From contig NZ_JAANOP010000002.1 of the NCBI RefSeq assembly GCF_011250515.1, positions 186,001 to 250,000 of the forward strand: a stretch of DNA of 64,000 nt. The letters are read 5' to 3'. Positions 1-64,000 of the stretch are shown here, in pieces. Each line of letters begins with the position of its first letter. Position 1 is the stretch's first letter. Position numbers and translations under genes: made by a program. This DNA is from Aquirufa ecclesiirivi. GTDB lineage: Bacteria; Bacteroidota; Bacteroidia; Cytophagales; Spirosomataceae. The notes under the pieces are model-generated. The model had not been told where the DNA came from, did no database searches, and saw only the letters and a program-made list of their open reading frames with translations.

Positions 1-107
1 TCTTCAAGGGCTTTAGAGAAAGTTAAATTGGTAAATATGGGACCTCCTATTGAAATAGCAGGATAGTAAGCTGGAGATACTTGTAAAACCCTTTTCTGAG
101 TTGACAT
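1..107 (-). CDS. Glycosyltransferase, family 4 type (N-terminus only, runs off the window)
   Basis: Only the first 35 codons are visible. The start is the ATG whose complement lies at 105-107. The N-terminus carries the VLQVSPAYYP and GGP motifs typical of the GT-B fold of family 4 glycosyltransferases, where the glycine-rich loop contacts the acceptor. It would transfer a sugar from a nucleotide-sugar donor during surface-polysaccharide assembly on the cytoplasmic side of the membrane. It sits 33 bp downstream of the O-antigen ligase-like gene on the same strand, which supports a polysaccharide locus. The donor and acceptor cannot be told from this fragment. Confidence 0.7.
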   Translation of the reverse strand, partial: MSTQKRVLQVSPAYYPAISIGGPIFTNLTFSKALE

Positions 108-140
108 AGAAATAAATAAAGATGTAATCTTTTGATTACA

Positions 141-1439
141 CTAGACTAATTTTTCAATTTCATTTTTATCTTGGACCATTTCCACATTCATGAATCGAAT
201 GAATATCAAGAATGATACCCAATAGGCAAAATCCATTGGTCTCCCTGAAGTAAACATTCCAACAAAAGTATTTAAATAGAATAGACCAATAAAGTTTTGA
301 AAGATGGTATTCGATTTAAAGCAGCGGTACGCAAAATATAAAAAGGTAATATGAAAACCAGCAAATAAAATAAATCCAAAAATTCCAAAATTCACCAATG
401 ATTCTAACATGGGGATATCTATGTAACGATAACGATAACCATGCCCGAAAACAAAATCAATTTTACTGGTATTCCATAATTGCTTGATGTAATTAATGTT
501 ATTTACACGCCCCATAGCTGATTCATCCACCTCAGAACTCTTTCCCAAGGTTACCCCTGTGCTCATGGCTCTTATAAAAAGGTTGAAAAATGAGTTATAA
601 TAGGAATCAAATAATTCGATTATTCTAAGTTTAGTAGCGAAGTAATATAAATTACCAATTGCTACTGCATAAAAGATATAGGATTGCCTCTTGATGTTTG
701 TAAATACACTTTTCACAGGTACCATGAAAAATAGAATACAAGGTAAGGCCAATAGCAAAGTTAAAATAGTGGCCCTTGTTTGAGTTAAAACAATGACAAT
801 CAGACTGAACCATACGTTGATATGCGCTAATAGTCTAGTTAAATATACATGTGGGACTTTGATCGAGTCCCAATTTCTATTGATGATTAAAAAAGAAATC
901 AAAAAGCCAGCTAAACCATTTCTACTGTATATATAGGGGTTTCCTGTAAAGTTTTCAGTAGTCTTGCTAGTGTACTGCACAGTAGCTCGTGTTCCAAATA
1001 CGTAATTGGGATTCGTTGCGACTGAATATATCAAAGCACAACTTGTTAAAAAAGTAATGATTAAGATGAGTACAGGTAAGTATTTTTGAACTTGATTATC
1101 TACTCGCAATAAGGAAAAGAAAAAACCAAATATTAGGGCAAAGTTGATCAAATCCGTGTTAAACATGGTCATTTCTTTATTCATCAAAAAGAAATAAATC
1201 ATGGCAACACTGAAAAATGTACCACCTAATAATAATAGAAATGTATTTGGTTTGTGGCCAACCTTGGCATGAAAATGATTGAGCATCAATACCAGACCAG
1301 AAACATAAACGATACCCGTAAAAACAGAACCTCCGCCGAAGCCTAACTTTTCTTTGAAAAAATAAATTAATGGAGGGGCAATCCAGAATATCACTATTCC
1401 TATCGCATTTTTAACCAAGGTGATTTGCTTAATGGTCAA
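141..1439 (-). CDS. O-antigen ligase / Wzy polymerase-like membrane protein
   Basis: A 432-residue protein made of about ten to twelve hydrophobic segments. Such proteins (Wzy_C family) polymerise O-antigen units or ligate them to lipid A-core in the periplasmic face of the inner membrane. Visible family traits are the TQTRAT segment near residue 220, the RNGLAGF helix near 175, and the long loop near 310-345 with GRVNN and a GHGYRYR glycine/arginine patch followed by a GIFGF helix. It is the upstream gene of a leftward pair with the partial glycosyltransferase. Ligase and polymerase cannot be separated by sequence reading alone. Confidence 0.75.
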   Translation of the reverse strand: MTIKQITLVKNAIGIVIFWIAPPLIYFFKEKLGFGGGSVFTGIVYVSGLVLMLNHFHAKVGHKPNTFLLLLGGTFFSVAMIYFFLMNKEMTMFNTDLINFALIFGFFFSLLRVDNQVQKYLPVLILIITFLTSCALIYSVATNPNYVFGTRATVQYTSKTTENFTGNPYIYSRNGLAGFLISFLIINRNWDSIKVPHVYLTRLLAHINVWFSLIVIVLTQTRATILTLLLALPCILFFMVPVKSVFTNIKRQSYIFYAVAIGNLYYFATKLRIIELFDSYYNSFFNLFIRAMSTGVTLGKSSEVDESAMGRVNNINYIKQLWNTSKIDFVFGHGYRYRYIDIPMLESLVNFGIFGFILFAGFHITFLYFAYRCFKSNTIFQNFIGLFYLNTFVGMFTSGRPMDFAYWVSFLIFIRFMNVEMVQDKNEIEKLV

Positions 1440-1477
1440 CGCTTTGTAGGAAGGCTAGAAATGATTGATACGATATG

Positions 1478-1493
1478 AAAGTCAAAAGACTTT
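1478..1493 (-). terminator. Small hairpin downstream of the tRNA cluster
   Basis: AAAGTC (1478-1483) and GACTTT (1488-1493) form a 6-bp stem with a 4-nt loop directly after tRNA-Arg on the leftward transcript. There is no convincing U-tract beyond it, so this may be a processing or 3'-end stem rather than a full intrinsic terminator. Confidence 0.3.
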
Positions 1494-1496
1494 TAG

Positions 1497-1570
<74 letters not shown>

Positions 1571-1579
1571 TAAAAATAA

Positions 1580-1626
1580 ATAGTCAATTTATTCTTGGTG
1601 CAAGCACTGTTAAATAAATTGACTAT
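1580..1626 (-). other. 14-bp inverted repeat in the tRNA-Pro / tRNA-Arg spacer
   Basis: ATAGTCAATTTATT (1580-1593) is perfectly complementary to 1613-1626, with a 19-nt loop. In the leftward tRNA transcript this forms a 14-bp stem starting 4 nt after tRNA-Pro and followed by a U-rich stretch before tRNA-Arg. It could act as a partial terminator that lowers Arg relative to Pro and Ser, or as a processing signal for tRNA 3' ends. Confidence 0.6.
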
Positions 1627-1630
1627 ATTG

Positions 1631-1704
1631 TCGGGGTGGCAGGATTCGAACCTACGACCTCTTGGTCCCAAACCAAGCGCGATACCGGGCTACGCTACAC
1701 CCCG
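1631..1704 (-). tRNA. tRNA-Pro (anticodon TGG)
   Basis: A 74-nt cloverleaf on the minus strand. The acceptor CGGGGTG pairs with CACCCCG, with C1-G72 as is typical of bacterial tRNA-Pro. The anticodon stem CTTGG/CCAAG encloses TTTGGGA, giving anticodon TGG. The T arm reads TAGGTTCGAATCCTG. CCA is not encoded. Confidence 0.97.
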
Positions 1705-1716
1705 AAAAAAACACTG

Positions 1717-1803
1717 CGGAGAGAGAGGGATTCGAACCCTCGGTACCGTTGCCAGTACGACAGTTTAGCAAACTGTTCCTTTCGGCCTCTCAGGCATCTC
1801 TCC
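1717..1803 (-). tRNA. tRNA-Ser (anticodon GCT)
   Basis: An 87-nt class II tRNA with a long variable arm, minus strand. The acceptor GGAGAGA/TCTCTCC is followed by discriminator G73, a serine identity element. The anticodon stem ACAGT/ACTGT holds TTGCTAA, giving anticodon GCT for AGC/AGU. CCA is not encoded. It is the promoter-proximal member of the cluster. Confidence 0.97.
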
Positions 1804-1819
1804 TAGCATTTAAGAGAGC

Positions 1820-1851
1820 ACAAATGTAGTAATTTTTTTTGAATATCGAAA
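1820..1851 (-). promoter_or_regulatory. Bacteroidota-type promoter of the Ser-Pro-Arg tRNA cluster
   Basis: Read leftward, TTTC (complement of 1848-1851), a 19-nt spacer and TACATTTGT (complement of 1820-1828) match the Bacteroidota housekeeping consensus TTTG-N19-TANNTTTG with one mismatch. The expected start of transcription falls a few bases upstream of tRNA-Ser at 1803, leaving a very short leader. Confidence 0.65.
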
Positions 1852-1866
1852 TTCAAAATTGAAATT

Positions 1867-3369
1867 TTATTTAAAAATATCGAAACTTGAAACACTTTTT
1901 CCTTCCAAGCTTGTTTTACCCATTAAAAACTGATCAATATTTCTAGCAGCCTCTCTTCCTTCGGAAATTGCCCATACTACTAAAGACTGTCCGCGTCTTG
2001 CGTCACCGGCCGCAAATATTTTTTCTTGAGCAGATTGGTAATTACCATTAGCTACAATATTCCCTCTTTCATCGGATAAAATTCCAGCCTCTGTTAACTC
2101 CTCAAATAAATTACCATGGTCAGTATGTAAAAATCCTGCTGCCACCAAGGCTAAATCGCATGGTATTTCACGGATATTCTCCACTTTCTGTTCCATCTTA
2201 CCATTAGACATATCGTAGGTTATATCTCCGATTTTAAGTGCAATTAGTTCATTCTTATCATTGGTGATAAACTCTTGTAAAGAAATTGACCATAAACGGT
2301 TGGCTCCTTCTTCATGCGAAGTAGAGGTGCGCAACATATTAGGCCAATTAGGCCATGGTGTATTTTCTGCTCGATCTACAGGTGGCTTAGGCATTACTTC
2401 AATTTGAGTAATGGATGCTGCTTTATGTCTGTTTGATGTTCCAACGCAATCCGATCCTGTATCTCCTCCTCCTATCACGACCACATGTTTACCCGTAGCT
2501 AGGATATTTTTGTTGGCATAAGCTTCGCCTTTATGATTTACTTCTAAACCAATTTGGGCATTACGTTTATTTTGTTGAGATAAAAACTCCATGGCAGGAT
2601 AAATACCTATGGCATCGCTACCTTTAGTAGAGATCAAACGTGGAGTTGTTGAACCTGTGGCAATTAATATAGCATCAAACTCGGATGTTAATTTCGAAAC
2701 CTTATAATTTACACCAATGTTCGTATTGGTCTTAAATTCGATTCCCTCTTTTTCCATGACAGCCACTCGACGATCAACGACTGATTTATCCAATTTGAAA
2801 TCAGGAATACCATAACGTAATAGTCCACCAATGCGATCTGCTCTTTCAAATACAGTTACTGAATGCCCAACTTTATTTAGTTGAGCTGCAGCAGCTAATC
2901 CAGCGGGACCAGAGCCTATTACAGCAATTTTCTTTCCTGTTCTTTTAGCTGGTACAAAAGGCACCACCCATCCTTCTGAATATGCTTTTTCTATGATTGA
3001 TTTTTCAATCAATTCAATGGTAACGGGTGGTTTATTGATACCCAATACACAAGCTGATTCACATGGAGCTGGACAAATTCTTCCCGTAAATTCTGGGAAA
3101 TTATTGGTTGAACTCAATATCTCATAGGCATATTTCCAATTTTGCTCATAGACAGCATCATTGAATTCTGGTATAATATTACCTAAAGGACATCCGCTAT
3201 GACAGAAAGGTGTACCGCAGTCCATGCAACGGCTAGCCTGCTTTTCAGTTTCTTCGGATGAATTTAATAATTCAATTTCTTGATAGTCATTGACACGTTC
3301 TGAAACATCTCTCTTTGCAGAGGTTTTTCTATCAACTTCTAAAAAACCTGTTGGCTTCCCCATTTTCAA
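1867..3369 (-). CDS. gltD: Glutamate synthase, small (beta) subunit
   Basis: A 500-residue flavoprotein subunit that passes electrons from NAD(P)H to the large subunit for making two glutamates from glutamine and 2-oxoglutarate. Near residues 45-65 and 97-110 are the cysteine motifs CMDCGTPFCHSGCP and CPAPCESAC that bind iron-sulfur clusters. A FAD-binding VIGSGPAGLAAA lies near 150, an NAD(P)H-binding VVVIGGGDTGSDCVG near 300, and the FAD-closing AAGDARRGQSLVVWAI near the C-terminus. The length is normal. It follows gltB by 3 bp on the same strand, so the two are surely co-transcribed. Confidence 0.97.
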   Translation of the reverse strand: MKMGKPTGFLEVDRKTSAKRDVSERVNDYQEIELLNSSEETEKQASRCMDCGTPFCHSGCPLGNIIPEFNDAVYEQNWKYAYEILSSTNNFPEFTGRICPAPCESACVLGINKPPVTIELIEKSIIEKAYSEGWVVPFVPAKRTGKKIAVIGSGPAGLAAAAQLNKVGHSVTVFERADRIGGLLRYGIPDFKLDKSVVDRRVAVMEKEGIEFKTNTNIGVNYKVSKLTSEFDAILIATGSTTPRLISTKGSDAIGIYPAMEFLSQQNKRNAQIGLEVNHKGEAYANKNILATGKHVVVIGGGDTGSDCVGTSNRHKAASITQIEVMPKPPVDRAENTPWPNWPNMLRTSTSHEEGANRLWSISLQEFITNDKNELIALKIGDITYDMSNGKMEQKVENIREIPCDLALVAAGFLHTDHGNLFEELTEAGILSDERGNIVANGNYQSAQEKIFAAGDARRGQSLVVWAISEGREAARNIDQFLMGKTSLEGKSVSSFDIFK

Positions 3370-3372
3370 TAA

Positions 3373-6300
3373 TTAGTTTAATGCTACTTGAATATTTTGA
3401 TATACTTTGTCTTTGTCATTTAAAACATCTGTGATGCTCAAATGCCTACTCGCCAAGGCATTTCTATAATCGATTGGTAATACTTTTTTGAATAAACTTG
3501 TCATAGACTTAAAGTTATCCAACACATATTTACCCTTTACAGATCCTGTTAATTCAATATGTTTCGTTAAATACATCGAAACAATTTGAATATCTTCTTG
3601 ATTCAAATCAGAAATCTCCACCATTTCGCGGTTAACCTTGGCTTCAAAATCATTCTTTTCATCTAGAATATAAGCTACTCCTCCCGACATACCCGCTCCA
3701 AAATTTCTACCAGTGGCACCTAAAATAATGACTAATCCTCCAGTCATGTATTCGCAACCGTGATCACCAATTCCTTCAACCACGACCTTGGCTCCCGAAT
3801 TTCTTACGCAGAATCGCTCACCTGCCATTCCAGCTAAATAGGCTTCACCTGAAGTAGCACCATAGAAAGATACATTACCTACAATAGAGTTTTCTGCAGC
3901 AACAAATTTAGCGGCTGGGGAAGGATAAGCGATTAAAGTAGCACCACAAAGTCCTTTTCCAATGTAATCATTGGCATCTCCTTCAATTTCAAATTTCAAA
4001 CCTTTGACAGAAAAGGCTCCAAATGATTGCCCAGCAGTACCTTTAAATTTAATGTGAATTAAACCATCAGGAAGCGCCTTGTCACCGTGTTTTTTAGTGA
4101 TTTCATTGGATAAAATGGTACCTACTGAACGATTAACATTAATGATATTAAATTCTCCATTCACCTGTTTCTTCGAATCAATAGCTACTTGAGCAATTTT
4201 TAAAATTTCCCAGTCCAATTGTTCAGATAAACCATGATCTTGCTCTTCTGATTTAAACACAGCCACTCCTTCTCCAGGATTTGAAGGTGTTAAGATCGGT
4301 GACAAATCAATATGCTTGAATTTCCAGTGAGAAGAAACATCTGTCATGCTTAAATAATCGACACGACCAATCATTTCTTCAATTTTACGGAAACCTAATT
4401 CAGCCATGATTTCACGTAATTCTTGAGCTAAGAAATAGAATAAATTTACTACATGCTCAGGTTTACCTGTATACAATGCTCTCAGCTCAGGATTTTGAGT
4501 TGCCACACCTACAGGACAAGTATTTAGGTGACACTTTCGCATCATAATACATCCTGCAGTAACCAAGGCAGCCGTTGCTACACCAAATTCTTCTGCACCT
4601 AATAAAGCTGCAATAGCAATATCACGACCTGTCTTAATTTGACCATCCGTTTGTATGGTCACACGCCCTCTTAATTTATTCTTAACTAAGGTTTGATGTG
4701 TTTCAGCCAATCCAAGTTCCCAAGGTAAACCAGCATGACGTATAGACGATAGTGGTGATGCACCTGTTCCTCCATCATATCCAGCAATCAAAATATGATC
4801 AGCATGTGCTTTTGCTACTCCTGCAGCAATAGTTCCCACACCTGCTTCTGAAACTAGTTTTACAGATATGCGGGCTGCCCTATTTGCATTTTTCAAATCA
4901 AAGATTAATTGAGCTAAATCTTCAATGGAATAGATATCATGGTGCGGTGGAGGGGATATTAAACCTACTCCAGGCGTAGAATGACGCGTTTTACCGATCC
5001 AATCATCTACCTTATGTCCTGGTAATTGTCCTCCTTCTCCCGGTTTAGCACCTTGAGCCATTTTTATTTGAAGTTCTACCGCATTCGTTAAATAGTTGGC
5101 TGTTACACCAAATCTACCTGACGCTACTTGCTTAATAGCTGAATTCATGGAATCTCCATTTTTCATTTTTTCAAAACGAATTGGATCTTCCCCTCCTTCT
5201 CCCGTATTTGACTTTCCTCCAATACGATTCATCGCAATGGCTAAGGTAGTATGGGCTTCATAAGAAATCGAACCAAAGGACATGGCACCCGTAGCAAAAC
5301 GCTTCAATATATTTTCAATCGGTTCCACTTCATCGATGGAAATGGAATTAGCATTTTTGAAACGTAAAAGTCCTCTTAGCGTAATTGACTTTTTACTTTG
5401 ATCATCAATTAACTTAGAATATTTCTTGTAAGTAGAATAATCATTGGACTTAGTTGATTGTTGCAATAAGTGAATTGTCTGAGGATTAAATAAATGCTCT
5501 TCTCCACGTTGTTTCCACTGGTAAATGCCTCCTACTTCTAATTTTGGATGATCTGATTTTAGTAAGGCAAAACCAGATTGATGTTTAATTAAAGCTTCTT
5601 TGGCAATTGTATCTAAATCAACGCCATTAATTCGAGAAATTGAACCACTGAAATAATTATCAACCACATCTTTGCTCAATCCTAAAATCTCGAAAATTTG
5701 AGCTCCCTGATAAGATTGTAGAGTGGAAATACCCATTTTAGAGAAAATCTTCAATAATTCTCCATTGACAGCTTTAATGTAATTGTACTCTAATTTTTCA
5801 TAGGACAAACTCTGGTCAACCAAACGATTATCCTTCATTGCTTTGATGGTTTCAAAGGCCATGTAAGGATTAATAGCTGAAGCTCCGTAACCAATTAACG
5901 TGGCATAATGATGTGTTTCCCAAACATCTCCTGCTTCAATGATGATACCAACTTTGGCACGTTTCTTGGTGCGGATTAAATGATTATGTACAGCACCTAA
6001 TGCTAAAAGTGATGGAATAGGTGCATGCGAAGAATCAATACCTCTGTCTGTCAATAAAATAATGGAATATCCATCATCTACAGCATCTTCAGCATATTGA
6101 CAAATACGATTTAATGCTTTTTTCAAAACCCCAGACTCTTCCGAAGAACGGAATGTCATGTGAATGGATTTAGTTTGAAAATTGGCATGATCAATCCAAC
6201 GAATCTTCTCTACTTCTTTGTTGCGAAGTACAGGTTGTTGGATTTCAATTTGACGACAATGGCTTGGTGTTTCATCCAATAAATTAGATAGTCCACCAAT

Positions 6301-7941
6301 ATCCGTCAATAAGGACATCACCATTCTTTCACGAATTGGGTCAATTGGAGGATTAGTTACCTGAGCAAATAATTGCTTGAAATAACTTGAGAGGTGTTGT
6401 GCTTTATCCGATAATACTGCCAAGGGAGTATCGATACCCATGGAACCTAAAGCTTCCTTCCCTGTTTCAGCCATTTGAGCTAAAACTACTCGGATGTCTT
6501 CTGTCGTAAAACCAAATATCTGTTGGCGTGAAATTAATTCCACTGGTTTTGGTTGACGGTACTCGCTTCCTGCTTCAGGTAAATCTTCTACACGAATTTT
6601 ATTTTCACGCAACCATTGTCCATACGGTTGTTGTTGACAAATTTTCTCTTTTAGTTCTTCATCTGGAATAATTCTTCCCTGTTCCATATCCACCACAAAC
6701 ATTTTTCCAGGTTGTAAACGACCTTTAGAAACGATGGTAGCTGGATCTAAATCCAAGACACCTGCTTCAGATGCCATAATTACATGGTCATCTTCAGTAA
6801 CCCAATATCTTGAAGGACGTAATCCATTTCTATCGAGCGTGGCACCAATCATTTTACCATCTGTAAATGATATCGAAGCAGGGCCATCCCAAGGTTCCAT
6901 CATGGCTGCATGGTACTCGTAGAAATCCTTTTTATAGCTTTCCATTGACTCATTTCCATCCCATGCTTCTGGGATCAACATCATCATGACATGAGGCAAA
7001 CTTCGTCCACTTAAATATAAAATTTCAATAGCATTATCCAGAATAGCAGAATCAGATTGACCCAAACTACAAACAGGTAAAATCATGTCTAGCTCTTCTT
7101 GCGTAAAATATTTGCTAGAGAATAAGGCAGACTGAGCCTGCATCCATGATGAATTACCTTTTACTGTGTTAATTTCACCGTTATGGGCGATATAACGGAA
7201 TGGTTGTGCCAATCTCCATTCAGGAAACGTATTTGTAGAAAAACGCGAGTGTACAATGGCCAATGCCGAAGTAAAATTTTCTTGAAACAAATCCTGAAAA
7301 TAGCCTGGAACCTGCATGGTTGTCAACATACCTTTATAAATAATGGTACGACAAGACAAAGAGGCAAAATAAAACTTAGCATTTAACTGAACAATGGTTT
7401 CATTTAACAAGCGAGTTACATATTGACGGAAAACATATAATTTTCGTTCAAAATCAATTTCACTCAAGCAAGATTCAGGTCTTTCAATGAATAATTGCTG
7501 AATAGATGGCTCTTCATTTCCGGAGTCAGCTCCTAATATTTCAGAATTATTTACTGGAACATTTCTGTAACCTAAAATACGCAGACTTAATTTCTTAGCC
7601 TTTCTCTCAATAATTTCTTTGCATTCCTTAATCAGTGTTTCATCTTTAGGAAAGAAAACCATTCCAACACCGTAATGACCTAATGAAGGTAAGGCAAATC
7701 CCAATTTTGCTGTTTCTTCAAAAAAGAATTCATGAGGCAATTGAACCAATACACCAGCTCCATCACCTGAATTAGGATCACAACCACAGGCACCACGGTG
7801 GTCCATTCGAATCAACATCTTAATTGAATCTTGTACAATTCGATGCGATTTAATGCCTTTCATACTAGCTACAAAACCAATACCACACGCATCGTGCTCA
7901 AATTCTTTCCGATACAATCCCTCTTCATTCATGACTTCCAT
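3373..7941 (-). CDS. gltB: Glutamate synthase, large (alpha) subunit
   Basis: A 1522-residue enzyme combining glutamine hydrolysis with reductive transfer of ammonia to 2-oxoglutarate. The sequence HDACGIGF places the N-terminal nucleophile at Cys19, so an 18-residue propeptide must be removed; a second in-frame Met at residue 4 could be the true start. Domains follow the family order: class II amidotransferase (about 19-430), central domain, FMN-binding synthase domain with GGKSNTGEGGED, and Cys1131, Cys1137 and Cys1142 for the 3Fe-4S cluster. The last 250 residues form the glycine-rich beta-helix. It is first in the gltBD operon, with about 200 bp of AT-rich upstream DNA. Confidence 0.98.
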   Translation of the reverse strand: MEVMNEEGLYRKEFEHDACGIGFVASMKGIKSHRIVQDSIKMLIRMDHRGACGCDPNSGDGAGVLVQLPHEFFFEETAKLGFALPSLGHYGVGMVFFPKDETLIKECKEIIERKAKKLSLRILGYRNVPVNNSEILGADSGNEEPSIQQLFIERPESCLSEIDFERKLYVFRQYVTRLLNETIVQLNAKFYFASLSCRTIIYKGMLTTMQVPGYFQDLFQENFTSALAIVHSRFSTNTFPEWRLAQPFRYIAHNGEINTVKGNSSWMQAQSALFSSKYFTQEELDMILPVCSLGQSDSAILDNAIEILYLSGRSLPHVMMMLIPEAWDGNESMESYKKDFYEYHAAMMEPWDGPASISFTDGKMIGATLDRNGLRPSRYWVTEDDHVIMASEAGVLDLDPATIVSKGRLQPGKMFVVDMEQGRIIPDEELKEKICQQQPYGQWLRENKIRVEDLPEAGSEYRQPKPVELISRQQIFGFTTEDIRVVLAQMAETGKEALGSMGIDTPLAVLSDKAQHLSSYFKQLFAQVTNPPIDPIRERMVMSLLTDIGGLSNLLDETPSHCRQIEIQQPVLRNKEVEKIRWIDHANFQTKSIHMTFRSSEESGVLKKALNRICQYAEDAVDDGYSIILLTDRGIDSSHAPIPSLLALGAVHNHLIRTKKRAKVGIIIEAGDVWETHHYATLIGYGASAINPYMAFETIKAMKDNRLVDQSLSYEKLEYNYIKAVNGELLKIFSKMGISTLQSYQGAQIFEILGLSKDVVDNYFSGSISRINGVDLDTIAKEALIKHQSGFALLKSDHPKLEVGGIYQWKQRGEEHLFNPQTIHLLQQSTKSNDYSTYKKYSKLIDDQSKKSITLRGLLRFKNANSISIDEVEPIENILKRFATGAMSFGSISYEAHTTLAIAMNRIGGKSNTGEGGEDPIRFEKMKNGDSMNSAIKQVASGRFGVTANYLTNAVELQIKMAQGAKPGEGGQLPGHKVDDWIGKTRHSTPGVGLISPPPHHDIYSIEDLAQLIFDLKNANRAARISVKLVSEAGVGTIAAGVAKAHADHILIAGYDGGTGASPLSSIRHAGLPWELGLAETHQTLVKNKLRGRVTIQTDGQIKTGRDIAIAALLGAEEFGVATAALVTAGCIMMRKCHLNTCPVGVATQNPELRALYTGKPEHVVNLFYFLAQELREIMAELGFRKIEEMIGRVDYLSMTDVSSHWKFKHIDLSPILTPSNPGEGVAVFKSEEQDHGLSEQLDWEILKIAQVAIDSKKQVNGEFNIINVNRSVGTILSNEITKKHGDKALPDGLIHIKFKGTAGQSFGAFSVKGLKFEIEGDANDYIGKGLCGATLIAYPSPAAKFVAAENSIVGNVSFYGATSGEAYLAGMAGERFCVRNSGAKVVVEGIGDHGCEYMTGGLVIILGATGRNFGAGMSGGVAYILDEKNDFEAKVNREMVEISDLNQEDIQIVSMYLTKHIELTGSVKGKYVLDNFKSMTSLFKKVLPIDYRNALASRHLSITDVLNDKDKVYQNIQVALN

Positions 7942-7982
7942 AAGAAACTATTAATATTCTAATAATAAACTAAAAATTCTTA

Positions 7983-8013
7983 ACAAAATTAAATACCAGT
8001 TATACGCGACAAT
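7983..8013 (-). promoter_or_regulatory. Possible gltBD promoter
   Basis: Leftward, ATTG (complement of 8010-8013), an 18-nt spacer and TAATTTTGT (complement of 7983-7991) resemble the Bacteroidota consensus with one mismatch and one base short spacing, about 40 bp before gltB. The region 7942-8143 is extremely AT-rich and holds other TANNTTTG-like strings, so the choice is uncertain. Confidence 0.35.
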
Positions 8014-8143
8014 TTGATATTTATATAAGCAATATCAAATTTAATCAAAAATATATTTGGCAATTCATTGAATAAACAAAATATAATACGGTTATTAAAA
8101 TATCACTAAACAAGTACAAAATATCTTGTTAGAGTACAATTAA

Positions 8144-8581
8144 TTAGTAATCTTCACCGTATTCAGTTGATTCATTACCGAATTCATTCTCCTCTTCTTC
8201 TCCTCCATCACCAAAATCATTTTCTAAATCGTTTAGATAAATAGCATCAACTCCCTCCCTAACGGTATTCATAATTGTTAGGTTTTCAATTTTAGCTTGA
8301 TCTAACCGATCTACTACCGATTCTTCTTTACTCACAACCACAAATAAACCGGATTCATTGGAACAGATTTTAGTTCCTTTTCGAATGGCAGAAACACCAT
8401 ACCCATCCAATTCAGTGACTTTGGAGATATTTAAAATCATGTTGGTGTATTCTTTTTTAAAAAGCAATCGAACGACATTTTCTAATTCCTCATAATTGCT
8501 TTGAACTAAGTTTTCGCCTTTCCAATCAATTAAAGCATAACTTTCGTTTTGATCAAGTTGAAATAAAGCATTAGTTGACAT
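8144..8581 (-). CDS. STAS-domain protein with acidic tail, lacking the phosphorylatable serine
   Basis: A 145-residue protein whose first 115 residues resemble the STAS fold of anti-sigma factor antagonists (SpoIIAA type): a beta-rich start, then ILNISKVTELDGYGVSAIRKG. In active antagonists the loop reads D-S-S-G and the second serine is phosphorylated; here it is Asp59-Gly60-Tyr61-Gly62, so serine control is not possible. The last 28 residues are strongly acidic and likely disordered. It overlaps the end of purC by 11 bp and is last in the leftward group. No partner kinase or sigma factor is in the window. The role is unknown; protein-protein binding is the likely activity. Confidence 0.7.
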   Translation of the reverse strand: MSTNALFQLDQNESYALIDWKGENLVQSNYEELENVVRLLFKKEYTNMILNISKVTELDGYGVSAIRKGTKICSNESGLFVVVSKEESVVDRLDQAKIENLTIMNTVREGVDAIYLNDLENDFGDGGEEEENEFGNESTEYGEDY

Positions 8582-9524
8582 TTTCTAAGTATTGGTTTAC
8601 GTGATTAAATATACGTTGTTCTAAATTATCTTGTGGCTCTTTTTGGAATTTTTGGCCAGTAATTTCTTCATACAATAAAATATATCTGTTGGAAATTTCC
8701 TCAACAAATTCATCTGTTATCGTGGGTACTACTTGGCCTTCTTTCCCTTGGAATCCATTCGCGATTAACCACTCTCTGACAAATTCTTTGGACAATTGTT
8801 TTTGAGGTAATCCTTTTTCCAATAATTCTTGATACGTATTGGCATAGAAATAACGAGATGAATCAGGCGTGTGAATTTCATCCATTAACATGATTTGCCC
8901 ATCCAATAAACCAAATTCATATTTTGTATCTACTAAAATTAGTCCTTTTTCTTGGGCCATTTGTGTACCACGTTCAAACAATGCCAAGGCTTTTTGACAT
9001 AATTGATTCATGATATCTGGAGTAACTATACCTAATTCCAAAATTTTTGCTACTGAAATATCCTCATCGTGTCCCTCACTAGCTTTGGTGGTTGGCGTTA
9101 TTATTGGCTCTGGTAAACGGTCATTTTCTTTTAAGCCTTCAGTCAATGAAACCCCACATACTTCCCTTTTCCCAGATTTGTATTCGCGCCATAAATGTCC
9201 TGCTACATAACCTCGTACAACCATTTCAATGGGAATAGGGATACATTTATAACCATACGCAGCATTGGGATCTGGGGTGTCAATTAACCAATTGGGAATA
9301 ATATCCCGTGTTTTATTCAAAAAATAAGTGGCAATTTGGTTTAAAACTTGTCCTTTAAATGGAATAGTTCTTGGAAGAATTACATCAAAGGCCGAAATGC
9401 GATCTGATGTGACCATCAATAAGCGATCATGACCAATACTATAAACATCTCTCACTTTTCCTCGATAAAAAGCTGTTTGATTGTTGAAATTAAACTGACC
9501 TTGAGCCATATTTTCCATGTTCAA
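8571..9524 (-). CDS. purC: Phosphoribosylaminoimidazole-succinocarboxamide synthase (SAICAR synthase)
   Basis: A 317-residue ATP-dependent ligase that joins CAIR and aspartate in de novo purine synthesis. The family is shown by YRGKVRDVYSIG near residue 20, the VRGYVAGHLWREY segment near 85, DTKYEFG near 200 and the MDEIHTPDSSRYF motif near 215. The length matches the longer eukaryote-like form common in Bacteroidota. Its start overlaps the upstream gene by 4 bp and its end overlaps the STAS gene, so the three are translationally linked. No other purine gene is present in the window. Confidence 0.97.
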   Translation of the reverse strand: MNMENMAQGQFNFNNQTAFYRGKVRDVYSIGHDRLLMVTSDRISAFDVILPRTIPFKGQVLNQIATYFLNKTRDIIPNWLIDTPDPNAAYGYKCIPIPIEMVVRGYVAGHLWREYKSGKREVCGVSLTEGLKENDRLPEPIITPTTKASEGHDEDISVAKILELGIVTPDIMNQLCQKALALFERGTQMAQEKGLILVDTKYEFGLLDGQIMLMDEIHTPDSSRYFYANTYQELLEKGLPQKQLSKEFVREWLIANGFQGKEGQVVPTITDEFVEEISNRYILLYEEITGQKFQKEPQDNLEQRIFNHVNQYLENVN

Positions 9525-10063
9525 TAAATTAATATTCTTTCTTTCTTTTTCATTAAATCCAATAGACCCATTGCTTCCTTGGTATTTATTCGATTCATAT
9601 TTTGTTGCTCCTGAACCAATTGGTTTTGTTTAGCCATTTTCAAAATAGGCAGCAATTTTCTCCATTTATAGGCATAAATTTCAAACTGTTTTATGAGTGT
9701 ATCTGAAACAGGATTCTCCTTAATCCCCTTTTCAATTAAGGAAATTGCTTGGTCTATTTTACCTTGCTTTTCTAACACGGCAGCTTGAATTAACAATTCA
9801 TAGGAATCGGTACTAGAAAAATATGCACTATTTTCTGCCGTTTGATTCAAACGAATGTTTAATAAAGCTTGCGTTTTTTCTAATTCTTTGTTGATGAAAA
9901 TGTCTTTCCCCTTTGCTTTTTTTATCCAATACAATGCTTCTGCATTTCGCTTCTGCTTAATCAGATAATTAACCTGCTGAATATCTTTATTATATATACT
10001 AGCCCTATTGGAAAATAAGCCCTGATAAATCAATAATAAAATGTACAAGTAAGATGTAAACAA
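9521..10063 (-). CDS. Unrecognised TPR-like protein with N-terminal signal or anchor
   Basis: A 180-residue protein I do not recognise by name. The first 18 residues are hydrophobic (a signal peptide or a membrane anchor) followed by a lysine-rich region. Residues about 45-125 look like helix-turn-helix tetratricopeptide units, with the clear segment ALEKQGKIDQAISLIEKGI repeating the spacing of an earlier EALYWIKKAKG unit. The last 60 residues are polar and helical. It lies 1 bp after the upstream membrane-protein gene and overlaps purC by 4 bp. A role as a periplasmic scaffold is inference; the conserved pairing with the upstream gene is what should be tested. Confidence 0.55.
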   Translation of the reverse strand: MFTSYLYILLLIYQGLFSNRASIYNKDIQQVNYLIKQKRNAEALYWIKKAKGKDIFINKELEKTQALLNIRLNQTAENSAYFSSTDSYELLIQAAVLEKQGKIDQAISLIEKGIKENPVSDTLIKQFEIYAYKWRKLLPILKMAKQNQLVQEQQNMNRINTKEAMGLLDLMKKKERILIY

Positions 10064-10064
10064 A

Positions 10065-10754
10065 CTATATCTTAATTATATGCAGAATAAAGAGTAAATC
10101 TGATGTGATTAATATCAATAACAAAATTAATAAATATACCTTCATATCGACTAATTCGGTCCAATTATTCGAGCTAAGAAACGTAAAATAGGAAGTTTCT
10201 TGGTTACTTAGTGTGAATTCAACGCTCATATTTCCCCGACTCACCAATTTGTTTATTGGATTAAATGATTGTCCACCCCCTTTTTCATCAATTTGATTCG
10301 AAATGCTGGAATGTTTAAGATTCAAAACTTCTGGATTTTCTAATAAACTCAAAAAAGATTGTGTAGGTGTTGTTGGAATTAACGTTTCCTTCCAAGCATT
10401 TTTAGAATGAACTATTTCAAGAGAAACATAAACTGGCTGAGATCGCTTTACATCTTCACTAATGAGCGATTTAGCTTCAATCCAGCGTTCTTTTGTATGA
10501 GTATGTTGTAATGCAATTTGATAACGAACATGTACTGGATCCGCTAACGAATTGGAATGAGAAACAGGTTCGGAATATGACATAAACAACCAGAAAAAAA
10601 GTAAGAATATACTTAGTCTGGCTAAAATCTTAAAAATAAAAATGCCTGATATTCGAAAAATACCATGAGAACTACGCCAATATCTCCAAAGAATTAGTAG
10701 ATAAATACTTGAAAATAAACTCAATAGAATAATAAATAGCTGTGTGAAATTCAT
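10065..10754 (-). CDS. Unrecognised inner-membrane protein with periplasmic domain
   Basis: A 229-residue protein with two hydrophobic segments near the start (about 5-22 and 38-62), a central soluble part of about 140 residues, and a final hydrophobic segment (about 205-227). The layout suggests an inner-membrane protein with its middle domain in the periplasm. The middle is serine/threonine-rich and contains a GGGQ stretch. I see no enzyme motif. The arrangement recalls Bat-type membrane proteins, which pair with TPR proteins, but no von Willebrand domain is visible. It is the first gene of the leftward group with the TPR-like gene, purC and the STAS gene. Confidence 0.5.
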   Translation of the reverse strand: MNFTQLFIILLSLFSSIYLLILWRYWRSSHGIFRISGIFIFKILARLSIFLLFFWLFMSYSEPVSHSNSLADPVHVRYQIALQHTHTKERWIEAKSLISEDVKRSQPVYVSLEIVHSKNAWKETLIPTTPTQSFLSLLENPEVLNLKHSSISNQIDEKGGGQSFNPINKLVSRGNMSVEFTLSNQETSYFTFLSSNNWTELVDMKVYLLILLLILITSDLLFILHIIKI

Positions 10755-10816
10755 TGAGTGTGTTTAAAAACAATTCAAAAGTAAATTACTATTTTTACAA
10801 TTCTTATTTTTTTTCA

Positions 10817-12028
10817 ATGGATATATTAAAAAGTCGCAGGTTAGAGCATTTGAAGTATGAAATTCGTGGACCTGTATATGACAAGGCATTAGCTCTTCAA
10901 AATCAAGGGTATAAGATTACTTCTTTAAATATAGGAAATCCTGCCGCATTTGGTTTTGAGACTCCAGATGAAATTGTCCACGATATCATTGTAAATATAC
11001 GTAATGCGCAAGGTTATACCGATTCTCGCGGTCTTTTTGCTGCCAGAAAAGCCGTCATGCAGTATTATCAAAATAAGGGAGTCAAAAATATCCTAATTGA
11101 AGACATCTACATTGGAAATGGGGTAAGTGAATTAATTTCACTCGTTATGATGGCTCTTTTGAACTCGGAAGACGAGGTCTTAATTCCATCGCCTGATTAT
11201 CCTTTATGGACTACCGTAGTAGGACTTGCAGGAGGCAATTCAGTACATTATGTCTGTGATGAATCTACGGATTGGCAACCAGATTTAGAGGATATGGAAG
11301 CGAAAATTACTGACAAATGCAGAGCTATTGTCATGATTAATCCTAATAATCCTACTGGGGCCGTTTATTCTAAAGAAACAGTGGATAAAATCGTTCAACT
11401 TGCGGCTAAACATAAGTTGATTTTATTTTCAGATGAAATTTACGATAAGATTTTATATGATCAACACGATCACCATTCGGCTGCTGGTTTAAGTGACGAA
11501 ATCCTAATTGTAACGATGGGAGGTTTGTCTAAAAACTACCGTGCAGCCGGTTTCAGAGGTGGTTGGATGATTTTAACAGGTGCTAAACACAAAGCCAAGT
11601 CGTATATTGAAGGATTAAACTTCCTATTTAGCACGAGGTTATGTGCCAACGTAATTACTCAATTTGGAATTCAAACCGCCTTGGGAGGTTATCAATCCAT
11701 CAATGATTTAGTCGCACCAGGGGGCAGGTTATATAAGCAAATGCAATTAGCATATGAAAAATTAAATGCCATCGATGGGGTTAGTTGTGTGAAACCCAAA
11801 GGTGCATTGTATCTATTTCCTAAAATTGATTTAGGAAAATTCACTTTTGAAGATGACGAACATTTTGTAATGTCATTGCTAGAGGAACAAAAAATTCTAG
11901 TAGTGGCGGGTAGAGGGTTTAATTTCAAACAAAGGGATCACTTTAGAATTGTATTTTTACCTCATGTGGAACAACTTTCTTTGGCTTTAGATAAAATTGC
12001 TTTGCATTTTGATAATTATAGAAGATGA
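10817..12028 (+). CDS. alaA: Alanine/glutamate-pyruvate aminotransferase, AlaA type
   Basis: A PLP enzyme of 403 residues that makes alanine from pyruvate using glutamate. It is clearly alike to Escherichia coli AlaA (YfbQ) from end to end: NIGNPAAFGFETPDE, NPNNPTGAVYS, SDEIYDKILYD and the cofactor lysine Lys239 in GGLSKNYRAAGFRGGW. An upstream TTG at 10754 would add 21 residues but abuts the start of the divergent gene; the ATG at 10817 matches the family N-terminus. It overlaps the next gene by 4 bp. The 62-bp divergent spacer must hold both promoters. Confidence 0.93.
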   Translation: MDILKSRRLEHLKYEIRGPVYDKALALQNQGYKITSLNIGNPAAFGFETPDEIVHDIIVNIRNAQGYTDSRGLFAARKAVMQYYQNKGVKNILIEDIYIGNGVSELISLVMMALLNSEDEVLIPSPDYPLWTTVVGLAGGNSVHYVCDESTDWQPDLEDMEAKITDKCRAIVMINPNNPTGAVYSKETVDKIVQLAAKHKLILFSDEIYDKILYDQHDHHSAAGLSDEILIVTMGGLSKNYRAAGFRGGWMILTGAKHKAKSYIEGLNFLFSTRLCANVITQFGIQTALGGYQSINDLVAPGGRLYKQMQLAYEKLNAIDGVSCVKPKGALYLFPKIDLGKFTFEDDEHFVMSLLEEQKILVVAGRGFNFKQRDHFRIVFLPHVEQLSLALDKIALHFDNYRR

Positions 12029-12762
12029 TATTTAACCAATTTTCTCGCAAGCAAAAGTTATTTATTTTCCTTTTTGGAATATTTTTGACCAATGCCATTA
12101 TTGCTGAGATTATTGGTGTAAAAATTGTGAGCATTGAAAAATCATTGGGCTTCTCTCCTTTAGGTTTGATCACTCCTTGGGGAGAAAGATGGGATTTTAA
12201 TCAAACTGCGGGTGCGCTAAATTGGCCTATTGTATTTATCACCTCCGATATAATTAATGATTATTTTGGGAAAAAAGGAGTTCGCTTTATTTCCTATACC
12301 ACAGCTATTTTTATTGCTTATTCATTTTTGATTATCTATTTGGCCACTTTACTTGTTCCTGCCGATTTCTGGCTTCAAGTAAATAATACGGGTAGTTTTG
12401 ATATCAACAATGCCTTTTCTCGAATATTCAGGCAAGGTCTAGGAATCATTACGGGTTCATTAACCGCTTTCTTAGTAAGTCAAATGTTGGACGCTATGGT
12501 TTTTGAGAAAATAAAATCAAGAACCGGTCAAAAGCATATTTGGTTAAGAGCAACTGGCTCAACTCTTATATCTCAATTAATTGATAGCGTTTTAGTTATT
12601 GGTATTGCCTTTTATTTCTTTGGCAATTGGAGTTTGGGTCAATGGATGAATGTTTCTTTTAACAATTACTTGTACAAGTTTATAATCGCTATTTTATTTA
12701 CTCCTTTGCTTTACTTAGCTCATTATATAATTGAGCTTTACTTAAGCCCTGAGAATGATTAA
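12025..12762 (+). CDS. Queuosine-precursor transporter, YhhQ/VUT family
   Basis: A 245-residue membrane protein with about six hydrophobic helices. The family signatures are SDIINDYFGKKGVR near residue 78 and STLISQLIDS near 180, both typical of the YhhQ group that imports queuine-pathway precursors such as preQ0/preQ1. It starts inside the stop of alaA (4-bp overlap), so it is co-translated with it, a pairing without an obvious metabolic reason. A queD gene lies elsewhere in the window at 63424, so the organism may both make and import the precursor. Substrate specificity is inferred from the family. Confidence 0.85.
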   Translation: MIFNQFSRKQKLFIFLFGIFLTNAIIAEIIGVKIVSIEKSLGFSPLGLITPWGERWDFNQTAGALNWPIVFITSDIINDYFGKKGVRFISYTTAIFIAYSFLIIYLATLLVPADFWLQVNNTGSFDINNAFSRIFRQGLGIITGSLTAFLVSQMLDAMVFEKIKSRTGQKHIWLRATGSTLISQLIDSVLVIGIAFYFFGNWSLGQWMNVSFNNYLYKFIIAILFTPLLYLAHYIIELYLSPEND

Positions 12763-13487
12763 TTTCTTCTCACATGATCTAATATAATTCCTGTTGAAAT
12801 AGCTACATTCAATGATTCAGCTGCCCCAAATCTAGGAATGGTGATTCTTTGTTGTATCATAGCACTTACCTCAGGACTAATTCCATGAGATTCGCTTCCC
12901 ATGATAATGAACACCTTGGTAGGAAAAGTAAATTGATGTAGATTTTCACCTGCTAAATCAGCTCCAAGAACAGTATGTACAGGATTAGCTTGAATGAACG
13001 CTGTCAAGTCGGTATAATTGCAATCCACACGTTTAAATGATCCCATCGTAGCTGAAATTACCTTGGGATTATAGAATTCAGTACAGTCATTGGATAAAAC
13101 GATTTGTTTAATGCCATACCAATCACAAATCCGAATAATGGTTCCTAAATTCCCTGGATCGCGAACGCCGTCCAATAACAATATCACATCATCTAATTGA
13201 GTAAAAGATGGGGTGATCTTGCATTTTACAACAGCCAAACCATATTGATTGATAGTCAGTGTACTGAACTTAGTGATATCTTCTTTTGATACAAAATAAG
13301 TAGGAATAGAAATACCTGAAAATACTTCTTGAAAATCTACGTTAATGACTAAAAATTCTATTTCATAATCTGAATCTATCACTTCTTGAATACCCTTCTC
13401 TCCTTCTACCAAAAATAGTTCGTTCTCTGATCGTCCTTTTTTAGAATGTAGAGAATTAATTAACTTTATTTGTTTATTCGTTAGCAT
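12759..13487 (-). CDS. RNA 2'-O-methyltransferase, TrmH/SpoU family
   Basis: A 242-residue SPOUT methyltransferase that transfers a methyl from S-adenosylmethionine to a ribose 2'-hydroxyl in rRNA or tRNA. The three knot motifs are in order: LDGVRDPGNLGTIIRICDWYG (about 105-125, with the catalytic arginine), IIMGSESHGIS (about 190) and IPRFGAAESLNVAIST (about 215). The N-terminal 95 residues form the small substrate-binding domain seen in RlmB-like members. The exact target base cannot be told. It is convergent with the transporter gene (4-bp overlap) and its start is 3 bp from the divergent tamL start. Confidence 0.9.
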   Translation of the reverse strand: MLTNKQIKLINSLHSKKGRSENELFLVEGEKGIQEVIDSDYEIEFLVINVDFQEVFSGISIPTYFVSKEDITKFSTLTINQYGLAVVKCKITPSFTQLDDVILLLDGVRDPGNLGTIIRICDWYGIKQIVLSNDCTEFYNPKVISATMGSFKRVDCNYTDLTAFIQANPVHTVLGADLAGENLHQFTFPTKVFIIMGSESHGISPEVSAMIQQRITIPRFGAAESLNVAISTGIILDHVRRN

Positions 13488-13490
13488 CTT

Positions 13491-15773
13491 TTGAAATCTA
13501 GAAATATACTTGTTGGTTTAGTAATAGTTCAGGCTTTGTTTATCTCCTGTACGGGATATCGTCAATTTAAATTTTCCGAGTACAAAGTAAATCGAATTGA
13601 AATACAAGGCAATCAATTAATATCCAAGGAAGACCTAAGAACAAATATACCCGGTTTAAAGGAATCCTATGCTAGAATATTTTCTCCAAGGGTTTATGGT
13701 TTTTTTGAGGCAAAAAGAAAGTTAAAAGATTCACTAGGCAAATCACCGGCATTCATCCAACTATTTAGTACTCCAAACCCCAGCTTAAATAAGCCTTATT
13801 TAGACATAACTAAGGAAGCGGTCTTCAAGTATTATCGAAACAATGGTTTTTTGAAAAATAAGGTATTTCTTAAAATAGATACCATAAATTCAACTGAGAA
13901 ATTAGTGAATGTTACCTATACAATTGAAGAAAACGAAGTAAGTACTTTCTCTAAAATGGATTCATTTCTTGTTGATAATCCTTTACTCGGGAAAAAAATA
14001 GAAACCTATTATTCCAAAGAAAGTGTCATTTCCAACAACGACAGATTGAATTTAGATTTGTTGAAAAAGGAAAAGGACAACATTAGTCATTACTTGAAAA
14101 ATCAAGGCTATTTCTATTTTTCTAATGAAGCTATTGGTTTGAAGCTCAATGATTTACAAGATACTAGTTTATTGAGAGTAGGAATTATCTACAAAATTCC
14201 AGATTTTAAAGAAGTAAATACCAACCGATTATATGATCGTTTATTTCGATTTGGACGAGCTACTTTTGTCAATAATCAATATACGGACTCCAGTAATATT
14301 GGTGTATTAAATACCAATGCCCTTTCCAAATTAATCACTTTCAAAGAAGGTGATTTATATTCGGTCGATCAATTAAATCAAAGTTTACAAAATATTTATG
14401 CTTCTGATCAATTTAAATCAGTTTCCATTAAATTTGACACCTCCTCCACCCGTGTTTTTCCCAAAGTAGAATTAGTTCCCAATGAAAAATTTAATTTCTC
14501 GTCTGAATTAGGTGGCAGTGTTTTCAGAGGAATTCCTGGACCATTTTTGACTAATTCCTTTAAAATTCGACGAGTTTTTTCAAGTTTAGATTACTTGGAT
14601 TTCTCTGCTAGAGTTGGTTTTGAGGCTCAAGCAGGATTTATTAACACCGATCAAGCAAGGAAAAACCTAGAAGTTAATTTAAGCACAACGCTCAACTTTC
14701 CTAAACTATTTTTGCCCACTAATATCAAAAAACAGTTAGGGTCCTTATATGCTTCCCAAACACAAATAGGTTTTGGGTATGATTACATCAATCGACCAGA
14801 ATATTTACGCACTAATTTTAAGATATTTCAACGGTATCAATGGAGAAAGTCTCCATTTAAAACATTCCAATTTTCATTGGTTGATTTAAATATTTTAAAT
14901 ACCAATTACCCTGAGACATCCACCGCATCGGCATTTAAAAGCTATTTGGAAGAATTACGTTTACAAGGAAATAACCTTTACCGAAGTTTTAACCCAAGTT
15001 TTGTATCGAGCATTCATTTTACCTATGCTTATCGAAGTTTTTTACCAAGTAATGAATTACAAGCTGGTGAATCTTTTCAACTAGGTTTAGAATCGGGTGG
15101 TAGTACATTAAATCTCATAGGTTCGAAGAAAATCACCTTCATTGAAAATCTGTTAGGTAGTGATCAGAATATTCAATTTTATCGCTTCTTACGCTTCAAT
15201 TTTGATTATAGAAAATACAAAATGCTTGGGCTAAATAGGAAATCACAGTTAGCTTTTAAATTTGTTGGCGGTTTAGCCTATGCTTATGGTGAAGAAAACG
15301 ATTTTCAGCTTCCTTACGAGAAGAATTTCTTCATCGGTGGGCCAAGTAGCCTACGAGCTTGGAAACCGCGTCGCCTGGGGCCTGGAGCTTATAATTCCGT
15401 TAGTAATTTAATTGAACAACCCGGAAGTATTTTATTAGAGTCTTCTGTCGAGTATCGTTTTCGTATGTTTCAGCTATTTGGCACAATGAATGGAGCCTTT
15501 TTCATTGATGCAGGAAATATTTGGACTTTTGCAAATTCCAAAGGAGAGAAAGATGGCTATTTTGCCTTTGATAATTTCTATAATCAAATAGCAGTAGGAA
15601 CAGGTTTTGGTTTACGCTGGGATTTTTCGTATTTCTTATTACGCTTGGATTTAGCGACTAAGGTTATAAATCCAGCTAAGCCGGTAAATGAAAAATGGGT
15701 TCTCTCCAAAACTTCATTCAGTAGTGGAGAAAACCCAATTGAATTTAATATAGGAATTGGTTATCCTTTTTAA
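13491..15773 (+). CDS. tamL: TamL-type outer-membrane assembly lipoprotein (BamA/TamA superfamily)
   Basis: A 760-residue Omp85 protein. A lipoprotein signal with lipobox FISC puts the lipidated cysteine at residue 20. Residues about 30-320 form POTRA-like repeats (VNRIEIQGNQLISKEDL; ITFKEGDLYSVDQLNQSLQNIYASDQF). The C-terminal half is a 16-strand barrel with the FFIGGPSSLRAWKPRRLGPG loop motif of the superfamily. It would work with a TamB-like partner, not seen here, in placing outer-membrane material. The start is TTG: the next codon but one upstream is a stop (13482-13484) and no in-frame ATG occurs before residue 150. Confidence 0.88.
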   Translation: MKSRNILVGLVIVQALFISCTGYRQFKFSEYKVNRIEIQGNQLISKEDLRTNIPGLKESYARIFSPRVYGFFEAKRKLKDSLGKSPAFIQLFSTPNPSLNKPYLDITKEAVFKYYRNNGFLKNKVFLKIDTINSTEKLVNVTYTIEENEVSTFSKMDSFLVDNPLLGKKIETYYSKESVISNNDRLNLDLLKKEKDNISHYLKNQGYFYFSNEAIGLKLNDLQDTSLLRVGIIYKIPDFKEVNTNRLYDRLFRFGRATFVNNQYTDSSNIGVLNTNALSKLITFKEGDLYSVDQLNQSLQNIYASDQFKSVSIKFDTSSTRVFPKVELVPNEKFNFSSELGGSVFRGIPGPFLTNSFKIRRVFSSLDYLDFSARVGFEAQAGFINTDQARKNLEVNLSTTLNFPKLFLPTNIKKQLGSLYASQTQIGFGYDYINRPEYLRTNFKIFQRYQWRKSPFKTFQFSLVDLNILNTNYPETSTASAFKSYLEELRLQGNNLYRSFNPSFVSSIHFTYAYRSFLPSNELQAGESFQLGLESGGSTLNLIGSKKITFIENLLGSDQNIQFYRFLRFNFDYRKYKMLGLNRKSQLAFKFVGGLAYAYGEENDFQLPYEKNFFIGGPSSLRAWKPRRLGPGAYNSVSNLIEQPGSILLESSVEYRFRMFQLFGTMNGAFFIDAGNIWTFANSKGEKDGYFAFDNFYNQIAVGTGFGLRWDFSYFLLRLDLATKVINPAKPVNEKWVLSKTSFSSGENPIEFNIGIGYPF

Positions 15774-15774
15774 T

Positions 15775-16725
15775 CTATTTTCTTGAGATAGCTTTGATTG
15801 ATTTTTCAACAATCGCAGCGGCATTTAAACCGTATTTTTCCATCAAATCTGCTGGCTTTCCTGACTCACCAAATGAATCGTTTACACCTACGAATTCTTG
15901 AATAGTTGGACGATTTTGAGATAAATACTGAGCTACAGAATCACCTAAACCACCATTTAATTGATGCTCTTCCGCAGTAACAACACAACCCGTTTTGGAT
16001 ATAGAAGCTAAAATTGCGGCTGTATCTAATGGTTTGATGGTGTGAATATTTAACACATCCGCCTTGATCCCTTTTTCTTCTAGTATTTCTGCCGCTTGAA
16101 TAGCTTCCCAAACTAAATGTCCAGTTGCCAAAATGGTAACATCAGATCCTTCAATAAGATGAATGGCTTTGCCAATTTCAAATTTTTGATTTTCTGGGGT
16201 AAATACAGGAACTACTGGACGACCGAATCGTAAATAGACAGGGCCTTCATAATCAGCAATGGCAATAGTAGCTGCTTTAGTTTGGTTGTAATCACAAGGA
16301 TTAATGACCACCATACCTGGAAGCATTTTCATTAAACCGATATCTTCTAAAATTTGGTGAGTTGCACCATCTTCTCCTAAGGTTAATCCAGCATGTGAAC
16401 AGCAAATTTTTACATTTTTGCCTGAATAAGCGACCGACTGACGTATCTGATCATATACACGACCTGTACCAAAATTAGCAAAGGTAGTAGCAAAAGGAAT
16501 GTAACCTCCAATGGCTAAACCAGCAGAAATACCAATCATGTTAGCTTCAGCAATACCTGTCTGGAAAAAACGCTCTGGACTATTTTTAATAAAAGCTTCT
16601 AATTTTAAGGAGCCTATTAAATCAGCACATAAAGCCACAACCTTAGGATTGTTTTGACTCAAATATTCCATTCCAGCACCAAAGCCTGAACGAGTATCTT
16701 TTTTTGTTTCGTAAGTAAACTTCAT
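15775..16725 (-). CDS. Transketolase, C-terminal subunit
   Basis: A 316-residue polypeptide holding the pyrimidine-binding and C-terminal domains of transketolase. The conserved GIAEANMIGISAGLAIGG (about 58-75) carries the glutamate that activates thiamine diphosphate, followed by SHAGLTLGEDGATHQ. With the N-terminal subunit it moves two-carbon units between sugar phosphates in the pentose phosphate pathway. It follows that gene by 9 bp. The split into two genes is known from many anaerobes and Bacteroidota; here both halves look complete. Its stop is 1 bp from the convergent tamL stop. Confidence 0.94.
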   Translation of the reverse strand: MKFTYETKKDTRSGFGAGMEYLSQNNPKVVALCADLIGSLKLEAFIKNSPERFFQTGIAEANMIGISAGLAIGGYIPFATTFANFGTGRVYDQIRQSVAYSGKNVKICCSHAGLTLGEDGATHQILEDIGLMKMLPGMVVINPCDYNQTKAATIAIADYEGPVYLRFGRPVVPVFTPENQKFEIGKAIHLIEGSDVTILATGHLVWEAIQAAEILEEKGIKADVLNIHTIKPLDTAAILASISKTGCVVTAEEHQLNGGLGDSVAQYLSQNRPTIQEFVGVNDSFGESGKPADLMEKYGLNAAAIVEKSIKAISRK

Positions 16726-16734
16726 TGTTAATTA

Positions 16735-17592
16735 TTAATAGTCGCCTAAAGTTTCGTTTAATTGTGCTAATGCATCAGCTAATTGCTGGTCGTTAGGAGC
16801 CACACCGTGCCACTTATGACTTCCCATCATGAAATCTACCCCCGCTCCCATTTCAGTTTTCATTAATACCATGATCGGAGAACCTTTACCCAATAAAGAT
16901 TTAGCATGAGCTAAAGTTGTCATAACCTCGTCCATGTTATTTCCATCCATGCGCAATACATTCCATCCAAAAGCCTTATACTTAGCTTCTAAATCACGAT
17001 TACTCATTACTTTTTCCGTAGGACCATCGATTTGCTGACCATTTTCATCAATAAAGGCAATTAAATTGTCCACCTGATGATGTGGCGCATACATTGCTGC
17101 CTCCCAAACCTGACCTTCATTTTGTTCTCCATCTCCCATTAAACAATAAACGGTAGATGGGTCATTGGATAGTTTCTTTGCTTGAGCAGTACCAATTGAT
17201 ACACTTAATCCTTGTCCTAAAGAACCAGAAGCAATTCGAATACCTTCCAAATGCTCATGGGGTGTAGGGTGACCTTGTAAACGTGAATTTAGTTGTCTAA
17301 AAGTGGATAATTCCTTCACAGGAAAATACCCTCTACGTGCTAAAATGCTATATAAAAGCGGAGAAATATGTCCGTTTGAAAGATAGAAAACATCCTCGTG
17401 GGCACCAGACATATTAAAAACTACTTTTCCATTCGCATCCTGTGCTAATTTCATGGAATTAAAATACAATCCCACTAATAAGTCGGTACAACCTAATGAT
17501 CCACCAGGGTGACCTGATTGACAAGCATGAACCTGACGAAGAATATCTCTTCGTACTTGGCTAGCTACATTTTTTAATTCTTGTGTTTGCAT
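16735..17592 (-). CDS. Transketolase, N-terminal (thiamine diphosphate-binding) subunit
   Basis: A 285-residue subunit with the thiamine diphosphate and magnesium motif starting GDGEQNEGQVWEAA near residue 152 and ending in FIDEN. The N-terminal SGHPGGSLGCTDLL and the GSLGQGLSVSIG segment contact substrate and cofactor. It forms the active enzyme with the downstream C-terminal subunit, 9 bp away. It stands 9 bp after bcp in a leftward run from sucC, so central carbon genes and a peroxidase are co-transcribed. Confidence 0.95.
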   Translation of the reverse strand: MQTQELKNVASQVRRDILRQVHACQSGHPGGSLGCTDLLVGLYFNSMKLAQDANGKVVFNMSGAHEDVFYLSNGHISPLLYSILARRGYFPVKELSTFRQLNSRLQGHPTPHEHLEGIRIASGSLGQGLSVSIGTAQAKKLSNDPSTVYCLMGDGEQNEGQVWEAAMYAPHHQVDNLIAFIDENGQQIDGPTEKVMSNRDLEAKYKAFGWNVLRMDGNNMDEVMTTLAHAKSLLGKGSPIMVLMKTEMGAGVDFMMGSHKWHGVAPNDQQLADALAQLNETLGDY

Positions 17593-17601
17593 AAAAAAAA
17601 A

Positions 17602-18048
17602 TTAGTGGATCTGAGAACTATGATTTTTAGTATCCACTTTGGCTATAATATCTGTAATAATTCCGTTTTCATCTATTAAAAACGTCGTGCGAGCAGTACC
17701 CATGTACGTTTTACCATACATCGATTTCTCCACCCAAACTCCGTATTTATTCACTAATTCGTGTTCAGTGTCAGCTAAAAGAGAAAAATTTAACTGATAT
17801 TTTTTCTTAAACTTGTTATGAGCTGCATTGGAGTCGACACTAACACCAATCACTCGATACCCCTTGGAAGTCAAGTAATCTAAATTTTCATTCAAATTAC
17901 AAGCTTGTGCTGTACATCCTGGAGTATCATCTTTTGGATAAAAGTAAAGTACTACCTTTTTTCCTTTAAGTAAGGCTAAATCAACCAAATTACCTTCTGA
18001 ATCTGTCATACTAAAAGCAGGAGCTGATTCACCTATTTGTAAACTCAT
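17602..18048 (-). CDS. bcp: Thioredoxin-dependent thiol peroxidase (Bcp / PrxQ)
   Basis: A 148-residue peroxiredoxin that reduces hydrogen peroxide and organic hydroperoxides with electrons from thioredoxin. The peroxidatic Cys45 is in DDTPGCTAQAC and the resolving cysteine, as in atypical 2-Cys PrxQ, is Cys50. The thioredoxin fold is complete up to FLIDENGII. It starts 1 bp after the FAH-family gene, within the sucC-to-transketolase run. There is no signal peptide, so it is cytoplasmic. Confidence 0.94.
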   Translation of the reverse strand: MSLQIGESAPAFSMTDSEGNLVDLALLKGKKVVLYFYPKDDTPGCTAQACNLNENLDYLTSKGYRVIGVSVDSNAAHNKFKKKYQLNFSLLADTEHELVNKYGVWVEKSMYGKTYMGTARTTFLIDENGIITDIIAKVDTKNHSSQIH

Positions 18049-18049
18049 A

Positions 18050-18661
18050 TTATGAGATGTTTAAATCAAACAATTTTTCGTCGTAAAGAAAACCATTCAA
18101 TTGGTCGCCAATTTTGACAGGTCCAACCCCTGCGGGAGTTCCAGTGAAAATATAATCACCCGTTTTCAAGGTAAAATATTGTGAAATATCGGCGATTAAC
18201 TCACTGATATTCCATATCATCAAGTTACTTTCTCCAGCTTGAACCGTCGTTCCATTGATATCTAATCGAAATGGAATTGATTGCTCTAATTCGCCTTCTT
18301 TCAAAGGTCGAATTTGAGAAACAAAAGCAGAACCGTTGAATGCTTTCGATTTTTCCCAAGGTAGACCTTTTTCTTTCAACTTAGCTTGTAAATCACGCGC
18401 AGTGAAGTCAATACCTAAACCTATTCCATCGATGTATTTGTGGGCAAATTTCGATTCAATATTTTTACCCACTTTTGAAATACGGAATACTAATTCGATT
18501 TCGTGATGGACATCTTGAGAAAAACTCGGATAGTAAAAATCCGAGTTTTGATCTAAGAGTGCCGTGTCGGGCTTTAAAAATATTACAGGATCTTTGGGTT
18601 TTTCGTTAGATAACTCCTTGATATGATCCACATAATTTCTTCCTACACAGATAATTTTCAT
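18050..18661 (-). CDS. Fumarylacetoacetate hydrolase-family protein (FAHD1/acylpyruvase-like)
   Basis: A 203-residue protein matching the catalytic C-terminal domain of the family in compact form. The sequence shows GRNYVDHIKEL near the start, the metal-binding EIELVFRI near 73 (paired with an aspartate in GLGIDFTARDLQ near 104), the KSKAFNGSAF loop and the C-terminal TGTPAGVGPVKIGD. Relatives hydrolyse acylpyruvates or decarboxylate oxaloacetate. Its position just after sucC would fit an oxaloacetate-related duty, but that is inference from position. Confidence 0.85.
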   Translation of the reverse strand: MKIICVGRNYVDHIKELSNEKPKDPVIFLKPDTALLDQNSDFYYPSFSQDVHHEIELVFRISKVGKNIESKFAHKYIDGIGLGIDFTARDLQAKLKEKGLPWEKSKAFNGSAFVSQIRPLKEGELEQSIPFRLDINGTTVQAGESNLMIWNISELIADISQYFTLKTGDYIFTGTPAGVGPVKIGDQLNGFLYDEKLFDLNIS

Positions 18662-18670
18662 GTGAAAAAA

Positions 18671-19861
18671 TTATTTCAATACTTCAGAAACCAATTTTGC
18701 TGCATCTTTTAATAATACCGCTGAAAATACTTTCAAGCCAGAATTATTAATAATAGCTGCTCCTTCTTCTGCATTGGTACCTTGTAAACGCACAATGATA
18801 GGAACATTAATTTCACCTATATTTTTATAGGCTTCTACTACTCCATTAGCTACGCGGTCACAACGAACAATACCACCAAAGATGTTAATCAAAATGGCTT
18901 TAACGTTCGGATCTTGTAAAATAATGCGAAATCCAGCTTCTACTGTTTTGGCATTCGCTCCACCCCCTACGTCAAGGAAGTTAGCGGGTTCTCCACCAGA
19001 TAATTTAATGATATCCATGGTTGCCATCGCTAAACCAGCTCCGTTCACCATACATCCTACATTACCATCTAATTTAACGTAGTTCAAATCGTTTTCGGAA
19101 GCTTCTACTTCCAATGGATCTTCTTCAGTTATATCACGAAGTACTGCTAAGTCTTTGTGACGATACAAAGCATTATCATCTAAATTTACTTTAGCGTCAA
19201 CAGCTAAAATTTTATCATCAGATGTCTTTAATACAGGGTTAATTTCAAACATGGATGAATCTGTCTCCACATATGCCTTATATAAAGATTGAATGAATTT
19301 TACCATTTCCTTCAAAGCTTGACCACTTAAGCCTAACATGAAAGCAATTTTACGAGCTTGGAAATCTTGTAGTCCAACACGAGGATCAATCCATTCTTTA
19401 ATGATCTTCTCTGGGCTGTGTTCAGCAACTTCTTCAATGTCCATTCCACCTTCGGTAGATGCCATGATGACATTACAAGCACGACCGCGATCTAATAATA
19501 TCGATAAATAGTATTCTTTCGGTTCTGAATCGCCAGGATAATATACATCCTCACTGATTAAAACTTTATTAACCTTTTTACCTTCAGGACCTGTTTGATG
19601 AGTAATTAATTGCATTCCCAAAATTTGAGAAACGCGCTCATTAAGCTCATCCATGTTCTTGGCAAGTTTAACTCCTCCTCCTTTTCCACGTCCACCCGCA
19701 TGAATCTGAGCTTTTACAACAAACCAACCTGTGCCAGTTTGCGCTTTTAAAGCTTCAGCTGCCGAAGTAGCATCTTCTAACTTGTCAACAACAATACCCT
19801 CTTGAATCCTTACCCCGTAACTTTTTAAAATTTCTTTTGCTTGGTATTCGTGAATATTCAT
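18671..19861 (-). CDS. sucC: Succinyl-CoA synthetase (ADP-forming), beta subunit
   Basis: A 396-residue ATP-grasp subunit of the TCA-cycle enzyme that converts succinyl-CoA to succinate with ATP or GTP formation. The N-terminus [17 protein letters not shown] is diagnostic. The nucleotide-binding [16 protein letters not shown] (about 53-68) and the C-terminal power-helix region [17 protein letters not shown] and [15 protein letters not shown] are complete. It is first of a five-gene leftward run (sucC, FAH hydrolase, bcp, two transketolase subunits). The alpha subunit sucD is not adjacent, which differs from the sucCD operons of proteobacteria. Confidence 0.97.
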
Positions 19862-19956
19862 TTATCAAAATTTTTATTTCGTGAAATTACTATTTATTTG
19901 CCAAACTTTTAAAATCTTATTGTATCAATCGTATTTTCTAAAAAAAAGACAAAAAA

Positions 19957-20610
19957 ATGTTAGAATTAAAAAATATTTCCAAATCCTATGGGACACAATT
20001 AATTCTGGACAATATATCATTTAGTATTAAAAACAATGAGTTGATCTCCATTTTAGGACCTTCTGGTTCTGGGAAAAGTACCCTATTGCAAATCATTGGT
20101 TTATTAACAAACTACAATTCAGGTGAAATCTACTTGGATGGTGTAGCTTATTCTAGTTTGAATGAACAGGAACAAAGTTTTTTCAGAAATAATAAAATGG
20201 GCTTTGTGTTTCAATTCCATCATTTATTAGGAGAATTCTCTTGTGAAGAAAACATAAAATTTCCGCTCTACATTCGAGGAAGTAAATTAACTCAAGAAGA
20301 TGATGACTTCTTCAACAAAATAGTACAGAAATTAGGTATTAGTCAGATTCTGAAAAAATTCCCAGGTCAAATATCAGGTGGAGAACAGCAACGCGTAGCT
20401 GTAGCCCGAGCCTTGATCAATCGTCCCAGCGTACTTTTAGCTGATGAACCAACAGGGAATCTTGATAAACACAACGCAGAGAATCTGTATGATCTATTTT
20501 TGGAATTAAAACAAGATTGGAATCAACGAATTATCATGGTAACGCACAATGAAGCTCTCACGCATCAATCCGATCAAGTAATTATTTTAAATTCTGGCAA
20601 GATTCAGTAG
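19957..20610 (+). CDS. ABC transporter ATP-binding protein, LolD-like
   Basis: A 217-residue ATPase of the LolD/MacB/FtsE group. Walker A is GPSGSGKST (34-42), the signature is [15 protein letters not shown] near 143, Walker B is [12 protein letters not shown] near 165 and the switch histidine is in MVTHN near 195. LolD subunits power release of outer-membrane lipoproteins, and the downstream genes include an envelope lipoprotein (lptE). No permease of this system is adjacent, so the partner is elsewhere. The spacer to the divergent sucC is 95 bp. Confidence 0.87.
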
Positions 20611-20613
20611 TCA

Positions 20614-20639
20614 TTGTCTGACAAAATGTCATAAATTTG
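20614..20639 (+). promoter_or_regulatory. Palindrome and possible -7 box upstream of miaB
   Basis: TTGTCTGACAA (20614-20624) is a perfect odd palindrome, followed by a TGTCA half-site and TAAATTTG (20632-20639), a match to the Bacteroidota -7 box. No well-spaced -33 box is visible; the palindrome lies where one would be. The same CTGACA/TTGTC words recur upstream of groES at 24763-24791. Confidence 0.4.
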
Positions 20640-20662
20640 TGAATTAATTCAATTGTTAATTC

Positions 20663-22081
20663 ATGCAAGATTTAAAAGTACTCTCACCCGAGGAGGTAAA
20701 AGGATTGGATGAACCCAGAATTTCACCCAGTCAGAATCAGTCGGAGTATTCAAAAAAAATATATTTAGAGAGCTATGGCTGCCAAATGAATTTTGCCGAT
20801 TCTGAAGTAGTGACTTCCATTTTAATGGAACAAGGTTATGCTACCACATCCAATATTCATGAAGCTGACACCATTCTGCTAAATACTTGTGCTATCCGTG
20901 AAAACGCAGAGCAAAAAATTCGTCATCGTTTACAGAGTTTCAAGCCTATAAAAGCCAAAAATCCTCACATTACAATTGGTATTTTAGGATGTATGGCCGA
21001 GCGCTTAAAGACGCAATTATTAGAAGAAGAGAAAATAGTCGATTTAGTAGCTGGGCCAGATGCTTATCGTGATTTACCTCGTTTATTGGAAGAAGTTGAA
21101 GATGGAAACAAGGCAGTTAATGTCTTTCTGTCACGTGAGGAAACTTATGGGAATATTGAACCAGTGCGTATGCATACTAATGGTGTAACAGCCCTAGTCA
21201 GTATCATGCGTGGATGTAATAATATGTGTTCTTTTTGTGTTGTTCCTTACACACGAGGAAGAGAAAGATCGAGAGACCTTGATTCTATTTTAAAAGAATG
21301 TACTCAACTATTTGAATCTGGATACCGTGAAGTGACTCTTTTAGGTCAAAATGTAGACTCATATCATTGGCAAAATCCGGAAACAAAACAATCGATAAAT
21401 TTTGCTCAATTATTAGAAAAAGTGGCTCAACTTACCCCAGAGCTACGTGTTAGGTTCTCAACTTCACATCCCAAGGATATTACAAATGAAGTCTTATATA
21501 CCATGGCGAAGTATGAAAATATTTGCAAGAATATTCATTTACCCGCACAAAGTGGCAATAACCGAATTTTAGATTTAATGAACCGTACCTATACCCGTGA
21601 ATGGTATTTGGAACGAATACAATCGATTCGAAATATTTTAGGCGAATCTTGTGGAATTTCACATGATTTAATTGCTGGTTTTTGCTCCGAAACAGAGGAG
21701 GAACACCAAGATTCATTAAGTCTATTAGAAGAAGTTAAGTATGATTTCGGGTACATGTTTTCCTATTCGGAAAGACCAGGGACACCTGCGGAAAAGAAAT
21801 TAAGTGATGATATTCGAGAAGATGTTAAGAAAAGAAGGCTTCAAGAAATCATTGATTTACAAAGAATTCATTCTTCCTACCGAAATCAACTTATGATAGG
21901 TAGCGTTCAGCGCGTATTGGTAGAAGGTGATTCTAAGAAGTCTTCTGCCCATCATTTTGGGAGAACAGATAATAACAAGGTTGTTGTTTTTCCCAAGAAA
22001 GAGGAAATGAAAGGTGAATTTGTGGATGTAATCATTACTCATTGTACTTCAGGAACATTATTAGGTGAATTAATCAATTAA
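20663..22081 (+). CDS. miaB: tRNA-2-methylthio-N6-dimethylallyladenosine synthase
   Basis: A 472-residue radical-SAM methylthiotransferase that adds a methylthio group to i6A37 of tRNAs reading UNN codons. The three N-terminal cysteines for the auxiliary cluster are in [22 protein letters not shown] and LGCMAERL. The radical-SAM CxxxCxxC is Cys185, Cys189 and Cys192. A TRAM domain forms the last 65 residues. About 30 extra residues precede the conserved start, as is usual in Bacteroidota. It heads a tight run with the sigma-54 activator, lptE, a small unknown and secG. Confidence 0.96.
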
Positions 22082-22082
22082 T

Positions 22083-23393
22083 ATGGAATCAAGTCATCTG
22101 AATGCTATTAAAGCTCGCTTTGGAATCATAGGTAACTCTTCTTCCCTATTGCGTGCTATTTCAGTTGCGGAGCAAGTTGCCCCCACTGACATGACTGTGT
22201 TAATTACTGGAGAAAGTGGATCAGGAAAGGAATCATTTTCCAAAATAATTCACTCTTTATCTAAAAGAAAACATGGTCAATTCATTGCAGTAAACTGTGG
22301 AGCTATTCCTGAGGGAACCATTGATTCCGAACTATTTGGACATGAAAAAGGCTCATTTACGGGGGCTATAGAAGCCCGTAAGGGGTATTTTGAGGTTACC
22401 GATGGCGGTACAATCTTTTTAGATGAAATAGCAGAAATGCCGCTCGGAACACAAGCTAGGCTTTTACGTGTTTTAGAGAATGGTGAATTTTATCGAGTTG
22501 GTTCTTCTAAAGTACAAAGGACGAATACTCGTGTCGTTGCAGCGACCAACGTTAATCTTCAAGATGCTATATCCACGGGTAAATTTAGGGAAGATTTGTA
22601 CTACCGTCTTTGTACGGTACCTATATACGTACCACCTCTGAGAGAACGTGGTGATGATATTGAACTGCTTTTCAGAAAATTCACAACCGATTTTTCTGAA
22701 TTACATCGGGTAAAACCGATTATGTTGACACGTGAAGCGAAAGACTTGTTACAGAAACAACGATTTCCGGGAAATATTCGTCAATTAAAAAATTTAGCTG
22801 AGCAAATATCTGTGTTGGAAGTAGGAGATCGTATTGTAGATGATATTAAGCTTCAATACTATTTGGAATTCAACGAACCTAAGATTAATTCATCTGTTAT
22901 TAAGGGTGACTTTTTCACGAGTCCTGAAGGACTTAATGAGAGAGAAATTTTATATAAAATCTTGTTTGATTTAAAGCGAGATGTGACTGAATTAAAGAAA
23001 ATATTATTGAAAGTCATTGAGTCAGGTAATACCAACGCTTATGATATTATTTCCAATAATATGTCCATTTTTGAAGACATTAAGCCTGAGTTCTCCGATT
23101 TGCAAAAGAATTTAACACTTCCCTCAACCCCAAGTGCTGTGGAAGTTAGTCCTAATCCAATTGAAATTCATCCGATTTCAAATTCTACTATGGAGGAAGA
23201 TGTTAATTTTGAAGATGTGAGTGCCCAAGTGCAGGATGTTACTTTGTCTCTTGAAAAACAAGAGAAGGAGATTATCATCCGAGCCTTAAAGAAAAATAGA
23301 AATAAGCGTAAATACGCTGCCAAAGATTTAGGAATCTCAGAAAGAACCTTATATCGAAAAATTAAACAATATGATTTGGAAGATATTGCCTAG
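22083..23393 (+). CDS. Sigma-54-dependent transcriptional activator without a sensor domain
   Basis: A 436-residue bacterial enhancer-binding protein. The AAA+ domain starts almost at once: Walker A GESGSGKE near 40-48, the sigma-54 contact loop GSFTGA at 90-95 (Ser in place of the usual Ala), Walker B TIFLDEIAEM near 113 and the YYRL/PLRERGDDI sensor region. A linker of about 130 residues leads to a Fis-type helix-turn-helix (KYAAKDLGISERTLYRKI) at the end. There is no receiver, PAS or GAF domain, so activity must be set by level or partner. It lies 1 bp after miaB; a sigma-54 promoter precedes groES 1.4 kb downstream. Confidence 0.92.
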   Translation: MESSHLNAIKARFGIIGNSSSLLRAISVAEQVAPTDMTVLITGESGSGKESFSKIIHSLSKRKHGQFIAVNCGAIPEGTIDSELFGHEKGSFTGAIEARKGYFEVTDGGTIFLDEIAEMPLGTQARLLRVLENGEFYRVGSSKVQRTNTRVVAATNVNLQDAISTGKFREDLYYRLCTVPIYVPPLRERGDDIELLFRKFTTDFSELHRVKPIMLTREAKDLLQKQRFPGNIRQLKNLAEQISVLEVGDRIVDDIKLQYYLEFNEPKINSSVIKGDFFTSPEGLNEREILYKILFDLKRDVTELKKILLKVIESGNTNAYDIISNNMSIFEDIKPEFSDLQKNLTLPSTPSAVEVSPNPIEIHPISNSTMEEDVNFEDVSAQVQDVTLSLEKQEKEIIIRALKKNRNKRKYAAKDLGISERTLYRKIKQYDLEDIA

Positions 23394-23877
23394 AATGGCT
23401 GTACTTATCGGTATAATGGCACTTTGTAGTGGATGTTATAGTTTCAAAGGGGCTAGCTTGTCACCTGAACTAAAGACGATTCAAATCAGCAATATACGAA
23501 TGGAGACGGCTGGTGGCCCAGCTAATCTTAGTTTGGATGTAAATGAGCGATTGAAGGAATATTTTCAAAGAAATACTTCGTTGAAATTGACCACTCAGGC
23601 ACCCGATTTATTGTTAGAAGGTACGATCGTTGGATATGAATTGAGTCCCCAAGCCCCTACTTCGGATGATAAGGCTGGTTTGAATCGACTTACCTTACGT
23701 ATACAGTTTAGGTTGACTAATCGAATGGATGAGAATAAGAATTTTGATCAAGAATTTTCATTTTATCAAGATTTCCCTCAAAATCAAACGTTGAATCAAG
23801 TAGAAAAAACGTTGATTCCGAAATTATTGGATCAAATAATCTTAGATTTATTTAATAAAATTGCTGGAGATTGGTAA
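23371..23877 (+). CDS. lptE: LptE-like LPS-assembly lipoprotein
   Basis: A 168-residue predicted lipoprotein resembling the Bacteroidota LptE family, the plug that partners the LptD barrel in moving lipopolysaccharide to the cell surface. The signal is MIWKILPR (charged) plus a hydrophobic stretch ending in CSGC, with the lipidated cysteine at residue 22. I keep the ATG at 23371, which overlaps the activator gene by 23 bp, because starting at 23395 would remove the charged n-region. The mature part has the family pattern TIQISNI...RLKEYFQRNTSLKL...DLLLEGTIVGYE. Assignment is supported by conserved neighbours. Confidence 0.82.
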   Translation: MIWKILPRMAVLIGIMALCSGCYSFKGASLSPELKTIQISNIRMETAGGPANLSLDVNERLKEYFQRNTSLKLTTQAPDLLLEGTIVGYELSPQAPTSDDKAGLNRLTLRIQFRLTNRMDENKNFDQEFSFYQDFPQNQTLNQVEKTLIPKLLDQIILDLFNKIAGDW

Positions 23878-23880
23878 AAC

Positions 23881-24423
23881 ATGGATAGTAAGGCCCAAGA
23901 TTTATGGTTTCTATTAAATAAAATAGATCGAAGTAATTTGAGTCTGCAACATTCATTTGAGGCAGATAAAGAGGCATATCCATATTTTTATTTGTTGTTT
24001 TGGAATGAAAAATTCAATCCTAACCTGCAAAAAAAAATCGCATTAATGTCATCGTATAGAGAGCATTTTTTCAATTCAATCTTTGATATTGAAGAAATGG
24101 CACAGCCATTTATCGATGCAGAAAAAGTAACTCCACCTTTACCTGATGTGAAAGAGCAATTACAGGTCATCGATAATTTTTTACAGAACTTACCCAGCAT
24201 AGCTCGGCCTAAAAAGAATCTTTTAGATGAAGATTCCGATGTTTTAGACCTTTCTGAACTAAAAAATATCATTCCAGTGTCTGAAACATTTGCTAAAATT
24301 CTTGAAAGTCAGGAGAAGTATGAAAGGGCAATTGAGATGTATGAAAAATTAAGTTTGATTAAACCTGAAAAAAGCCTTTACTTTGCAACTCGAATTTCCG
24401 AATTGAAACATAAATTAATTTAA
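23881..24423 (+). CDS. Unrecognised soluble protein with C-terminal TPR-like unit
   Basis: A 180-residue acidic protein with no signal peptide or membrane segment. I do not recognise a named family. The last 45 residues (ETFAKILESQEKYERAIEMYEKL) look like one and a half tetratricopeptide units; the first 130 residues are helical and polar. It begins 3 bp after lptE and ends 7 bp before secG, so it belongs to the same transcript. A protein-interaction role is all that can be inferred. Confidence 0.6.
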   Translation: MDSKAQDLWFLLNKIDRSNLSLQHSFEADKEAYPYFYLLFWNEKFNPNLQKKIALMSSYREHFFNSIFDIEEMAQPFIDAEKVTPPLPDVKEQLQVIDNFLQNLPSIARPKKNLLDEDSDVLDLSELKNIIPVSETFAKILESQEKYERAIEMYEKLSLIKPEKSLYFATRISELKHKLI

Positions 24424-24430
24424 ATAAACG

Positions 24431-24757
24431 ATGTTCACCGTATTAATTTCTCTTATAGTTCTATTTTCAGCACTTTTAATCATTCTGATTTTGGTACAAA
24501 ACCCTAAAGGTGGTGGTATTAGTGGTGAGTTTTCTTCTGCAGGTGCTACTCAAATGTTTGGAGTACAAAAAACAGGAGATTTAGTAGAACAATTAACTTG
24601 GGGCTTTTCCATTAGTATTTTAGTTTTGGTGTTATTAACAAATTTCACCCTTTCTTCAGGAACAACAGACGCTACCCAATCGGTCAATGTGGAGAAAGCT
24701 GCTGGGAAAACATTACCTGCTGCCCCTGCTCCTAGTCCTGCTACACCGGCAAAATAA
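24431..24757 (+). CDS. secG: Preprotein translocase subunit SecG
   Basis: A 108-residue membrane subunit of the SecYEG channel. Two transmembrane helices (about 1-23 and 55-75) flank the conserved VQNPKGGGISGEFSSAGATQMFG loop. The tail after residue 78 is rich in alanine and proline and is likely disordered, common in this phylum. It is the last gene of the miaB run; 134 bp separate it from groES, and the hairpin in that gap may also end this transcript. Confidence 0.95.
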   Translation: MFTVLISLIVLFSALLIILILVQNPKGGGISGEFSSAGATQMFGVQKTGDLVEQLTWGFSISILVLVLLTNFTLSSGTTDATQSVNVEKAAGKTLPAAPAPSPATPAK

Positions 24758-24762
24758 ATATA

Positions 24763-24791
24763 CTGACACGGATTGTCGAATAACTGACAAT
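24763..24791 (+). promoter_or_regulatory. Candidate activator-binding repeats upstream of groES
   Basis: Two CTGACA boxes start 21 bp apart (24763 and 24784), two helical turns, on the same face of the DNA. Within them ATTGTC (24772-24777) and GACAAT (24786-24791) form a perfect inverted repeat with an 8-bp spacer. The group ends 18 bp before the sigma-54 -24 element. A site for the nearby activator is a natural reading, though enhancer sites are usually farther from the promoter. Confidence 0.5.
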
Positions 24792-24809
24792 TTTTCAGCT
24801 TACATTTTT

Positions 24810-24824
24810 TGGCACACATCATGC
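24810..24824 (+). promoter_or_regulatory. Sigma-54 (-24/-12) promoter of groESL
   Basis: TGGCACACATCATGC keeps the invariant GG and GC exactly 10 bp apart and matches the consensus TGGCACG-N4-TTGC except at two less critical positions. The start of transcription should be about 12 bases past the GC, near 24836, some 55 bases before the groES ATG. Confidence 0.72.
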
Positions 24825-24834
24825 TGATAAACAG

Positions 24835-24862
24835 AAAGTCCTTAGATGATAAGGACTTTTTA
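24835..24862 (+). terminator. 10-bp hairpin plus U-tract at the predicted groES mRNA 5' end
   Basis: AAAGTCCTTA (24835-24844), loop GATGA and TAAGGACTTT (24850-24859) form a perfect 10-bp stem followed by further T residues. It begins at the base predicted as the sigma-54 transcript start. It could be the terminator of the miaB-secG transcript, a 5' stabilising stem of the groESL message, or both. Confidence 0.65.
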
Positions 24863-24891
24863 TATGTTAATAACTTAAAATCTATATTATT

Positions 24892-25170
24892 ATGTCAAAA
24901 TTAAGTATCAAGCCCTTAGCAGATCGGGTTGTTGTTGAGCCTGCTCAAGCTGAAGAAAAAACTGCTTTTGGTATCATCATTCCTGATACAGCTAAAGAGA
25001 AACCACAAAAAGGAACCATTGTAGCCGTAGGAAATGGCAAAAAAGATGAGCCTATCACAGTAAGTGTTGGTGACTCAGTATTGTATGGTAAATATTCTGG
25101 AACAGAGATTACAATCGACGGTAAGGATTATTTGATTATGCGTGAGTCTGACATTTTTGCAGTTTTATAG
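24892..25170 (+). CDS. groES: Co-chaperonin GroES
   Basis: A 92-residue co-chaperonin that caps the GroEL cavity. It has the expected [37 protein letters not shown] beginning with the mobile loop around residues 18-32, and the conserved [15 protein letters not shown] segment. The length is close to the usual 90-97. It is 46 bp ahead of groL. No CIRCE inverted repeat is present upstream; instead a sigma-54 promoter and an inverted repeat are seen. Confidence 0.98.
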
Positions 25171-25216
25171 TTTTCATACTTTAAAATATTTCAACCAGTA
25201 AAATTTATTTAACAAA

Positions 25217-26848
25217 ATGGCAAAAGAACTATATTTTGACACCGAGGCGAGAGAAAAAATGAAAAGAGGGGTTGATACCCTTGCGAACGCCGTAAAAGTA
25301 ACATTAGGACCTAAGGGACGTAATGTAATCATTGATAAAAAATTCGGATCACCTTCTATTACAAAAGACGGTGTATCTGTAGCGAAAGAAATTGAATTAG
25401 AGGATCCTGTAGAAAACATGGGTGCTCAATTAGTGAAAGAAGTAGCTTCTAAAACAGCTGATCAAGCTGGTGATGGTACTACAACTGCTACTGTATTAGC
25501 TCAATCAATTTATACAATTGGTTCTAAGAACGTGGCCGCAGGAGCTAATCCAATGGATTTGAAACGTGGTATCGAGAAAGCTGTTGAAGCTATCGTAGGT
25601 AACTTGAGAACTCAATCTCGTCCTATCACTACTTCTACAGAAATTGCACAAGTTGCTACTATCTCAGCTAACAATGACGTGGAAATCGGTCAAATGATTT
25701 CTTCAGCCATGGAAAAAGTTGGTCGTGAAGGTGTTATCACTGTTGAAGAAGCTCGTGGAACTGAAACAGAAGTTAAAACAGTAGAAGGTATGCAATTTGA
25801 CCGTGGATATTTATCTGCGTATTTTGTGACTAATACAGACAAAATGGAAGTGGAATTAGAAAAACCATTCATTTTGATTTCTGAGAAGAAAGTATCTTCT
25901 ATGAAAGAATTACTTCCAGTTTTGGAGGCTGTAGCACAAACTGGCCGTCCATTGTTGATTATCTCCGAAGATGTTGATGGTGAGGCTCTTGCTACTTTAG
26001 TCGTGAATAAAATCCGTGGTGCACTGAAAGTAGCTGCTGTTAAAGCTCCTGGTTTTGGTGATCGTAGAAAAGCAATGTTAGAAGACATTGCTATCTTAAC
26101 AGGTGGTACTGTTATCGCAGAAGAAAGAGGTTTCAAATTAGAAAATGCTACTTTGGAATACCTTGGACAAGCTGAGAAGGTGATCATTGACAAAGACAAC
26201 ACAACGGTTGTTAATGGAAATGGTTCTAAAGACGATATCGAAAACCGTGTGAATCAAATCAAAGCGCAAATTGAAAACACGACTTCTGATTACGATCGTG
26301 AGAAATTACAAGAGCGTTTAGCAAAACTTTCAGGTGGTGTGGCTATCCTTTACATTGGAGCTGCAACTGAAGTAGAAATGAAAGAAAAGAAAGACCGTGT
26401 AGATGATGCTTTGCACGCTACTAGAGCAGCAGTAGAAGAAGGAATCGTAGCAGGTGGTGGTGTTGCTTTAATTCGCGCAATCAGTGCTTTAGATACCTTG
26501 ACAGGCGAGAACGAAGACCAAAATACAGGTATCAACATCATTCGTCAAGCAGTTGAATCACCTTTACGTACAATCGTTTCTAACGCAGGTGGTGAAGGAT
26601 CCGTAGTGATCAATGCGGTTAAAGCTGGAAAAGATGATTTCGGATATAATGCCCGTGAAGACAAATACGAGAATATGATTGCTGCGGGTATCATTGACCC
26701 AACTAAAGTAACTCGTTTGGCTTTAGAAAATGCGGCTTCTATCGCTGGATTATTATTAACTACTGAATGTGTCATAGCTGATAAACCAGCTTCTGAACCA
26801 GCTCACGGTCATGGACCAGGTGGTGGCGGAATGGGTGGCATGATGTAA
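25217..26848 (+). CDS. groL: Chaperonin GroEL
   Basis: A 543-residue chaperonin subunit. The ATP-binding [15 protein letters not shown] (about 27-41) and [14 protein letters not shown] (about 84-97, with the catalytic Asp) are intact, as is the GGGVALIRA motif near 413. The C-terminus ends in a glycine-methionine tail after a histidine/proline insert (PAHGHGPG). With groES it forms an operon closed by a strong terminator at 26869. The codon choice is smoother and the GC slightly higher than in neighbouring genes, as expected for high expression. Confidence 0.99.
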
Positions 26849-26868
26849 TTAAATTAGATTTTTAAGTG

Positions 26869-26899
26869 AAAACTCCCCATCTTTGGGGAGTTTTTTTTT
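26869..26899 (+). terminator. Intrinsic terminator of groESL
   Basis: AAAACTCCCC (26869-26878), a 6-nt loop and GGGGAG followed by nine T residues form a classical terminator 21 bp after the groL stop. Confidence 0.95.
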
Positions 26900-26911
26900 A
26901 CAATACTCTCA

Positions 26912-27436
26912 ATGAAAAGAATTGCCATTGATATGGATGATGTCTTAGCTGATACGTCCATTAAAATTATAGATCAAATAAATAATCGTCTGAATAAATC
27001 GTATCAACATGCTGATTTGGTTCAAAGTGACGCATTGAAATTAGCTTTTTACGAAGATTATCAAGCAAATAACCAATTTTTATGGGAACCTGGTTTTTTC
27101 TTAGATATTGCAGTTAAGGAAGATGCCATTGGTGTGGTTAAAAAATTGCAAGAAAAATACGAAGTATTCATTGTATCTGCTGCCACAGAATTTCCAGAAT
27201 CGATGAAAGAAAAGTTGATATGGTTAGAACAGCATTTCCCTTTTATAGGTTGGAAACACACCGTATTTTGTGGTCATAAATATATGATTCAAGCAGACTT
27301 CTTGATTGATGATCATGAGAAAAATCTAGCCTCGTTTACAGGTAAACCTATCCTTTATTCCGCGCTTCATAACCTTCATATACATGACTACGACCGTGTG
27401 AGTACTTGGAAAGAAGTGGGCCATTTATTTTTATAG
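26912..27436 (+). CDS. 5'(3')-deoxyribonucleotidase-like HAD phosphatase
   Basis: A 174-residue member of the NT5C group of HAD hydrolases, which remove phosphate from deoxynucleoside monophosphates and so restrain dNTP pools. The nucleophile motif is DMDDVLADT (8-16), motif II serine/threonine is in IVSAATEFPESM near 90, and motif III/IV is FLIDDHEKNL near 130. There is no signal peptide. Its start is only 12 bp beyond the groESL terminator, and the promoter would have to overlap that stem. Confidence 0.87.
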   Translation: MKRIAIDMDDVLADTSIKIIDQINNRLNKSYQHADLVQSDALKLAFYEDYQANNQFLWEPGFFLDIAVKEDAIGVVKKLQEKYEVFIVSAATEFPESMKEKLIWLEQHFPFIGWKHTVFCGHKYMIQADFLIDDHEKNLASFTGKPILYSALHNLHIHDYDRVSTWKEVGHLFL

Positions 27437-27448
27437 TTTTTGACATCT

Positions 27449-28585
27449 ATGCTTCAAGCTAGACTTGCTATTAGTGTATTATTTCTTGTTTGCGGATTAA
27501 ATTTTGCTTCCTGGGCAACTAGAATTCCTGATTTTAAAGATTTTTTATCCTTATCAGATGCTGAATTAGGAAGTATACTGATGGGACTACCTATTGGTTC
27601 TATGGTCTCCCTCCCCTTAGCAGGATGGTTAATTGCCCGCTATAATTCGAAAATCATTTGTTTGCTGTCCGTCGTTTTATATATTATTATATTACCTGCA
27701 CTAACGTATATTTCTACTTCCTTATTTCTATTTATAGGTTTGTTTTCATTTGGAATGGCGGGAGATTTGTTAAATATTTCCATGAACACCCAAGTGGTTG
27801 CATTGGAAAAAATGACTAACAAGAAAATCATGTCCTCATTTCATGCCATATTTTCTATTGGTTTGATGTTAGGGTCATTGCTGGGTGGTTATTTAGTGAA
27901 AAAGAACATTTCATTAGAGCATCACTTTTATCTCATTGCTATATGTAATGTGGTTTCCATTATAGGAGTATATCAGGCATTATTAATTGATTCAAAAAAT
28001 TTAGAGCAAGAAAATGAGGTTGTCAAAGCCAAGTTTAAAATAAACAACTATTTACTGATTCTTTCTTTTATAGCTTTTTGCGGAATGCTTTGTGAAGGTG
28101 CCATGGCAGATTGGATAAGCCTCTATTTTAAATCTATCCCTAATTTAGAAGGATATCCATTCACTATAGGATTTTCTTCTTTTGCCTTTTCCATGGTTAT
28201 CGGGAGATTTTTGGGTGATTGGGCCGCTCAACATATTTCCATAAGAAATATCCTAATGTTCAATGGTATTTTAATTGCTCTAGGTATGAGCATTACCGTA
28301 CTTTTTATGAATGTCAATGTGTTAATATTGGGATGTTTTATAACTGGTTTGGGCATTTCAACTATCGTCCCAATGATCTATTCACAAGCTGGAAATACCC
28401 GTGATACATCACCTGCCATGGCTATTGCCGCAGTTTCTACCATCGCATATATTGGATTTATGTTAGGTCCTGTGGTGATTGGCTTTCTTTCTGAATACTT
28501 TGGACTCCAAAGAGCCTTAGTACTGCTTATCATGCTAGGAGTTTTAGCAAGTGGTATTAGCAAGTTTGCATTGAGCAAAGATTAA
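27449..28585 (+). CDS. MFS transporter, YbjJ-like
   Basis: A 378-residue twelve-helix transporter of the major facilitator superfamily. The N-terminus GLNFASWATRIPDFKDFLSLSDAELG closely follows the YbjJ-type layout, and the loop after helix 2 carries LIARYNSKI. Relatives are poorly characterised; sugar or drug export has been suggested for some. I use the ATG at 27449 rather than the TTG at 27440, since the signal-like first helix begins right after it. It follows the nucleotidase gene by 12 bp. Confidence 0.8.
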   Translation: MLQARLAISVLFLVCGLNFASWATRIPDFKDFLSLSDAELGSILMGLPIGSMVSLPLAGWLIARYNSKIICLLSVVLYIIILPALTYISTSLFLFIGLFSFGMAGDLLNISMNTQVVALEKMTNKKIMSSFHAIFSIGLMLGSLLGGYLVKKNISLEHHFYLIAICNVVSIIGVYQALLIDSKNLEQENEVVKAKFKINNYLLILSFIAFCGMLCEGAMADWISLYFKSIPNLEGYPFTIGFSSFAFSMVIGRFLGDWAAQHISIRNILMFNGILIALGMSITVLFMNVNVLILGCFITGLGISTIVPMIYSQAGNTRDTSPAMAIAAVSTIAYIGFMLGPVVIGFLSEYFGLQRALVLLIMLGVLASGISKFALSKD

Positions 28586-28654
28586 TCAAATTCAATTGAA
28601 TTTTTCGGATATTTAATTATCTTTATTTTATAAATAAATTTAATAATTATTGGT

Positions 28655-29962
28655 ATGAATAAACATGTTATATTTTGGTCTATAACAGTTGGCCTAGGAG
28701 GAATGTTGTTTGGTTTAGATGTTGCTGTTATTTCAGGTGCTGAATTAGCCATCCAAAAATTATGGCATTTAGATAGTTGGACGCATGGATTAGCTGTAGC
28801 TACGGCATTGTATGGTACTGTGGTTGGTGCAGCATTAGGTGGTATACCAGCTGATAAGTATGGAAGAAAACAAACACTTCTCTGGATAGGAATCAGTTTC
28901 TTCGTATCGTCTATCGGTGCAGCATTGGCAACAGATGTGAATCTGTTTATGTTATTTCGTTTTTTAGGGGGCTTAGGTATCGGAGCCTCTTCGGTGGTGG
29001 CACCTATTTATATTTCAGAAATAGCGCCCCCACAGCATCGAGGTAAACTGGTTATATCCTTTCAATTGAATGTTGTATTGGGTATTTTGTTAGCATATAT
29101 ATCCAATTATTTACTTCAAGGTGGTGATGACGATTGGCGCTATATGTTAGGAATGGTAGCTATTCCAAGTTTACTATTTTCTTTTTTAATACTCTTTACA
29201 CCAGAAACGCCTCAGTTTTTATTGTTGAAGAGAAATGATCAAGCTGGAGCCTTAAAAGTTTTGACATTGGCAGATCCTGACCCTGAAGGCACTTTAAAGC
29301 GAATCTTAGATAATGCTAAAACACATATCAAGAAAGAACACCTATTTTCTAAAAAGTTCTTTACGCCATTGCTCCTCTCCTTTCTATTTGCCTTTTTCAA
29401 CCAGATGTCTGGAATTAATGCTATCATCTATTATGCTCCTAGAATTTACGAATTAACAGGCTTAGGTAAAGAAAGTGCTTTACTTTCTACTGCCGGTATT
29501 GGAGTGGCCAACTTATTATTCACCTTATTGGGTTGGTATTTCATTGATAAAATTGGCAGAAGAATACTGATGTATATAGGTTCCGTGGGATATATTATTT
29601 CCTTAGGACTCATTGCATTCTCTTTTTATCAAGAATCTTATGCTTTTGTACCCATTTATATATTCTTATTTATAGCTTCTCATGCTATAGGCCAAGGATC
29701 GGTTATTTGGGTATTTATATCAGAAATTTTCCCGAATTCTGTTCGAGCATCTGGCATGGCCTGGGGATCATTAACTCACTGGTTATTAGCTGCTTTAGTT
29801 GCCAATTTTTTTCCCATATTGACAGAAAATTTTGGCGGAACATTTATTTTCAGCATATTCGGCATCATGATGGTGGGCCAATTTTTCTATGTCATGTTTT
29901 TAATGCCCGAAACGAAAGGAGCATCATTGGAAGATATCGAGAAACAGATCATCATTCATTAG
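28655..29962 (+). CDS. Sugar:proton symporter, MFS sugar porter family
   Basis: A 435-residue sugar porter of the XylE/AraE/GLUT type with twelve helices. Signatures are GLDVAVISGAE in helix 1, PADKYGRKQTLLWIG (loop 2-3), RFLGGLGIGASSVVAPIYISEIAPPQHRG (helix 4-5), the PETPQFLL motif near 177, QMSGINAIIYYAP in helix 7 and PETKG at the end. It would import a hexose or pentose with protons. The 69-bp leader has the palindrome AATTCAATTGAATT at 28590-28603, a possible operator. Confidence 0.9.
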   Translation: MNKHVIFWSITVGLGGMLFGLDVAVISGAELAIQKLWHLDSWTHGLAVATALYGTVVGAALGGIPADKYGRKQTLLWIGISFFVSSIGAALATDVNLFMLFRFLGGLGIGASSVVAPIYISEIAPPQHRGKLVISFQLNVVLGILLAYISNYLLQGGDDDWRYMLGMVAIPSLLFSFLILFTPETPQFLLLKRNDQAGALKVLTLADPDPEGTLKRILDNAKTHIKKEHLFSKKFFTPLLLSFLFAFFNQMSGINAIIYYAPRIYELTGLGKESALLSTAGIGVANLLFTLLGWYFIDKIGRRILMYIGSVGYIISLGLIAFSFYQESYAFVPIYIFLFIASHAIGQGSVIWVFISEIFPNSVRASGMAWGSLTHWLLAALVANFFPILTENFGGTFIFSIFGIMMVGQFFYVMFLMPETKGASLEDIEKQIIIH

Positions 29963-29968
29963 ATTACG

Positions 29969-30000
29969 TGTGCATCTGAACTTATATGTCCAGATGCACA
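29969..30000. terminator. Hairpin between the convergent sugar porter and GNAT genes
   Basis: TGTGCATCTG (29969-29978) and CAGATGCACA (29991-30000) form a perfect 10-bp stem with a 12-nt loop. The right arm is part of the last codons of the acetyltransferase gene and its stop codon sits in the loop. The T-tract is weak on both sides. Confidence 0.55.
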
Positions 30001-30434
30001 TTTAACCAGCCTTGGTCAAATTTGACACCGTATTTGCTGTAAAATTGAATAGCTGCTTCATTCCAATCAAGTACTTGCCACATCATTCCAGTGCAATTTG
30101 TTCGCTTAGCTTCCAAAACTGCTTCATCTAACAGCATTTTACCTAAACCTAGGGAACGGTATTCTTCTTTGATGAATAGATCTTCCAAATAAAAACGTTT
30201 TCCTTTCCAAGTTGAAAAACGAAAATACCACAAGGAAAATCCCGCCAATTTCCCTTCATAATAAATCAGGTTCGCTGAAAATATAGGATTCTCTTGAAAG
30301 CCGTTTTGAACAAAATCATCAAAACGTGAACTAACTTCTTCGGGTGCCTTTTCAAATAAAGCTAATTCCTTCACTAAGCTATAAATGGCTGGGACATCTT
30401 CTATTCCAGCTTTTCTAATTTCTATTTGCTCCAT
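29982..30434 (-). CDS. GNAT acetyltransferase resembling spermidine/spermine N1-acetyltransferase
   Basis: A 150-residue acetyltransferase using acetyl-CoA. The pattern follows the SSAT/diamine acetyltransferase group: LVKELALFEKAPEEV near residue 20, YFRFSTWKGKRFYLEDLFI near 70, the CoA-binding RSLGLGKMLL near 97 and DWNEAAIQFYSKYGV near 122. Such enzymes acetylate polyamines, thialysine or amino groups of small molecules. The organism also carries carboxynorspermidine-pathway genes at 50208-52560, so a polyamine substrate is plausible. It overlaps rluD by 20 bp and is co-transcribed with it. Confidence 0.82.
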   Translation of the reverse strand: MEQIEIRKAGIEDVPAIYSLVKELALFEKAPEEVSSRFDDFVQNGFQENPIFSANLIYYEGKLAGFSLWYFRFSTWKGKRFYLEDLFIKEEYRSLGLGKMLLDEAVLEAKRTNCTGMMWQVLDWNEAAIQFYSKYGVKFDQGWLNVHLDI

Positions 30435-31458
30435 GATTTGTAACTTCTCTTAATCGATATAATACTTCCCGCATATCTTCTGGGAAATCTTGCTCAAAAT
30501 ATATTCTTTCATTGGCTTTAGGATGATCAAAACCCAAGGAAAATGCATGTAAGGCTTGTCGCGGACATAATTTCATTAAGTTGGCCGCAAAGGTTTTAAA
30601 ATTGGCAATGGAGCTCATATACCTAATTTTATCACCTCCATAAGCAGCATCAGAAAGTAACGGATGTCCAATGGAGGCAGCATGTGCTCTAATTTGATGT
30701 GTTCTACCCGTTTCTAAATTGAATCTGACTAAAGAACAAAAAACAAACGATTCCATGACTTCATAATGAGTAATGGCCAATTTTCCATGTTCCGCTTCTT
30801 CAGGAAACATCATCATGACTTTCCTGTCGCGAGGACTACGATCTATTTTTCCACGAAGTGTGGCCTTGCTTTCTTTGGGTACACCCCAACAAATCGCATA
30901 ATAGGTTCGGTCAATGGTATGATCAAAAAACTGCCTAGCTAAATGATTTAATGAAAACTCGGATTTAGCGACGACCAATATACCTGAAGTATCTTTATCT
31001 ATTCGATGAACTAAACCAGGACGAATATCTCCTTTGCCAGGCAAATGTTGACAATGGTAAAGTAAAGCATTCACCAAAGTCCCTTCCCAATTTCCGTGAG
31101 CAGGATGCACCACCATTCCTGATGGTTTATTGACTAAAATCAGTTCTTCATCTTCATAAATGATATCGATGGGGATATTTTCAGCTACGATATCTTTATC
31201 GCGAGGTGGATGAGAGAATGATACCACAATCTCATCAAAGGGTTTAACCTTATAATTCGACTTAATATCGAGGCCGTTTACTTTTACTGAACCTGACTCA
31301 ATTCCTGATTGAATTTTGGAACGAGTGGCATTGGAAATTTTTAGAAGTAGGTATTTATCTATTCTAAGTAATTGTTGACCTTTGTCCACCGTAAAATTGA
31401 AATGTTCGAACAAATCATCTTCACTCTCAATGGGATCTATTTCATTATCTATGGACAT
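30415..31458 (-). CDS. rluD: 23S rRNA pseudouridine synthase, RluD family
   Basis: A 347-residue pseudouridine synthase. An S4 RNA-binding domain (about 28-90, LLRIDKYLLLKISNATRSKIQSGIESG) precedes the catalytic domain, whose HRIDKDTSGILVVAKS motif (about 152) holds the catalytic aspartate. RluD makes pseudouridines in helix 69 of 23S rRNA. The first 20 residues are acidic and unusual. The start codon at 31458 overlaps the start of the divergent gene by 8 bp. Confidence 0.92.
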   Translation of the reverse strand: MSIDNEIDPIESEDDLFEHFNFTVDKGQQLLRIDKYLLLKISNATRSKIQSGIESGSVKVNGLDIKSNYKVKPFDEIVVSFSHPPRDKDIVAENIPIDIIYEDEELILVNKPSGMVVHPAHGNWEGTLVNALLYHCQHLPGKGDIRPGLVHRIDKDTSGILVVAKSEFSLNHLARQFFDHTIDRTYYAICWGVPKESKATLRGKIDRSPRDRKVMMMFPEEAEHGKLAITHYEVMESFVFCSLVRFNLETGRTHQIRAHAASIGHPLLSDAAYGGDKIRYMSSIANFKTFAANLMKLCPRQALHAFSLGFDHPKANERIYFEQDFPEDMREVLYRLREVTNHGANRN

Positions 31459-32320
31459 ATCTGCTTTTGAAAAAAACTATTTACAAATACCCTCACCAGT
31501 TGTTGAATTGTTTGATCCACTTTGGAATGAACAAGACATACGATTATTTTTCAAGCGAGATGATCTGATACATCCCACCGTTTCTGGCAATAAGTGGCGC
31601 AAATTAAAGGAATATATCCGTATCGCCCAAGATAATCCAAAAAAGGGAATTATAAGTTTTGGTGGAGCTTATTCCAATCATTTATATGCCTTGGCTTTTG
31701 TGTGTCAAATGTTGAAAATTCCTAGTATCGGAATCGTAAGAGGAGAAGAATTATCATCTAAGAGTAACCCATATTTGAGTCAAATGGAAGCCATGGGTAT
31801 GGAATTATACTTTGTTGACCGAGAATATTACCGTAAAAAAGAAGTTCCCAATCAATTTAAGTCAGATGATTATTGGATAATCCCAGAAGGAGGTTATTCC
31901 ATACATGGAATTGATGGCATGAAAACTTTGGTAGACGAAATTCAACAGGACATTAAACCTGATTATCTAATTAGTGCCGTTGGAACAGGAACTACTATAC
32001 TAGGCTTAGCGAAATATTCAAAGGTTAAAACCATAGGGATACTATGCTTGAACAATGCAACAGAAATTGAAGAACATGCAGAAGATCTTCAATTAAGTCT
32101 TCCTAAGCTTCAACTTTCAAAGGATTATTTATTTGGCAAATATGCATCCAGACCACCAGAACTTGTGGCCTTTTGTGACTTATTTGAAATACAACATCAA
32201 ATAACGATTGAACCTATCTATACAGGTAAAATGATGTACGCAGTTGATGATTTACTCAAAAAAAAGTACTTCCCAACAGGAAGTACTTTGGTATGTATAC
32301 ACACAGGAGGAATTAAGTAG
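31451..32320 (+). CDS. PLP-dependent ACC deaminase / D-cysteine desulfhydrase family protein
   Basis: A 289-residue fold-type II PLP enzyme. The cofactor lysine is Lys48 in SGNKWRKL, followed by SFGGAYSNHLYALA near 77 and the phosphate-binding AVGTGTTILG near 180. Family members open the ring of aminocyclopropane carboxylate or release sulfide from D-cysteine; the reaction here is not determined by sequence. I choose the ATG at 31451 over longer forms that run deeper into rluD. The last 60 bp carry a leftward terminator for sufB inside the coding region. Confidence 0.85.
   Translation: MDISAFEKNYLQIPSPVVELFDPLWNEQDIRLFFKRDDLIHPTVSGNKWRKLKEYIRIAQDNPKKGIISFGGAYSNHLYALAFVCQMLKIPSIGIVRGEELSSKSNPYLSQMEAMGMELYFVDREYYRKKEVPNQFKSDDYWIIPEGGYSIHGIDGMKTLVDEIQQDIKPDYLISAVGTGTTILGLAKYSKVKTIGILCLNNATEIEEHAEDLQLSLPKLQLSKDYLFGKYASRPPELVAFCDLFEIQHQITIEPIYTGKMMYAVDDLLKKKYFPTGSTLVCIHTGGIK
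32258..32289 (-). terminator. Intrinsic terminator for sufB embedded in the convergent gene
   Basis: Read leftward, an 11-bp perfect stem (32279-32289 with 32263-32273), a 5-nt loop and eight T residues (complement of 32258-32265) make an ideal terminator 33 bp after the sufB stop. It lies wholly within the coding sequence of the convergent PLP enzyme, about 30 bp before that gene's own stop. Confidence 0.85.
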
Positions 32321-32321
32321 T

Positions 32322-33770
32322 TTAACCTACGGATCCTTCTAGTGAAATAGCCAATAATTTTTGGGCTTCAACAGCAAACTCCATCGGCAATTGATTTAAA
32401 ACCTCTTTGGCATAACCATTAACAATTAACGCAATCGCAGTTTCAGTAGATAAACCTCTTTGGTTACAATAGAAAATTTGGTCTTCACCAATTTTAGAGG
32501 TTGTAGCTTCATGTTCTACTGATGCCGTATTGTTTTTTACTTCTAAATAGGGAAATGTATGTGCCCCACAGCGATCACCTAATAATAATGAATCGCATTG
32601 GGAATAATTCTTTGCAGAATCAGCTCTTTTGGCAACTTGTACTAATCCACGATATGAATTCTGTGAAACACCCGCTGAAATACCTTTGGATACAATTCTA
32701 GATTTAGAATGTTTTCCTAAGTGAATCATTTTAGTACCTGTATCCGCTTGTTGATGATTATTGGTCACTGCTACAGAGTAAAACTCACCAATGGAATAGT
32801 CCCCTTTCAATATCACAGAAGGATATTTCCAAGTAACAGCAGAACCCGTTTCCACTTGTGTCCAAGATAATTTAGAATGTGCTCCATCGCAAATACCACG
32901 TTTGGTTACAAAATTATAAATACCACCTTTGCCCTCTTTATCACCTGGATACCAGTTTTGAACCGTGGAGTATTTTACTTCTGCACCAGCATGGACAAAA
33001 ATTTCCACTACTGCTGCGTGTAATTGATTTTCATCCCGCATCGGGGCGGTACATCCTTCTAGATAACTAACATAAGAATCTTCATCAGCTACTATTAACG
33101 TACGCTCAAACTGACCTGTTCCTGAGGCATTAATACGGAAATAAGTAGAAAGCTCCATGGGGCAACGGACGCCTTTAGGAATATAACAAAATGAGCCATC
33201 AGAAAATACTGCAGCATTTAGCGCAGCAAAGTAATTGTCCTTCACGGGTACAACACTACCCAAGTATTTTTTAATTAATTCAGGATGCTCTCTTACCGCT
33301 TCTGAAATAGAACAAAAAATAATTCCTTTTTCAGCTAAAGTTTCCTTAAATGTTGTTGCAACTGAAACGGAATCTATGACAGCATCAACGGCAACGTTTG
33401 ATAAACGTTTTTGTTCATCTAAAGAAATACCTAATTTTTCGAAAGTCCTACGCAATTCAGGATCGATTTCATCCAAAGAATTCAATTGCTTTTTAGGCTT
33501 GGGAGCTGAATAATATTTTAGTGATTGATAATCTGTTGGTTTATAGGATACATTAGCCCAAGTAGGCTCTTGCAATGTTTTCCAATAACGAAATGCCGCT
33601 AAGCGCCATTCATACATCCATTCTGGCTCATTCTTTTTATCAGATATAAAGCGAATGGTGGATTCATCCAAACCTATAGGCGCTTCATCCGTATCAAAAT
33701 GGGATTCGAAACCGTATTTATAATCGGAAGTGGTTACCTCCTGTAAAATATCATCTACCTTTTCTGCCAT
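32322..33770 (-). CDS. sufB: Fe-S cluster assembly scaffold SufB
   Basis: A 482-residue scaffold on which iron-sulfur clusters are built with SufC and SufD. Recognisable are [15 protein letters not shown] near the start, the central [13 protein letters not shown] and [10 protein letters not shown], and the C-terminal [21 protein letters not shown] that carries the acceptor cysteine. Its leader ends at 33770 and the rest of the suf operon is not downstream: the gene is followed at once by a terminator, so it is expressed alone here. That is unusual, since sufBCD genes are normally contiguous. Confidence 0.96.
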
Positions 33771-33791
33771 AACTTATGTTTCTTAAGAGAT

Positions 33792-33800
33792 ACAAAATTA
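33792..33800 (-). promoter_or_regulatory. -7 box candidate for sufB
   Basis: The complement of 33792-33800 reads TAATTTTGT, a full match to TANNTTTG, 22 bp before the sufB ATG. No good -33 box is found at the usual distance. Confidence 0.35.
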
Positions 33801-33851
33801 CAAAGCAAAATTTAGTTTTGTAAGCATTTAATTAGAATTATTCTAAATAAA

Positions 33852-34316
33852 CTAAAATAAAGGTGTATTTCTAATTAAACTTTCTTCCAAGGAAATAAAA
33901 GTCTCAGTTCTTTGAATACCTGTCACCCGTTGAATTTTATCGTGAAGTACTTCTCGTAAGTGTTGGGTATCTCGACATATAATCTTGGCAAAAATGGAAT
34001 AAATACCTGTCGTATAATGAATGTTGACCACTTCGGGTATCTTTTCTAATTGCTTGGCGACATCTTCGTAAAGCGAACTTTTATCTAAGTAGATTCCTAA
34101 AAATGCGGTGATGTCCCACCCTATTTTAGAATAATCAATTAAAAGCTGAGCTCCTTTCACAATGCCCAAGGCTTCCATTTTTTTCATCCTTACATGTACC
34201 GTTCCACCGGAAACATCTAAACGTTGACCGATTTCCGTGTAAGGAAGATTGGAATCACTCACTAAAATTTCTAAAATTTTATAGTCTAGTGGGTCTAGAT
34301 CAAATTTCTTATCCAT
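33852..34316 (-). CDS. Lrp/AsnC-family transcriptional regulator
   Basis: A 154-residue DNA-binding protein. The N-terminal helix-turn-helix (DYKILEILVSDSNLPYTEIGQRLDVSGGTVHVRMKKM) is followed by the RAM ligand-binding domain with the GIYSIFAKIICRD segment. Such regulators form octamers or dimers that sense amino acids. The neighbours sufB and a tRNA-like RNA give no clear target. It is likely autoregulated, as is common in the family. Confidence 0.93.
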   Translation of the reverse strand: MDKKFDLDPLDYKILEILVSDSNLPYTEIGQRLDVSGGTVHVRMKKMEALGIVKGAQLLIDYSKIGWDITAFLGIYLDKSSLYEDVAKQLEKIPEVVNIHYTTGIYSIFAKIICRDTQHLREVLHDKIQRVTGIQRTETFISLEESLIRNTPLF

Positions 34317-34383
34317 AATATTTTCAACAAATTGATAATATTTTTAAAAATTACTCAAAAAAATCAGATTTTCTTTAAATTAT

Positions 34384-34414
34384 TTTGAAATTTTAAAAAT
34401 GATTTATAATTTTG
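34384..34414 (+). promoter_or_regulatory. Consensus promoter of the tRNA-like RNA
   Basis: TTTG (34384-34387), a spacer of exactly 19 bp and TAATTTTG (34407-34414) match the Bacteroidota housekeeping consensus without a mismatch. Transcription should begin near 34421, about 30 bases before the RNA's acceptor stem. Confidence 0.75.
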
Positions 34415-34427
34415 AGACATAATAGTT

Positions 34428-34436
34428 ACAAAGGTA
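34428..34436 (-). promoter_or_regulatory. -7 box candidate for the Lrp gene
   Basis: The complement reads TACCTTTGT, matching TANNTTTGY. The matching -33 position would fall inside the tRNA-like gene and is not conserved, so confidence is low. Confidence 0.3.
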
Positions 34437-34449
34437 AATATTATTTCAC

Positions 34450-34592
34450 TGTAGGGTGATGAAATTGGCAGACGTGCCCTCCTGTCTCGGGGGTGGTGAG
34501 TTCGGGATAAACGTAGCGTAATGGGTTGACCACTAAATCAGTTCTGCGATATGGCTAACCGCACCTTGGAGGTTCGAATCCTTCTCCTACAG
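34450..34592 (+). ncRNA. Class II tRNA-like RNA with a 74-nt variable region
   Basis: Acceptor TGTAGGG (34450-34456) pairs with 34585-34591. The D arm is of tRNA-Leu type, with ATTGGCAGAC and invariant GG. The anticodon stem CCCTC/GGGGG (34477-34481, 34489-34493) closes the loop CTGTCTC, nominal anticodon GTC, with U rather than a purine at position 37. The T arm is GGAGG-TTCGAAT-CCTTC (34568-34584), discriminator G. Between anticodon and T arm lie 74 nt (34494-34567) where tRNA-Leu has about 15; they can form GGTG/CACC at the base and a long helix 34524-34532 with 34552-34560. Its own promoter (34384) and terminator (34638) argue against a dead gene. It is not tmRNA, which lacks an anticodon arm, nor tRNA-Sec. 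Role unknown; an unusual Leu/Ser tRNA or a tRNA-derived regulator are options. Confidence 0.65.
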
Positions 34593-34637
34593 CATTTTTA
34601 TTATTTGGTTTTTAGTTTGTTGATGAAGTGTAATGTT

Positions 34638-34668
34638 AAAAGCAATTCTATTTTAGGATTGCTTTTTT
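34638..34668 (+). terminator. Intrinsic terminator of the tRNA-like RNA
   Basis: A 13-bp stem (34638-34650 with 34654-34666, one wobble) and a 3-nt loop end in a run of six T residues. It lies 45 bp after the tRNA-like fold and before the peroxiredoxin gene. Confidence 0.88.
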
Positions 34669-34723
34669 ATTTGATAATTAGTCTATAAATTCGGTAGATA
34701 ATTCACTTTAAACACCTATCATT

Positions 34724-35359
34724 ATGTCATTAAGATTAGGAGATATTGCGCCCGATTTCAGCGCTGAAACAACCCAAGGACCTATTAATTTTCACGAATG
34801 GATTGGAAATTCATGGGTATTATTTTTTAGTCACCCCGCTGACTTTACTCCCGTATGTACAACTGAACTAGGAAAAACAGCTTTATTAAATGGAGAATTT
34901 AGCAAAAGAGGAGTTAAAGCCATTGCTATTTCCGTAGATAGTCTGGAATCTCACAACAAATGGGTACCCGATATAGAAGAGGTAAACAACGTAGAAGTAA
35001 ATTTCCCCATTATCGCTGATCCAGAGAAAAAAGTGGCCTTATTGTATGATATGATTCATCCCAATGCCTCAGAAAAAGCGACAGTACGTTCCGTATTTAT
35101 TATTGGACCTGATAAAAAAATCAAGCTTACACTAACTTATCCAGCATCAACCGGACGTAATTTCACTGAAATATTACGTGTCATCGATTCTTTGCAATTA
35201 ACTGCAAATTATCAAGTAGCTACCCCGGCTGATTGGGTAAATGGAGAAGATGTCATCATCACACCTGCTGTATCAAATGAGGAAGCGCTTACTAAATTCC
35301 CTAAAGGATTTACAGCAGTTAAGCCTTATTTGAGAAAAACACCACAGCCAAATCTATAA
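34724..35359 (+). CDS. 1-Cys peroxiredoxin (Prx6 family)
   Basis: A 211-residue peroxiredoxin that reduces hydrogen peroxide and lipid hydroperoxides. The peroxidatic Cys45 lies in PADFTPVCTTE; the long C-terminal arm (about 150-211, TPADWVNGEDVIITPAV) is the mark of the Prx6 type, which lacks a resolving cysteine. There is no signal peptide. It stands between the tRNA-like RNA terminator and the muramidase gene; a promoter of its own is expected at 34669-34723 but I see no well-spaced match. Confidence 0.93.
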   Translation: MSLRLGDIAPDFSAETTQGPINFHEWIGNSWVLFFSHPADFTPVCTTELGKTALLNGEFSKRGVKAIAISVDSLESHNKWVPDIEEVNNVEVNFPIIADPEKKVALLYDMIHPNASEKATVRSVFIIGPDKKIKLTLTYPASTGRNFTEILRVIDSLQLTANYQVATPADWVNGEDVIITPAVSNEEALTKFPKGFTAVKPYLRKTPQPNL

Positions 35360-35366
35360 GATTTTG

Positions 35367-35374
35367 TAAATTTG
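35367..35374 (+). promoter_or_regulatory. -7 box candidate for the muramidase gene
   Basis: TAAATTTG matches TANNTTTG, 20 bp before the TTG start of the GH25 gene. No -33 box is seen upstream, which here is the end of the peroxiredoxin gene. Confidence 0.25.
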
Positions 35375-35393
35375 GTTATTCCCGCCAAAAAAA

Positions 35394-36158
35394 TTGAAGA
35401 AAAAAAGAATCCAGCTTATTGTTAGTTTCCTTGGAGTTATTGGCTTTTGCTGGATTCTTTTTTCTTATATCAGCTCACTAACAGATGATGAAGGGCATCA
35501 ATTTGCCTACAGTGACGCCATCCAAATTGAAGTTCCCCAAAAACACGCAATTCACGGTATTGATGTATCTCATCATAATGGAATTATCCCCTGGAATCAC
35601 CTCAGTGAATTAGAAATTTTTGATACAGTTTCTTTAAAATTTGTATTTATTAAAGCAACTGAAGGTAGAAGCTTGCAAGATCGCAATTTTAAAGATAATT
35701 GGCGTAAAGCCAAACAAAAAGGATTAATAGCTGGGGCCTATCATTTTTATATACCAACTAGAGACCCCATTGAGCAAGCCAAAAATTTTTGTAAGATAGT
35801 ACAGCTTCAAGAAGGAGACCTCCCTCCTGTTTGTGATATTGAAGTCACAAACAGGGTTAGTCACAAAAAAATCAAAAAAGATATCAAGGCTTTTTTAGAT
35901 TATTTAACCGATTATTATCACACCAAACCTATCCTATATACCAACACACGGATGTACGCTGATTTATTTAATAATGAAGAGTTTACTGATTTTCCATTGT
36001 GGTTAGCTAGCTACGAAACCAATACGATTGTCGATGCTGATAATCTACGTTTTTGGCAGTATAGCAAGCTAGGTAAGCTTCAAGGGAATTCCAAATCTTG
36101 GGATTATAATGTATTTTTGGGCGATCATTCAGAATTTGCTTCCATGCTAATCAAATAA
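35394..36158 (+). CDS. GH25 lysozyme-like muramidase, membrane-anchored
   Basis: A 254-residue protein with a basic start (KKKR) and one hydrophobic helix (about 7-27), so it is anchored in the inner membrane or exported. The catalytic GH25 domain begins at GIDVSHHNG (Asp57), followed by FIKATEG (near 93), GAYHFY and PPVCDIE (near 145), which supply the acidic active-site residues that cut peptidoglycan between MurNAc and GlcNAc. The start is TTG at 35394: an in-frame stop lies at 35367-35369 and there is no earlier ATG. It precedes pgi by 5 bp. Confidence 0.88.
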
Positions 36159-36163
36159 ATAAC

Positions 36164-37810
36164 ATGCTATCCACGATTAATTTTACCCAAACCACTGCCT
36201 ACCAAAAGCTATTATCTGACAAAAAGCGTTTAGAATCTAGTTCTATTTCAGCCTTATTTCAAACTGATAGCGAAAGACAAAAAAAGTATAGTCTTTTCTT
36301 TCAGGATATATTCATTGATTTTTCTAAAAATATCCTAGATGCAGCCACATTCAACCATTTAATTGAATTAGCCAAAGAGTGCCAATTAGAATCTGCCATT
36401 CAAGCTCAACTACAAGGTGAGGCAATTAACCAAACAGAAGGCAGAGCCGTTTTACACACTGCTTTAAGAAAACCTAAGGGACAATCTCAGTTATTAAATG
36501 GTGTTAATATCAATGCGGATATACATCAAGTGAGAGCTCACATGAAAGAATTTACGGAACAAGTGATTTCTGGGGCTTGGAAAGGATATACCAATAAAAG
36601 TATCACCGATGTAGTTAATATCGGAATTGGAGGGTCAGATCTTGGTCCCGTGATGGTGACCGAAGCTTTGAAACCTTACAAAACACATTTAAATGTACAT
36701 TTTGTGAGTAATGTGGACGGCACTCATATTGCTGAAACTTTGAAAAAAGTTAATCCGGAAACTACTTTATTTTTAATAGCTTCCAAAACATTCACCACAC
36801 AAGAAACCATGGCCAATGCATTCACAGCTCGCGATTGGTTCTTGAAAACTGCCCAAGATGAATCGGCTGTTTCCAAGCATTTTGTAGCCTTGTCCACCAA
36901 TAAAGCTCAAGTGGAGAAATTTGGTATTGATTCAGCTAATATGTTTGCATTTTGGGATTGGGTTGGAGGAAGATATTCTCTTTGGTCAGCCATTGGATTG
37001 TCTATTTGTTTATCCATTGGATATGACAATTTTGAATCTCTTTTATCAGGAGCACATGAAATGGATTTACACTTAGCTAGCACACCTTTAGAAGCTAATG
37101 CACCTGTCATTTTAGCACTTTTAGGAATCTGGTATGTGAATTTTTGGGATGCTCCTACGCATGCTATTTTACCTTATGATCAATACATGCACCGATTTGC
37201 GGCCTATTTCCAACAGGGAGATATGGAATCCAACGGTAAAACTGTGGATAGAACTGGAAAGCGAGTTGATTATGCGACAGGTCCTGTTATTTGGGGAGAA
37301 CCTGGAACCAACGGTCAACATGCCTTTTATCAATTGATTCATCAGGGCACTCAAATGATTCCTGCTGATTTTATTGCACCTGCTAAAACGCATAATCCAA
37401 TTGGTAATCACCATACCTTATTGATGTCCAATTTCTTTGCTCAAACTGAAGCCTTGATGAATGGTAAATCGTTGGAAGTGGTAAAATCAGAATTAAGTAA
37501 AATTGGATTAGATGAATCAGCAATAGACAAACTTGCTCCATTTAAGGTTTTTGAAGGTAATAAACCCACCAATTCCATCTTGGCGAAAGAAATTAACCCT
37601 GCTACATTAGGTGCATTAATTGCCATGTATGAACACAAAATTTTTGTTCAAGGAGTTATTTGGAATATATTCAGTTATGACCAATGGGGAGTAGAATTAG
37701 GAAAGCAATTAGCTAATTGCATTTTACCCGAATTAGAAAACGAAGAAAAAATCCAAAGTCATGATAGTTCCACCAATGGATTGATCAATCAATTTAAGGC
37801 TTGGAGATAA
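36164..37810 (+). CDS. pgi: Glucose-6-phosphate isomerase
   Basis: A 548-residue glycolytic isomerase that interconverts glucose 6-phosphate and fructose 6-phosphate. The sugar-phosphate site is [17 protein letters not shown] near 157, the family signature [16 protein letters not shown] lies near 265, and [18 protein letters not shown] near 377 holds the catalytic glutamate and histidine. The length is that of the long, E. coli-like form. It is co-transcribed with the muramidase gene and closed by a bidirectional terminator shared with hisS. Confidence 0.98.
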
Positions 37811-37829
37811 TAACAGTTGAATATCAATG

Positions 37830-37860
37830 AAAAAGGCTAGTCTTTCAACTAGCCTTTTTT
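37830..37860. terminator. Bidirectional terminator between pgi and hisS
   Basis: AAAAAGGCTAGT (37830-37841), a 6-nt loop and ACTAGCCTTTTTT form a 12-bp stem with A- and T-runs on the two sides, so it can stop transcription in both directions between the convergent genes. Confidence 0.93.
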
Positions 37861-39218
37861 TATTTTATTTTCTCCATTAAATCTTGCAGACTGAGTAATT
37901 CCTGCTCGCCACTCTCCATATTTTTAAGATTCATTTTATTTTGAGCCATCTCTTGTTCTCCTAGAACGGCAACAAAAGGAATTCGTTTTTTGTCGGCAAA
38001 TTCAAAAGGTTTCTTGATTTTAGCTACTTCCGGATAAATTTCAGAAGGAATTCCTAGTTTACGCAATTCATTTACATATTGAAAAGCCTGTGTTTGTCCT
38101 GCTTCATCAAAATAGGCAAACAAAATTTTAGATCCGCTGAAGGGAATTTCAGGGAAAAGATTTAAGGCATCCATGACATCGATCATACGTTCGATTCCAA
38201 AAGACAAACCTACTCCTGACATATTGGGTAAACCAAAATCCGTCGTTAAGTTATCATATCTTCCTCCTCCAGCAATAGAACCAAAAGGAATATCAATAGC
38301 TTTCCCCTCAAATATTAAACCGGTATAATAACTTAATCCACGGGCAAGTCGATAATCAAAAATGATGTTCGTATTCACAAATCCATTTTGTTGAATGAAT
38401 CCTAAGACATCTTGGATTTCCTTTAATCCAGCCAAACCTTGAGTATTGCCATTAAAAAAAGAGGTCAACTTATCTATTTTAGCTAGGTTATTTCCTTCAA
38501 ATAAAATCAATTCAGCTAAAACAGCACATTGCTCCTCTGTAAATCCTTTTTCTATTAATTCTTTAGCCACGGCATCCCAACCAATTTTATCTAATTTATC
38601 GATGGCTACAGCGAAATCAACAAAATGTTCATTCATACCAAGAACATCTACTACACCTGCTAAGACCTTCCTAGAATTAATAACTAGGTTAGCTTTCAAG
38701 TTTAATGAATTGAAAATAGCTTGGAATAAAGTGATTAGTTCGGCTTCATTCAAGAGAGAATTAGATCCTATAATATCAGCATCACACTGATAAAATTCTC
38801 GATAGCGTCCTTTTTGGGGTCTATCTGCTCTCCAAACGGGTTGTATTTGATAACGCCTAAAAGGAAATGCTAAATCGTAACGATTCATTGACACAAAGCG
38901 AGCAAATGGTACGGTTAAGTCGTAGCGTAAACCCTTTTCGCTGACTTTATAGGTAAACTTTTTACTACCTTCTTGAAAATCTTGATCTGTTAATTTGGAG
39001 AGATAATCTCCTGAATTAAGAATTTTGAACAATAATTGATCTCCTTCATCTCCATATTTTCCTGTCAAAGTAGATAAATTCTCAATGGCTGGCGTTTCGA
39101 TGGCTTGAAAACCAAATTGCTCAAAATGCTTTCGAATGATGTTGAAAACATAATTTCTTTTGGCCATTTCTTTTGGACCAAAATCTCTTGTACCTCTTGC
39201 GTTACTGGGCTTTTGCAT
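37860..39218 (-). CDS. hisS: Histidyl-tRNA synthetase
   Basis: A 452-residue class II synthetase that charges tRNA-His. Motif 2 is RRYQIQPVWRADRPQKGRYREFYQCD (near 112-137), the histidine-specific motifs are RGLSYYTGLIFE (near 295) and GGGRYDNL, and motif 3 is GVGLSFGIERM near 332. An anticodon-binding domain forms the last 90 residues. I use the ATG at 39218; a TTG at 39233 would add five residues not seen in the family. The his genes at 46168 are separate. Confidence 0.97.
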   Translation of the reverse strand: MQKPSNARGTRDFGPKEMAKRNYVFNIIRKHFEQFGFQAIETPAIENLSTLTGKYGDEGDQLLFKILNSGDYLSKLTDQDFQEGSKKFTYKVSEKGLRYDLTVPFARFVSMNRYDLAFPFRRYQIQPVWRADRPQKGRYREFYQCDADIIGSNSLLNEAELITLFQAIFNSLNLKANLVINSRKVLAGVVDVLGMNEHFVDFAVAIDKLDKIGWDAVAKELIEKGFTEEQCAVLAELILFEGNNLAKIDKLTSFFNGNTQGLAGLKEIQDVLGFIQQNGFVNTNIIFDYRLARGLSYYTGLIFEGKAIDIPFGSIAGGGRYDNLTTDFGLPNMSGVGLSFGIERMIDVMDALNLFPEIPFSGSKILFAYFDEAGQTQAFQYVNELRKLGIPSEIYPEVAKIKKPFEFADKKRIPFVAVLGEQEMAQNKMNLKNMESGEQELLSLQDLMEKIK

Positions 39219-39256
39219 AATTTCAAAAAACAAATTTAATTAATCGGGGCTTATTA

Positions 39257-39288
39257 TTTGATTAATAAACGATATTTCGTATTTTTGC
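39257..39288 (+). promoter_or_regulatory. Consensus promoter of the 47-residue basic protein gene
   Basis: TTTG (39257-39260), exactly 19 bp, then TATTTTTGC (39280-39288): a perfect match to TTTG-N19-TANNTTTGY. The start of transcription should be near 39295, some 13 bases before the ATG at 39308. Confidence 0.8.
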
Positions 39289-39307
39289 ACACCAAATTTA
39301 TCAAGAC

Positions 39308-39451
39308 ATGGCCGTAACTAGACTAAAACGTAAAGACAGAAGAAATCACGCAGTAGCGAATAATAAAGTATCTGCTATCAGAATTTTAAAGCAGAGACCA
39401 ATTATCAAATTGGTAGATGTAGAAGAAATCAAAGCAAGTTTCGCTAAATAA
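39308..39451 (+). CDS. Small basic protein of 47 residues, ribosomal-protein-like
   Basis: The reading frame begins MAVTRLKRKDRRNHAVANN and ends VEEIKASFAK. Fourteen of 47 residues are Lys, Arg or His, concentrated in the first 30, with an acidic/amphipathic end, the composition of a small ribosomal or RNA-binding protein. It has its own consensus promoter (39257) and a strong terminator (39471), so it is a real, probably highly expressed, monocistronic gene although too short for many gene finders. A Bacteroidota-specific ribosomal protein (bL38) is known from Flavobacterium; whether this is that protein I cannot say. Confidence 0.75.
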   Translation: MAVTRLKRKDRRNHAVANNKVSAIRILKQRPIIKLVDVEEIKASFAK

Positions 39452-39470
39452 GCATTATTTCAGTAAAGAG

Positions 39471-39496
39471 AAACCGGTATTCACCGGTTTTTTTTT
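39471..39496 (+). terminator. Terminator of the 47-residue protein gene
   Basis: AAACCGGT (39471-39478), a 4-nt loop, ACCGGTTT and further T residues to 39496 form a compact intrinsic terminator 20 bp after the stop. Confidence 0.93.
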
Positions 39497-39538
39497 ATCC
39501 AAAAATTGCTGTAATTTGATTTTCTAAATCCATTATAC

Positions 39539-40294
39539 ATGAAAAAAATTACTTTCATTTGCACCGCTATCTTAGCAGCTGGTGTATTTAGCTTACAAGC
39601 ACAAGACCACCGATTCGTTGAAGAGAATCCAACAAAACCTGACAAAACTGAATTTTGGGATCCTGAGATCCGTGTCGTAAGTCCAGGTAAAACCCCATCT
39701 GATGCCATTATTTTATTTGATGGTAAAAGTTTAGATAATTGGGAAACTGTTAAAGATGGCAGTCCAGCTAAATGGAAGGTAGAAGATGGTGCCATGACCG
39801 TAGTTAAGGGAGCTGGCAATATTTCTACCAAACAAAAATTCACAAATTACCAATTACATATTGAATGGCGCTCTCCGATGGAGCCTGAGACATTAAAGAG
39901 CCAAGGGAAAGGGAATAGTGGTATTTTTATGCAAGGAATGTATGAGGTTCAAGTATTGAATTCTTATCAAAATAGAAGTTACCGCAATGGTCAGGCTGGA
40001 AGTATTTACAAACAATCTGCACCCTTAGTGAATGCTACTTCACCAATGGGAGAATGGAATTCGTATGATATCATTTATACGGCACCGAAATTTACCATCA
40101 ATGGTGGGATTGATACTCCAGCTTATGTTACGATAATTCACAATGGAATTGTGGTACAAAATCATACAAAAATTCAAGGAACAACGGAATACATTGGACA
40201 GCCTAAAAACCCTGTTCATGGTCCTGGACCTATTAGTTTGCAAGATCATGGTAATCCAGTAAGTTTCCGTAACATCTGGATTCGTGAAATGTAA
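39539..40294 (+). CDS. Secreted DUF1080 (3-keto-disaccharide hydrolase-like) protein
   Basis: A 251-residue protein with a signal peptide (cleavage after LQAQ, near residue 22). The body is a jelly-roll of the DUF1080 family, with ILFDGKSLDNWETV near 60, KWKVEDGAMTVVKG, and the GNSGIFMQGMYEVQVLNSY core near 125. Some relatives hydrolyse 3-keto sugars or glucosides in the periplasm. It appears to be a single gene closed by its own terminator at 40315. The substrate is not known. Confidence 0.9.
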   Translation: MKKITFICTAILAAGVFSLQAQDHRFVEENPTKPDKTEFWDPEIRVVSPGKTPSDAIILFDGKSLDNWETVKDGSPAKWKVEDGAMTVVKGAGNISTKQKFTNYQLHIEWRSPMEPETLKSQGKGNSGIFMQGMYEVQVLNSYQNRSYRNGQAGSIYKQSAPLVNATSPMGEWNSYDIIYTAPKFTINGGIDTPAYVTIIHNGIVVQNHTKIQGTTEYIGQPKNPVHGPGPISLQDHGNPVSFRNIWIREM

Positions 40295-40314
40295 TATTTA
40301 ATTCATTAATTTTG

Positions 40315-40351
40315 GGGAAGGTTTTTCTTAGAAAACACCTTCCCTTTTTTT
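40315..40351 (+). terminator. Terminator after the DUF1080 gene
   Basis: GGGAAGGT (40315-40322) pairs with ACCTTCCC (40337-40344), with an inner TTTTC/GAAAA helix, then seven T residues. It ends 6 bp before the next gene's ATG, which argues against the longer TTG-initiated form of that gene from 40312. Confidence 0.88.
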
Positions 40352-40356
40352 ATCCT

Positions 40357-41121
40357 ATGAAATACCTTATTAGTTGGATTTTACGTCATATTCCTAGAAA
40401 GTACATTCAATTGGTCGCACATCAATTGTTAAAAGCATACAGTATATTTTTAAAGGGAAATAAAGTCCACTGCCCAATTTGCCAAGAAAACTTTTCTAAG
40501 TTTTTACCCTATGGCCGATTACATCCTAGAGAAAATGCCTTATGTCCGTCTTGTTTAAGTTTAGAAAGACATCGATTGATGTATTTATTTTTACAGAAGG
40601 AAACTAGCTTTTTTAAAAGCAAGCCTAAATTATTACATATTGCTCCAGAATATTGTTTCATAGATCGATTCGAAAAATTATTAGGTGACAATTATATAAC
40701 GGCTGATATTGAATCCCCGTTGGCTAAAGTAAAAATGGATTTACATGATATTCCGTTCGAGGACAATAGTTTTGATGTGGTGTTTTGTAATCACGTATTA
40801 GAACATGTTCGGGATGATGTACGTTGTATGCAAGAGATTCGTCGAGTTTTAAAGCCAGATGGATTTGCGTTATGCCAAAGTCCACAAAGATTGGATTTGG
40901 CTACCACTTACGAGGATGCCAGTATTACAGATCCGAAAGAAAGAGAAATTCATTTTTTACAAGATGACCATTTGCGTATTTATGGTCGTGATTATGGAAC
41001 TCAATTAGAAAAATCCGGTTTTCAAGTGAGTCCTATTAATATGATTGAAAAAATTGGTTTAGAAGAAAGTAAAAAAATGTCTTTACCCTTAGGTGAAATT
41101 ATATATTTATGCCACAAATAA
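40357..41121 (+). CDS. SAM-dependent methyltransferase with N-terminal zinc ribbon
   Basis: A 254-residue class I methyltransferase. After a basic helix, residues about 31-60 contain two Cys pairs (CPIC and CPSC, 30 residues apart) like a zinc ribbon. The Rossmann core follows: LLHIAPEY near 92, YITADIESPLAKVKMDLHDIPFEDNSFDVVFCNHVLEHVRDD near 115-155. The motif I glycines of a standard SAM loop are reduced (HIAPEY), as in several Methyltransf_11 members. The target is unknown. It is 4 bp ahead of the aminopeptidase gene. Confidence 0.78.
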   Translation: MKYLISWILRHIPRKYIQLVAHQLLKAYSIFLKGNKVHCPICQENFSKFLPYGRLHPRENALCPSCLSLERHRLMYLFLQKETSFFKSKPKLLHIAPEYCFIDRFEKLLGDNYITADIESPLAKVKMDLHDIPFEDNSFDVVFCNHVLEHVRDDVRCMQEIRRVLKPDGFALCQSPQRLDLATTYEDASITDPKEREIHFLQDDHLRIYGRDYGTQLEKSGFQVSPINMIEKIGLEESKKMSLPLGEIIYLCHK

Positions 41122-41125
41122 AAGC

Positions 41126-42418
41126 ATGAGATACGAAGCACTTCCAGCACAGCTGTACATCAACAACCGTCAAAAATTAGTCCAACAATTAGCACCAAAA
41201 TCCATTGTGTTAATTTGCTCCAATGATATCATGCCAACCAATGCGGACGGTAGCATGGGATTTAAGCAAAATTCTGATTTACTATATTTATCTGGATTAG
41301 ATCAGGAGGAAACAATACTTCTTTTGTATCCAGATGCTCCTGAAGAACATCTAAAAGAAATTGCTTTTGTCAGAGAAACATCAGAATTGATTTCTATTTG
41401 GGAAGGTCACAAATTTACCAAAGAAGAGGCTCAAGGTATTTCTGGGATTAAGAACATCCAATGGTCACAGCATTTTGAAGCCATATTACAAACTTTAATT
41501 TATACGGCTGAAAACATCTATCTGGTTGATAATGAACATATTCGAAATAGCTCTACGGTAGAGACACAAAATGCAAGATTTACAAAATCGTTGCAAGCCA
41601 AATATCCTACGCATAATTATAAGCGCTTAGCTCCTATTACGAACACCATTCGTATGAAAAAGGAGTCCGATGAAATTGTGGCCATGCAGAAGGCTATTGA
41701 TATTACGGAATCAGCATTCAGGCGAGTATTGAAGTTTACAAAACCTGGAGTAACAGAGTATGAAATTGAAGCAGAGTTTATACACGAATTTATTCGACTA
41801 AAAGGAGACGGTTTCGCCTATACTCCTATCATTGCATCAGGAGCAAATGCTTGTGTATTACACTACATTGAGAATAGAGAAGTTTGTCAGGATGGTGATG
41901 TTATTCTGTTGGACGTAGGTGCAGCATATGGCAATTATAATGCCGATATGACTAGAACGATACCAGTAAATGGCAAGTTTAGTCCTAGACAAAAGCAGGT
42001 TTATTTAGCTGTATATGATGTTTTGAATTTTGCTAGTCAATTAATGCGCCCGTCAATCTATTGGGTAGATTATCAAAAAGAAGTGGAGCGGTACATGGAA
42101 GGGAAGCTGATCGACTTAGGTCTTTTTTCTCGTGCCGATGTAGAAAAACAAGATAAAAAGGCTCCTTTATTTAAAAAATACTTCATGCATGGAGTGGCTC
42201 ATCATTTAGGATTGGATGTACATGATGTTTGGGATAAATATAAACCTTTTGAAGCAGGGATGGTTTTAACCTGTGAACCAGGTATTTATATACGTGAAGA
42301 AGGATTAGGAATACGATTAGAGAACAACTTGTTAATCACGGAAAACGGGACAGATAATTTGATGAAGCATATACCCATTGAATGGGAAGAGATCGAATCC
42401 ATCATGCAATCGAAGTAG
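41126..42418 (+). CDS. pepP: Xaa-Pro aminopeptidase (aminopeptidase P)
   Basis: A 430-residue metallopeptidase that removes N-terminal residues before proline. The N-terminal domain (1-170) is of the creatinase/AMP_N kind. The pita-bread domain holds the metal ligands: two aspartates in LLDVGAAYGNYNADMTRT, the histidine in HGVAHHLGLDVHD, and glutamates in TCEPGIYIREEG and IRLENNLLIT. I take the ATG at 41126 since the longer form overlaps the methyltransferase. There is no signal peptide. Confidence 0.94.
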   Translation: MRYEALPAQLYINNRQKLVQQLAPKSIVLICSNDIMPTNADGSMGFKQNSDLLYLSGLDQEETILLLYPDAPEEHLKEIAFVRETSELISIWEGHKFTKEEAQGISGIKNIQWSQHFEAILQTLIYTAENIYLVDNEHIRNSSTVETQNARFTKSLQAKYPTHNYKRLAPITNTIRMKKESDEIVAMQKAIDITESAFRRVLKFTKPGVTEYEIEAEFIHEFIRLKGDGFAYTPIIASGANACVLHYIENREVCQDGDVILLDVGAAYGNYNADMTRTIPVNGKFSPRQKQVYLAVYDVLNFASQLMRPSIYWVDYQKEVERYMEGKLIDLGLFSRADVEKQDKKAPLFKKYFMHGVAHHLGLDVHDVWDKYKPFEAGMVLTCEPGIYIREEGLGIRLENNLLITENGTDNLMKHIPIEWEEIESIMQSK

Positions 42419-42497
42419 TAAGTTAACTAATGACAATTTATTCGATTTGAAACGCTAATAAATAGTCTTGCATGTGGTTTGCCACCTTCCGCTTAGC

Positions 42498-42506
42498 TAT
42501 ATTTGT
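42498..42506 (+). promoter_or_regulatory. -7 box candidate for lepA
   Basis: TATATTTGT matches TANNTTTG in the 217-bp spacer 42419-42635. A TTTG lies at 42478 but with only 16 bp between. The expected leader would be about 120 bases. I see no open reading frame or clear structured RNA in the spacer. Confidence 0.35.
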
Positions 42507-42635
42507 AAGATGGAAATATGCTTTCCTTAAATTGATTTTAAAAATGGATAATCCTTGTAAAGGAGAATTCCTATTGCCCTGAATAAGAATTTAACATATC
42601 TATTCCGTTTCTAGGTAAAACATATATTAACATAA

Positions 42636-44423
42636 ATGAAGAACCTTCGTAATTTTTGCATCATCGCCCATATTGATCACGGAAAAAGTACCTTGGCCGA
42701 TCGATTAATTGAATTCACGAATACGGTCCAAAAGCGTGATATGATGAATCAGCTATTGGATGATATGGATTTGGAAAGAGAGCGTGGAATTACCATTAAG
42801 TCTCATGCGATTCAGATGCAATATCCTAAGGATGGAGAGATTTATACATTTAATTTAATTGATACTCCTGGACACGTCGATTTCTCTTACGAAGTTTCAC
42901 GATCTATTGCTGCTTGTGAAGGTGCATTATTAATTGTAGATGCCTCCCAAGGTATTGAAGCTCAGACCATTTCCAATTTATATTTGGCTATTAATCATGA
43001 TTTGGAAATCATTCCAGTTTTGAATAAAATCGACTTACCTGGTGCTATGCCAGAAGAAGTTTCGGATCAAATCATTGATTTAATTGGTTGCAAAAAAGAA
43101 GACATCATTCACGCTTCTGGAAAAGAAGGTATTGGAATTCAAGATATATTGGATGCTGTTGTTACGCGTATCCCAGCTCCTAAAGGTAATCCAGAAGAAC
43201 CTCTACAAGCTTTAATCTTTGATTCAACCTTTAACTCTTACCGAGGAATTGAAGTAATATTCCGTGTTTATAATGGGGAGATTCGTAAAGGAGATCGCGT
43301 TAAATTCATGAATACGGGAAAGGAGTATTTTGCGGATGAGATAGGTACCCTAGGTTTGGAACAAGAACCTAAATCCATTATCAAAACAGGGGATGTAGGT
43401 TACCTCATTTCAGGGATAAAAGAAGCTAAAGAAGTTAAAGTAGGCGATACGATTTCCCACGTGGCTAATCCATGTAAATCTGCCATACAAGGATTTGAAG
43501 AAGTAAAACCTATGGTATTTGCAGGTATTTATCCTGTTGAAACTTCTGAATTTGAGGATTTGAGAGATGCCATGGAGAAGTTACAATTAAATGATGCTTC
43601 ATTAGTTTGGGAACCTGAAACTTCCATGGCCTTAGGTTTTGGGTTTCGTTGTGGTTTTTTAGGTATGTTGCACATGGAGATTGTTCAAGAACGCTTAGAG
43701 CGGGAATTTGACATGACGGTGATTACCACGGTACCATCAGTAAAGTTTAAGGTATTAACTACCGCCGATGAGGAATTATGGGTATCGGCACCAAGTGATT
43801 TGCCTGAACCCAATTTGATTAACATCATAGAGGAGCCATACATTAAAGCTCAGATTATCACCAAATCAGAGTATACGGGTGTTATCATGAGTCTTTGCAT
43901 GGATAAACGGGGGATCCTAACCAATCAAATTTATTTAACTACAGACCGAGTAGAACTGACTTTTGATATGCCTTTGTCGGAGGTAGTATTCGACTTTTTT
44001 GACCGTTTAAAAACCATTTCCAGAGGTTATGCATCTTTGGATTATGAATATAAAGGTTACGAGCCTGGTTACTTGGTAAAATTAGATATTATGTTGAACG
44101 GGGAAAAAGTAGATGCTTTATCTGCCATCGTTCACCGAGATAAGGCCTATGATTGGGGAAAGCGTTTATGTGAGAAATTGCGTGAATTGCTACCTAGACA
44201 ACAATTTGAAATAGCTATTCAAGCAGCGATTGGTCAAAAAATCATCGCTCGTGAAACAGTTAAAGCATTAAGAAAAGACGTTTTAGCCAAGTGTTATGGT
44301 GGTGATATTTCTCGAAAAAGAAAGTTATTAGAAAAGCAGAAGAAAGGTAAAAAGCGTATGCGTCAAGTGGGTAACGTAGAAATCCCACAAGAAGCATTCA
44401 TGGCAGTTTTAAAATTAGATTAA
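42636..44423 (+). CDS. lepA: Elongation factor 4 (LepA)
   Basis: A 595-residue translational GTPase that back-translocates or helps ribosome assembly. G1 is [10 protein letters not shown] (11-20), the G2 region is RERGITIK, G3 is [16 protein letters not shown]4 is NKIDLPGA. The LepA-specific C-terminus, [35 protein letters not shown], is complete. It is preceded by a long leader and followed 72 bp later by pdhC. Confidence 0.98.
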
Positions 44424-44445
44424 TCAAATATTTTTACATAATAGT

Positions 44446-44476
44446 TTTCGAAACAGGCTTCTAAAGCTTAATTTTG
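44446..44476 (+). promoter_or_regulatory. Promoter of pdhC
   Basis: TTTC (44446-44449), exactly 19 bp and TAATTTTG (44469-44476) match the Bacteroidota consensus with one change in the -33 box, the same variant as in the tRNA-cluster promoter. It ends 19 bp before the pdhC ATG. Confidence 0.65.
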
Positions 44477-44495
44477 AATTTTTAAAAATAAGATA

Positions 44496-46106
44496 ATGGC
44501 TGAAGTAATTAGAATGCCCAAGATGAGCGATACCATGGTTGAAGGTGTAATCGCTAATTGGCTAAAGAAAGAGGGTGATGTAATCAAATCTGGTGATATC
44601 ATAGCTGAGGTGGAAACCGATAAAGCAACGATGGAGTTAGAGAATTACGAGGATGGAACATTATTATATATTGGCGTTAAAGTTGGTGAAGCTGTTCCCG
44701 TTGATGGAATTATCGCCATTGTTGGTACTCCAGGAGAAGATTATTCTAGTTTATTAGCTGATGCACCGGTAACGGCTGTAGTTTCTGTAGAAGCTAGCTC
44801 AACTCCTGTAGCAGCCCCAGTGGCTACTACTCCTGCGGCTCCAGCAGTAGATTTAAGTTCAATTCCAGCGAAAGCAGTAAGAATGCCTAAGATGAGTGAT
44901 ACCATGGTGGAAGGTGTCATAGCCAAATGGTTGAAGCAAGTAGGCGATGTAGTCAAATCAGGTGATATCATTGCCGAGGTAGAAACTGATAAAGCTACTA
45001 TGGAATTAGAAAACTACGAAGATGGTACTATCTTATACATTGGGGCCAAAGAAGGTGAAGGTGTTATCGTAGATGGCATCATCATGGTAGTGGGTGAACC
45101 AGGCACCGATTTTCAACCACTTTTACAACAAGCTACTACCCGAGCAGTTCCAGCACCTGCTGCACCAGTAGCCGTAGCTGCATCAGCTCCAGTGAAAGAA
45201 GCGCCAAAAGCGACTGAAACAAAAGCAACATCTTCTGGAATTCAAGCGGATGCTAAAGGAGGAATTATCAAAGCTTCTCCCCTAGCTAAAGCCTTAGCGA
45301 AAGAAAAAAATATTAACCTTAATTGGTTACAAGGAACAGGTGATGGTGGTAGAATTACTAAATCTGACGTAGAAAACTACAAACCAAATGCTGGAGGGGC
45401 CACAGGCAACTTCATTTCTGGAGAAGAGAGTTTCGAAGATATTCCAAATAGTCAAATGCGTAAGACAATCGCTCGTCGTTTGTCTGAGTCTAAATTCAGT
45501 GCACCAGAGTTTTATTTAACCATGGAAATCAACATGGATAAAGCAATGGAAGCACGTGTCAGTATGAACGAAGTATTGCCAGTCAAAATTTCATTTAATG
45601 ACATGGTGATCAAAGCGGTAGCTTTGTCTCTAGTAAAACATCCTAAAGTTAATTCATATTGGATGGAAGATCGAATCCGCGTCAATAAGCATGTACACAT
45701 TGGTATGGCAGTAGCTGTAGAAGATGGTTTATTAGTACCTGTCATTCGTTTTGCTAGTGAGAAATCAATTGCACAGATTTCTGCAGAAGCGAAAGAATTA
45801 GGTGGGAAAGCAAAAAACAAACAATTACAACCCAAGGACTGGGAGGGTAATACGTTTACTGTTAGCAATTTGGGTATGTTTGGAATCGATCAATTTACTT
45901 CCATCATTAACTCACCCGAATCATGTATTTTGGCAGTGGGCGGTATAAAAGAAACAGTGGGTGTAAAGAATGGTCAATTCTATGCAACGAATATCATGAA
46001 GTTAACCTTGACTTGCGACCATCGCGTGGTAGATGGTGCAACAGGTGCTGCGTTTTTACTTACGTTAAAACAGTATCTAGAGGATCCCATTAAGATGTTT
46101 ATCTAA
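44496..46106 (+). CDS. pdhC: Pyruvate dehydrogenase E2 (dihydrolipoamide acetyltransferase) with two lipoyl domains
   Basis: A 536-residue core subunit of the pyruvate dehydrogenase complex. Two lipoyl domains (about 1-78 and 127-205) carry the modified lysines Lys43 and Lys166, each in ETDKATMELENYEDG, and are nearly the same sequence. An Ala/Pro/Val-rich linker follows, then the subunit-binding domain (about 258-295, SPLAKALAKEKNI) and the catalytic domain with His509 in DHRVVDG. The E1 genes are not adjacent, although a promoter of its own is present. Pyruvate rather than 2-oxoglutarate specificity is inferred from the MPKMSDTM start. Confidence 0.93.
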   Translation: MAEVIRMPKMSDTMVEGVIANWLKKEGDVIKSGDIIAEVETDKATMELENYEDGTLLYIGVKVGEAVPVDGIIAIVGTPGEDYSSLLADAPVTAVVSVEASSTPVAAPVATTPAAPAVDLSSIPAKAVRMPKMSDTMVEGVIAKWLKQVGDVVKSGDIIAEVETDKATMELENYEDGTILYIGAKEGEGVIVDGIIMVVGEPGTDFQPLLQQATTRAVPAPAAPVAVAASAPVKEAPKATETKATSSGIQADAKGGIIKASPLAKALAKEKNINLNWLQGTGDGGRITKSDVENYKPNAGGATGNFISGEESFEDIPNSQMRKTIARRLSESKFSAPEFYLTMEINMDKAMEARVSMNEVLPVKISFNDMVIKAVALSLVKHPKVNSYWMEDRIRVNKHVHIGMAVAVEDGLLVPVIRFASEKSIAQISAEAKELGGKAKNKQLQPKDWEGNTFTVSNLGMFGIDQFTSIINSPESCILAVGGIKETVGVKNGQFYATNIMKLTLTCDHRVVDGATGAAFLLTLKQYLEDPIKMFI

Positions 46107-46119
46107 ACAAAAATAATGG

Positions 46120-46152
46120 CAAGCCTCGAAAATTTCGGGGCTTGTCTATTTT
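46120..46152 (+). terminator. Terminator after pdhC
   Basis: CAAGCCTCG (46120-46128) pairs with 46136-46144 (CGGGGCTTG, one wobble), followed by a short T-rich tail, 13 bp after the pdhC stop and before hisG. Confidence 0.7.
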
Positions 46153-46167
46153 AGGAAAATTACGAAT

Positions 46168-47031
46168 ATGAGCAATACTAACATAAGAATCGCAGTGCAG
46201 AAATCAGGAAGATTAAGTGACGATTCATTGAAATTATTTAAAGAATGTGGAATTAAGTTTGAGTCTGGCGGATCTAAGTTACGTTCGATATCAAGCAATT
46301 TTCCGATTGAATTTTTGTTCTTGCGTGACGATGATATTCCAGGATATGTAGAGGATGGTGTAGCTGATTTAGGAGTAATTGGACTCAATGTATTAGAAGA
46401 AAATCGCAAAGAGGTAGAAATTGTCAAGGAATTAGGATTTTCCAAGTGTAGACTATCATTGGCTATTCCTAGAAATGAAGTTTATACGGATTTAAGTTAT
46501 TTTGAAGGTAAAAATATAGCTACCTCCTATCCTAACTTGACCAATAATTTCCTGAAATCCAAAGGTATTACTGCCCATACACATGAGATTTCTGGTTCAG
46601 TGGAAATTGCTCCAAGCATTGGACTTGCGGAAGGAATTTGTGATATTGTTTCCACAGGTGGAACATTACTTAGTAATGGCTTAAAAGAAGTTGCGGAAGT
46701 CTTTAAAAGTCAGGCCGTATTGATTTCCAACAACTCATTAACAGCAGAAAAGAAAAGTATTTTAGAAAAACTCACATTCCGCATTGATTCCGTTCAAAGA
46801 GGTCAAAATGCTAAGTATGTGGTTTTAAATGCAGAAGAAAAGAATTTAGAGAAAATTATCGCCTTATTACCGGGCATGAAATCGCCTTCTCGTGTACCAT
46901 TAGCTGAAAAAGGTTGGTATTCCTTGCATTCTGTTATTTCTGAAAATGATTTCTGGGAAATCATTGAGTCTTTGCGCGAAGCGGGTGCTCAAGGAATTTT
47001 AGTGTTACCTATTGAGAAAATGATTCTTTAG
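46168..47031 (+). CDS. hisG: ATP phosphoribosyltransferase, long form
   Basis: The first enzyme of histidine synthesis, condensing ATP and PRPP. At 287 residues it is the long, hexameric form with a C-terminal histidine-binding regulatory domain (about 220-287, SPSRVPLAEKGWYSLHSVI), so feedback inhibition is expected. The N-terminal RIAVQKSGRLSDDSLKLF and GLAEGICDIVSTGGTLLSNGL segments form the catalytic site. It starts the hisG-hisD-hisC run, 1 bp before hisD. Confidence 0.97.
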   Translation: MSNTNIRIAVQKSGRLSDDSLKLFKECGIKFESGGSKLRSISSNFPIEFLFLRDDDIPGYVEDGVADLGVIGLNVLEENRKEVEIVKELGFSKCRLSLAIPRNEVYTDLSYFEGKNIATSYPNLTNNFLKSKGITAHTHEISGSVEIAPSIGLAEGICDIVSTGGTLLSNGLKEVAEVFKSQAVLISNNSLTAEKKSILEKLTFRIDSVQRGQNAKYVVLNAEEKNLEKIIALLPGMKSPSRVPLAEKGWYSLHSVISENDFWEIIESLREAGAQGILVLPIEKMIL

Positions 47032-47032
47032 T

Positions 47033-48304
47033 ATGATTCCTTTTATAAAATATCCTTCTGTCGACACCTTTGCTCAAATTTGTCAAAGACCCAGCTTAGA
47101 TGCCCAATCTTTGGATGAAATCATTGAAGGGATATTCACACATGTTGAAACCCAACAAGATCAAGCATTGCGTGATTTAACGTTGAAATTTGAAAAGAGA
47201 GAGATACAAGAAATTCTTTATACTGAACAAGAAATAAACGAACTTGCTAATCAGGTTCCTGAATCACTAGAAAAGGCTATTCAACAAGCTTATGCCAATA
47301 TTCATACCTTTCATGAATCTCAACAGTTTGTATCTCATAAAATAGAAACAAGTCCTGGTGTAATTTGTTGGCAGAAGGCTAGCCCAATTGAAAAGGTGGG
47401 TATTTATATTCCTGGAGGAACAGCTCCATTATTTTCTACCATTTTAATGTTGGCTATTCCTGCACAAATAGCAGGTTGTAATGAGATTGTTTTATGTACT
47501 CCTGCTGTGCATCCAGCCATTTTCTATACTGCAAAGTTGTGTGGCGTTACAAAAATGGCTAAAGTTGGTGGAGCGCAAGCTGTAGCAGCGATGGCTTTAG
47601 GAACTGAATCCATTCCAAAAGTGTATAAGATTTTTGGACCTGGTAATCAATATGTGACTGCAGCCAAAATGTTTGCGAACCACAAAGGAATAGCGATCGA
47701 CATGCCCGCTGGACCCTCTGAGGTGGCGGTATATGCTGATTCACATGCTAATCCAGCCTATGCAGCGGCAGATTTATTGTCACAAGCTGAGCATGGAATT
47801 GATTCACAAGTATTTTTAGTGGCTTTAGAAGAATCCTTCATTGAAAAGACTCAAGCAGAACTAGAAAAACAAGTTGAACTTTTGGATAGGAAAGATTTAG
47901 CTTTACAAGCCTTGAAAAATTCAAAAGCAATTTTGGTTAAAGATAGAAAAGAAGCAATTCAATTATTAAATGAATATGCCGCTGAGCACTTGATATTAGC
48001 CTGTGATCAACCAGAGGAATTTGCTGATCACATTGTGAATGCTGGATCAATCTTTTTGGGTAATTTCACCCCCGAGGCAGCAGGTGATTATGCATCGGGT
48101 ACTAACCATACTTTACCTACCAATGGATTTGCAAAAGCTTATTCTGGAGTTAATTTGGCTAGTTTTCAGAAAAAAATCACGCTTCAAAGTATCAGTCAAA
48201 TAGGCTTAGAAGTATTGGGTCAAAGTATCATCGACATGGCAGAGGCTGAATCATTACAGGCACATGCTAATGCCGTAGCGATTCGATTAAACACACGTTC
48301 ATGA
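47033..48304 (+). CDS. hisD: Histidinol dehydrogenase
   Basis: A 423-residue zinc enzyme that oxidises histidinol to histidine with two NAD. Recognisable are VGIYIPGGTAPLFSTILM near 122, IFGPGNQYVTAAKM near 200, PAGPSEV near 225, the zinc-binding LLSQAEHGIDSQ near 250 and EHLILACDQ / GDYASGTNHTLPT near 320-355 with the catalytic His pair. It overlaps hisC by 4 bp. Confidence 0.97.
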   Translation: MIPFIKYPSVDTFAQICQRPSLDAQSLDEIIEGIFTHVETQQDQALRDLTLKFEKREIQEILYTEQEINELANQVPESLEKAIQQAYANIHTFHESQQFVSHKIETSPGVICWQKASPIEKVGIYIPGGTAPLFSTILMLAIPAQIAGCNEIVLCTPAVHPAIFYTAKLCGVTKMAKVGGAQAVAAMALGTESIPKVYKIFGPGNQYVTAAKMFANHKGIAIDMPAGPSEVAVYADSHANPAYAAADLLSQAEHGIDSQVFLVALEESFIEKTQAELEKQVELLDRKDLALQALKNSKAILVKDRKEAIQLLNEYAAEHLILACDQPEEFADHIVNAGSIFLGNFTPEAAGDYASGTNHTLPTNGFAKAYSGVNLASFQKKITLQSISQIGLEVLGQSIIDMAEAESLQAHANAVAIRLNTRS

Positions 48305-49350
48305 ATTATCAATCCATCATATTACCACATATTTGGAATTTGAAACCTTATTCGTCGGCTAGAGATGAATTTAAAGGTAAGGAAGGAGTATTCTTAGATG
48401 CTAATGAAAATCCAATAGGTTCTCCACTACCTGAAAATTGGAATCGTTATCCTGATCCCATGCAATGGGAAATCAAGGAAGAGTTGTCGGCTATTAAACA
48501 AATTCCTGTCAATCAAATATTTATAGGAAATGGATCTGATGAAGCAATTGACTTAATCATCCGTATGACCTGTGCAGGACCTGCAAATTCGATTATTTTA
48601 TGCCCTCCTACTTATGGAATGTATGAAGTAAGCGCATCGATTAATCATGTTAAAATCATTGCTGTCCCTTTAACTCAGGAATATCAATTAAACGTTGACC
48701 AAATTTTATCTTCGGTAAAAGAAGAAACGCGAATCATCTTTATTTGTTCACCGAATAACCCGACGGGAAATAAAATTAATCGAAATGATATTTATCAAAT
48801 CATAGAAAATTTTCAGCAAGGTTTTGTCATTATAGATGAAGCCTATATTGATTTTTCTGATGAGCCTAGTTTCATTACAGAATTGAATAAATTTCCTAAC
48901 GTAATCGTCATGCAAACGCTATCCAAGGCATATGGATTGGCATCTTTGCGTTTAGGAATGGCATATGCGCATCCACAAATTATTCAAATTTTAAATAAAA
49001 TTAAACCGCCATACAACATAGGTGGAGCGACACAGGCATTGGTTTTAGAGGCTTTAAAGAATAGAGATTTTTTATTTAATTCGATTCAACAAATAAATCA
49101 TGCAAAAAATACGTTAATTTCAGAGTTGGAAGCTATGCCTCAAGTGATTCGTATTTTTCCTTCTCAAGCTAATTTTATCTTGGTGAAAATGGAAAAAGCG
49201 CAAGAATTATTTGATTATTTAATATCGCAACAAGTCATTACTAGAAATCGATCTAATGTGGCTTTATGTGAAAATTCCATCAGAATTACCGTTGGTTTAC
49301 CAGAGGAAAATCAAGTATTAGTTCAAAAAATACAAGAATTTTATTCTTAA
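48301..49350 (+). CDS. hisC: Histidinol-phosphate aminotransferase
   Basis: A 349-residue PLP enzyme. The substrate-binding FLDANENPIG lies near 31, SPNNPTGNKI near 156, DEAYIDFSDEP near 180 and the cofactor lysine is Lys209 in LSKAYGLASLRLGMA. It overlaps hisD by 4 bp. In most Bacteroidota hisB follows; here the next gene encodes an outer-membrane protein 4 bp on, and no hisB is seen. Confidence 0.95.
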   Translation: MNYQSIILPHIWNLKPYSSARDEFKGKEGVFLDANENPIGSPLPENWNRYPDPMQWEIKEELSAIKQIPVNQIFIGNGSDEAIDLIIRMTCAGPANSIILCPPTYGMYEVSASINHVKIIAVPLTQEYQLNVDQILSSVKEETRIIFICSPNNPTGNKINRNDIYQIIENFQQGFVIIDEAYIDFSDEPSFITELNKFPNVIVMQTLSKAYGLASLRLGMAYAHPQIIQILNKIKPPYNIGGATQALVLEALKNRDFLFNSIQQINHAKNTLISELEAMPQVIRIFPSQANFILVKMEKAQELFDYLISQQVITRNRSNVALCENSIRITVGLPEENQVLVQKIQEFYS

Positions 49351-49354
49351 CTAT

Positions 49355-49876
49355 ATGTTTAAAAAGAGCCTGTTCATTCTGTTATTTACTTGCCTATCCT
49401 CCGTAGCTTTTGGTCAAATTCAAGAATGGGCCTCAGGTTTTAGGATTGGTGAACCAGGCGGATTTATGGCACGTAAATATTTGAGTAACGGCATTAATGC
49501 GGTAGAAGTTAATATTGGAGCATATGGTGGCTTGTGGGGAACCGACAGAAATTATAAAGATGGTACGTTTAAGAATATTGGTTTCACGATGAATGCTTTG
49601 TATTTGTGGCATCATCCCACATTAATTAATTCAGATATCCATACATATTACGGATTTGGTCCTCAGTATACATCCAGAGATTTATATGCCAAAGGAAGTA
49701 CCACACCAACAAACAATGGGGGATTTGGTGCTGCTGCCGTTGGTGGAATTGAATTTTATCCCGTTGATGCCCCTAATTTATCCTTTTTTGGTGAAGTAGG
49801 ATTTTACAATGAGATTGCACCTAACCCTTTCTTTTTTCATGTACAAGGTGGAATTGGAGTTCGGGTAAATTTCTAA
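49355..49876 (+). CDS. Small outer-membrane beta-barrel protein
   Basis: A 173-residue protein with a signal peptide (cleavage near AFG-Q, residue 21). The mature part alternates polar and hydrophobic residues with many glycines and aromatics, and ends in VRVNF, the terminal phenylalanine expected for an outer-membrane barrel. I would expect about eight strands. It starts 4 bp after hisC, so it is probably co-transcribed with the histidine genes, without a known functional link. No family name can be assigned. Confidence 0.7.
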   Translation: MFKKSLFILLFTCLSSVAFGQIQEWASGFRIGEPGGFMARKYLSNGINAVEVNIGAYGGLWGTDRNYKDGTFKNIGFTMNALYLWHHPTLINSDIHTYYGFGPQYTSRDLYAKGSTTPTNNGGFGAAAVGGIEFYPVDAPNLSFFGEVGFYNEIAPNPFFFHVQGGIGVRVNF

Positions 49877-49881
49877 TTGAT

Positions 49882-49914
49882 ATTGCAATTTCACAGAAAA
49901 ATCATGACATTTGC
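49882..49914 (+). promoter_or_regulatory. Promoter candidate of tRNA-Ala
   Basis: ATTG (49882-49885), 20 bp, GACATTTGC (49906-49914): each box has one mismatch to the Bacteroidota consensus. The expected start of transcription is 6 bases or so before the tRNA at 49926. Confidence 0.5.
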
Positions 49915-49925
49915 AATCCATAAAC

Positions 49926-50002
<77 letters not shown>

Positions 50003-50005
50003 TTT

Positions 50006-50062
50006 AAAACGTAGCATGAAGAATGTAGAATGAAAATTCAATTCTTGATGCTACGTTTTTTT
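50006..50062 (+). terminator. Terminator of tRNA-Ala
   Basis: AAAACGTAGCAT (50006-50017) pairs with ATGCTACGTTTT (50048-50059), with a partly paired inner region, then more T residues. It ends the tRNA transcript 4 bp after CCA. Confidence 0.85.
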
Positions 50063-50123
50063 AGTGGATGATTTATCATGAAAATTTGTTAGGAGATTAG
50101 TCAGGGAGATCGGTCTGTCGAAG

Positions 50124-50156
50124 AGATTTGTCAAATTTTCAAAATTTGACAAATCT
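50124..50156. repeat. 33-bp perfect palindrome
   Basis: A 16-bp arm AGATTTGTCAAATTTT (50124-50139) and its exact complement at 50141-50156 around a single central base. It lies in the non-coding stretch 50063-50207, between the tRNA-Ala terminator and the end of nspC. There is no T-tract, so it is a poor terminator. The arms contain TTTGTCAAA, reminiscent of a regulator site, but could also be the relic of a small mobile palindrome. Nothing else is seen in this stretch; a 77-codon frame at 50051-50284 looks spurious. Confidence 0.75.
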
Positions 50157-50207
50157 AAGCGGAAATGAGCACATATAAGCTCGTTTATAATCACAAATAC
50201 TGATAAT

Positions 50208-51356
50208 TTACAGACGATCTTTAAACGACTCATATCCAAAACTTTTGAATAGCACAAAGTTTTGATTCCTATCCAATTTACCAATACTAGGCAAATTAAC
50301 TCCGTTGAAAGTGGTTGTTTTGACCATTGTATAATGAATCATATCTTCCAAAATGATCTCATCCCCTATTTGTAATGGTTCATCAAAAGAATAGTCTCCA
50401 TAATAATCTCCAGCTAGACAAGTCATGCCACCAAAGCGATATGTCGGTTTTCCTGCCACTGGTTCTGAATCCGCAAAACGAATTCTTGGTTTATAAGGCA
50501 TTTCTAAGGTATCAGGCATGTGAGCCGCAAAAGATACATCCAAAATGGCTACATTTATTCCTGCCGAATGAACAATATCTAACACGGTAGATTTTAAAAA
50601 TCCAATTTGCCAACCCACTGCTGAACCTGGTTCTAAAATAATGGATAAATTAGGGTATTTAGCTTTAAAGCGAGTTAGAACTGATATTAAATGATCTACT
50701 TGATAATCTTCCCGAGTTATCAAATGCCCACCTCCAAGATTTAACCATTTAATTTTTGGCAATAAATCACCAAATTTCTCATCAATGACAGCCAACGTTC
50801 TTTCCAAAACAAAAGAATCATTTTCACATAAAGTATGAGAATGTAACCCTTCTATTCCTTCAGGTAATGTTTCTCCGATATCAGACCGACGAATTCCCAA
50901 TCTTGAACCAGGAACGCAAGGATTATACATGTCAGTTTCTACTTCAGCATATTCAGGATTAATACGTATACCACAAGAAATACCCTGCTGAGCCGCACTC
51001 TGATAATACTGCTGATATTGATTCAGCGAGTTAAAAGAAAGGTGACTTGTATAAGAAGCTAACTCCTCAAATTCTTTTTCTAAATAAGCTGGTGAATAGA
51101 CGTGACATTTAACCTGCATCTCTTCATAAGCCAAACGCGCTTCATGCAAAGAACTAGCCGTAGCCCCAGCTAAATACTGTCGAACCAATGGGAATTCATG
51201 GTAAAATGAAAAACCCTTTAAGGCACAAATAATCTCAATACCTGCTTCTTGTTGAACCCGTTGCAGTAATCTAAGATTATTCAATAATAGATTTTCCTCC
51301 AAAACAAAGCAAGGCGAAGGTATAGTAGGATAAACCTCTGTAGGTCTAATATTCAT
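50208..51356 (-). CDS. nspC: Carboxynorspermidine/carboxyspermidine decarboxylase
   Basis: A 382-residue PLP enzyme of the alanine-racemase fold that decarboxylates carboxy(nor)spermidine to (nor)spermidine. The cofactor lysine is Lys47 in CALKGFSFY. Other marks are ATASSLHEARLAYEEM near 75, GIRINPEYAEVETDMYNPC near 140, LNLGGGHLITREDY near 205 and the C-terminal MTCLAGDYYGDY with its catalytic cysteine. It overlaps the upstream dehydrogenase gene by 11 bp. This is the alternative spermidine route typical of Bacteroidota. Confidence 0.95.
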   Translation of the reverse strand: MNIRPTEVYPTIPSPCFVLEENLLLNNLRLLQRVQQEAGIEIICALKGFSFYHEFPLVRQYLAGATASSLHEARLAYEEMQVKCHVYSPAYLEKEFEELASYTSHLSFNSLNQYQQYYQSAAQQGISCGIRINPEYAEVETDMYNPCVPGSRLGIRRSDIGETLPEGIEGLHSHTLCENDSFVLERTLAVIDEKFGDLLPKIKWLNLGGGHLITREDYQVDHLISVLTRFKAKYPNLSIILEPGSAVGWQIGFLKSTVLDIVHSAGINVAILDVSFAAHMPDTLEMPYKPRIRFADSEPVAGKPTYRFGGMTCLAGDYYGDYSFDEPLQIGDEIILEDMIHYTMVKTTTFNGVNLPSIGKLDRNQNFVLFKSFGYESFKDRL

Positions 51357-52560
51357 GTGGAAGGGTGATATTGTGCAATTCGTGCCAAGGTAAACCGTGA
51401 ATATTTAACATCTCCATAAATGGGTCAGGATTAAATTCTTCTACATTATACACTCCAGCCTTTATCCAATCTCCTTGAATCATTAAACTAGCTCCAATCA
51501 TGGCAGGTACTCCTGTCGTATAACTAACTCCTTGCGCCTGAACCTCTTTATAGCATTCGGCATGGTGACAGTTGTTATACACATAATACGTAGCTTCTTG
51601 ACCATCTTTGATACCTTTAATCTGACAACCAATGGAGGTCTGACCAGAATAATTCTCTCCCAAAGTGCCAGGCTCTGGAAGTACCGCTTTTAAAAATTCC
51701 AAGGGTACGATATCCATACCATTGAATTTAATTGGCTGAATCGAAGTCATACCCACATTTTGTAATACCTCTAAATGTGTTAAATATGCCTGACCAAAAG
51801 TCATCCAAAAACGAGCGCGTTTCAATGTTGGAAAGTTTTTAGTCAAAGACTCTAATTCTTCATGAAATAATAAATAGGATTCTTTAGGTCCTATATTGGG
51901 ATATTCAATAGGCTTATGAATGGACATCGCTTCAATCTCAACCCATTGACCATTTTCCCAATATTTCCCCTTTTGAGTAATCTCACGAATATTAATTTCT
52001 GGATTAAAATTTGTCGCAAAAGCCTTTCCATGATCACCTGCATTACAATCAATGATATCCAAGTAATGCATCTCATCAAAATAATGCTTATTCGCATAAG
52101 CTGTGTATACACCGGTTACACCAGGATCAAATCCACAACCTAATAAAGCCATTAATCCAGCTTCCTTAAATCTTTCTTGATAAGCCCACTGCCATGAATA
52201 TTCAAATTTTGCTTCATCTTTAGGCTCATAATTGGCTGTATCCAAATAATGAACACCTGTAGCCAAACAAGCATCCATAATTGTTAAATCTTGATATGGC
52301 AAAGCCACATTAATCACCATGAAAGGCTTTTCCTCAGTGAATAATTTTACTAATTCGGGAACAGAGTCGGCATCTACTTGACGCGTTTTAATCGCAGTAG
52401 GAAGTCCAATATTTTGTGCCTCCTTCGCGATTGCATCACATTTGGATAATGTTCTAGAAGCCAACACCACCTCTGAAAAAACCTGGGGATTCATGGCACA
52501 TTTCTTAGCCACTACATTACCAACACCACCGGCACCGATTATAATTACCTTTTTCGACAT
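51346..52560 (-). CDS. Carboxynorspermidine/carboxyspermidine dehydrogenase (saccharopine dehydrogenase-like)
   Basis: A 404-residue reductase that joins aspartate semialdehyde and a diamine (putrescine or diaminopropane) with NADPH. The Rossmann motif is VIIIGAGGVGNVVAKKCA (6-23), followed by LASRTLSKC and the family-specific GCGFDPGVTGVYTAYA near 140 and EYPNIGPKESYLLFHEE near 220. I start at the ATG at 52560, since the longer frame adds eleven residues not conserved. It forms a two-gene unit with nspC. Confidence 0.94.
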   Translation of the reverse strand: MSKKVIIIGAGGVGNVVAKKCAMNPQVFSEVVLASRTLSKCDAIAKEAQNIGLPTAIKTRQVDADSVPELVKLFTEEKPFMVINVALPYQDLTIMDACLATGVHYLDTANYEPKDEAKFEYSWQWAYQERFKEAGLMALLGCGFDPGVTGVYTAYANKHYFDEMHYLDIIDCNAGDHGKAFATNFNPEINIREITQKGKYWENGQWVEIEAMSIHKPIEYPNIGPKESYLLFHEELESLTKNFPTLKRARFWMTFGQAYLTHLEVLQNVGMTSIQPIKFNGMDIVPLEFLKAVLPEPGTLGENYSGQTSIGCQIKGIKDGQEATYYVYNNCHHAECYKEVQAQGVSYTTGVPAMIGASLMIQGDWIKAGVYNVEEFNPDPFMEMLNIHGLPWHELHNITLPHEY

Positions 52561-52620
52561 AGTTTTATTTAAAAGAATGCAAAAATACATCAAGAGAAGC
52601 TTTTATCCTTCAAGCTTTCA

Positions 52621-53133
52621 TTAATTTTTAAAAGGACGTATCAATTTCACAAAACTTCCCAACCAATATTTAGTGTATAAGTTATCTTCTCGTACTCCTT
52701 TTGAAGTACTTGAATGAAGAAAATAGACTTCATTGGCAGATTTAATACGTGAAATTATACCTGAATGATTGATTACTTTAGTTTGACTCGTGGCAAAAAA
52801 TACCCAATCACCTACTTGAGCATCCTGAATTGAAATAGGTAAACCAAATTGTGCTTGATCTTTTGATAGTCTTGGAATTTGAAAATGTTGATCTGCATAC
52901 ATTCTGAATAACAAACCAGAGCAATCCATCCCTTTGCGATCTATTCCTCCAGTTCGGTAAGGCACACCTTGGTATGACAATCCTGAATGAATCAGTTGAT
53001 CTATTTCACGTATTGTATAATTAGCCTCTATTGGAGGATTTGCTAAACCGAGAAATTGAATTGTCTTTTTCCAAACGGAACAAGAAGAAACAAGAACAAG
53101 TAACACCCATAATACAGCAATTCTCCTAAACAT
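52621..53133 (-). CDS. NlpC/P60-family peptidoglycan hydrolase lipoprotein
   Basis: A 170-residue lipoprotein with lipobox VSSC, lipidated Cys18. The NlpC/P60 domain cuts stem peptides in the cell wall: catalytic Cys71 is in GMDCSGLLFRMY, the histidine in INHSGII near 122 and a third polar residue near 137. The length suggests a domain with no substrate-binding repeats (LysM or SH3). It overlaps the start of the helicase gene end by 8 bp, so the two are co-transcribed. Confidence 0.92.
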   Translation of the reverse strand: MFRRIAVLWVLLVLVSSCSVWKKTIQFLGLANPPIEANYTIREIDQLIHSGLSYQGVPYRTGGIDRKGMDCSGLLFRMYADQHFQIPRLSKDQAQFGLPISIQDAQVGDWVFFATSQTKVINHSGIISRIKSANEVYFLHSSTSKGVREDNLYTKYWLGSFVKLIRPFKN

Positions 53134-56100
53134 ATTCCACAGCTTTATCCATCGTATATATAATGGCTCCTTTTACCTCTGGGTAGCCCATTTGTCTAAG
53201 TGCTTCGCAATATGAGTTAACTTGGCTTTGATGTGAATCTTTCTTTTTACCTGTTTTATAGTCAACAACAATCAGGGTTTGATTTTGCTTAATGACACGA
53301 TCGGGACGAATCATATTTCCGTTAGGTAATAAAATATCTTCTTCGGAAATGAATAATTCGCCGGGCTTAAAAAACTGTTTAATGTCATCCATTTCAAGCA
53401 GTTCCAATATTTCAGGCAATACTTCTTCTTGATTTATGTCCTCATAAGATTTTAAATTCTCTAATTGCTTGTGAATGACCTCACCAAGTTCCCTTTTTTC
53501 TTTAGCGAGGGTATATAGATCTGCCTGTTCGGATCTTACCCGCAATAAGGGTTTTGCGGACGTTTTGGCGTCTAATTTCAAAGAGAGATGAATTTCTGAA
53601 TCCATCGATCTTTGCTTTTGAATAAATGAAGTTGATTTACTTAATACATAGTACTTGGAAATATCCTCAAATTCTAAGTCCATGAAAGAAGGCAACTCTT
53701 CTGATTCTGTCTTACATGTTTGTAAATACTCAAGCAATAATTTACCAATGGATTGTTCAAAAGTTGATTTTGTCTTAAAATGTGACTCAAGATTTGGTTC
53801 CGAAAACAAGATATGTAAATGTTGCTTCGCACGTGTACTTGCCACATACAGCATATTCAACGCATCTAAAAATATAGCATCTTTTTCTTGTTGTTTTTGG
53901 CTTGCTAGTTGTTCAAATTGATCCAAGTCATTGGCATTTGCCCTAGCATAAAAATATGGTAAAGCACCCTTTTCTTCTAACACAAATTCTTCCTCCTGTA
54001 TATCCAATTTAAACCAAATTTTATCACGGTCACTGGCTTGATGCGTCCAAGAAGCAAAAGGCAAAATGACTACTGGATATTCCAGACCCTTTGATTTATG
54101 AATACTGGTAATGGTAATTGCATCCACATTTTCAGGGCATGAAATACTGAAATTATGCTTGTTAAGATCAAAATAGGCTAAGAAATCCGAAATGGAACTA
54201 GCATTTTTCAATGTAAAATCTTGAATTATATCCAGCAATTTCAATACATATTCTGAACCTTCTGTTCGACTAAATAAATCGAATATGGCAATGGTATGAT
54301 AAACGGTATCTAACAAACTTTCATCCTCCCAAAGAGAATCCATTTGAATGCTATAAAACTCAGCAACATATTGATTCAATACCAATGCCTGATTTGAATT
54401 AAATTTACTCTCTTTTTGTAAGAAATTTAAAGCATCCAAAGAAATCGCTTGACCATGAATATCAGCTAAAGCATAAGCGGCTTCAAATAGCAATATGGGC
54501 TTTTGAGGATCGACTTTCATTTTTAAGAGTGCCAAAATGAAAGCAACTAATGATGAATAATAGACCAAAAGTGAATCAGCAGAAATAATAGGATAACCAG
54601 CTTCTTTTAATTGTAAAGCTAAAAATTTAGCATCCTTATTTTTCCTTGTTAGTAATGCAATATCACCCAAACGAAAACCTGCTGTCACATTATATTCAAT
54701 CAACTGAATGACATTTTGCAACATCCACTTGGCTTCTAACTCTTTATTTTCTGTTGTAATTACAGGTTTTTGGAATACCAGCATATCTACTTGGCCAGAT
54801 AATGCAGTCGATGATACTTGGGGAATTTGGGTCATACTATGCCCATATACAGGTTCTAAAAGCGCACAAAATCCTTGATAAGTCGGTTGATTGGAAATCC
54901 AAGAGAAAAAAGCATTATTAAATTCAACTATTTCTGGTGCGCTTCGGTAATTACTTTCTAATTGATTTAATTGAATCTGATTCATTAAATAGTCAAGTCG
55001 AACTTGATCAAATTCCGATTGATTGAATTTGTCACCTAACAACTGCGGATTTTGTGCTGTCAGGGAGGCTATCAATCCCACTTCACCACCTCTAAACTTG
55101 TAGATGGATTGTTTAGCATCCCCTACCAACAAATTGCGCTTTCCTAAAGAAACCGTATTTTCAAGTAATGGCATGAAATTTTTCCACTGCAATATAGATG
55201 TGTCTTGGAATTCATCAATAAGAATATGAAAATACCGATCTCCCAATTTTTCATAAATAAAAGGCACGGGATCTTGAGAAATAATTTCATTGATTCTCCT
55301 AGCAAATTCCGCTATTGAAATACTCGATTGCTCGTGTTGATAAACTTGATATTCTTCATTAATAGATGAAATCAGGGCTATTTTTTTTAAATCTTTTACG
55401 ATCAGTTTAAACAATAAATACTTAGATATTTCTTCCTCATACAGTTGAATGAATTCAGTAGCCAAATCAGTTAATTGTTTCGATATACCATCTATTTGAG
55501 ATTTAGTAATTGGATCTACTTTAGCTGCATGCCATTTGTTCTGATCGATCGCAGTTCTAATACTTGAATATTTATCTATTTTAAGGTTTTGTCCATTCGC
55601 AAATTTTCTAAATGCATTAATAGGGCCCTTTACTCCATTGGCAAAATACGATTCTTCAATGTGTAAGGAATCAGCGAGATTAACAATTTCTTGGGATATT
55701 TCAACGATTTGATTCTCAATTGAATCTATTTTAGTATTTATTTGATGTTCAATTTTTAAAAAATCAGACATAGAAAAAACTTCCATTTCTTGTTTTATAC
55801 CAAAATAATTTTCGTCAAATGAAATCTTTAAGAAATCAATTAAACTTTGTCGAATACGATTCCAATTTTTACCATCTATGACTTCCTGTCGAGCGAAGGA
55901 AAGAATTAAATCCGTTAAAACGGGATCTCCAGATTGATTTACCTTATCTAAAAGCTGGTCCATCAAATCATTCATCAACGAGTTTATATCCAAGATAACC
56001 TCAAATTGACTTGGTAAATGAAGTTCTTCTACAAAGGAACTGCTCAACCTTTGGACAAAAGCATCTATGGTCATCACGGAAAAAAGTCCGTAATCTTGAA

Positions 56101-56452
56101 GAATTTGTTGTAGTGTGATGTAGGCACGCGTAGCCAATTCGTCTAAGGTCAATTCAATGCCTTCTTTTGCTAGATCCTCTTGAATTCGACGCAATAATTG
56201 ATTTGACTCTGAAATCTCTTTTTCTGCCATATCCACAAAAGCTGGATAAGCTGATATACCTGATAATGCTTTGATGATTCTAGTTCGCATTTCCTCGGCA
56301 GCTTTAATGGTAAATGTTACTGCTAAAATTCGTCGGAAATAACCACGAGGCTCCACTTCGTGTAATGACAACTTGATGTACTCCAGCGTTAATGTATAGG
56401 TTTTACCAGACCCAGCAGAAGCAGAAAAAAGTTGTAAAGGGGAGGCTAACAT
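53126..56452 (-). CDS. UvrD-family helicase-nuclease, AddA/RecB-like
   Basis: A 1108-residue protein. Walker A is SASAGSGKTYTL near residue 8; helicase motif II is LIDEFQDTSILQW near 412; GDAKQSIYKFRGGE follows (motif III); the superfamily 1 motifs V-VI include ITSIHKSKGLEYPVVILP near 780 and LYVASTRAKQHLHI near 880. The C-terminus has a PD-(D/E)XK nuclease (VVDYKTGKKK near 1064). Such enzymes process double-strand breaks with an AddB or RecC partner, not present here. It is divergent from pyrG (about 100 bp apart) and overlaps the lipoprotein gene. Confidence 0.88.
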   Translation of the reverse strand: MLASPLQLFSASAGSGKTYTLTLEYIKLSLHEVEPRGYFRRILAVTFTIKAAEEMRTRIIKALSGISAYPAFVDMAEKEISESNQLLRRIQEDLAKEGIELTLDELATRAYITLQQILQDYGLFSVMTIDAFVQRLSSSFVEELHLPSQFEVILDINSLMNDLMDQLLDKVNQSGDPVLTDLILSFARQEVIDGKNWNRIRQSLIDFLKISFDENYFGIKQEMEVFSMSDFLKIEHQINTKIDSIENQIVEISQEIVNLADSLHIEESYFANGVKGPINAFRKFANGQNLKIDKYSSIRTAIDQNKWHAAKVDPITKSQIDGISKQLTDLATEFIQLYEEEISKYLLFKLIVKDLKKIALISSINEEYQVYQHEQSSISIAEFARRINEIISQDPVPFIYEKLGDRYFHILIDEFQDTSILQWKNFMPLLENTVSLGKRNLLVGDAKQSIYKFRGGEVGLIASLTAQNPQLLGDKFNQSEFDQVRLDYLMNQIQLNQLESNYRSAPEIVEFNNAFFSWISNQPTYQGFCALLEPVYGHSMTQIPQVSSTALSGQVDMLVFQKPVITTENKELEAKWMLQNVIQLIEYNVTAGFRLGDIALLTRKNKDAKFLALQLKEAGYPIISADSLLVYYSSLVAFILALLKMKVDPQKPILLFEAAYALADIHGQAISLDALNFLQKESKFNSNQALVLNQYVAEFYSIQMDSLWEDESLLDTVYHTIAIFDLFSRTEGSEYVLKLLDIIQDFTLKNASSISDFLAYFDLNKHNFSISCPENVDAITITSIHKSKGLEYPVVILPFASWTHQASDRDKIWFKLDIQEEEFVLEEKGALPYFYARANANDLDQFEQLASQKQQEKDAIFLDALNMLYVASTRAKQHLHILFSEPNLESHFKTKSTFEQSIGKLLLEYLQTCKTESEELPSFMDLEFEDISKYYVLSKSTSFIQKQRSMDSEIHLSLKLDAKTSAKPLLRVRSEQADLYTLAKEKRELGEVIHKQLENLKSYEDINQEEVLPEILELLEMDDIKQFFKPGELFISEEDILLPNGNMIRPDRVIKQNQTLIVVDYKTGKKKDSHQSQVNSYCEALRQMGYPEVKGAIIYTMDKAVEYV

Positions 56453-56496
56453 GAAAAAACTATTTAGAATGCAAGATAAAATAAAAATAGGATTAA

Positions 56497-58203
<1,707 letters not shown>

Positions 58204-58219
58204 TATTTAGACGTATCTT

Positions 58220-60037
58220 ATGGATAGGAATTCAGTTACCGGTATTGTATTGATATTAGCCATGTTATTGGGTTATCAATACTTCTTTGCTCCCAAAGAA
58301 CCGATTAAGAGTGAAACCAGTGTAAAAGCAGCCTCAAGCACAAAAAAAATTGACACTTTAGTTTCAAAAGCTAGCCCGGCACAAGTAATAAAAGATACAG
58401 CCATTGCTAGCATCAAAGAAGAGACCTTTGTATTAGAAAATAAGGATATTCAGGTTCAATTAAGCAATTACGGAGGAAAAATAGTTTCCGTGACACTGAA
58501 GAACTATGAATCGTATAAAAATTACAATCAAGGACTAAAAGCTGGTTTGAAATTATTCGATGCTAAAAAGGACCAATTCGACGTAGAGCTTCCTATTTCT
58601 GGTAAAAAAGTAAAATTGTACGATTTAACGTATCAAGCTAAATCAAGTCCTCAAGGTGTAGAATTTGTAAGCACCTTGCCTACTGGAAAAGTAATCAAAC
58701 AAACCTATAGCCTAGCTAAAGAGGGATTTGAGCTAAATTATGGCATTGATGCGAAATCATTAGGAACAGATTTGGGTGCTGAATACCAAATCCATTGGAA
58801 AGAAAACATCCATCAATCAGAGAAAGATATTGCTGAAGAAAGAAAAGCAACGATCAATTATTTGTTGCATGAAGATGAAGAGTTTGATTATTTATCTGAA
58901 AACCCATCAGCGAATGAGGCAGATAATATTACATCTAAATTGGATTGGATCACTTTTAAAAAGAAGTATTTCATAACAGGTTTGATTCCTCAAGGATTTC
59001 AATTTCAAAAAGCGGCATTAAGTAGTACTCCAAATTTGAATGATTCATTGAATATCAAAACGTTGGATGCCAATATGGTAGCTTCTACCCAAGACTTGCT
59101 TCAAGGAAAATCAAATTTTAAATTTTACTTTGGACCCAATGATTATTCCATCATTAAACATGTGGCTCCGTCATTTGGAAAGAATGTTAAGTTAAGCTAC
59201 GACTTCTTACTCCCTATTACACGCTATATATTCGTTCCTTTGTTCGATTTCTTAGAAAGTATTGTTTCTAATTACGGATTATTAATTGTTTTATTGGTTC
59301 TAATCATCAAAACAGCCTTACTACCATTGACTTATAAGTCGTATGTATCTATGGCTAAAACAAGGATATTGGCCCCAGAAATTGCAGCAATTAAAGAGAA
59401 AATCGGAGATGATGCAGCCAAAGTTCAGCAGGAAACCATGAAACTATATGGTGAAGTGGGTGTCAATCCGCTAAGTGGTTGTATACCTGTATTAGCCACC
59501 ATGCCTGTTTTAATGGCGGTTTTCATGTTATTTCCAAATCTAATCAACCTGAGACAGGAATCCTTTTGGTGGGCCAATGATTTATCTACTTTTGACTCTG
59601 TCTTGGATTTACCCTTTGCTATTCCATTTTATGGATCTCATGTCAGTATGTTTTGTTTACTAATGACTTTGTCCCAATTGGCTTACGGGTATTATAACAA
59701 CCAAATTACACCTGATCAACCAGGACAGCCGATTAATATGAAAATGATGGCCTATGTAACGCCAGTCATATTTATGTTTGTGATGAACTCATTTCCGGCA
59801 GGATTAAGTTTCTATTATTTTGTATCCAACTTAGTGACCATCGGTCAGCAATTGGCCATTCGTAAATTTGTGGATGAAGATAAAATCAAGCGTCTGTTAG
59901 ATGAAAATCGCAAGAAAATAGCTGCTGGTGGTGGTGCTAAAAAGTCGCGATTCTCTCAATACCTTCAAACTCAAATGAAGGCGGTTGAAGAACAGCAAAA
60001 AGAACAAAAGAACTCCAATACTAAGAAGAAGAAATAG
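58220..60037 (+). CDS. yidC: Membrane protein insertase YidC
   Basis: A 605-residue insertase for inner-membrane proteins. An N-terminal helix (5-24), a large periplasmic beta-sandwich (about 60-340) and five C-terminal helices with TYKSYVSMAKTR and PVLMAVFMLFPNLINLRQESFWWANDLST follow the Gram-negative layout. The tail is lysine-rich (KKSRFSQYLQ...KKKK), which helps ribosome contact. It is 16 bp after pyrG and 2 bp before hemL. Confidence 0.97.
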   Translation: MDRNSVTGIVLILAMLLGYQYFFAPKEPIKSETSVKAASSTKKIDTLVSKASPAQVIKDTAIASIKEETFVLENKDIQVQLSNYGGKIVSVTLKNYESYKNYNQGLKAGLKLFDAKKDQFDVELPISGKKVKLYDLTYQAKSSPQGVEFVSTLPTGKVIKQTYSLAKEGFELNYGIDAKSLGTDLGAEYQIHWKENIHQSEKDIAEERKATINYLLHEDEEFDYLSENPSANEADNITSKLDWITFKKKYFITGLIPQGFQFQKAALSSTPNLNDSLNIKTLDANMVASTQDLLQGKSNFKFYFGPNDYSIIKHVAPSFGKNVKLSYDFLLPITRYIFVPLFDFLESIVSNYGLLIVLLVLIIKTALLPLTYKSYVSMAKTRILAPEIAAIKEKIGDDAAKVQQETMKLYGEVGVNPLSGCIPVLATMPVLMAVFMLFPNLINLRQESFWWANDLSTFDSVLDLPFAIPFYGSHVSMFCLLMTLSQLAYGYYNNQITPDQPGQPINMKMMAYVTPVIFMFVMNSFPAGLSFYYFVSNLVTIGQQLAIRKFVDEDKIKRLLDENRKKIAAGGGAKKSRFSQYLQTQMKAVEEQQKEQKNSNTKKKK

Positions 60038-60039
60038 TT

Positions 60040-61332
60040 ATGGGATCATTAAGTGCTTCCTATTTTGAACGCGCACAAGAAGTTATACCAGGAGGAGTTA
60101 ATTCGCCTGTTCGAGCATTTAAATCAGTAGGTGGTTCACCCCTATTCATTCAATCTGCCAAAGGTGCATACCTAAAGGATGTTGATGGTAAAGAATATAT
60201 TGACCTAATAGGTTCTTGGGGACCTATGCTTTTTGGACAAGCGCATCCGAGAATTGAAAACGCGGTTCGTGAGGCTTTGTCTAATGGCTTTTCATTTGGA
60301 GCTCCGTCTTATAATGAGGTTTTAATCGCAGAGAAAATCGTTTCCATGATTCCATCCATCGAGAAGGTTCGATTGGTAAATTCAGGAACTGAAGCCACCA
60401 TGGCAGCTATTCGATTGGCAAGGGCTTACACTAAAAGAGACAAAATTATCAAATTTGAAGGATGCTATCATGGTCATGGTGATTCCTTTTTAATAGCTGC
60501 TGGTTCTGGCGTTGCCACCTTAGGTACACCTGATAGTCCAGGTGTTACAGTTTCTACAGCAAAAGATACCTTAACGGCCATATATAACGATTTAAGTTCA
60601 TTAAGAAACTTATTCGAGGCCAATCCAACTGATATTTCAGCAGTCATTTTGGAACCTGTTGTTGGAAATATGGGATTAGTTATTCCCGAACCTGGTTTCA
60701 TTGAAGGGATTCAACAATTATGTAAGTCATATGGGAGTCTATTGATATTTGATGAAGTTATGACAGGTTTCAGACTGTCATCATCTGGTTATCAAGGTCT
60801 CACGGATATTCAACCTGATTTAACCACTTTAGGTAAAATCATAGGTGGAGGTCTACCAGTGGGTGCTTATGGCGGTAAAGCCGAAATCATGAACATGATA
60901 GCACCATCTGGACCCGTATATCAAGCAGGTACGCTTTCTGGAAACCCACTCGCTACTACAGCTGGTTTAGCCATGTTAAATTTAATTACGGATAATCCCG
61001 AGGTTTACCCAACTTTAAATCAAAAGGGAGAATATTTGGCAGCAGGTATACGACAGCAATTAATGGATCTTAAAATTGATGGCTTTGTGAATCAAATAGG
61101 TTCTATGTTCACTTTGTTTTTCACCAATATAGCCGTGAAAAATTTCAGCGACGCTAAAACTTCGGATACGGCAAAATTTGGCGTCTACTTTAGAGAAATG
61201 TTGAACCAAGGTGTGTATTTACCTCCTTCACAATTTGAATCTTGGTTTTTATCCGCTGCGCTAGATCAATCACATCTAGACCATATTTTAAAAGCCAGTA
61301 GAATTGCTTTAGAAAAAACACTAGTAGTTTAA
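60040..61332 (+). CDS. hemL: Glutamate-1-semialdehyde 2,1-aminomutase
   Basis: A 430-residue PLP enzyme that makes 5-aminolevulinate, the precursor of haem and cobalamin, in the C5 pathway. The N-terminus GGVNSPVRAFKSVGG, the SGTEATMAAIRLARAYT segment near 113, the DEVMTGFR near 240 and Lys266 in TLGKIIGGGLPVGAYGG are typical. It starts 2 bp after yidC. Confidence 0.97.
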   Translation: MGSLSASYFERAQEVIPGGVNSPVRAFKSVGGSPLFIQSAKGAYLKDVDGKEYIDLIGSWGPMLFGQAHPRIENAVREALSNGFSFGAPSYNEVLIAEKIVSMIPSIEKVRLVNSGTEATMAAIRLARAYTKRDKIIKFEGCYHGHGDSFLIAAGSGVATLGTPDSPGVTVSTAKDTLTAIYNDLSSLRNLFEANPTDISAVILEPVVGNMGLVIPEPGFIEGIQQLCKSYGSLLIFDEVMTGFRLSSSGYQGLTDIQPDLTTLGKIIGGGLPVGAYGGKAEIMNMIAPSGPVYQAGTLSGNPLATTAGLAMLNLITDNPEVYPTLNQKGEYLAAGIRQQLMDLKIDGFVNQIGSMFTLFFTNIAVKNFSDAKTSDTAKFGVYFREMLNQGVYLPPSQFESWFLSAALDQSHLDHILKASRIALEKTLVV

Positions 61333-61358
61333 TATTTGCTAGAAGAGCTCATCGCTTC

Positions 61359-62345
61359 ATGAAAGAAGAATCCACTTTCTATAGTGTAATTATTCCAGTC
61401 TACAATCGTCCTCAAGAATTGGACGAACTTTTACACTGTTTGACTCTTCAGAGTTTTCTTCATTTTGAAGTTCTAATTATAGAAGACGGATCTCAAATTT
61501 CTTCTCAAGAAATAGTATCAAAATATGCCAAGCTTCTAGATATTCATTATTTCTATAAAGAAAACGGTGGACAAGGATTTGCTAGAAACTATGCCTTTGA
61601 AAGAGCAAAAGGAGATTTTTTTGTTATTTTGGATTCCGATGCTTTAGTAGAATCTAGCTATTTAGAAGAAGTAGAAAAGGGAATAAGCGAGAAAAATATC
61701 GATTTGTTTGGTGGACCAGATAAAGATCATGTGAGCTTCACTCCCATACAAAAAGCCATCAGCTTTAGTATGACTAGCCTATTTACAACTGGAGGAATTC
61801 GAGGAAAGGAAAAGAATGTAGGTGGAAAATTTCATCCTAGGAGCTTTAATATGGGTATATCTAGAAAGGTATGGGAAGCCACACATGGATTCAAAATTAC
61901 TCGTATGGGTGAAGATATAGAATTTAGTATTCGATGTTTGTCCTTAGGTTTCCATTCGGCTTTACTTCCTAAAGCATTCATATATCATAAAAGACGTACC
62001 GACTTTACTCAATTTTATAAGCAATTACACTTTTTCGGTCGGGCTAGAATCAATATTTCCAGATTCTTTCCTAAAGAATTAAAATGGGTACATTTTTTCC
62101 CAGCTTGTTATTTAATCGGATTAATTCTTGTTGGAATATGCCTTATTCTATTTCCTGAATTGGGTAAATACTTGGCTGGATTTGTCGTATTGTATTGGTT
62201 GGGGATATTTATCGATGCAATTGTTCAAACAAAAAGCCTTAAAATAGCAATCCTTGGACTTATCGCAGCTAACATTCAGTTAATCGCTTATGGCCAAGGA
62301 TTTCTAGAAGAGGCATGGCAGAAATTTACCAATAAGCCTTCTTAA
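61359..62345 (+). CDS. Family 2 glycosyltransferase, membrane-anchored
   Basis: A 328-residue GT-A enzyme. The donor-binding VIIPVYNRPQEL lies near 10, the NGGQGFARNYAFERAKGDFFVILDSDA segment near 70-95 with the DSD metal motif, and MGEDIEF near 187 is the catalytic region. Two or three hydrophobic helices near 245-305 anchor it in the membrane. It may act in cell-surface glycan assembly. It is the last gene of the pyrG run and its end overlaps the convergent hldD by 20 bp. Confidence 0.85.
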   Translation: MKEESTFYSVIIPVYNRPQELDELLHCLTLQSFLHFEVLIIEDGSQISSQEIVSKYAKLLDIHYFYKENGGQGFARNYAFERAKGDFFVILDSDALVESSYLEEVEKGISEKNIDLFGGPDKDHVSFTPIQKAISFSMTSLFTTGGIRGKEKNVGGKFHPRSFNMGISRKVWEATHGFKITRMGEDIEFSIRCLSLGFHSALLPKAFIYHKRRTDFTQFYKQLHFFGRARINISRFFPKELKWVHFFPACYLIGLILVGICLILFPELGKYLAGFVVLYWLGIFIDAIVQTKSLKIAILGLIAANIQLIAYGQGFLEEAWQKFTNKPS

Positions 62346-63291
62346 GCAAATAATTCTGAACGTAATCTTTCACTCCTTCTTCCAATGTATGGAAAGGTTG
62401 TGTAAAACCAATTTGACGTAACTTCGACATATTGGCTTCGGTAAAGTATTGGTACTTATCACGTATATCCATGGGCGTATCGATGTAATTAATAACAGCC
62501 TCTTTGCCCATAGCAGCAAAAGTCGATTTACCTAAATCATTAAATGAACGAGCAATGCCAGTTCCTAAATTGTAGATTCCTGAGTTCTTACGGTGTTCCA
62601 TGAAGAAGATACATACATCGATTAAATCTTTGACATAGATAAAATCCCTCATTTGCTCGCCATCACCATAATCTGGACGGTGCGATCGGAATAAGTTAAG
62701 ACTCCCCTTTTCATTGATTTGACGGAATGCATGCCAAATAACCGAGGCCATGCGACCTTTATGGTATTCATTAGGACCATACACATTAAAAAACTTCAAT
62801 CCAGCCCAGAAAAAAGGCTTTTTCTCTTGTTGCAATGCCCAAATATCAAAGTCGTTTTTTGAATCTCCATAGGGATTCAATGGCTTTAATCCGGGTATTT
62901 TACTTTCATCGTCATCGTATCCTAATTCTCCCAAACCATAAGTTGCAGCAGATGAAGCATACACCAATGGAATTTGATATTCAACACAACGATTCCAAAT
63001 TTCCTTGGAATAATTCACATTCAAATCATCAAAGATCGATTTATCAAACTCGGTGGTGTCCGTACGAGCACCAATGTGAAAGATGAACTCCACTTCTCTA
63101 AAATTGGAATCTAACCAAGAGAAAAACTGAGTTCTCTCCACTTTTTCCTTGATTTTTTTACCAAGCAAATTTTTGTTTTTTTCCTCGAAAGAAAAATCAT
63201 CTACTGCGATAATGTAGTTAAAATTCAATTCGTTTAATTTTTGAATTAAACAACTACCAATGAATCCAGCAGCTCCTGTAACAATGATCAT
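62326..63291 (-). CDS. hldD: ADP-glycero-manno-heptose 6-epimerase
   Basis: A 321-residue SDR-type epimerase that converts ADP-D-glycero- to ADP-L-glycero-D-manno-heptose for lipopolysaccharide inner core. The NAD-binding VTGAAGFIGSCL lies at 4-15, the catalytic serine and Tyr-xxx-Lys are in SSAATYG near 112 and NPYGDSK near 138. The HIGARTDTTEFD segment near 72 is specific to this enzyme. It suggests heptose-containing LPS. The spacer to queD (132 bp) holds divergent -7 boxes. Confidence 0.93.
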   Translation of the reverse strand: MIIVTGAAGFIGSCLIQKLNELNFNYIIAVDDFSFEEKNKNLLGKKIKEKVERTQFFSWLDSNFREVEFIFHIGARTDTTEFDKSIFDDLNVNYSKEIWNRCVEYQIPLVYASSAATYGLGELGYDDDESKIPGLKPLNPYGDSKNDFDIWALQQEKKPFFWAGLKFFNVYGPNEYHKGRMASVIWHAFRQINEKGSLNLFRSHRPDYGDGEQMRDFIYVKDLIDVCIFFMEHRKNSGIYNLGTGIARSFNDLGKSTFAAMGKEAVINYIDTPMDIRDKYQYFTEANMSKLRQIGFTQPFHTLEEGVKDYVQNYLLKKAYW

Positions 63292-63319
63292 AATTAAATA
63301 GATTATATAGATTTAGCCT

Positions 63320-63328
63320 TCAAATTTA
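63320..63328 (-). promoter_or_regulatory. -7 box candidate for hldD
   Basis: The complement reads TAAATTTGA, matching TANNTTTG, 29 bp before the hldD ATG; the -33 box is not evident. Confidence 0.35.
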
Positions 63329-63351
63329 CGTAGAATCCCAATAGCATTCCA

Positions 63352-63360
63352 TACCTTTGC
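63352..63360 (+). promoter_or_regulatory. -7 box candidate for queD
   Basis: TACCTTTGC matches TANNTTTGY in full. The expected start of transcription, near 63367, lies within the inverted repeat GCAGAAT/ATTCTGC (63359-63365, 63374-63380). Confidence 0.45.
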
Positions 63361-63369
63361 AGAATTAAT

Positions 63370-63400
63370 GGTGATTCTGCTACTGTTTTCCCAGTTCACC
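63370..63400 (+). promoter_or_regulatory. Structured 5' leader of queD
   Basis: GGTGA (63370-63374) pairs with TCACC (63396-63400) and ACTG (63382-63385) with CAGT (63392-63395), making one stem with a 7-nt bulge on its left side. It is followed by an A-rich stretch up to the queD ATG. A riboswitch for preQ1 would be natural before a queuosine gene, but I cannot match it to a known preQ1 class. Confidence 0.3.
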
Positions 63401-63423
63401 CTCACTTTAAACAACTGAAAACA

Positions 63424-63846
63424 ATGGTTTACGTCATCCGCAAGGAACATTTTAATGCCGCACATCGGCTATACAATCCCAATTGGTCAGAAGCTAAGAA
63501 TGAAGAAGTATTTGGCCCCTGTGCTAACAAAAATTGGCACGGTCATAACTTTGAATTAATAGTCACCATAAAAGGTATTCCGGATCCAGAGACAGGATTT
63601 GTATTTGACTTAAAGGAATTAGGCAAACTGATTAAAAAAGAAATTATTGATAAGGTTGATCACAAAAACCTCAATATGGATGTAGATTTCATGACAGGTA
63701 AATTAGCCAGTTGTGAAAACTTAGTGATGGAATTTTGGAAAATTTTAGACCCAAAAATCAAATCCGCTTCTTCTAGTGCCCAATTGCATAAAATCCATTT
63801 GGTAGAAACCAATAAAAACTCGGTTGAATATTACGGAGAAATATAA
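63424..63846 (+). CDS. queD: 6-carboxy-5,6,7,8-tetrahydropterin synthase
   Basis: A 140-residue zinc enzyme of the PTPS family that makes the carboxypterin intermediate of queuosine synthesis. The zinc ligands are His14, His39 and His41 (FNAAHRL; NWHGHNFE) and the catalytic cysteine is Cys33 in GPCANKN, with VDHKNLN near 78. The family length is normal. Its stop is directly followed by the ATG of lpxB, so the two are translated from one message, an unusual pairing. Confidence 0.93.
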   Translation: MVYVIRKEHFNAAHRLYNPNWSEAKNEEVFGPCANKNWHGHNFELIVTIKGIPDPETGFVFDLKELGKLIKKEIIDKVDHKNLNMDVDFMTGKLASCENLVMEFWKILDPKIKSASSSAQLHKIHLVETNKNSVEYYGEI

Positions 63847-64000
63847 ATGAAGTATTTTATACTAGCAGGCGAAAAATCGGGCGATTTACACGGTTCCAAA
63901 CTCATTAAGGAGCTATTATTGCTTGATCCTACTGCTAGCATACAAGCTTGGGGAGGAGATGACATGCAGGATGCGGGAGCAGAAGTTCTCATACATCATA
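63847..64000 (+). CDS. lpxB: Lipid-A-disaccharide synthase (N-terminus only, runs off the window)
   Basis: The 51 visible codons read MKYFILAGEKSGDLHGSKL and AWGGDDMQDAGAEVL, the conserved N-terminus of LpxB, which joins UDP-diacylglucosamine and lipid X to lipid A disaccharide. The ATG directly abuts the queD stop. The rest lies outside the window. It agrees with other LPS genes here (hldD, lptE, O-antigen ligase). Confidence 0.9.
   Translation, partial: MKYFILAGEKSGDLHGSKLIKELLLLDPTASIQAWGGDDMQDAGAEVLIHH

Follow-up and report, generated by a model that had tools for sequence, protein, structure and literature searches.

A sigma-54 activator encoded upstream of groESL as the probable regulator of proteostasis genes in Aquirufa ecclesiirivi and other Bacteroidota

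The groESL operon of Aquirufa ecclesiirivi is located downstream of a gene block encoding, among other proteins, a sigma-54 activator (EBP). The window, that is the whole stretch of 64,000 nucleotides that was analysed, originates from a genome of 3.1 Mb (36 contigs, 99.7% complete). The block comprises, all on the plus strand, miaB (20663-22081; Pfam UPF0004, Radical_SAM and TRAM), the EBP gene (22083-23393), lptE (23371-23877; Pfam LptE, 2.5e-15), a conserved open reading frame of 180 amino acids (23881-24423; no Pfam match) and secG (24431-24757; Pfam SecG, TIGR00810), followed by groES (24892-25170; Pfam Cpn10, 5e-33) and groEL (25217-26848; Pfam Cpn60_TCP1, 2.6e-75). Nearly all of 80 family loci showed the gene order miaB-EBP-lptE-ORF-secG, groES-groEL often following secG inside the fetched stretch. 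An Rfam search of positions 20300-27500 gave no match.

The HrcA/CIRCE and sigma-32 types of heat-shock control act on the same targets, namely groESL and dnaK operons. However, the CIRCE element is absent here and sigma-54 activation is proposed instead. As reported in the earlier note, no CIRCE element was detected in the window (0 matches at up to three mismatches), and in 128 chaperone upstream regions the best sites carried as many mismatches as those of shuffled sequences, none being beyond chance. Control by HrcA/CIRCE was rejected due to the absence of the element from both the window and the 128 regions.

The sigma-54-type site noticed earlier upstream of groES, TGGCACACATCATGC (24810-24824, plus strand), was recovered with its GG-N10-GC spacing. 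According to its sequence and its conservation in relatives it represents a -24/-12 promoter with a predicted start near 24836, ahead of groES at 24892. Taken singly, this site is not above chance: at up to two mismatches the sigma-54 pattern matched 45 times in the window versus 37.6 expected, and TGGCAY-N6-TGC matched 45 times genome-wide versus 25 for the reversed control. The box alone was rejected as evidence since such scans stay near background and most genomic matches lie inside genes. The groESL site is judged to be real because it is conserved across the phylum. In 89 of 98 Bacteroidota loci groES is preceded by TGGCA-N8-G (shuffled regions: mean 4.0, maximum 9), and in the phylum alignment the -24 TGGCA is strict, the GG being present in all anchored loci, while about 96% of loci retain the -12 G. 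Conservation of GG and GC in relatives had been set beforehand as a refuting test; the GG and the -12 G are conserved, but the C following the latter is present in only 26 of 89 groES loci (29%; GA 33, GC 26, GT 21).

This reduction of the -12 GC to G in most relatives could be taken to indicate that TGGCA-N8-TG serves a different sigma factor as promoter or forms part of an operator, sigma-54 not being involved at groESL. Such a scenario is highly improbable, because the -24/-12 spacing is exact, the sigma-54 motif linked to start sites in Flavobacterium psychrophilum covers the same genes (PMC9723704) and rpoN is present in all 296 sampled Bacteroidota genomes. Due to this ubiquity the loss of rpoN is unusable as a phylogenetic test.

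Besides the sigma-54 box, the alignment of the groES promoters contains a dyad of the form TGNCA-N3-TGNCA about one helical turn upstream of the TGG; no further shared motif was seen. In the window this dyad corresponds to CTGACAATTTTTCAG (24784-24798, plus strand; centre about -45), a predicted EBP binding site supported by the promoter alignment and composite scans. Both CTGACA boxes described earlier are present, starting at 24763 and 24784 and thus 21 bp apart; the distal half-site (24763-24768, plus strand) is kept among the closest relatives only. The letters of the previously noticed inverted repeat ATTGTC-N8-GACAAT are present as well, but it is not the conserved dyad, its ATTGTC half being lost even inside the genus. 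It was rejected as operator in favour of CTGACAATTTTTCAG.

The same palindrome is shared by groES, dnaK, grpE and htpG, where it precedes the -24 box by one or two helical turns. The gaps between dyad and TGG cluster at 11-13 and 22-24 bp, and the dyad centres accordingly lie near -45 or -56. At groES, wider gaps of 32-35 bp were left out of the support, since they partly represent secG terminator hairpins (TGCCAGC...GCTGGCA); in Flavobacteriales loci such as L314 and L319 the stem of this terminator mimics the operator palindrome and is easily confused with it. Many flavobacterial groES promoters have kept just one half-site. We infer that the protein binding the dyad is EBP.

Since secG and groES are co-directional and close, and no terminator was seen between secG and the dyad in the window, transcription of groESL might also come mainly from secG by read-through, or else start at a sigma-A promoter, which would leave the sigma-54 promoter a minor role. 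This appears quite improbable, as the stretch from secG to groES showed no TAnnTTTG box and the sigma-54 site is followed by a strong hairpin with a T run. In addition, the promoter is conserved over the phylum though the distance between secG and groES varies widely.

The hairpin (24833-24861, plus strand; MFE -14.3 kcal/mol, z -3.2), which is absent from the earlier note, begins where the groESL mRNA is predicted to start and may be either a leader stabiliser or a terminator of secG read-through. Another locus (L075) carries an equally strong hairpin of different sequence at the same place.

The composite of dyad and sigma-54 box distinguishes a small set of genes. The exact composite yielded 48 matches in ten related genomes versus 3 in the reversed control, 35 of them at the groES, dnaK, grpE and htpG operons and the remainder non-recurrent. 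The site of grpE was recovered blind by a genome mismatch scan and has the same geometry as that of groES; in a targeted retrieval from the ten genomes the gap between dyad and box was 23 bp at dnaK, 12 bp at grpE and 13 bp at htpG. A stricter composite gave 52 matches in 148 Bacteroidota genomes versus 10 in the control. Proteostasis genes follow, mostly with a 12-bp gap in the composite, in 25 of 30 fetched phylum loci, encoding GrpE (15), DnaK (3), thioredoxin (3), HtpG, DegP, a rhomboid protein and Hsp20. This gene set overlaps the genes listed with sigma-54 promoters in F. psychrophilum (PMC9723704).

In the window's own genome no composite site was found upstream of clpB, clpC or rpoN, clpB being without a clear site. 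A DegP/HtrA-like gene of the same genome (L214:585-1700) is preceded by TGGCACACATTTTGC (L214:529-543), the full dyad being absent. Since the full composite site precedes a DegP-like gene in L350, degP may belong to the regulon.

The activator itself is encoded 1.4 kb upstream and, as claimed before, has AAA+ and Fis-type domains. Its open reading frame is the sole strong PF00158 match in the genome (2.9e-67); the remaining matches are weak and the best two were read as Clp-type ATPases. Most genomes of the genus have a single such EBP, a second one being found in 2 of 10. The single rpoN of the genome encodes a complete product of 479 amino acids with AID, CBD and DBD. EBP has the Walker A motif GESGSGKE, the loop GSFTGA (GAFTGA in relatives) and a Fis-type HTH (HTH_8, 5.6e-12, residues 389-430) with a recognition helix that is invariant across the family. 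Its designation as sensor-less is correct for the N-terminus, where no sensor domain is present, but overlooks an invariant-rich helix (286-306) within the approximately 135 residues between AAA+ and HTH. The conserved stretch 284-306 could be the signal entry point. The AlphaFold model (mean pLDDT 63, linker below 50) is too poor to judge a signal site.

PspF of Escherichia coli is a sigma-54 EBP composed of AAA+ and Fis-type HTH domains without an N-terminal sensor, which serves a stress regulon, controls its own promoter and acts from far-upstream enhancers with IHF. The window EBP resembles it in domain composition, in its presumed stress regulon and in the predicted control of its own promoter. 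However, EBP scores 262.8 bits against the PspF model TIGR02974, below the cut-off of 443.55, and it differs in its target genes, its long conserved linker and its dyads at -45 in place of far-upstream enhancers. Bacterial enhancer-binding proteins usually bind far upstream and act by looping, although this is not a strict requirement; the dyads described here centre at about -45 or -56.

A further dyad lies in front of the operon that encodes EBP. The operator TGACAAAATGTCA (20619-20631, plus strand), a conserved palindrome and the predicted autoregulatory site of the miaB-EBP-lptE-secG operon, abuts TAAATTTG (20632-20639, plus strand), which matches the Bacteroidota sigma-A -7 consensus TAnnTTTG (PMC9723704). 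Upstream of miaB the dyad was present in 21 of 21 family genomes and, among the named loci of the phylum, in 55 of 59 (shuffle mean 0.23); its density there is about 100-fold that of the background. It was not found before the EBP operon in the 20 loci where miaB is not adjacent, many of which belong to Bacteroidales. At the miaB promoters the distances from dyad start to -7 box start cluster at 31, 22-23 and 13 bp, which places the dyad over the -33 region or the spacer. Because the palindrome overlaps the housekeeping promoter upstream of miaB-EBP, EBP probably represses its own operon, the negative sign being inferred from this geometry. The coupling of envelope assembly with folding stress proposed in the earlier note is only half supported: lptE and secG do belong to the EBP operon, and the same operator is present at its promoter, but the placement of this operator suggests repression, not co-induction.

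The position of the dyads, directly beside the -24 box and across the sigma-A promoter, would also suit a separate repressor that keeps both the miaB-EBP operon and the sigma-54 chaperone promoters silent, while EBP acts from solution or from another site. In Porphyromonas gingivalis the regulator RprY has been reported on the groES, dnaK and clpB promoters (PMC3646045). Nevertheless, a separate repressor seems unlikely, since the Fis-type HTH of EBP is intact and invariant and must have a site to bind, and the groES promoters showed no alternative shared motif. Furthermore, EBP is the sole regulator gene in the autoregulated operon, the dyad also occurs at htpG, to which RprY did not bind, and it shifts by whole helical turns as expected of an activator touching the polymerase. 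RprY, likewise a Bacteroidota regulator at chaperone promoters, differs from EBP in being a two-component response regulator that was described as repressor, without htpG binding or a shown link to sigma-54 (PMC3646045).

We consider it likely that EBP is an activator dedicated to a sigma-54 regulon of proteostasis genes and binds the dyad both there and at its own promoter. The earlier note did not recognise that one operator connects the four chaperone operons with that of EBP. The control of groESL by sigma-54 and the neighbouring EBP, as suggested earlier, is well supported by the single rpoN and EBP, the promoter in relatives, the shared operator and the published sigma-54-type start at groESL in F. 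psychrophilum (PMC9723704). EBP would bind TGNCA-N3-TGNCA immediately upstream of the sigma-54 holoenzyme on the same helical face, and its AAA+ ring would open the promoters of groESL, dnaK, grpE and htpG in the genus and, elsewhere in the phylum, also those of further protease, Hsp20 and thioredoxin genes. On the same dyad over the sigma-A promoter of miaB-EBP-lptE-secG it would most likely repress, thereby keeping its own level constant. If so, the signal must act on the activity of EBP, plausibly through its release from a chaperone or another partner, perhaps via the conserved helix between AAA+ and HTH. Counting against this proposal are the dyads at -45, which are nearer than textbook enhancers and placed like repressor sites, the weak conservation of the -12 C, the single half-site at many flavobacterial groES promoters, the missing dyad before EBP operons that have no miaB next to them and the lack of a clear site at clpB in the window's genome. 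The wider reading, that a single family of EBPs serves most Bacteroidota as master regulator of the heat-shock type, acting through helically phased, loop-free contact with sigma-54 and as sigma-A self-repressor, with its activity set by chaperone titration via the AAA+/HTH helix, is conceivable and put forward tentatively.

Sigma-54 promoters at these genes are already known. Start-site mapping in F. psychrophilum assigned them to groESL, lon, dnaK, grpE-dnaJ, htpG, clpB and the genes of a rhomboid protease and a thioredoxin-family protein, the activator not being assigned (PMC9723704), and a survey from 2025 found sigma-54 sites enriched at Bacteroidota chaperone genes (PMC12316311). The SM4 (sigma-54) promoters of F. 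psychrophilum are alike in their -24/-12 elements at the same chaperone genes and the EBP-lptE pair is also present there; however, that species has three EBPs and the main text gives no operator, whereas the window genome has a single EBP, a dyad common to several promoters and a predicted site of autoregulation (PMC9723704). In the open literature searched, most subscription journals lying outside the search, no paper naming this EBP or its operator was found, and the activator assignment, the operator and the autoregulation look new within it.

If the proposal is true, it identifies a regulator of the heat-shock type that has been missing for one of the major phyla of bacteria, and it yields a candidate regulator, a DNA operator and a predicted feedback loop for the core chaperones of those Bacteroidota in which no CIRCE system is evident. 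The regulon would help to explain the retention of rpoN in 296/296 sampled genomes. In a genus in which EBP is nearly the sole sigma-54 activator, one knock-down would test the whole regulon, and the operator, being close to the promoter and helically phased, departs in a testable way from the enhancer looping of textbooks.

According to the phylum comparison the miaB-EBP block is largely maintained in Flavobacteriales, Sphingobacteriales and others. The 180-amino-acid protein (23881-24423), which has no Pfam match, is encoded between lptE and secG over much of the phylum. The same miaB-EBP-lptE order was also observed on a contig assigned to a Caulobacteraceae MAG (L269), whose EBP is 82% identical to that of the window; this is probably a mis-binned Bacteroidota contig.
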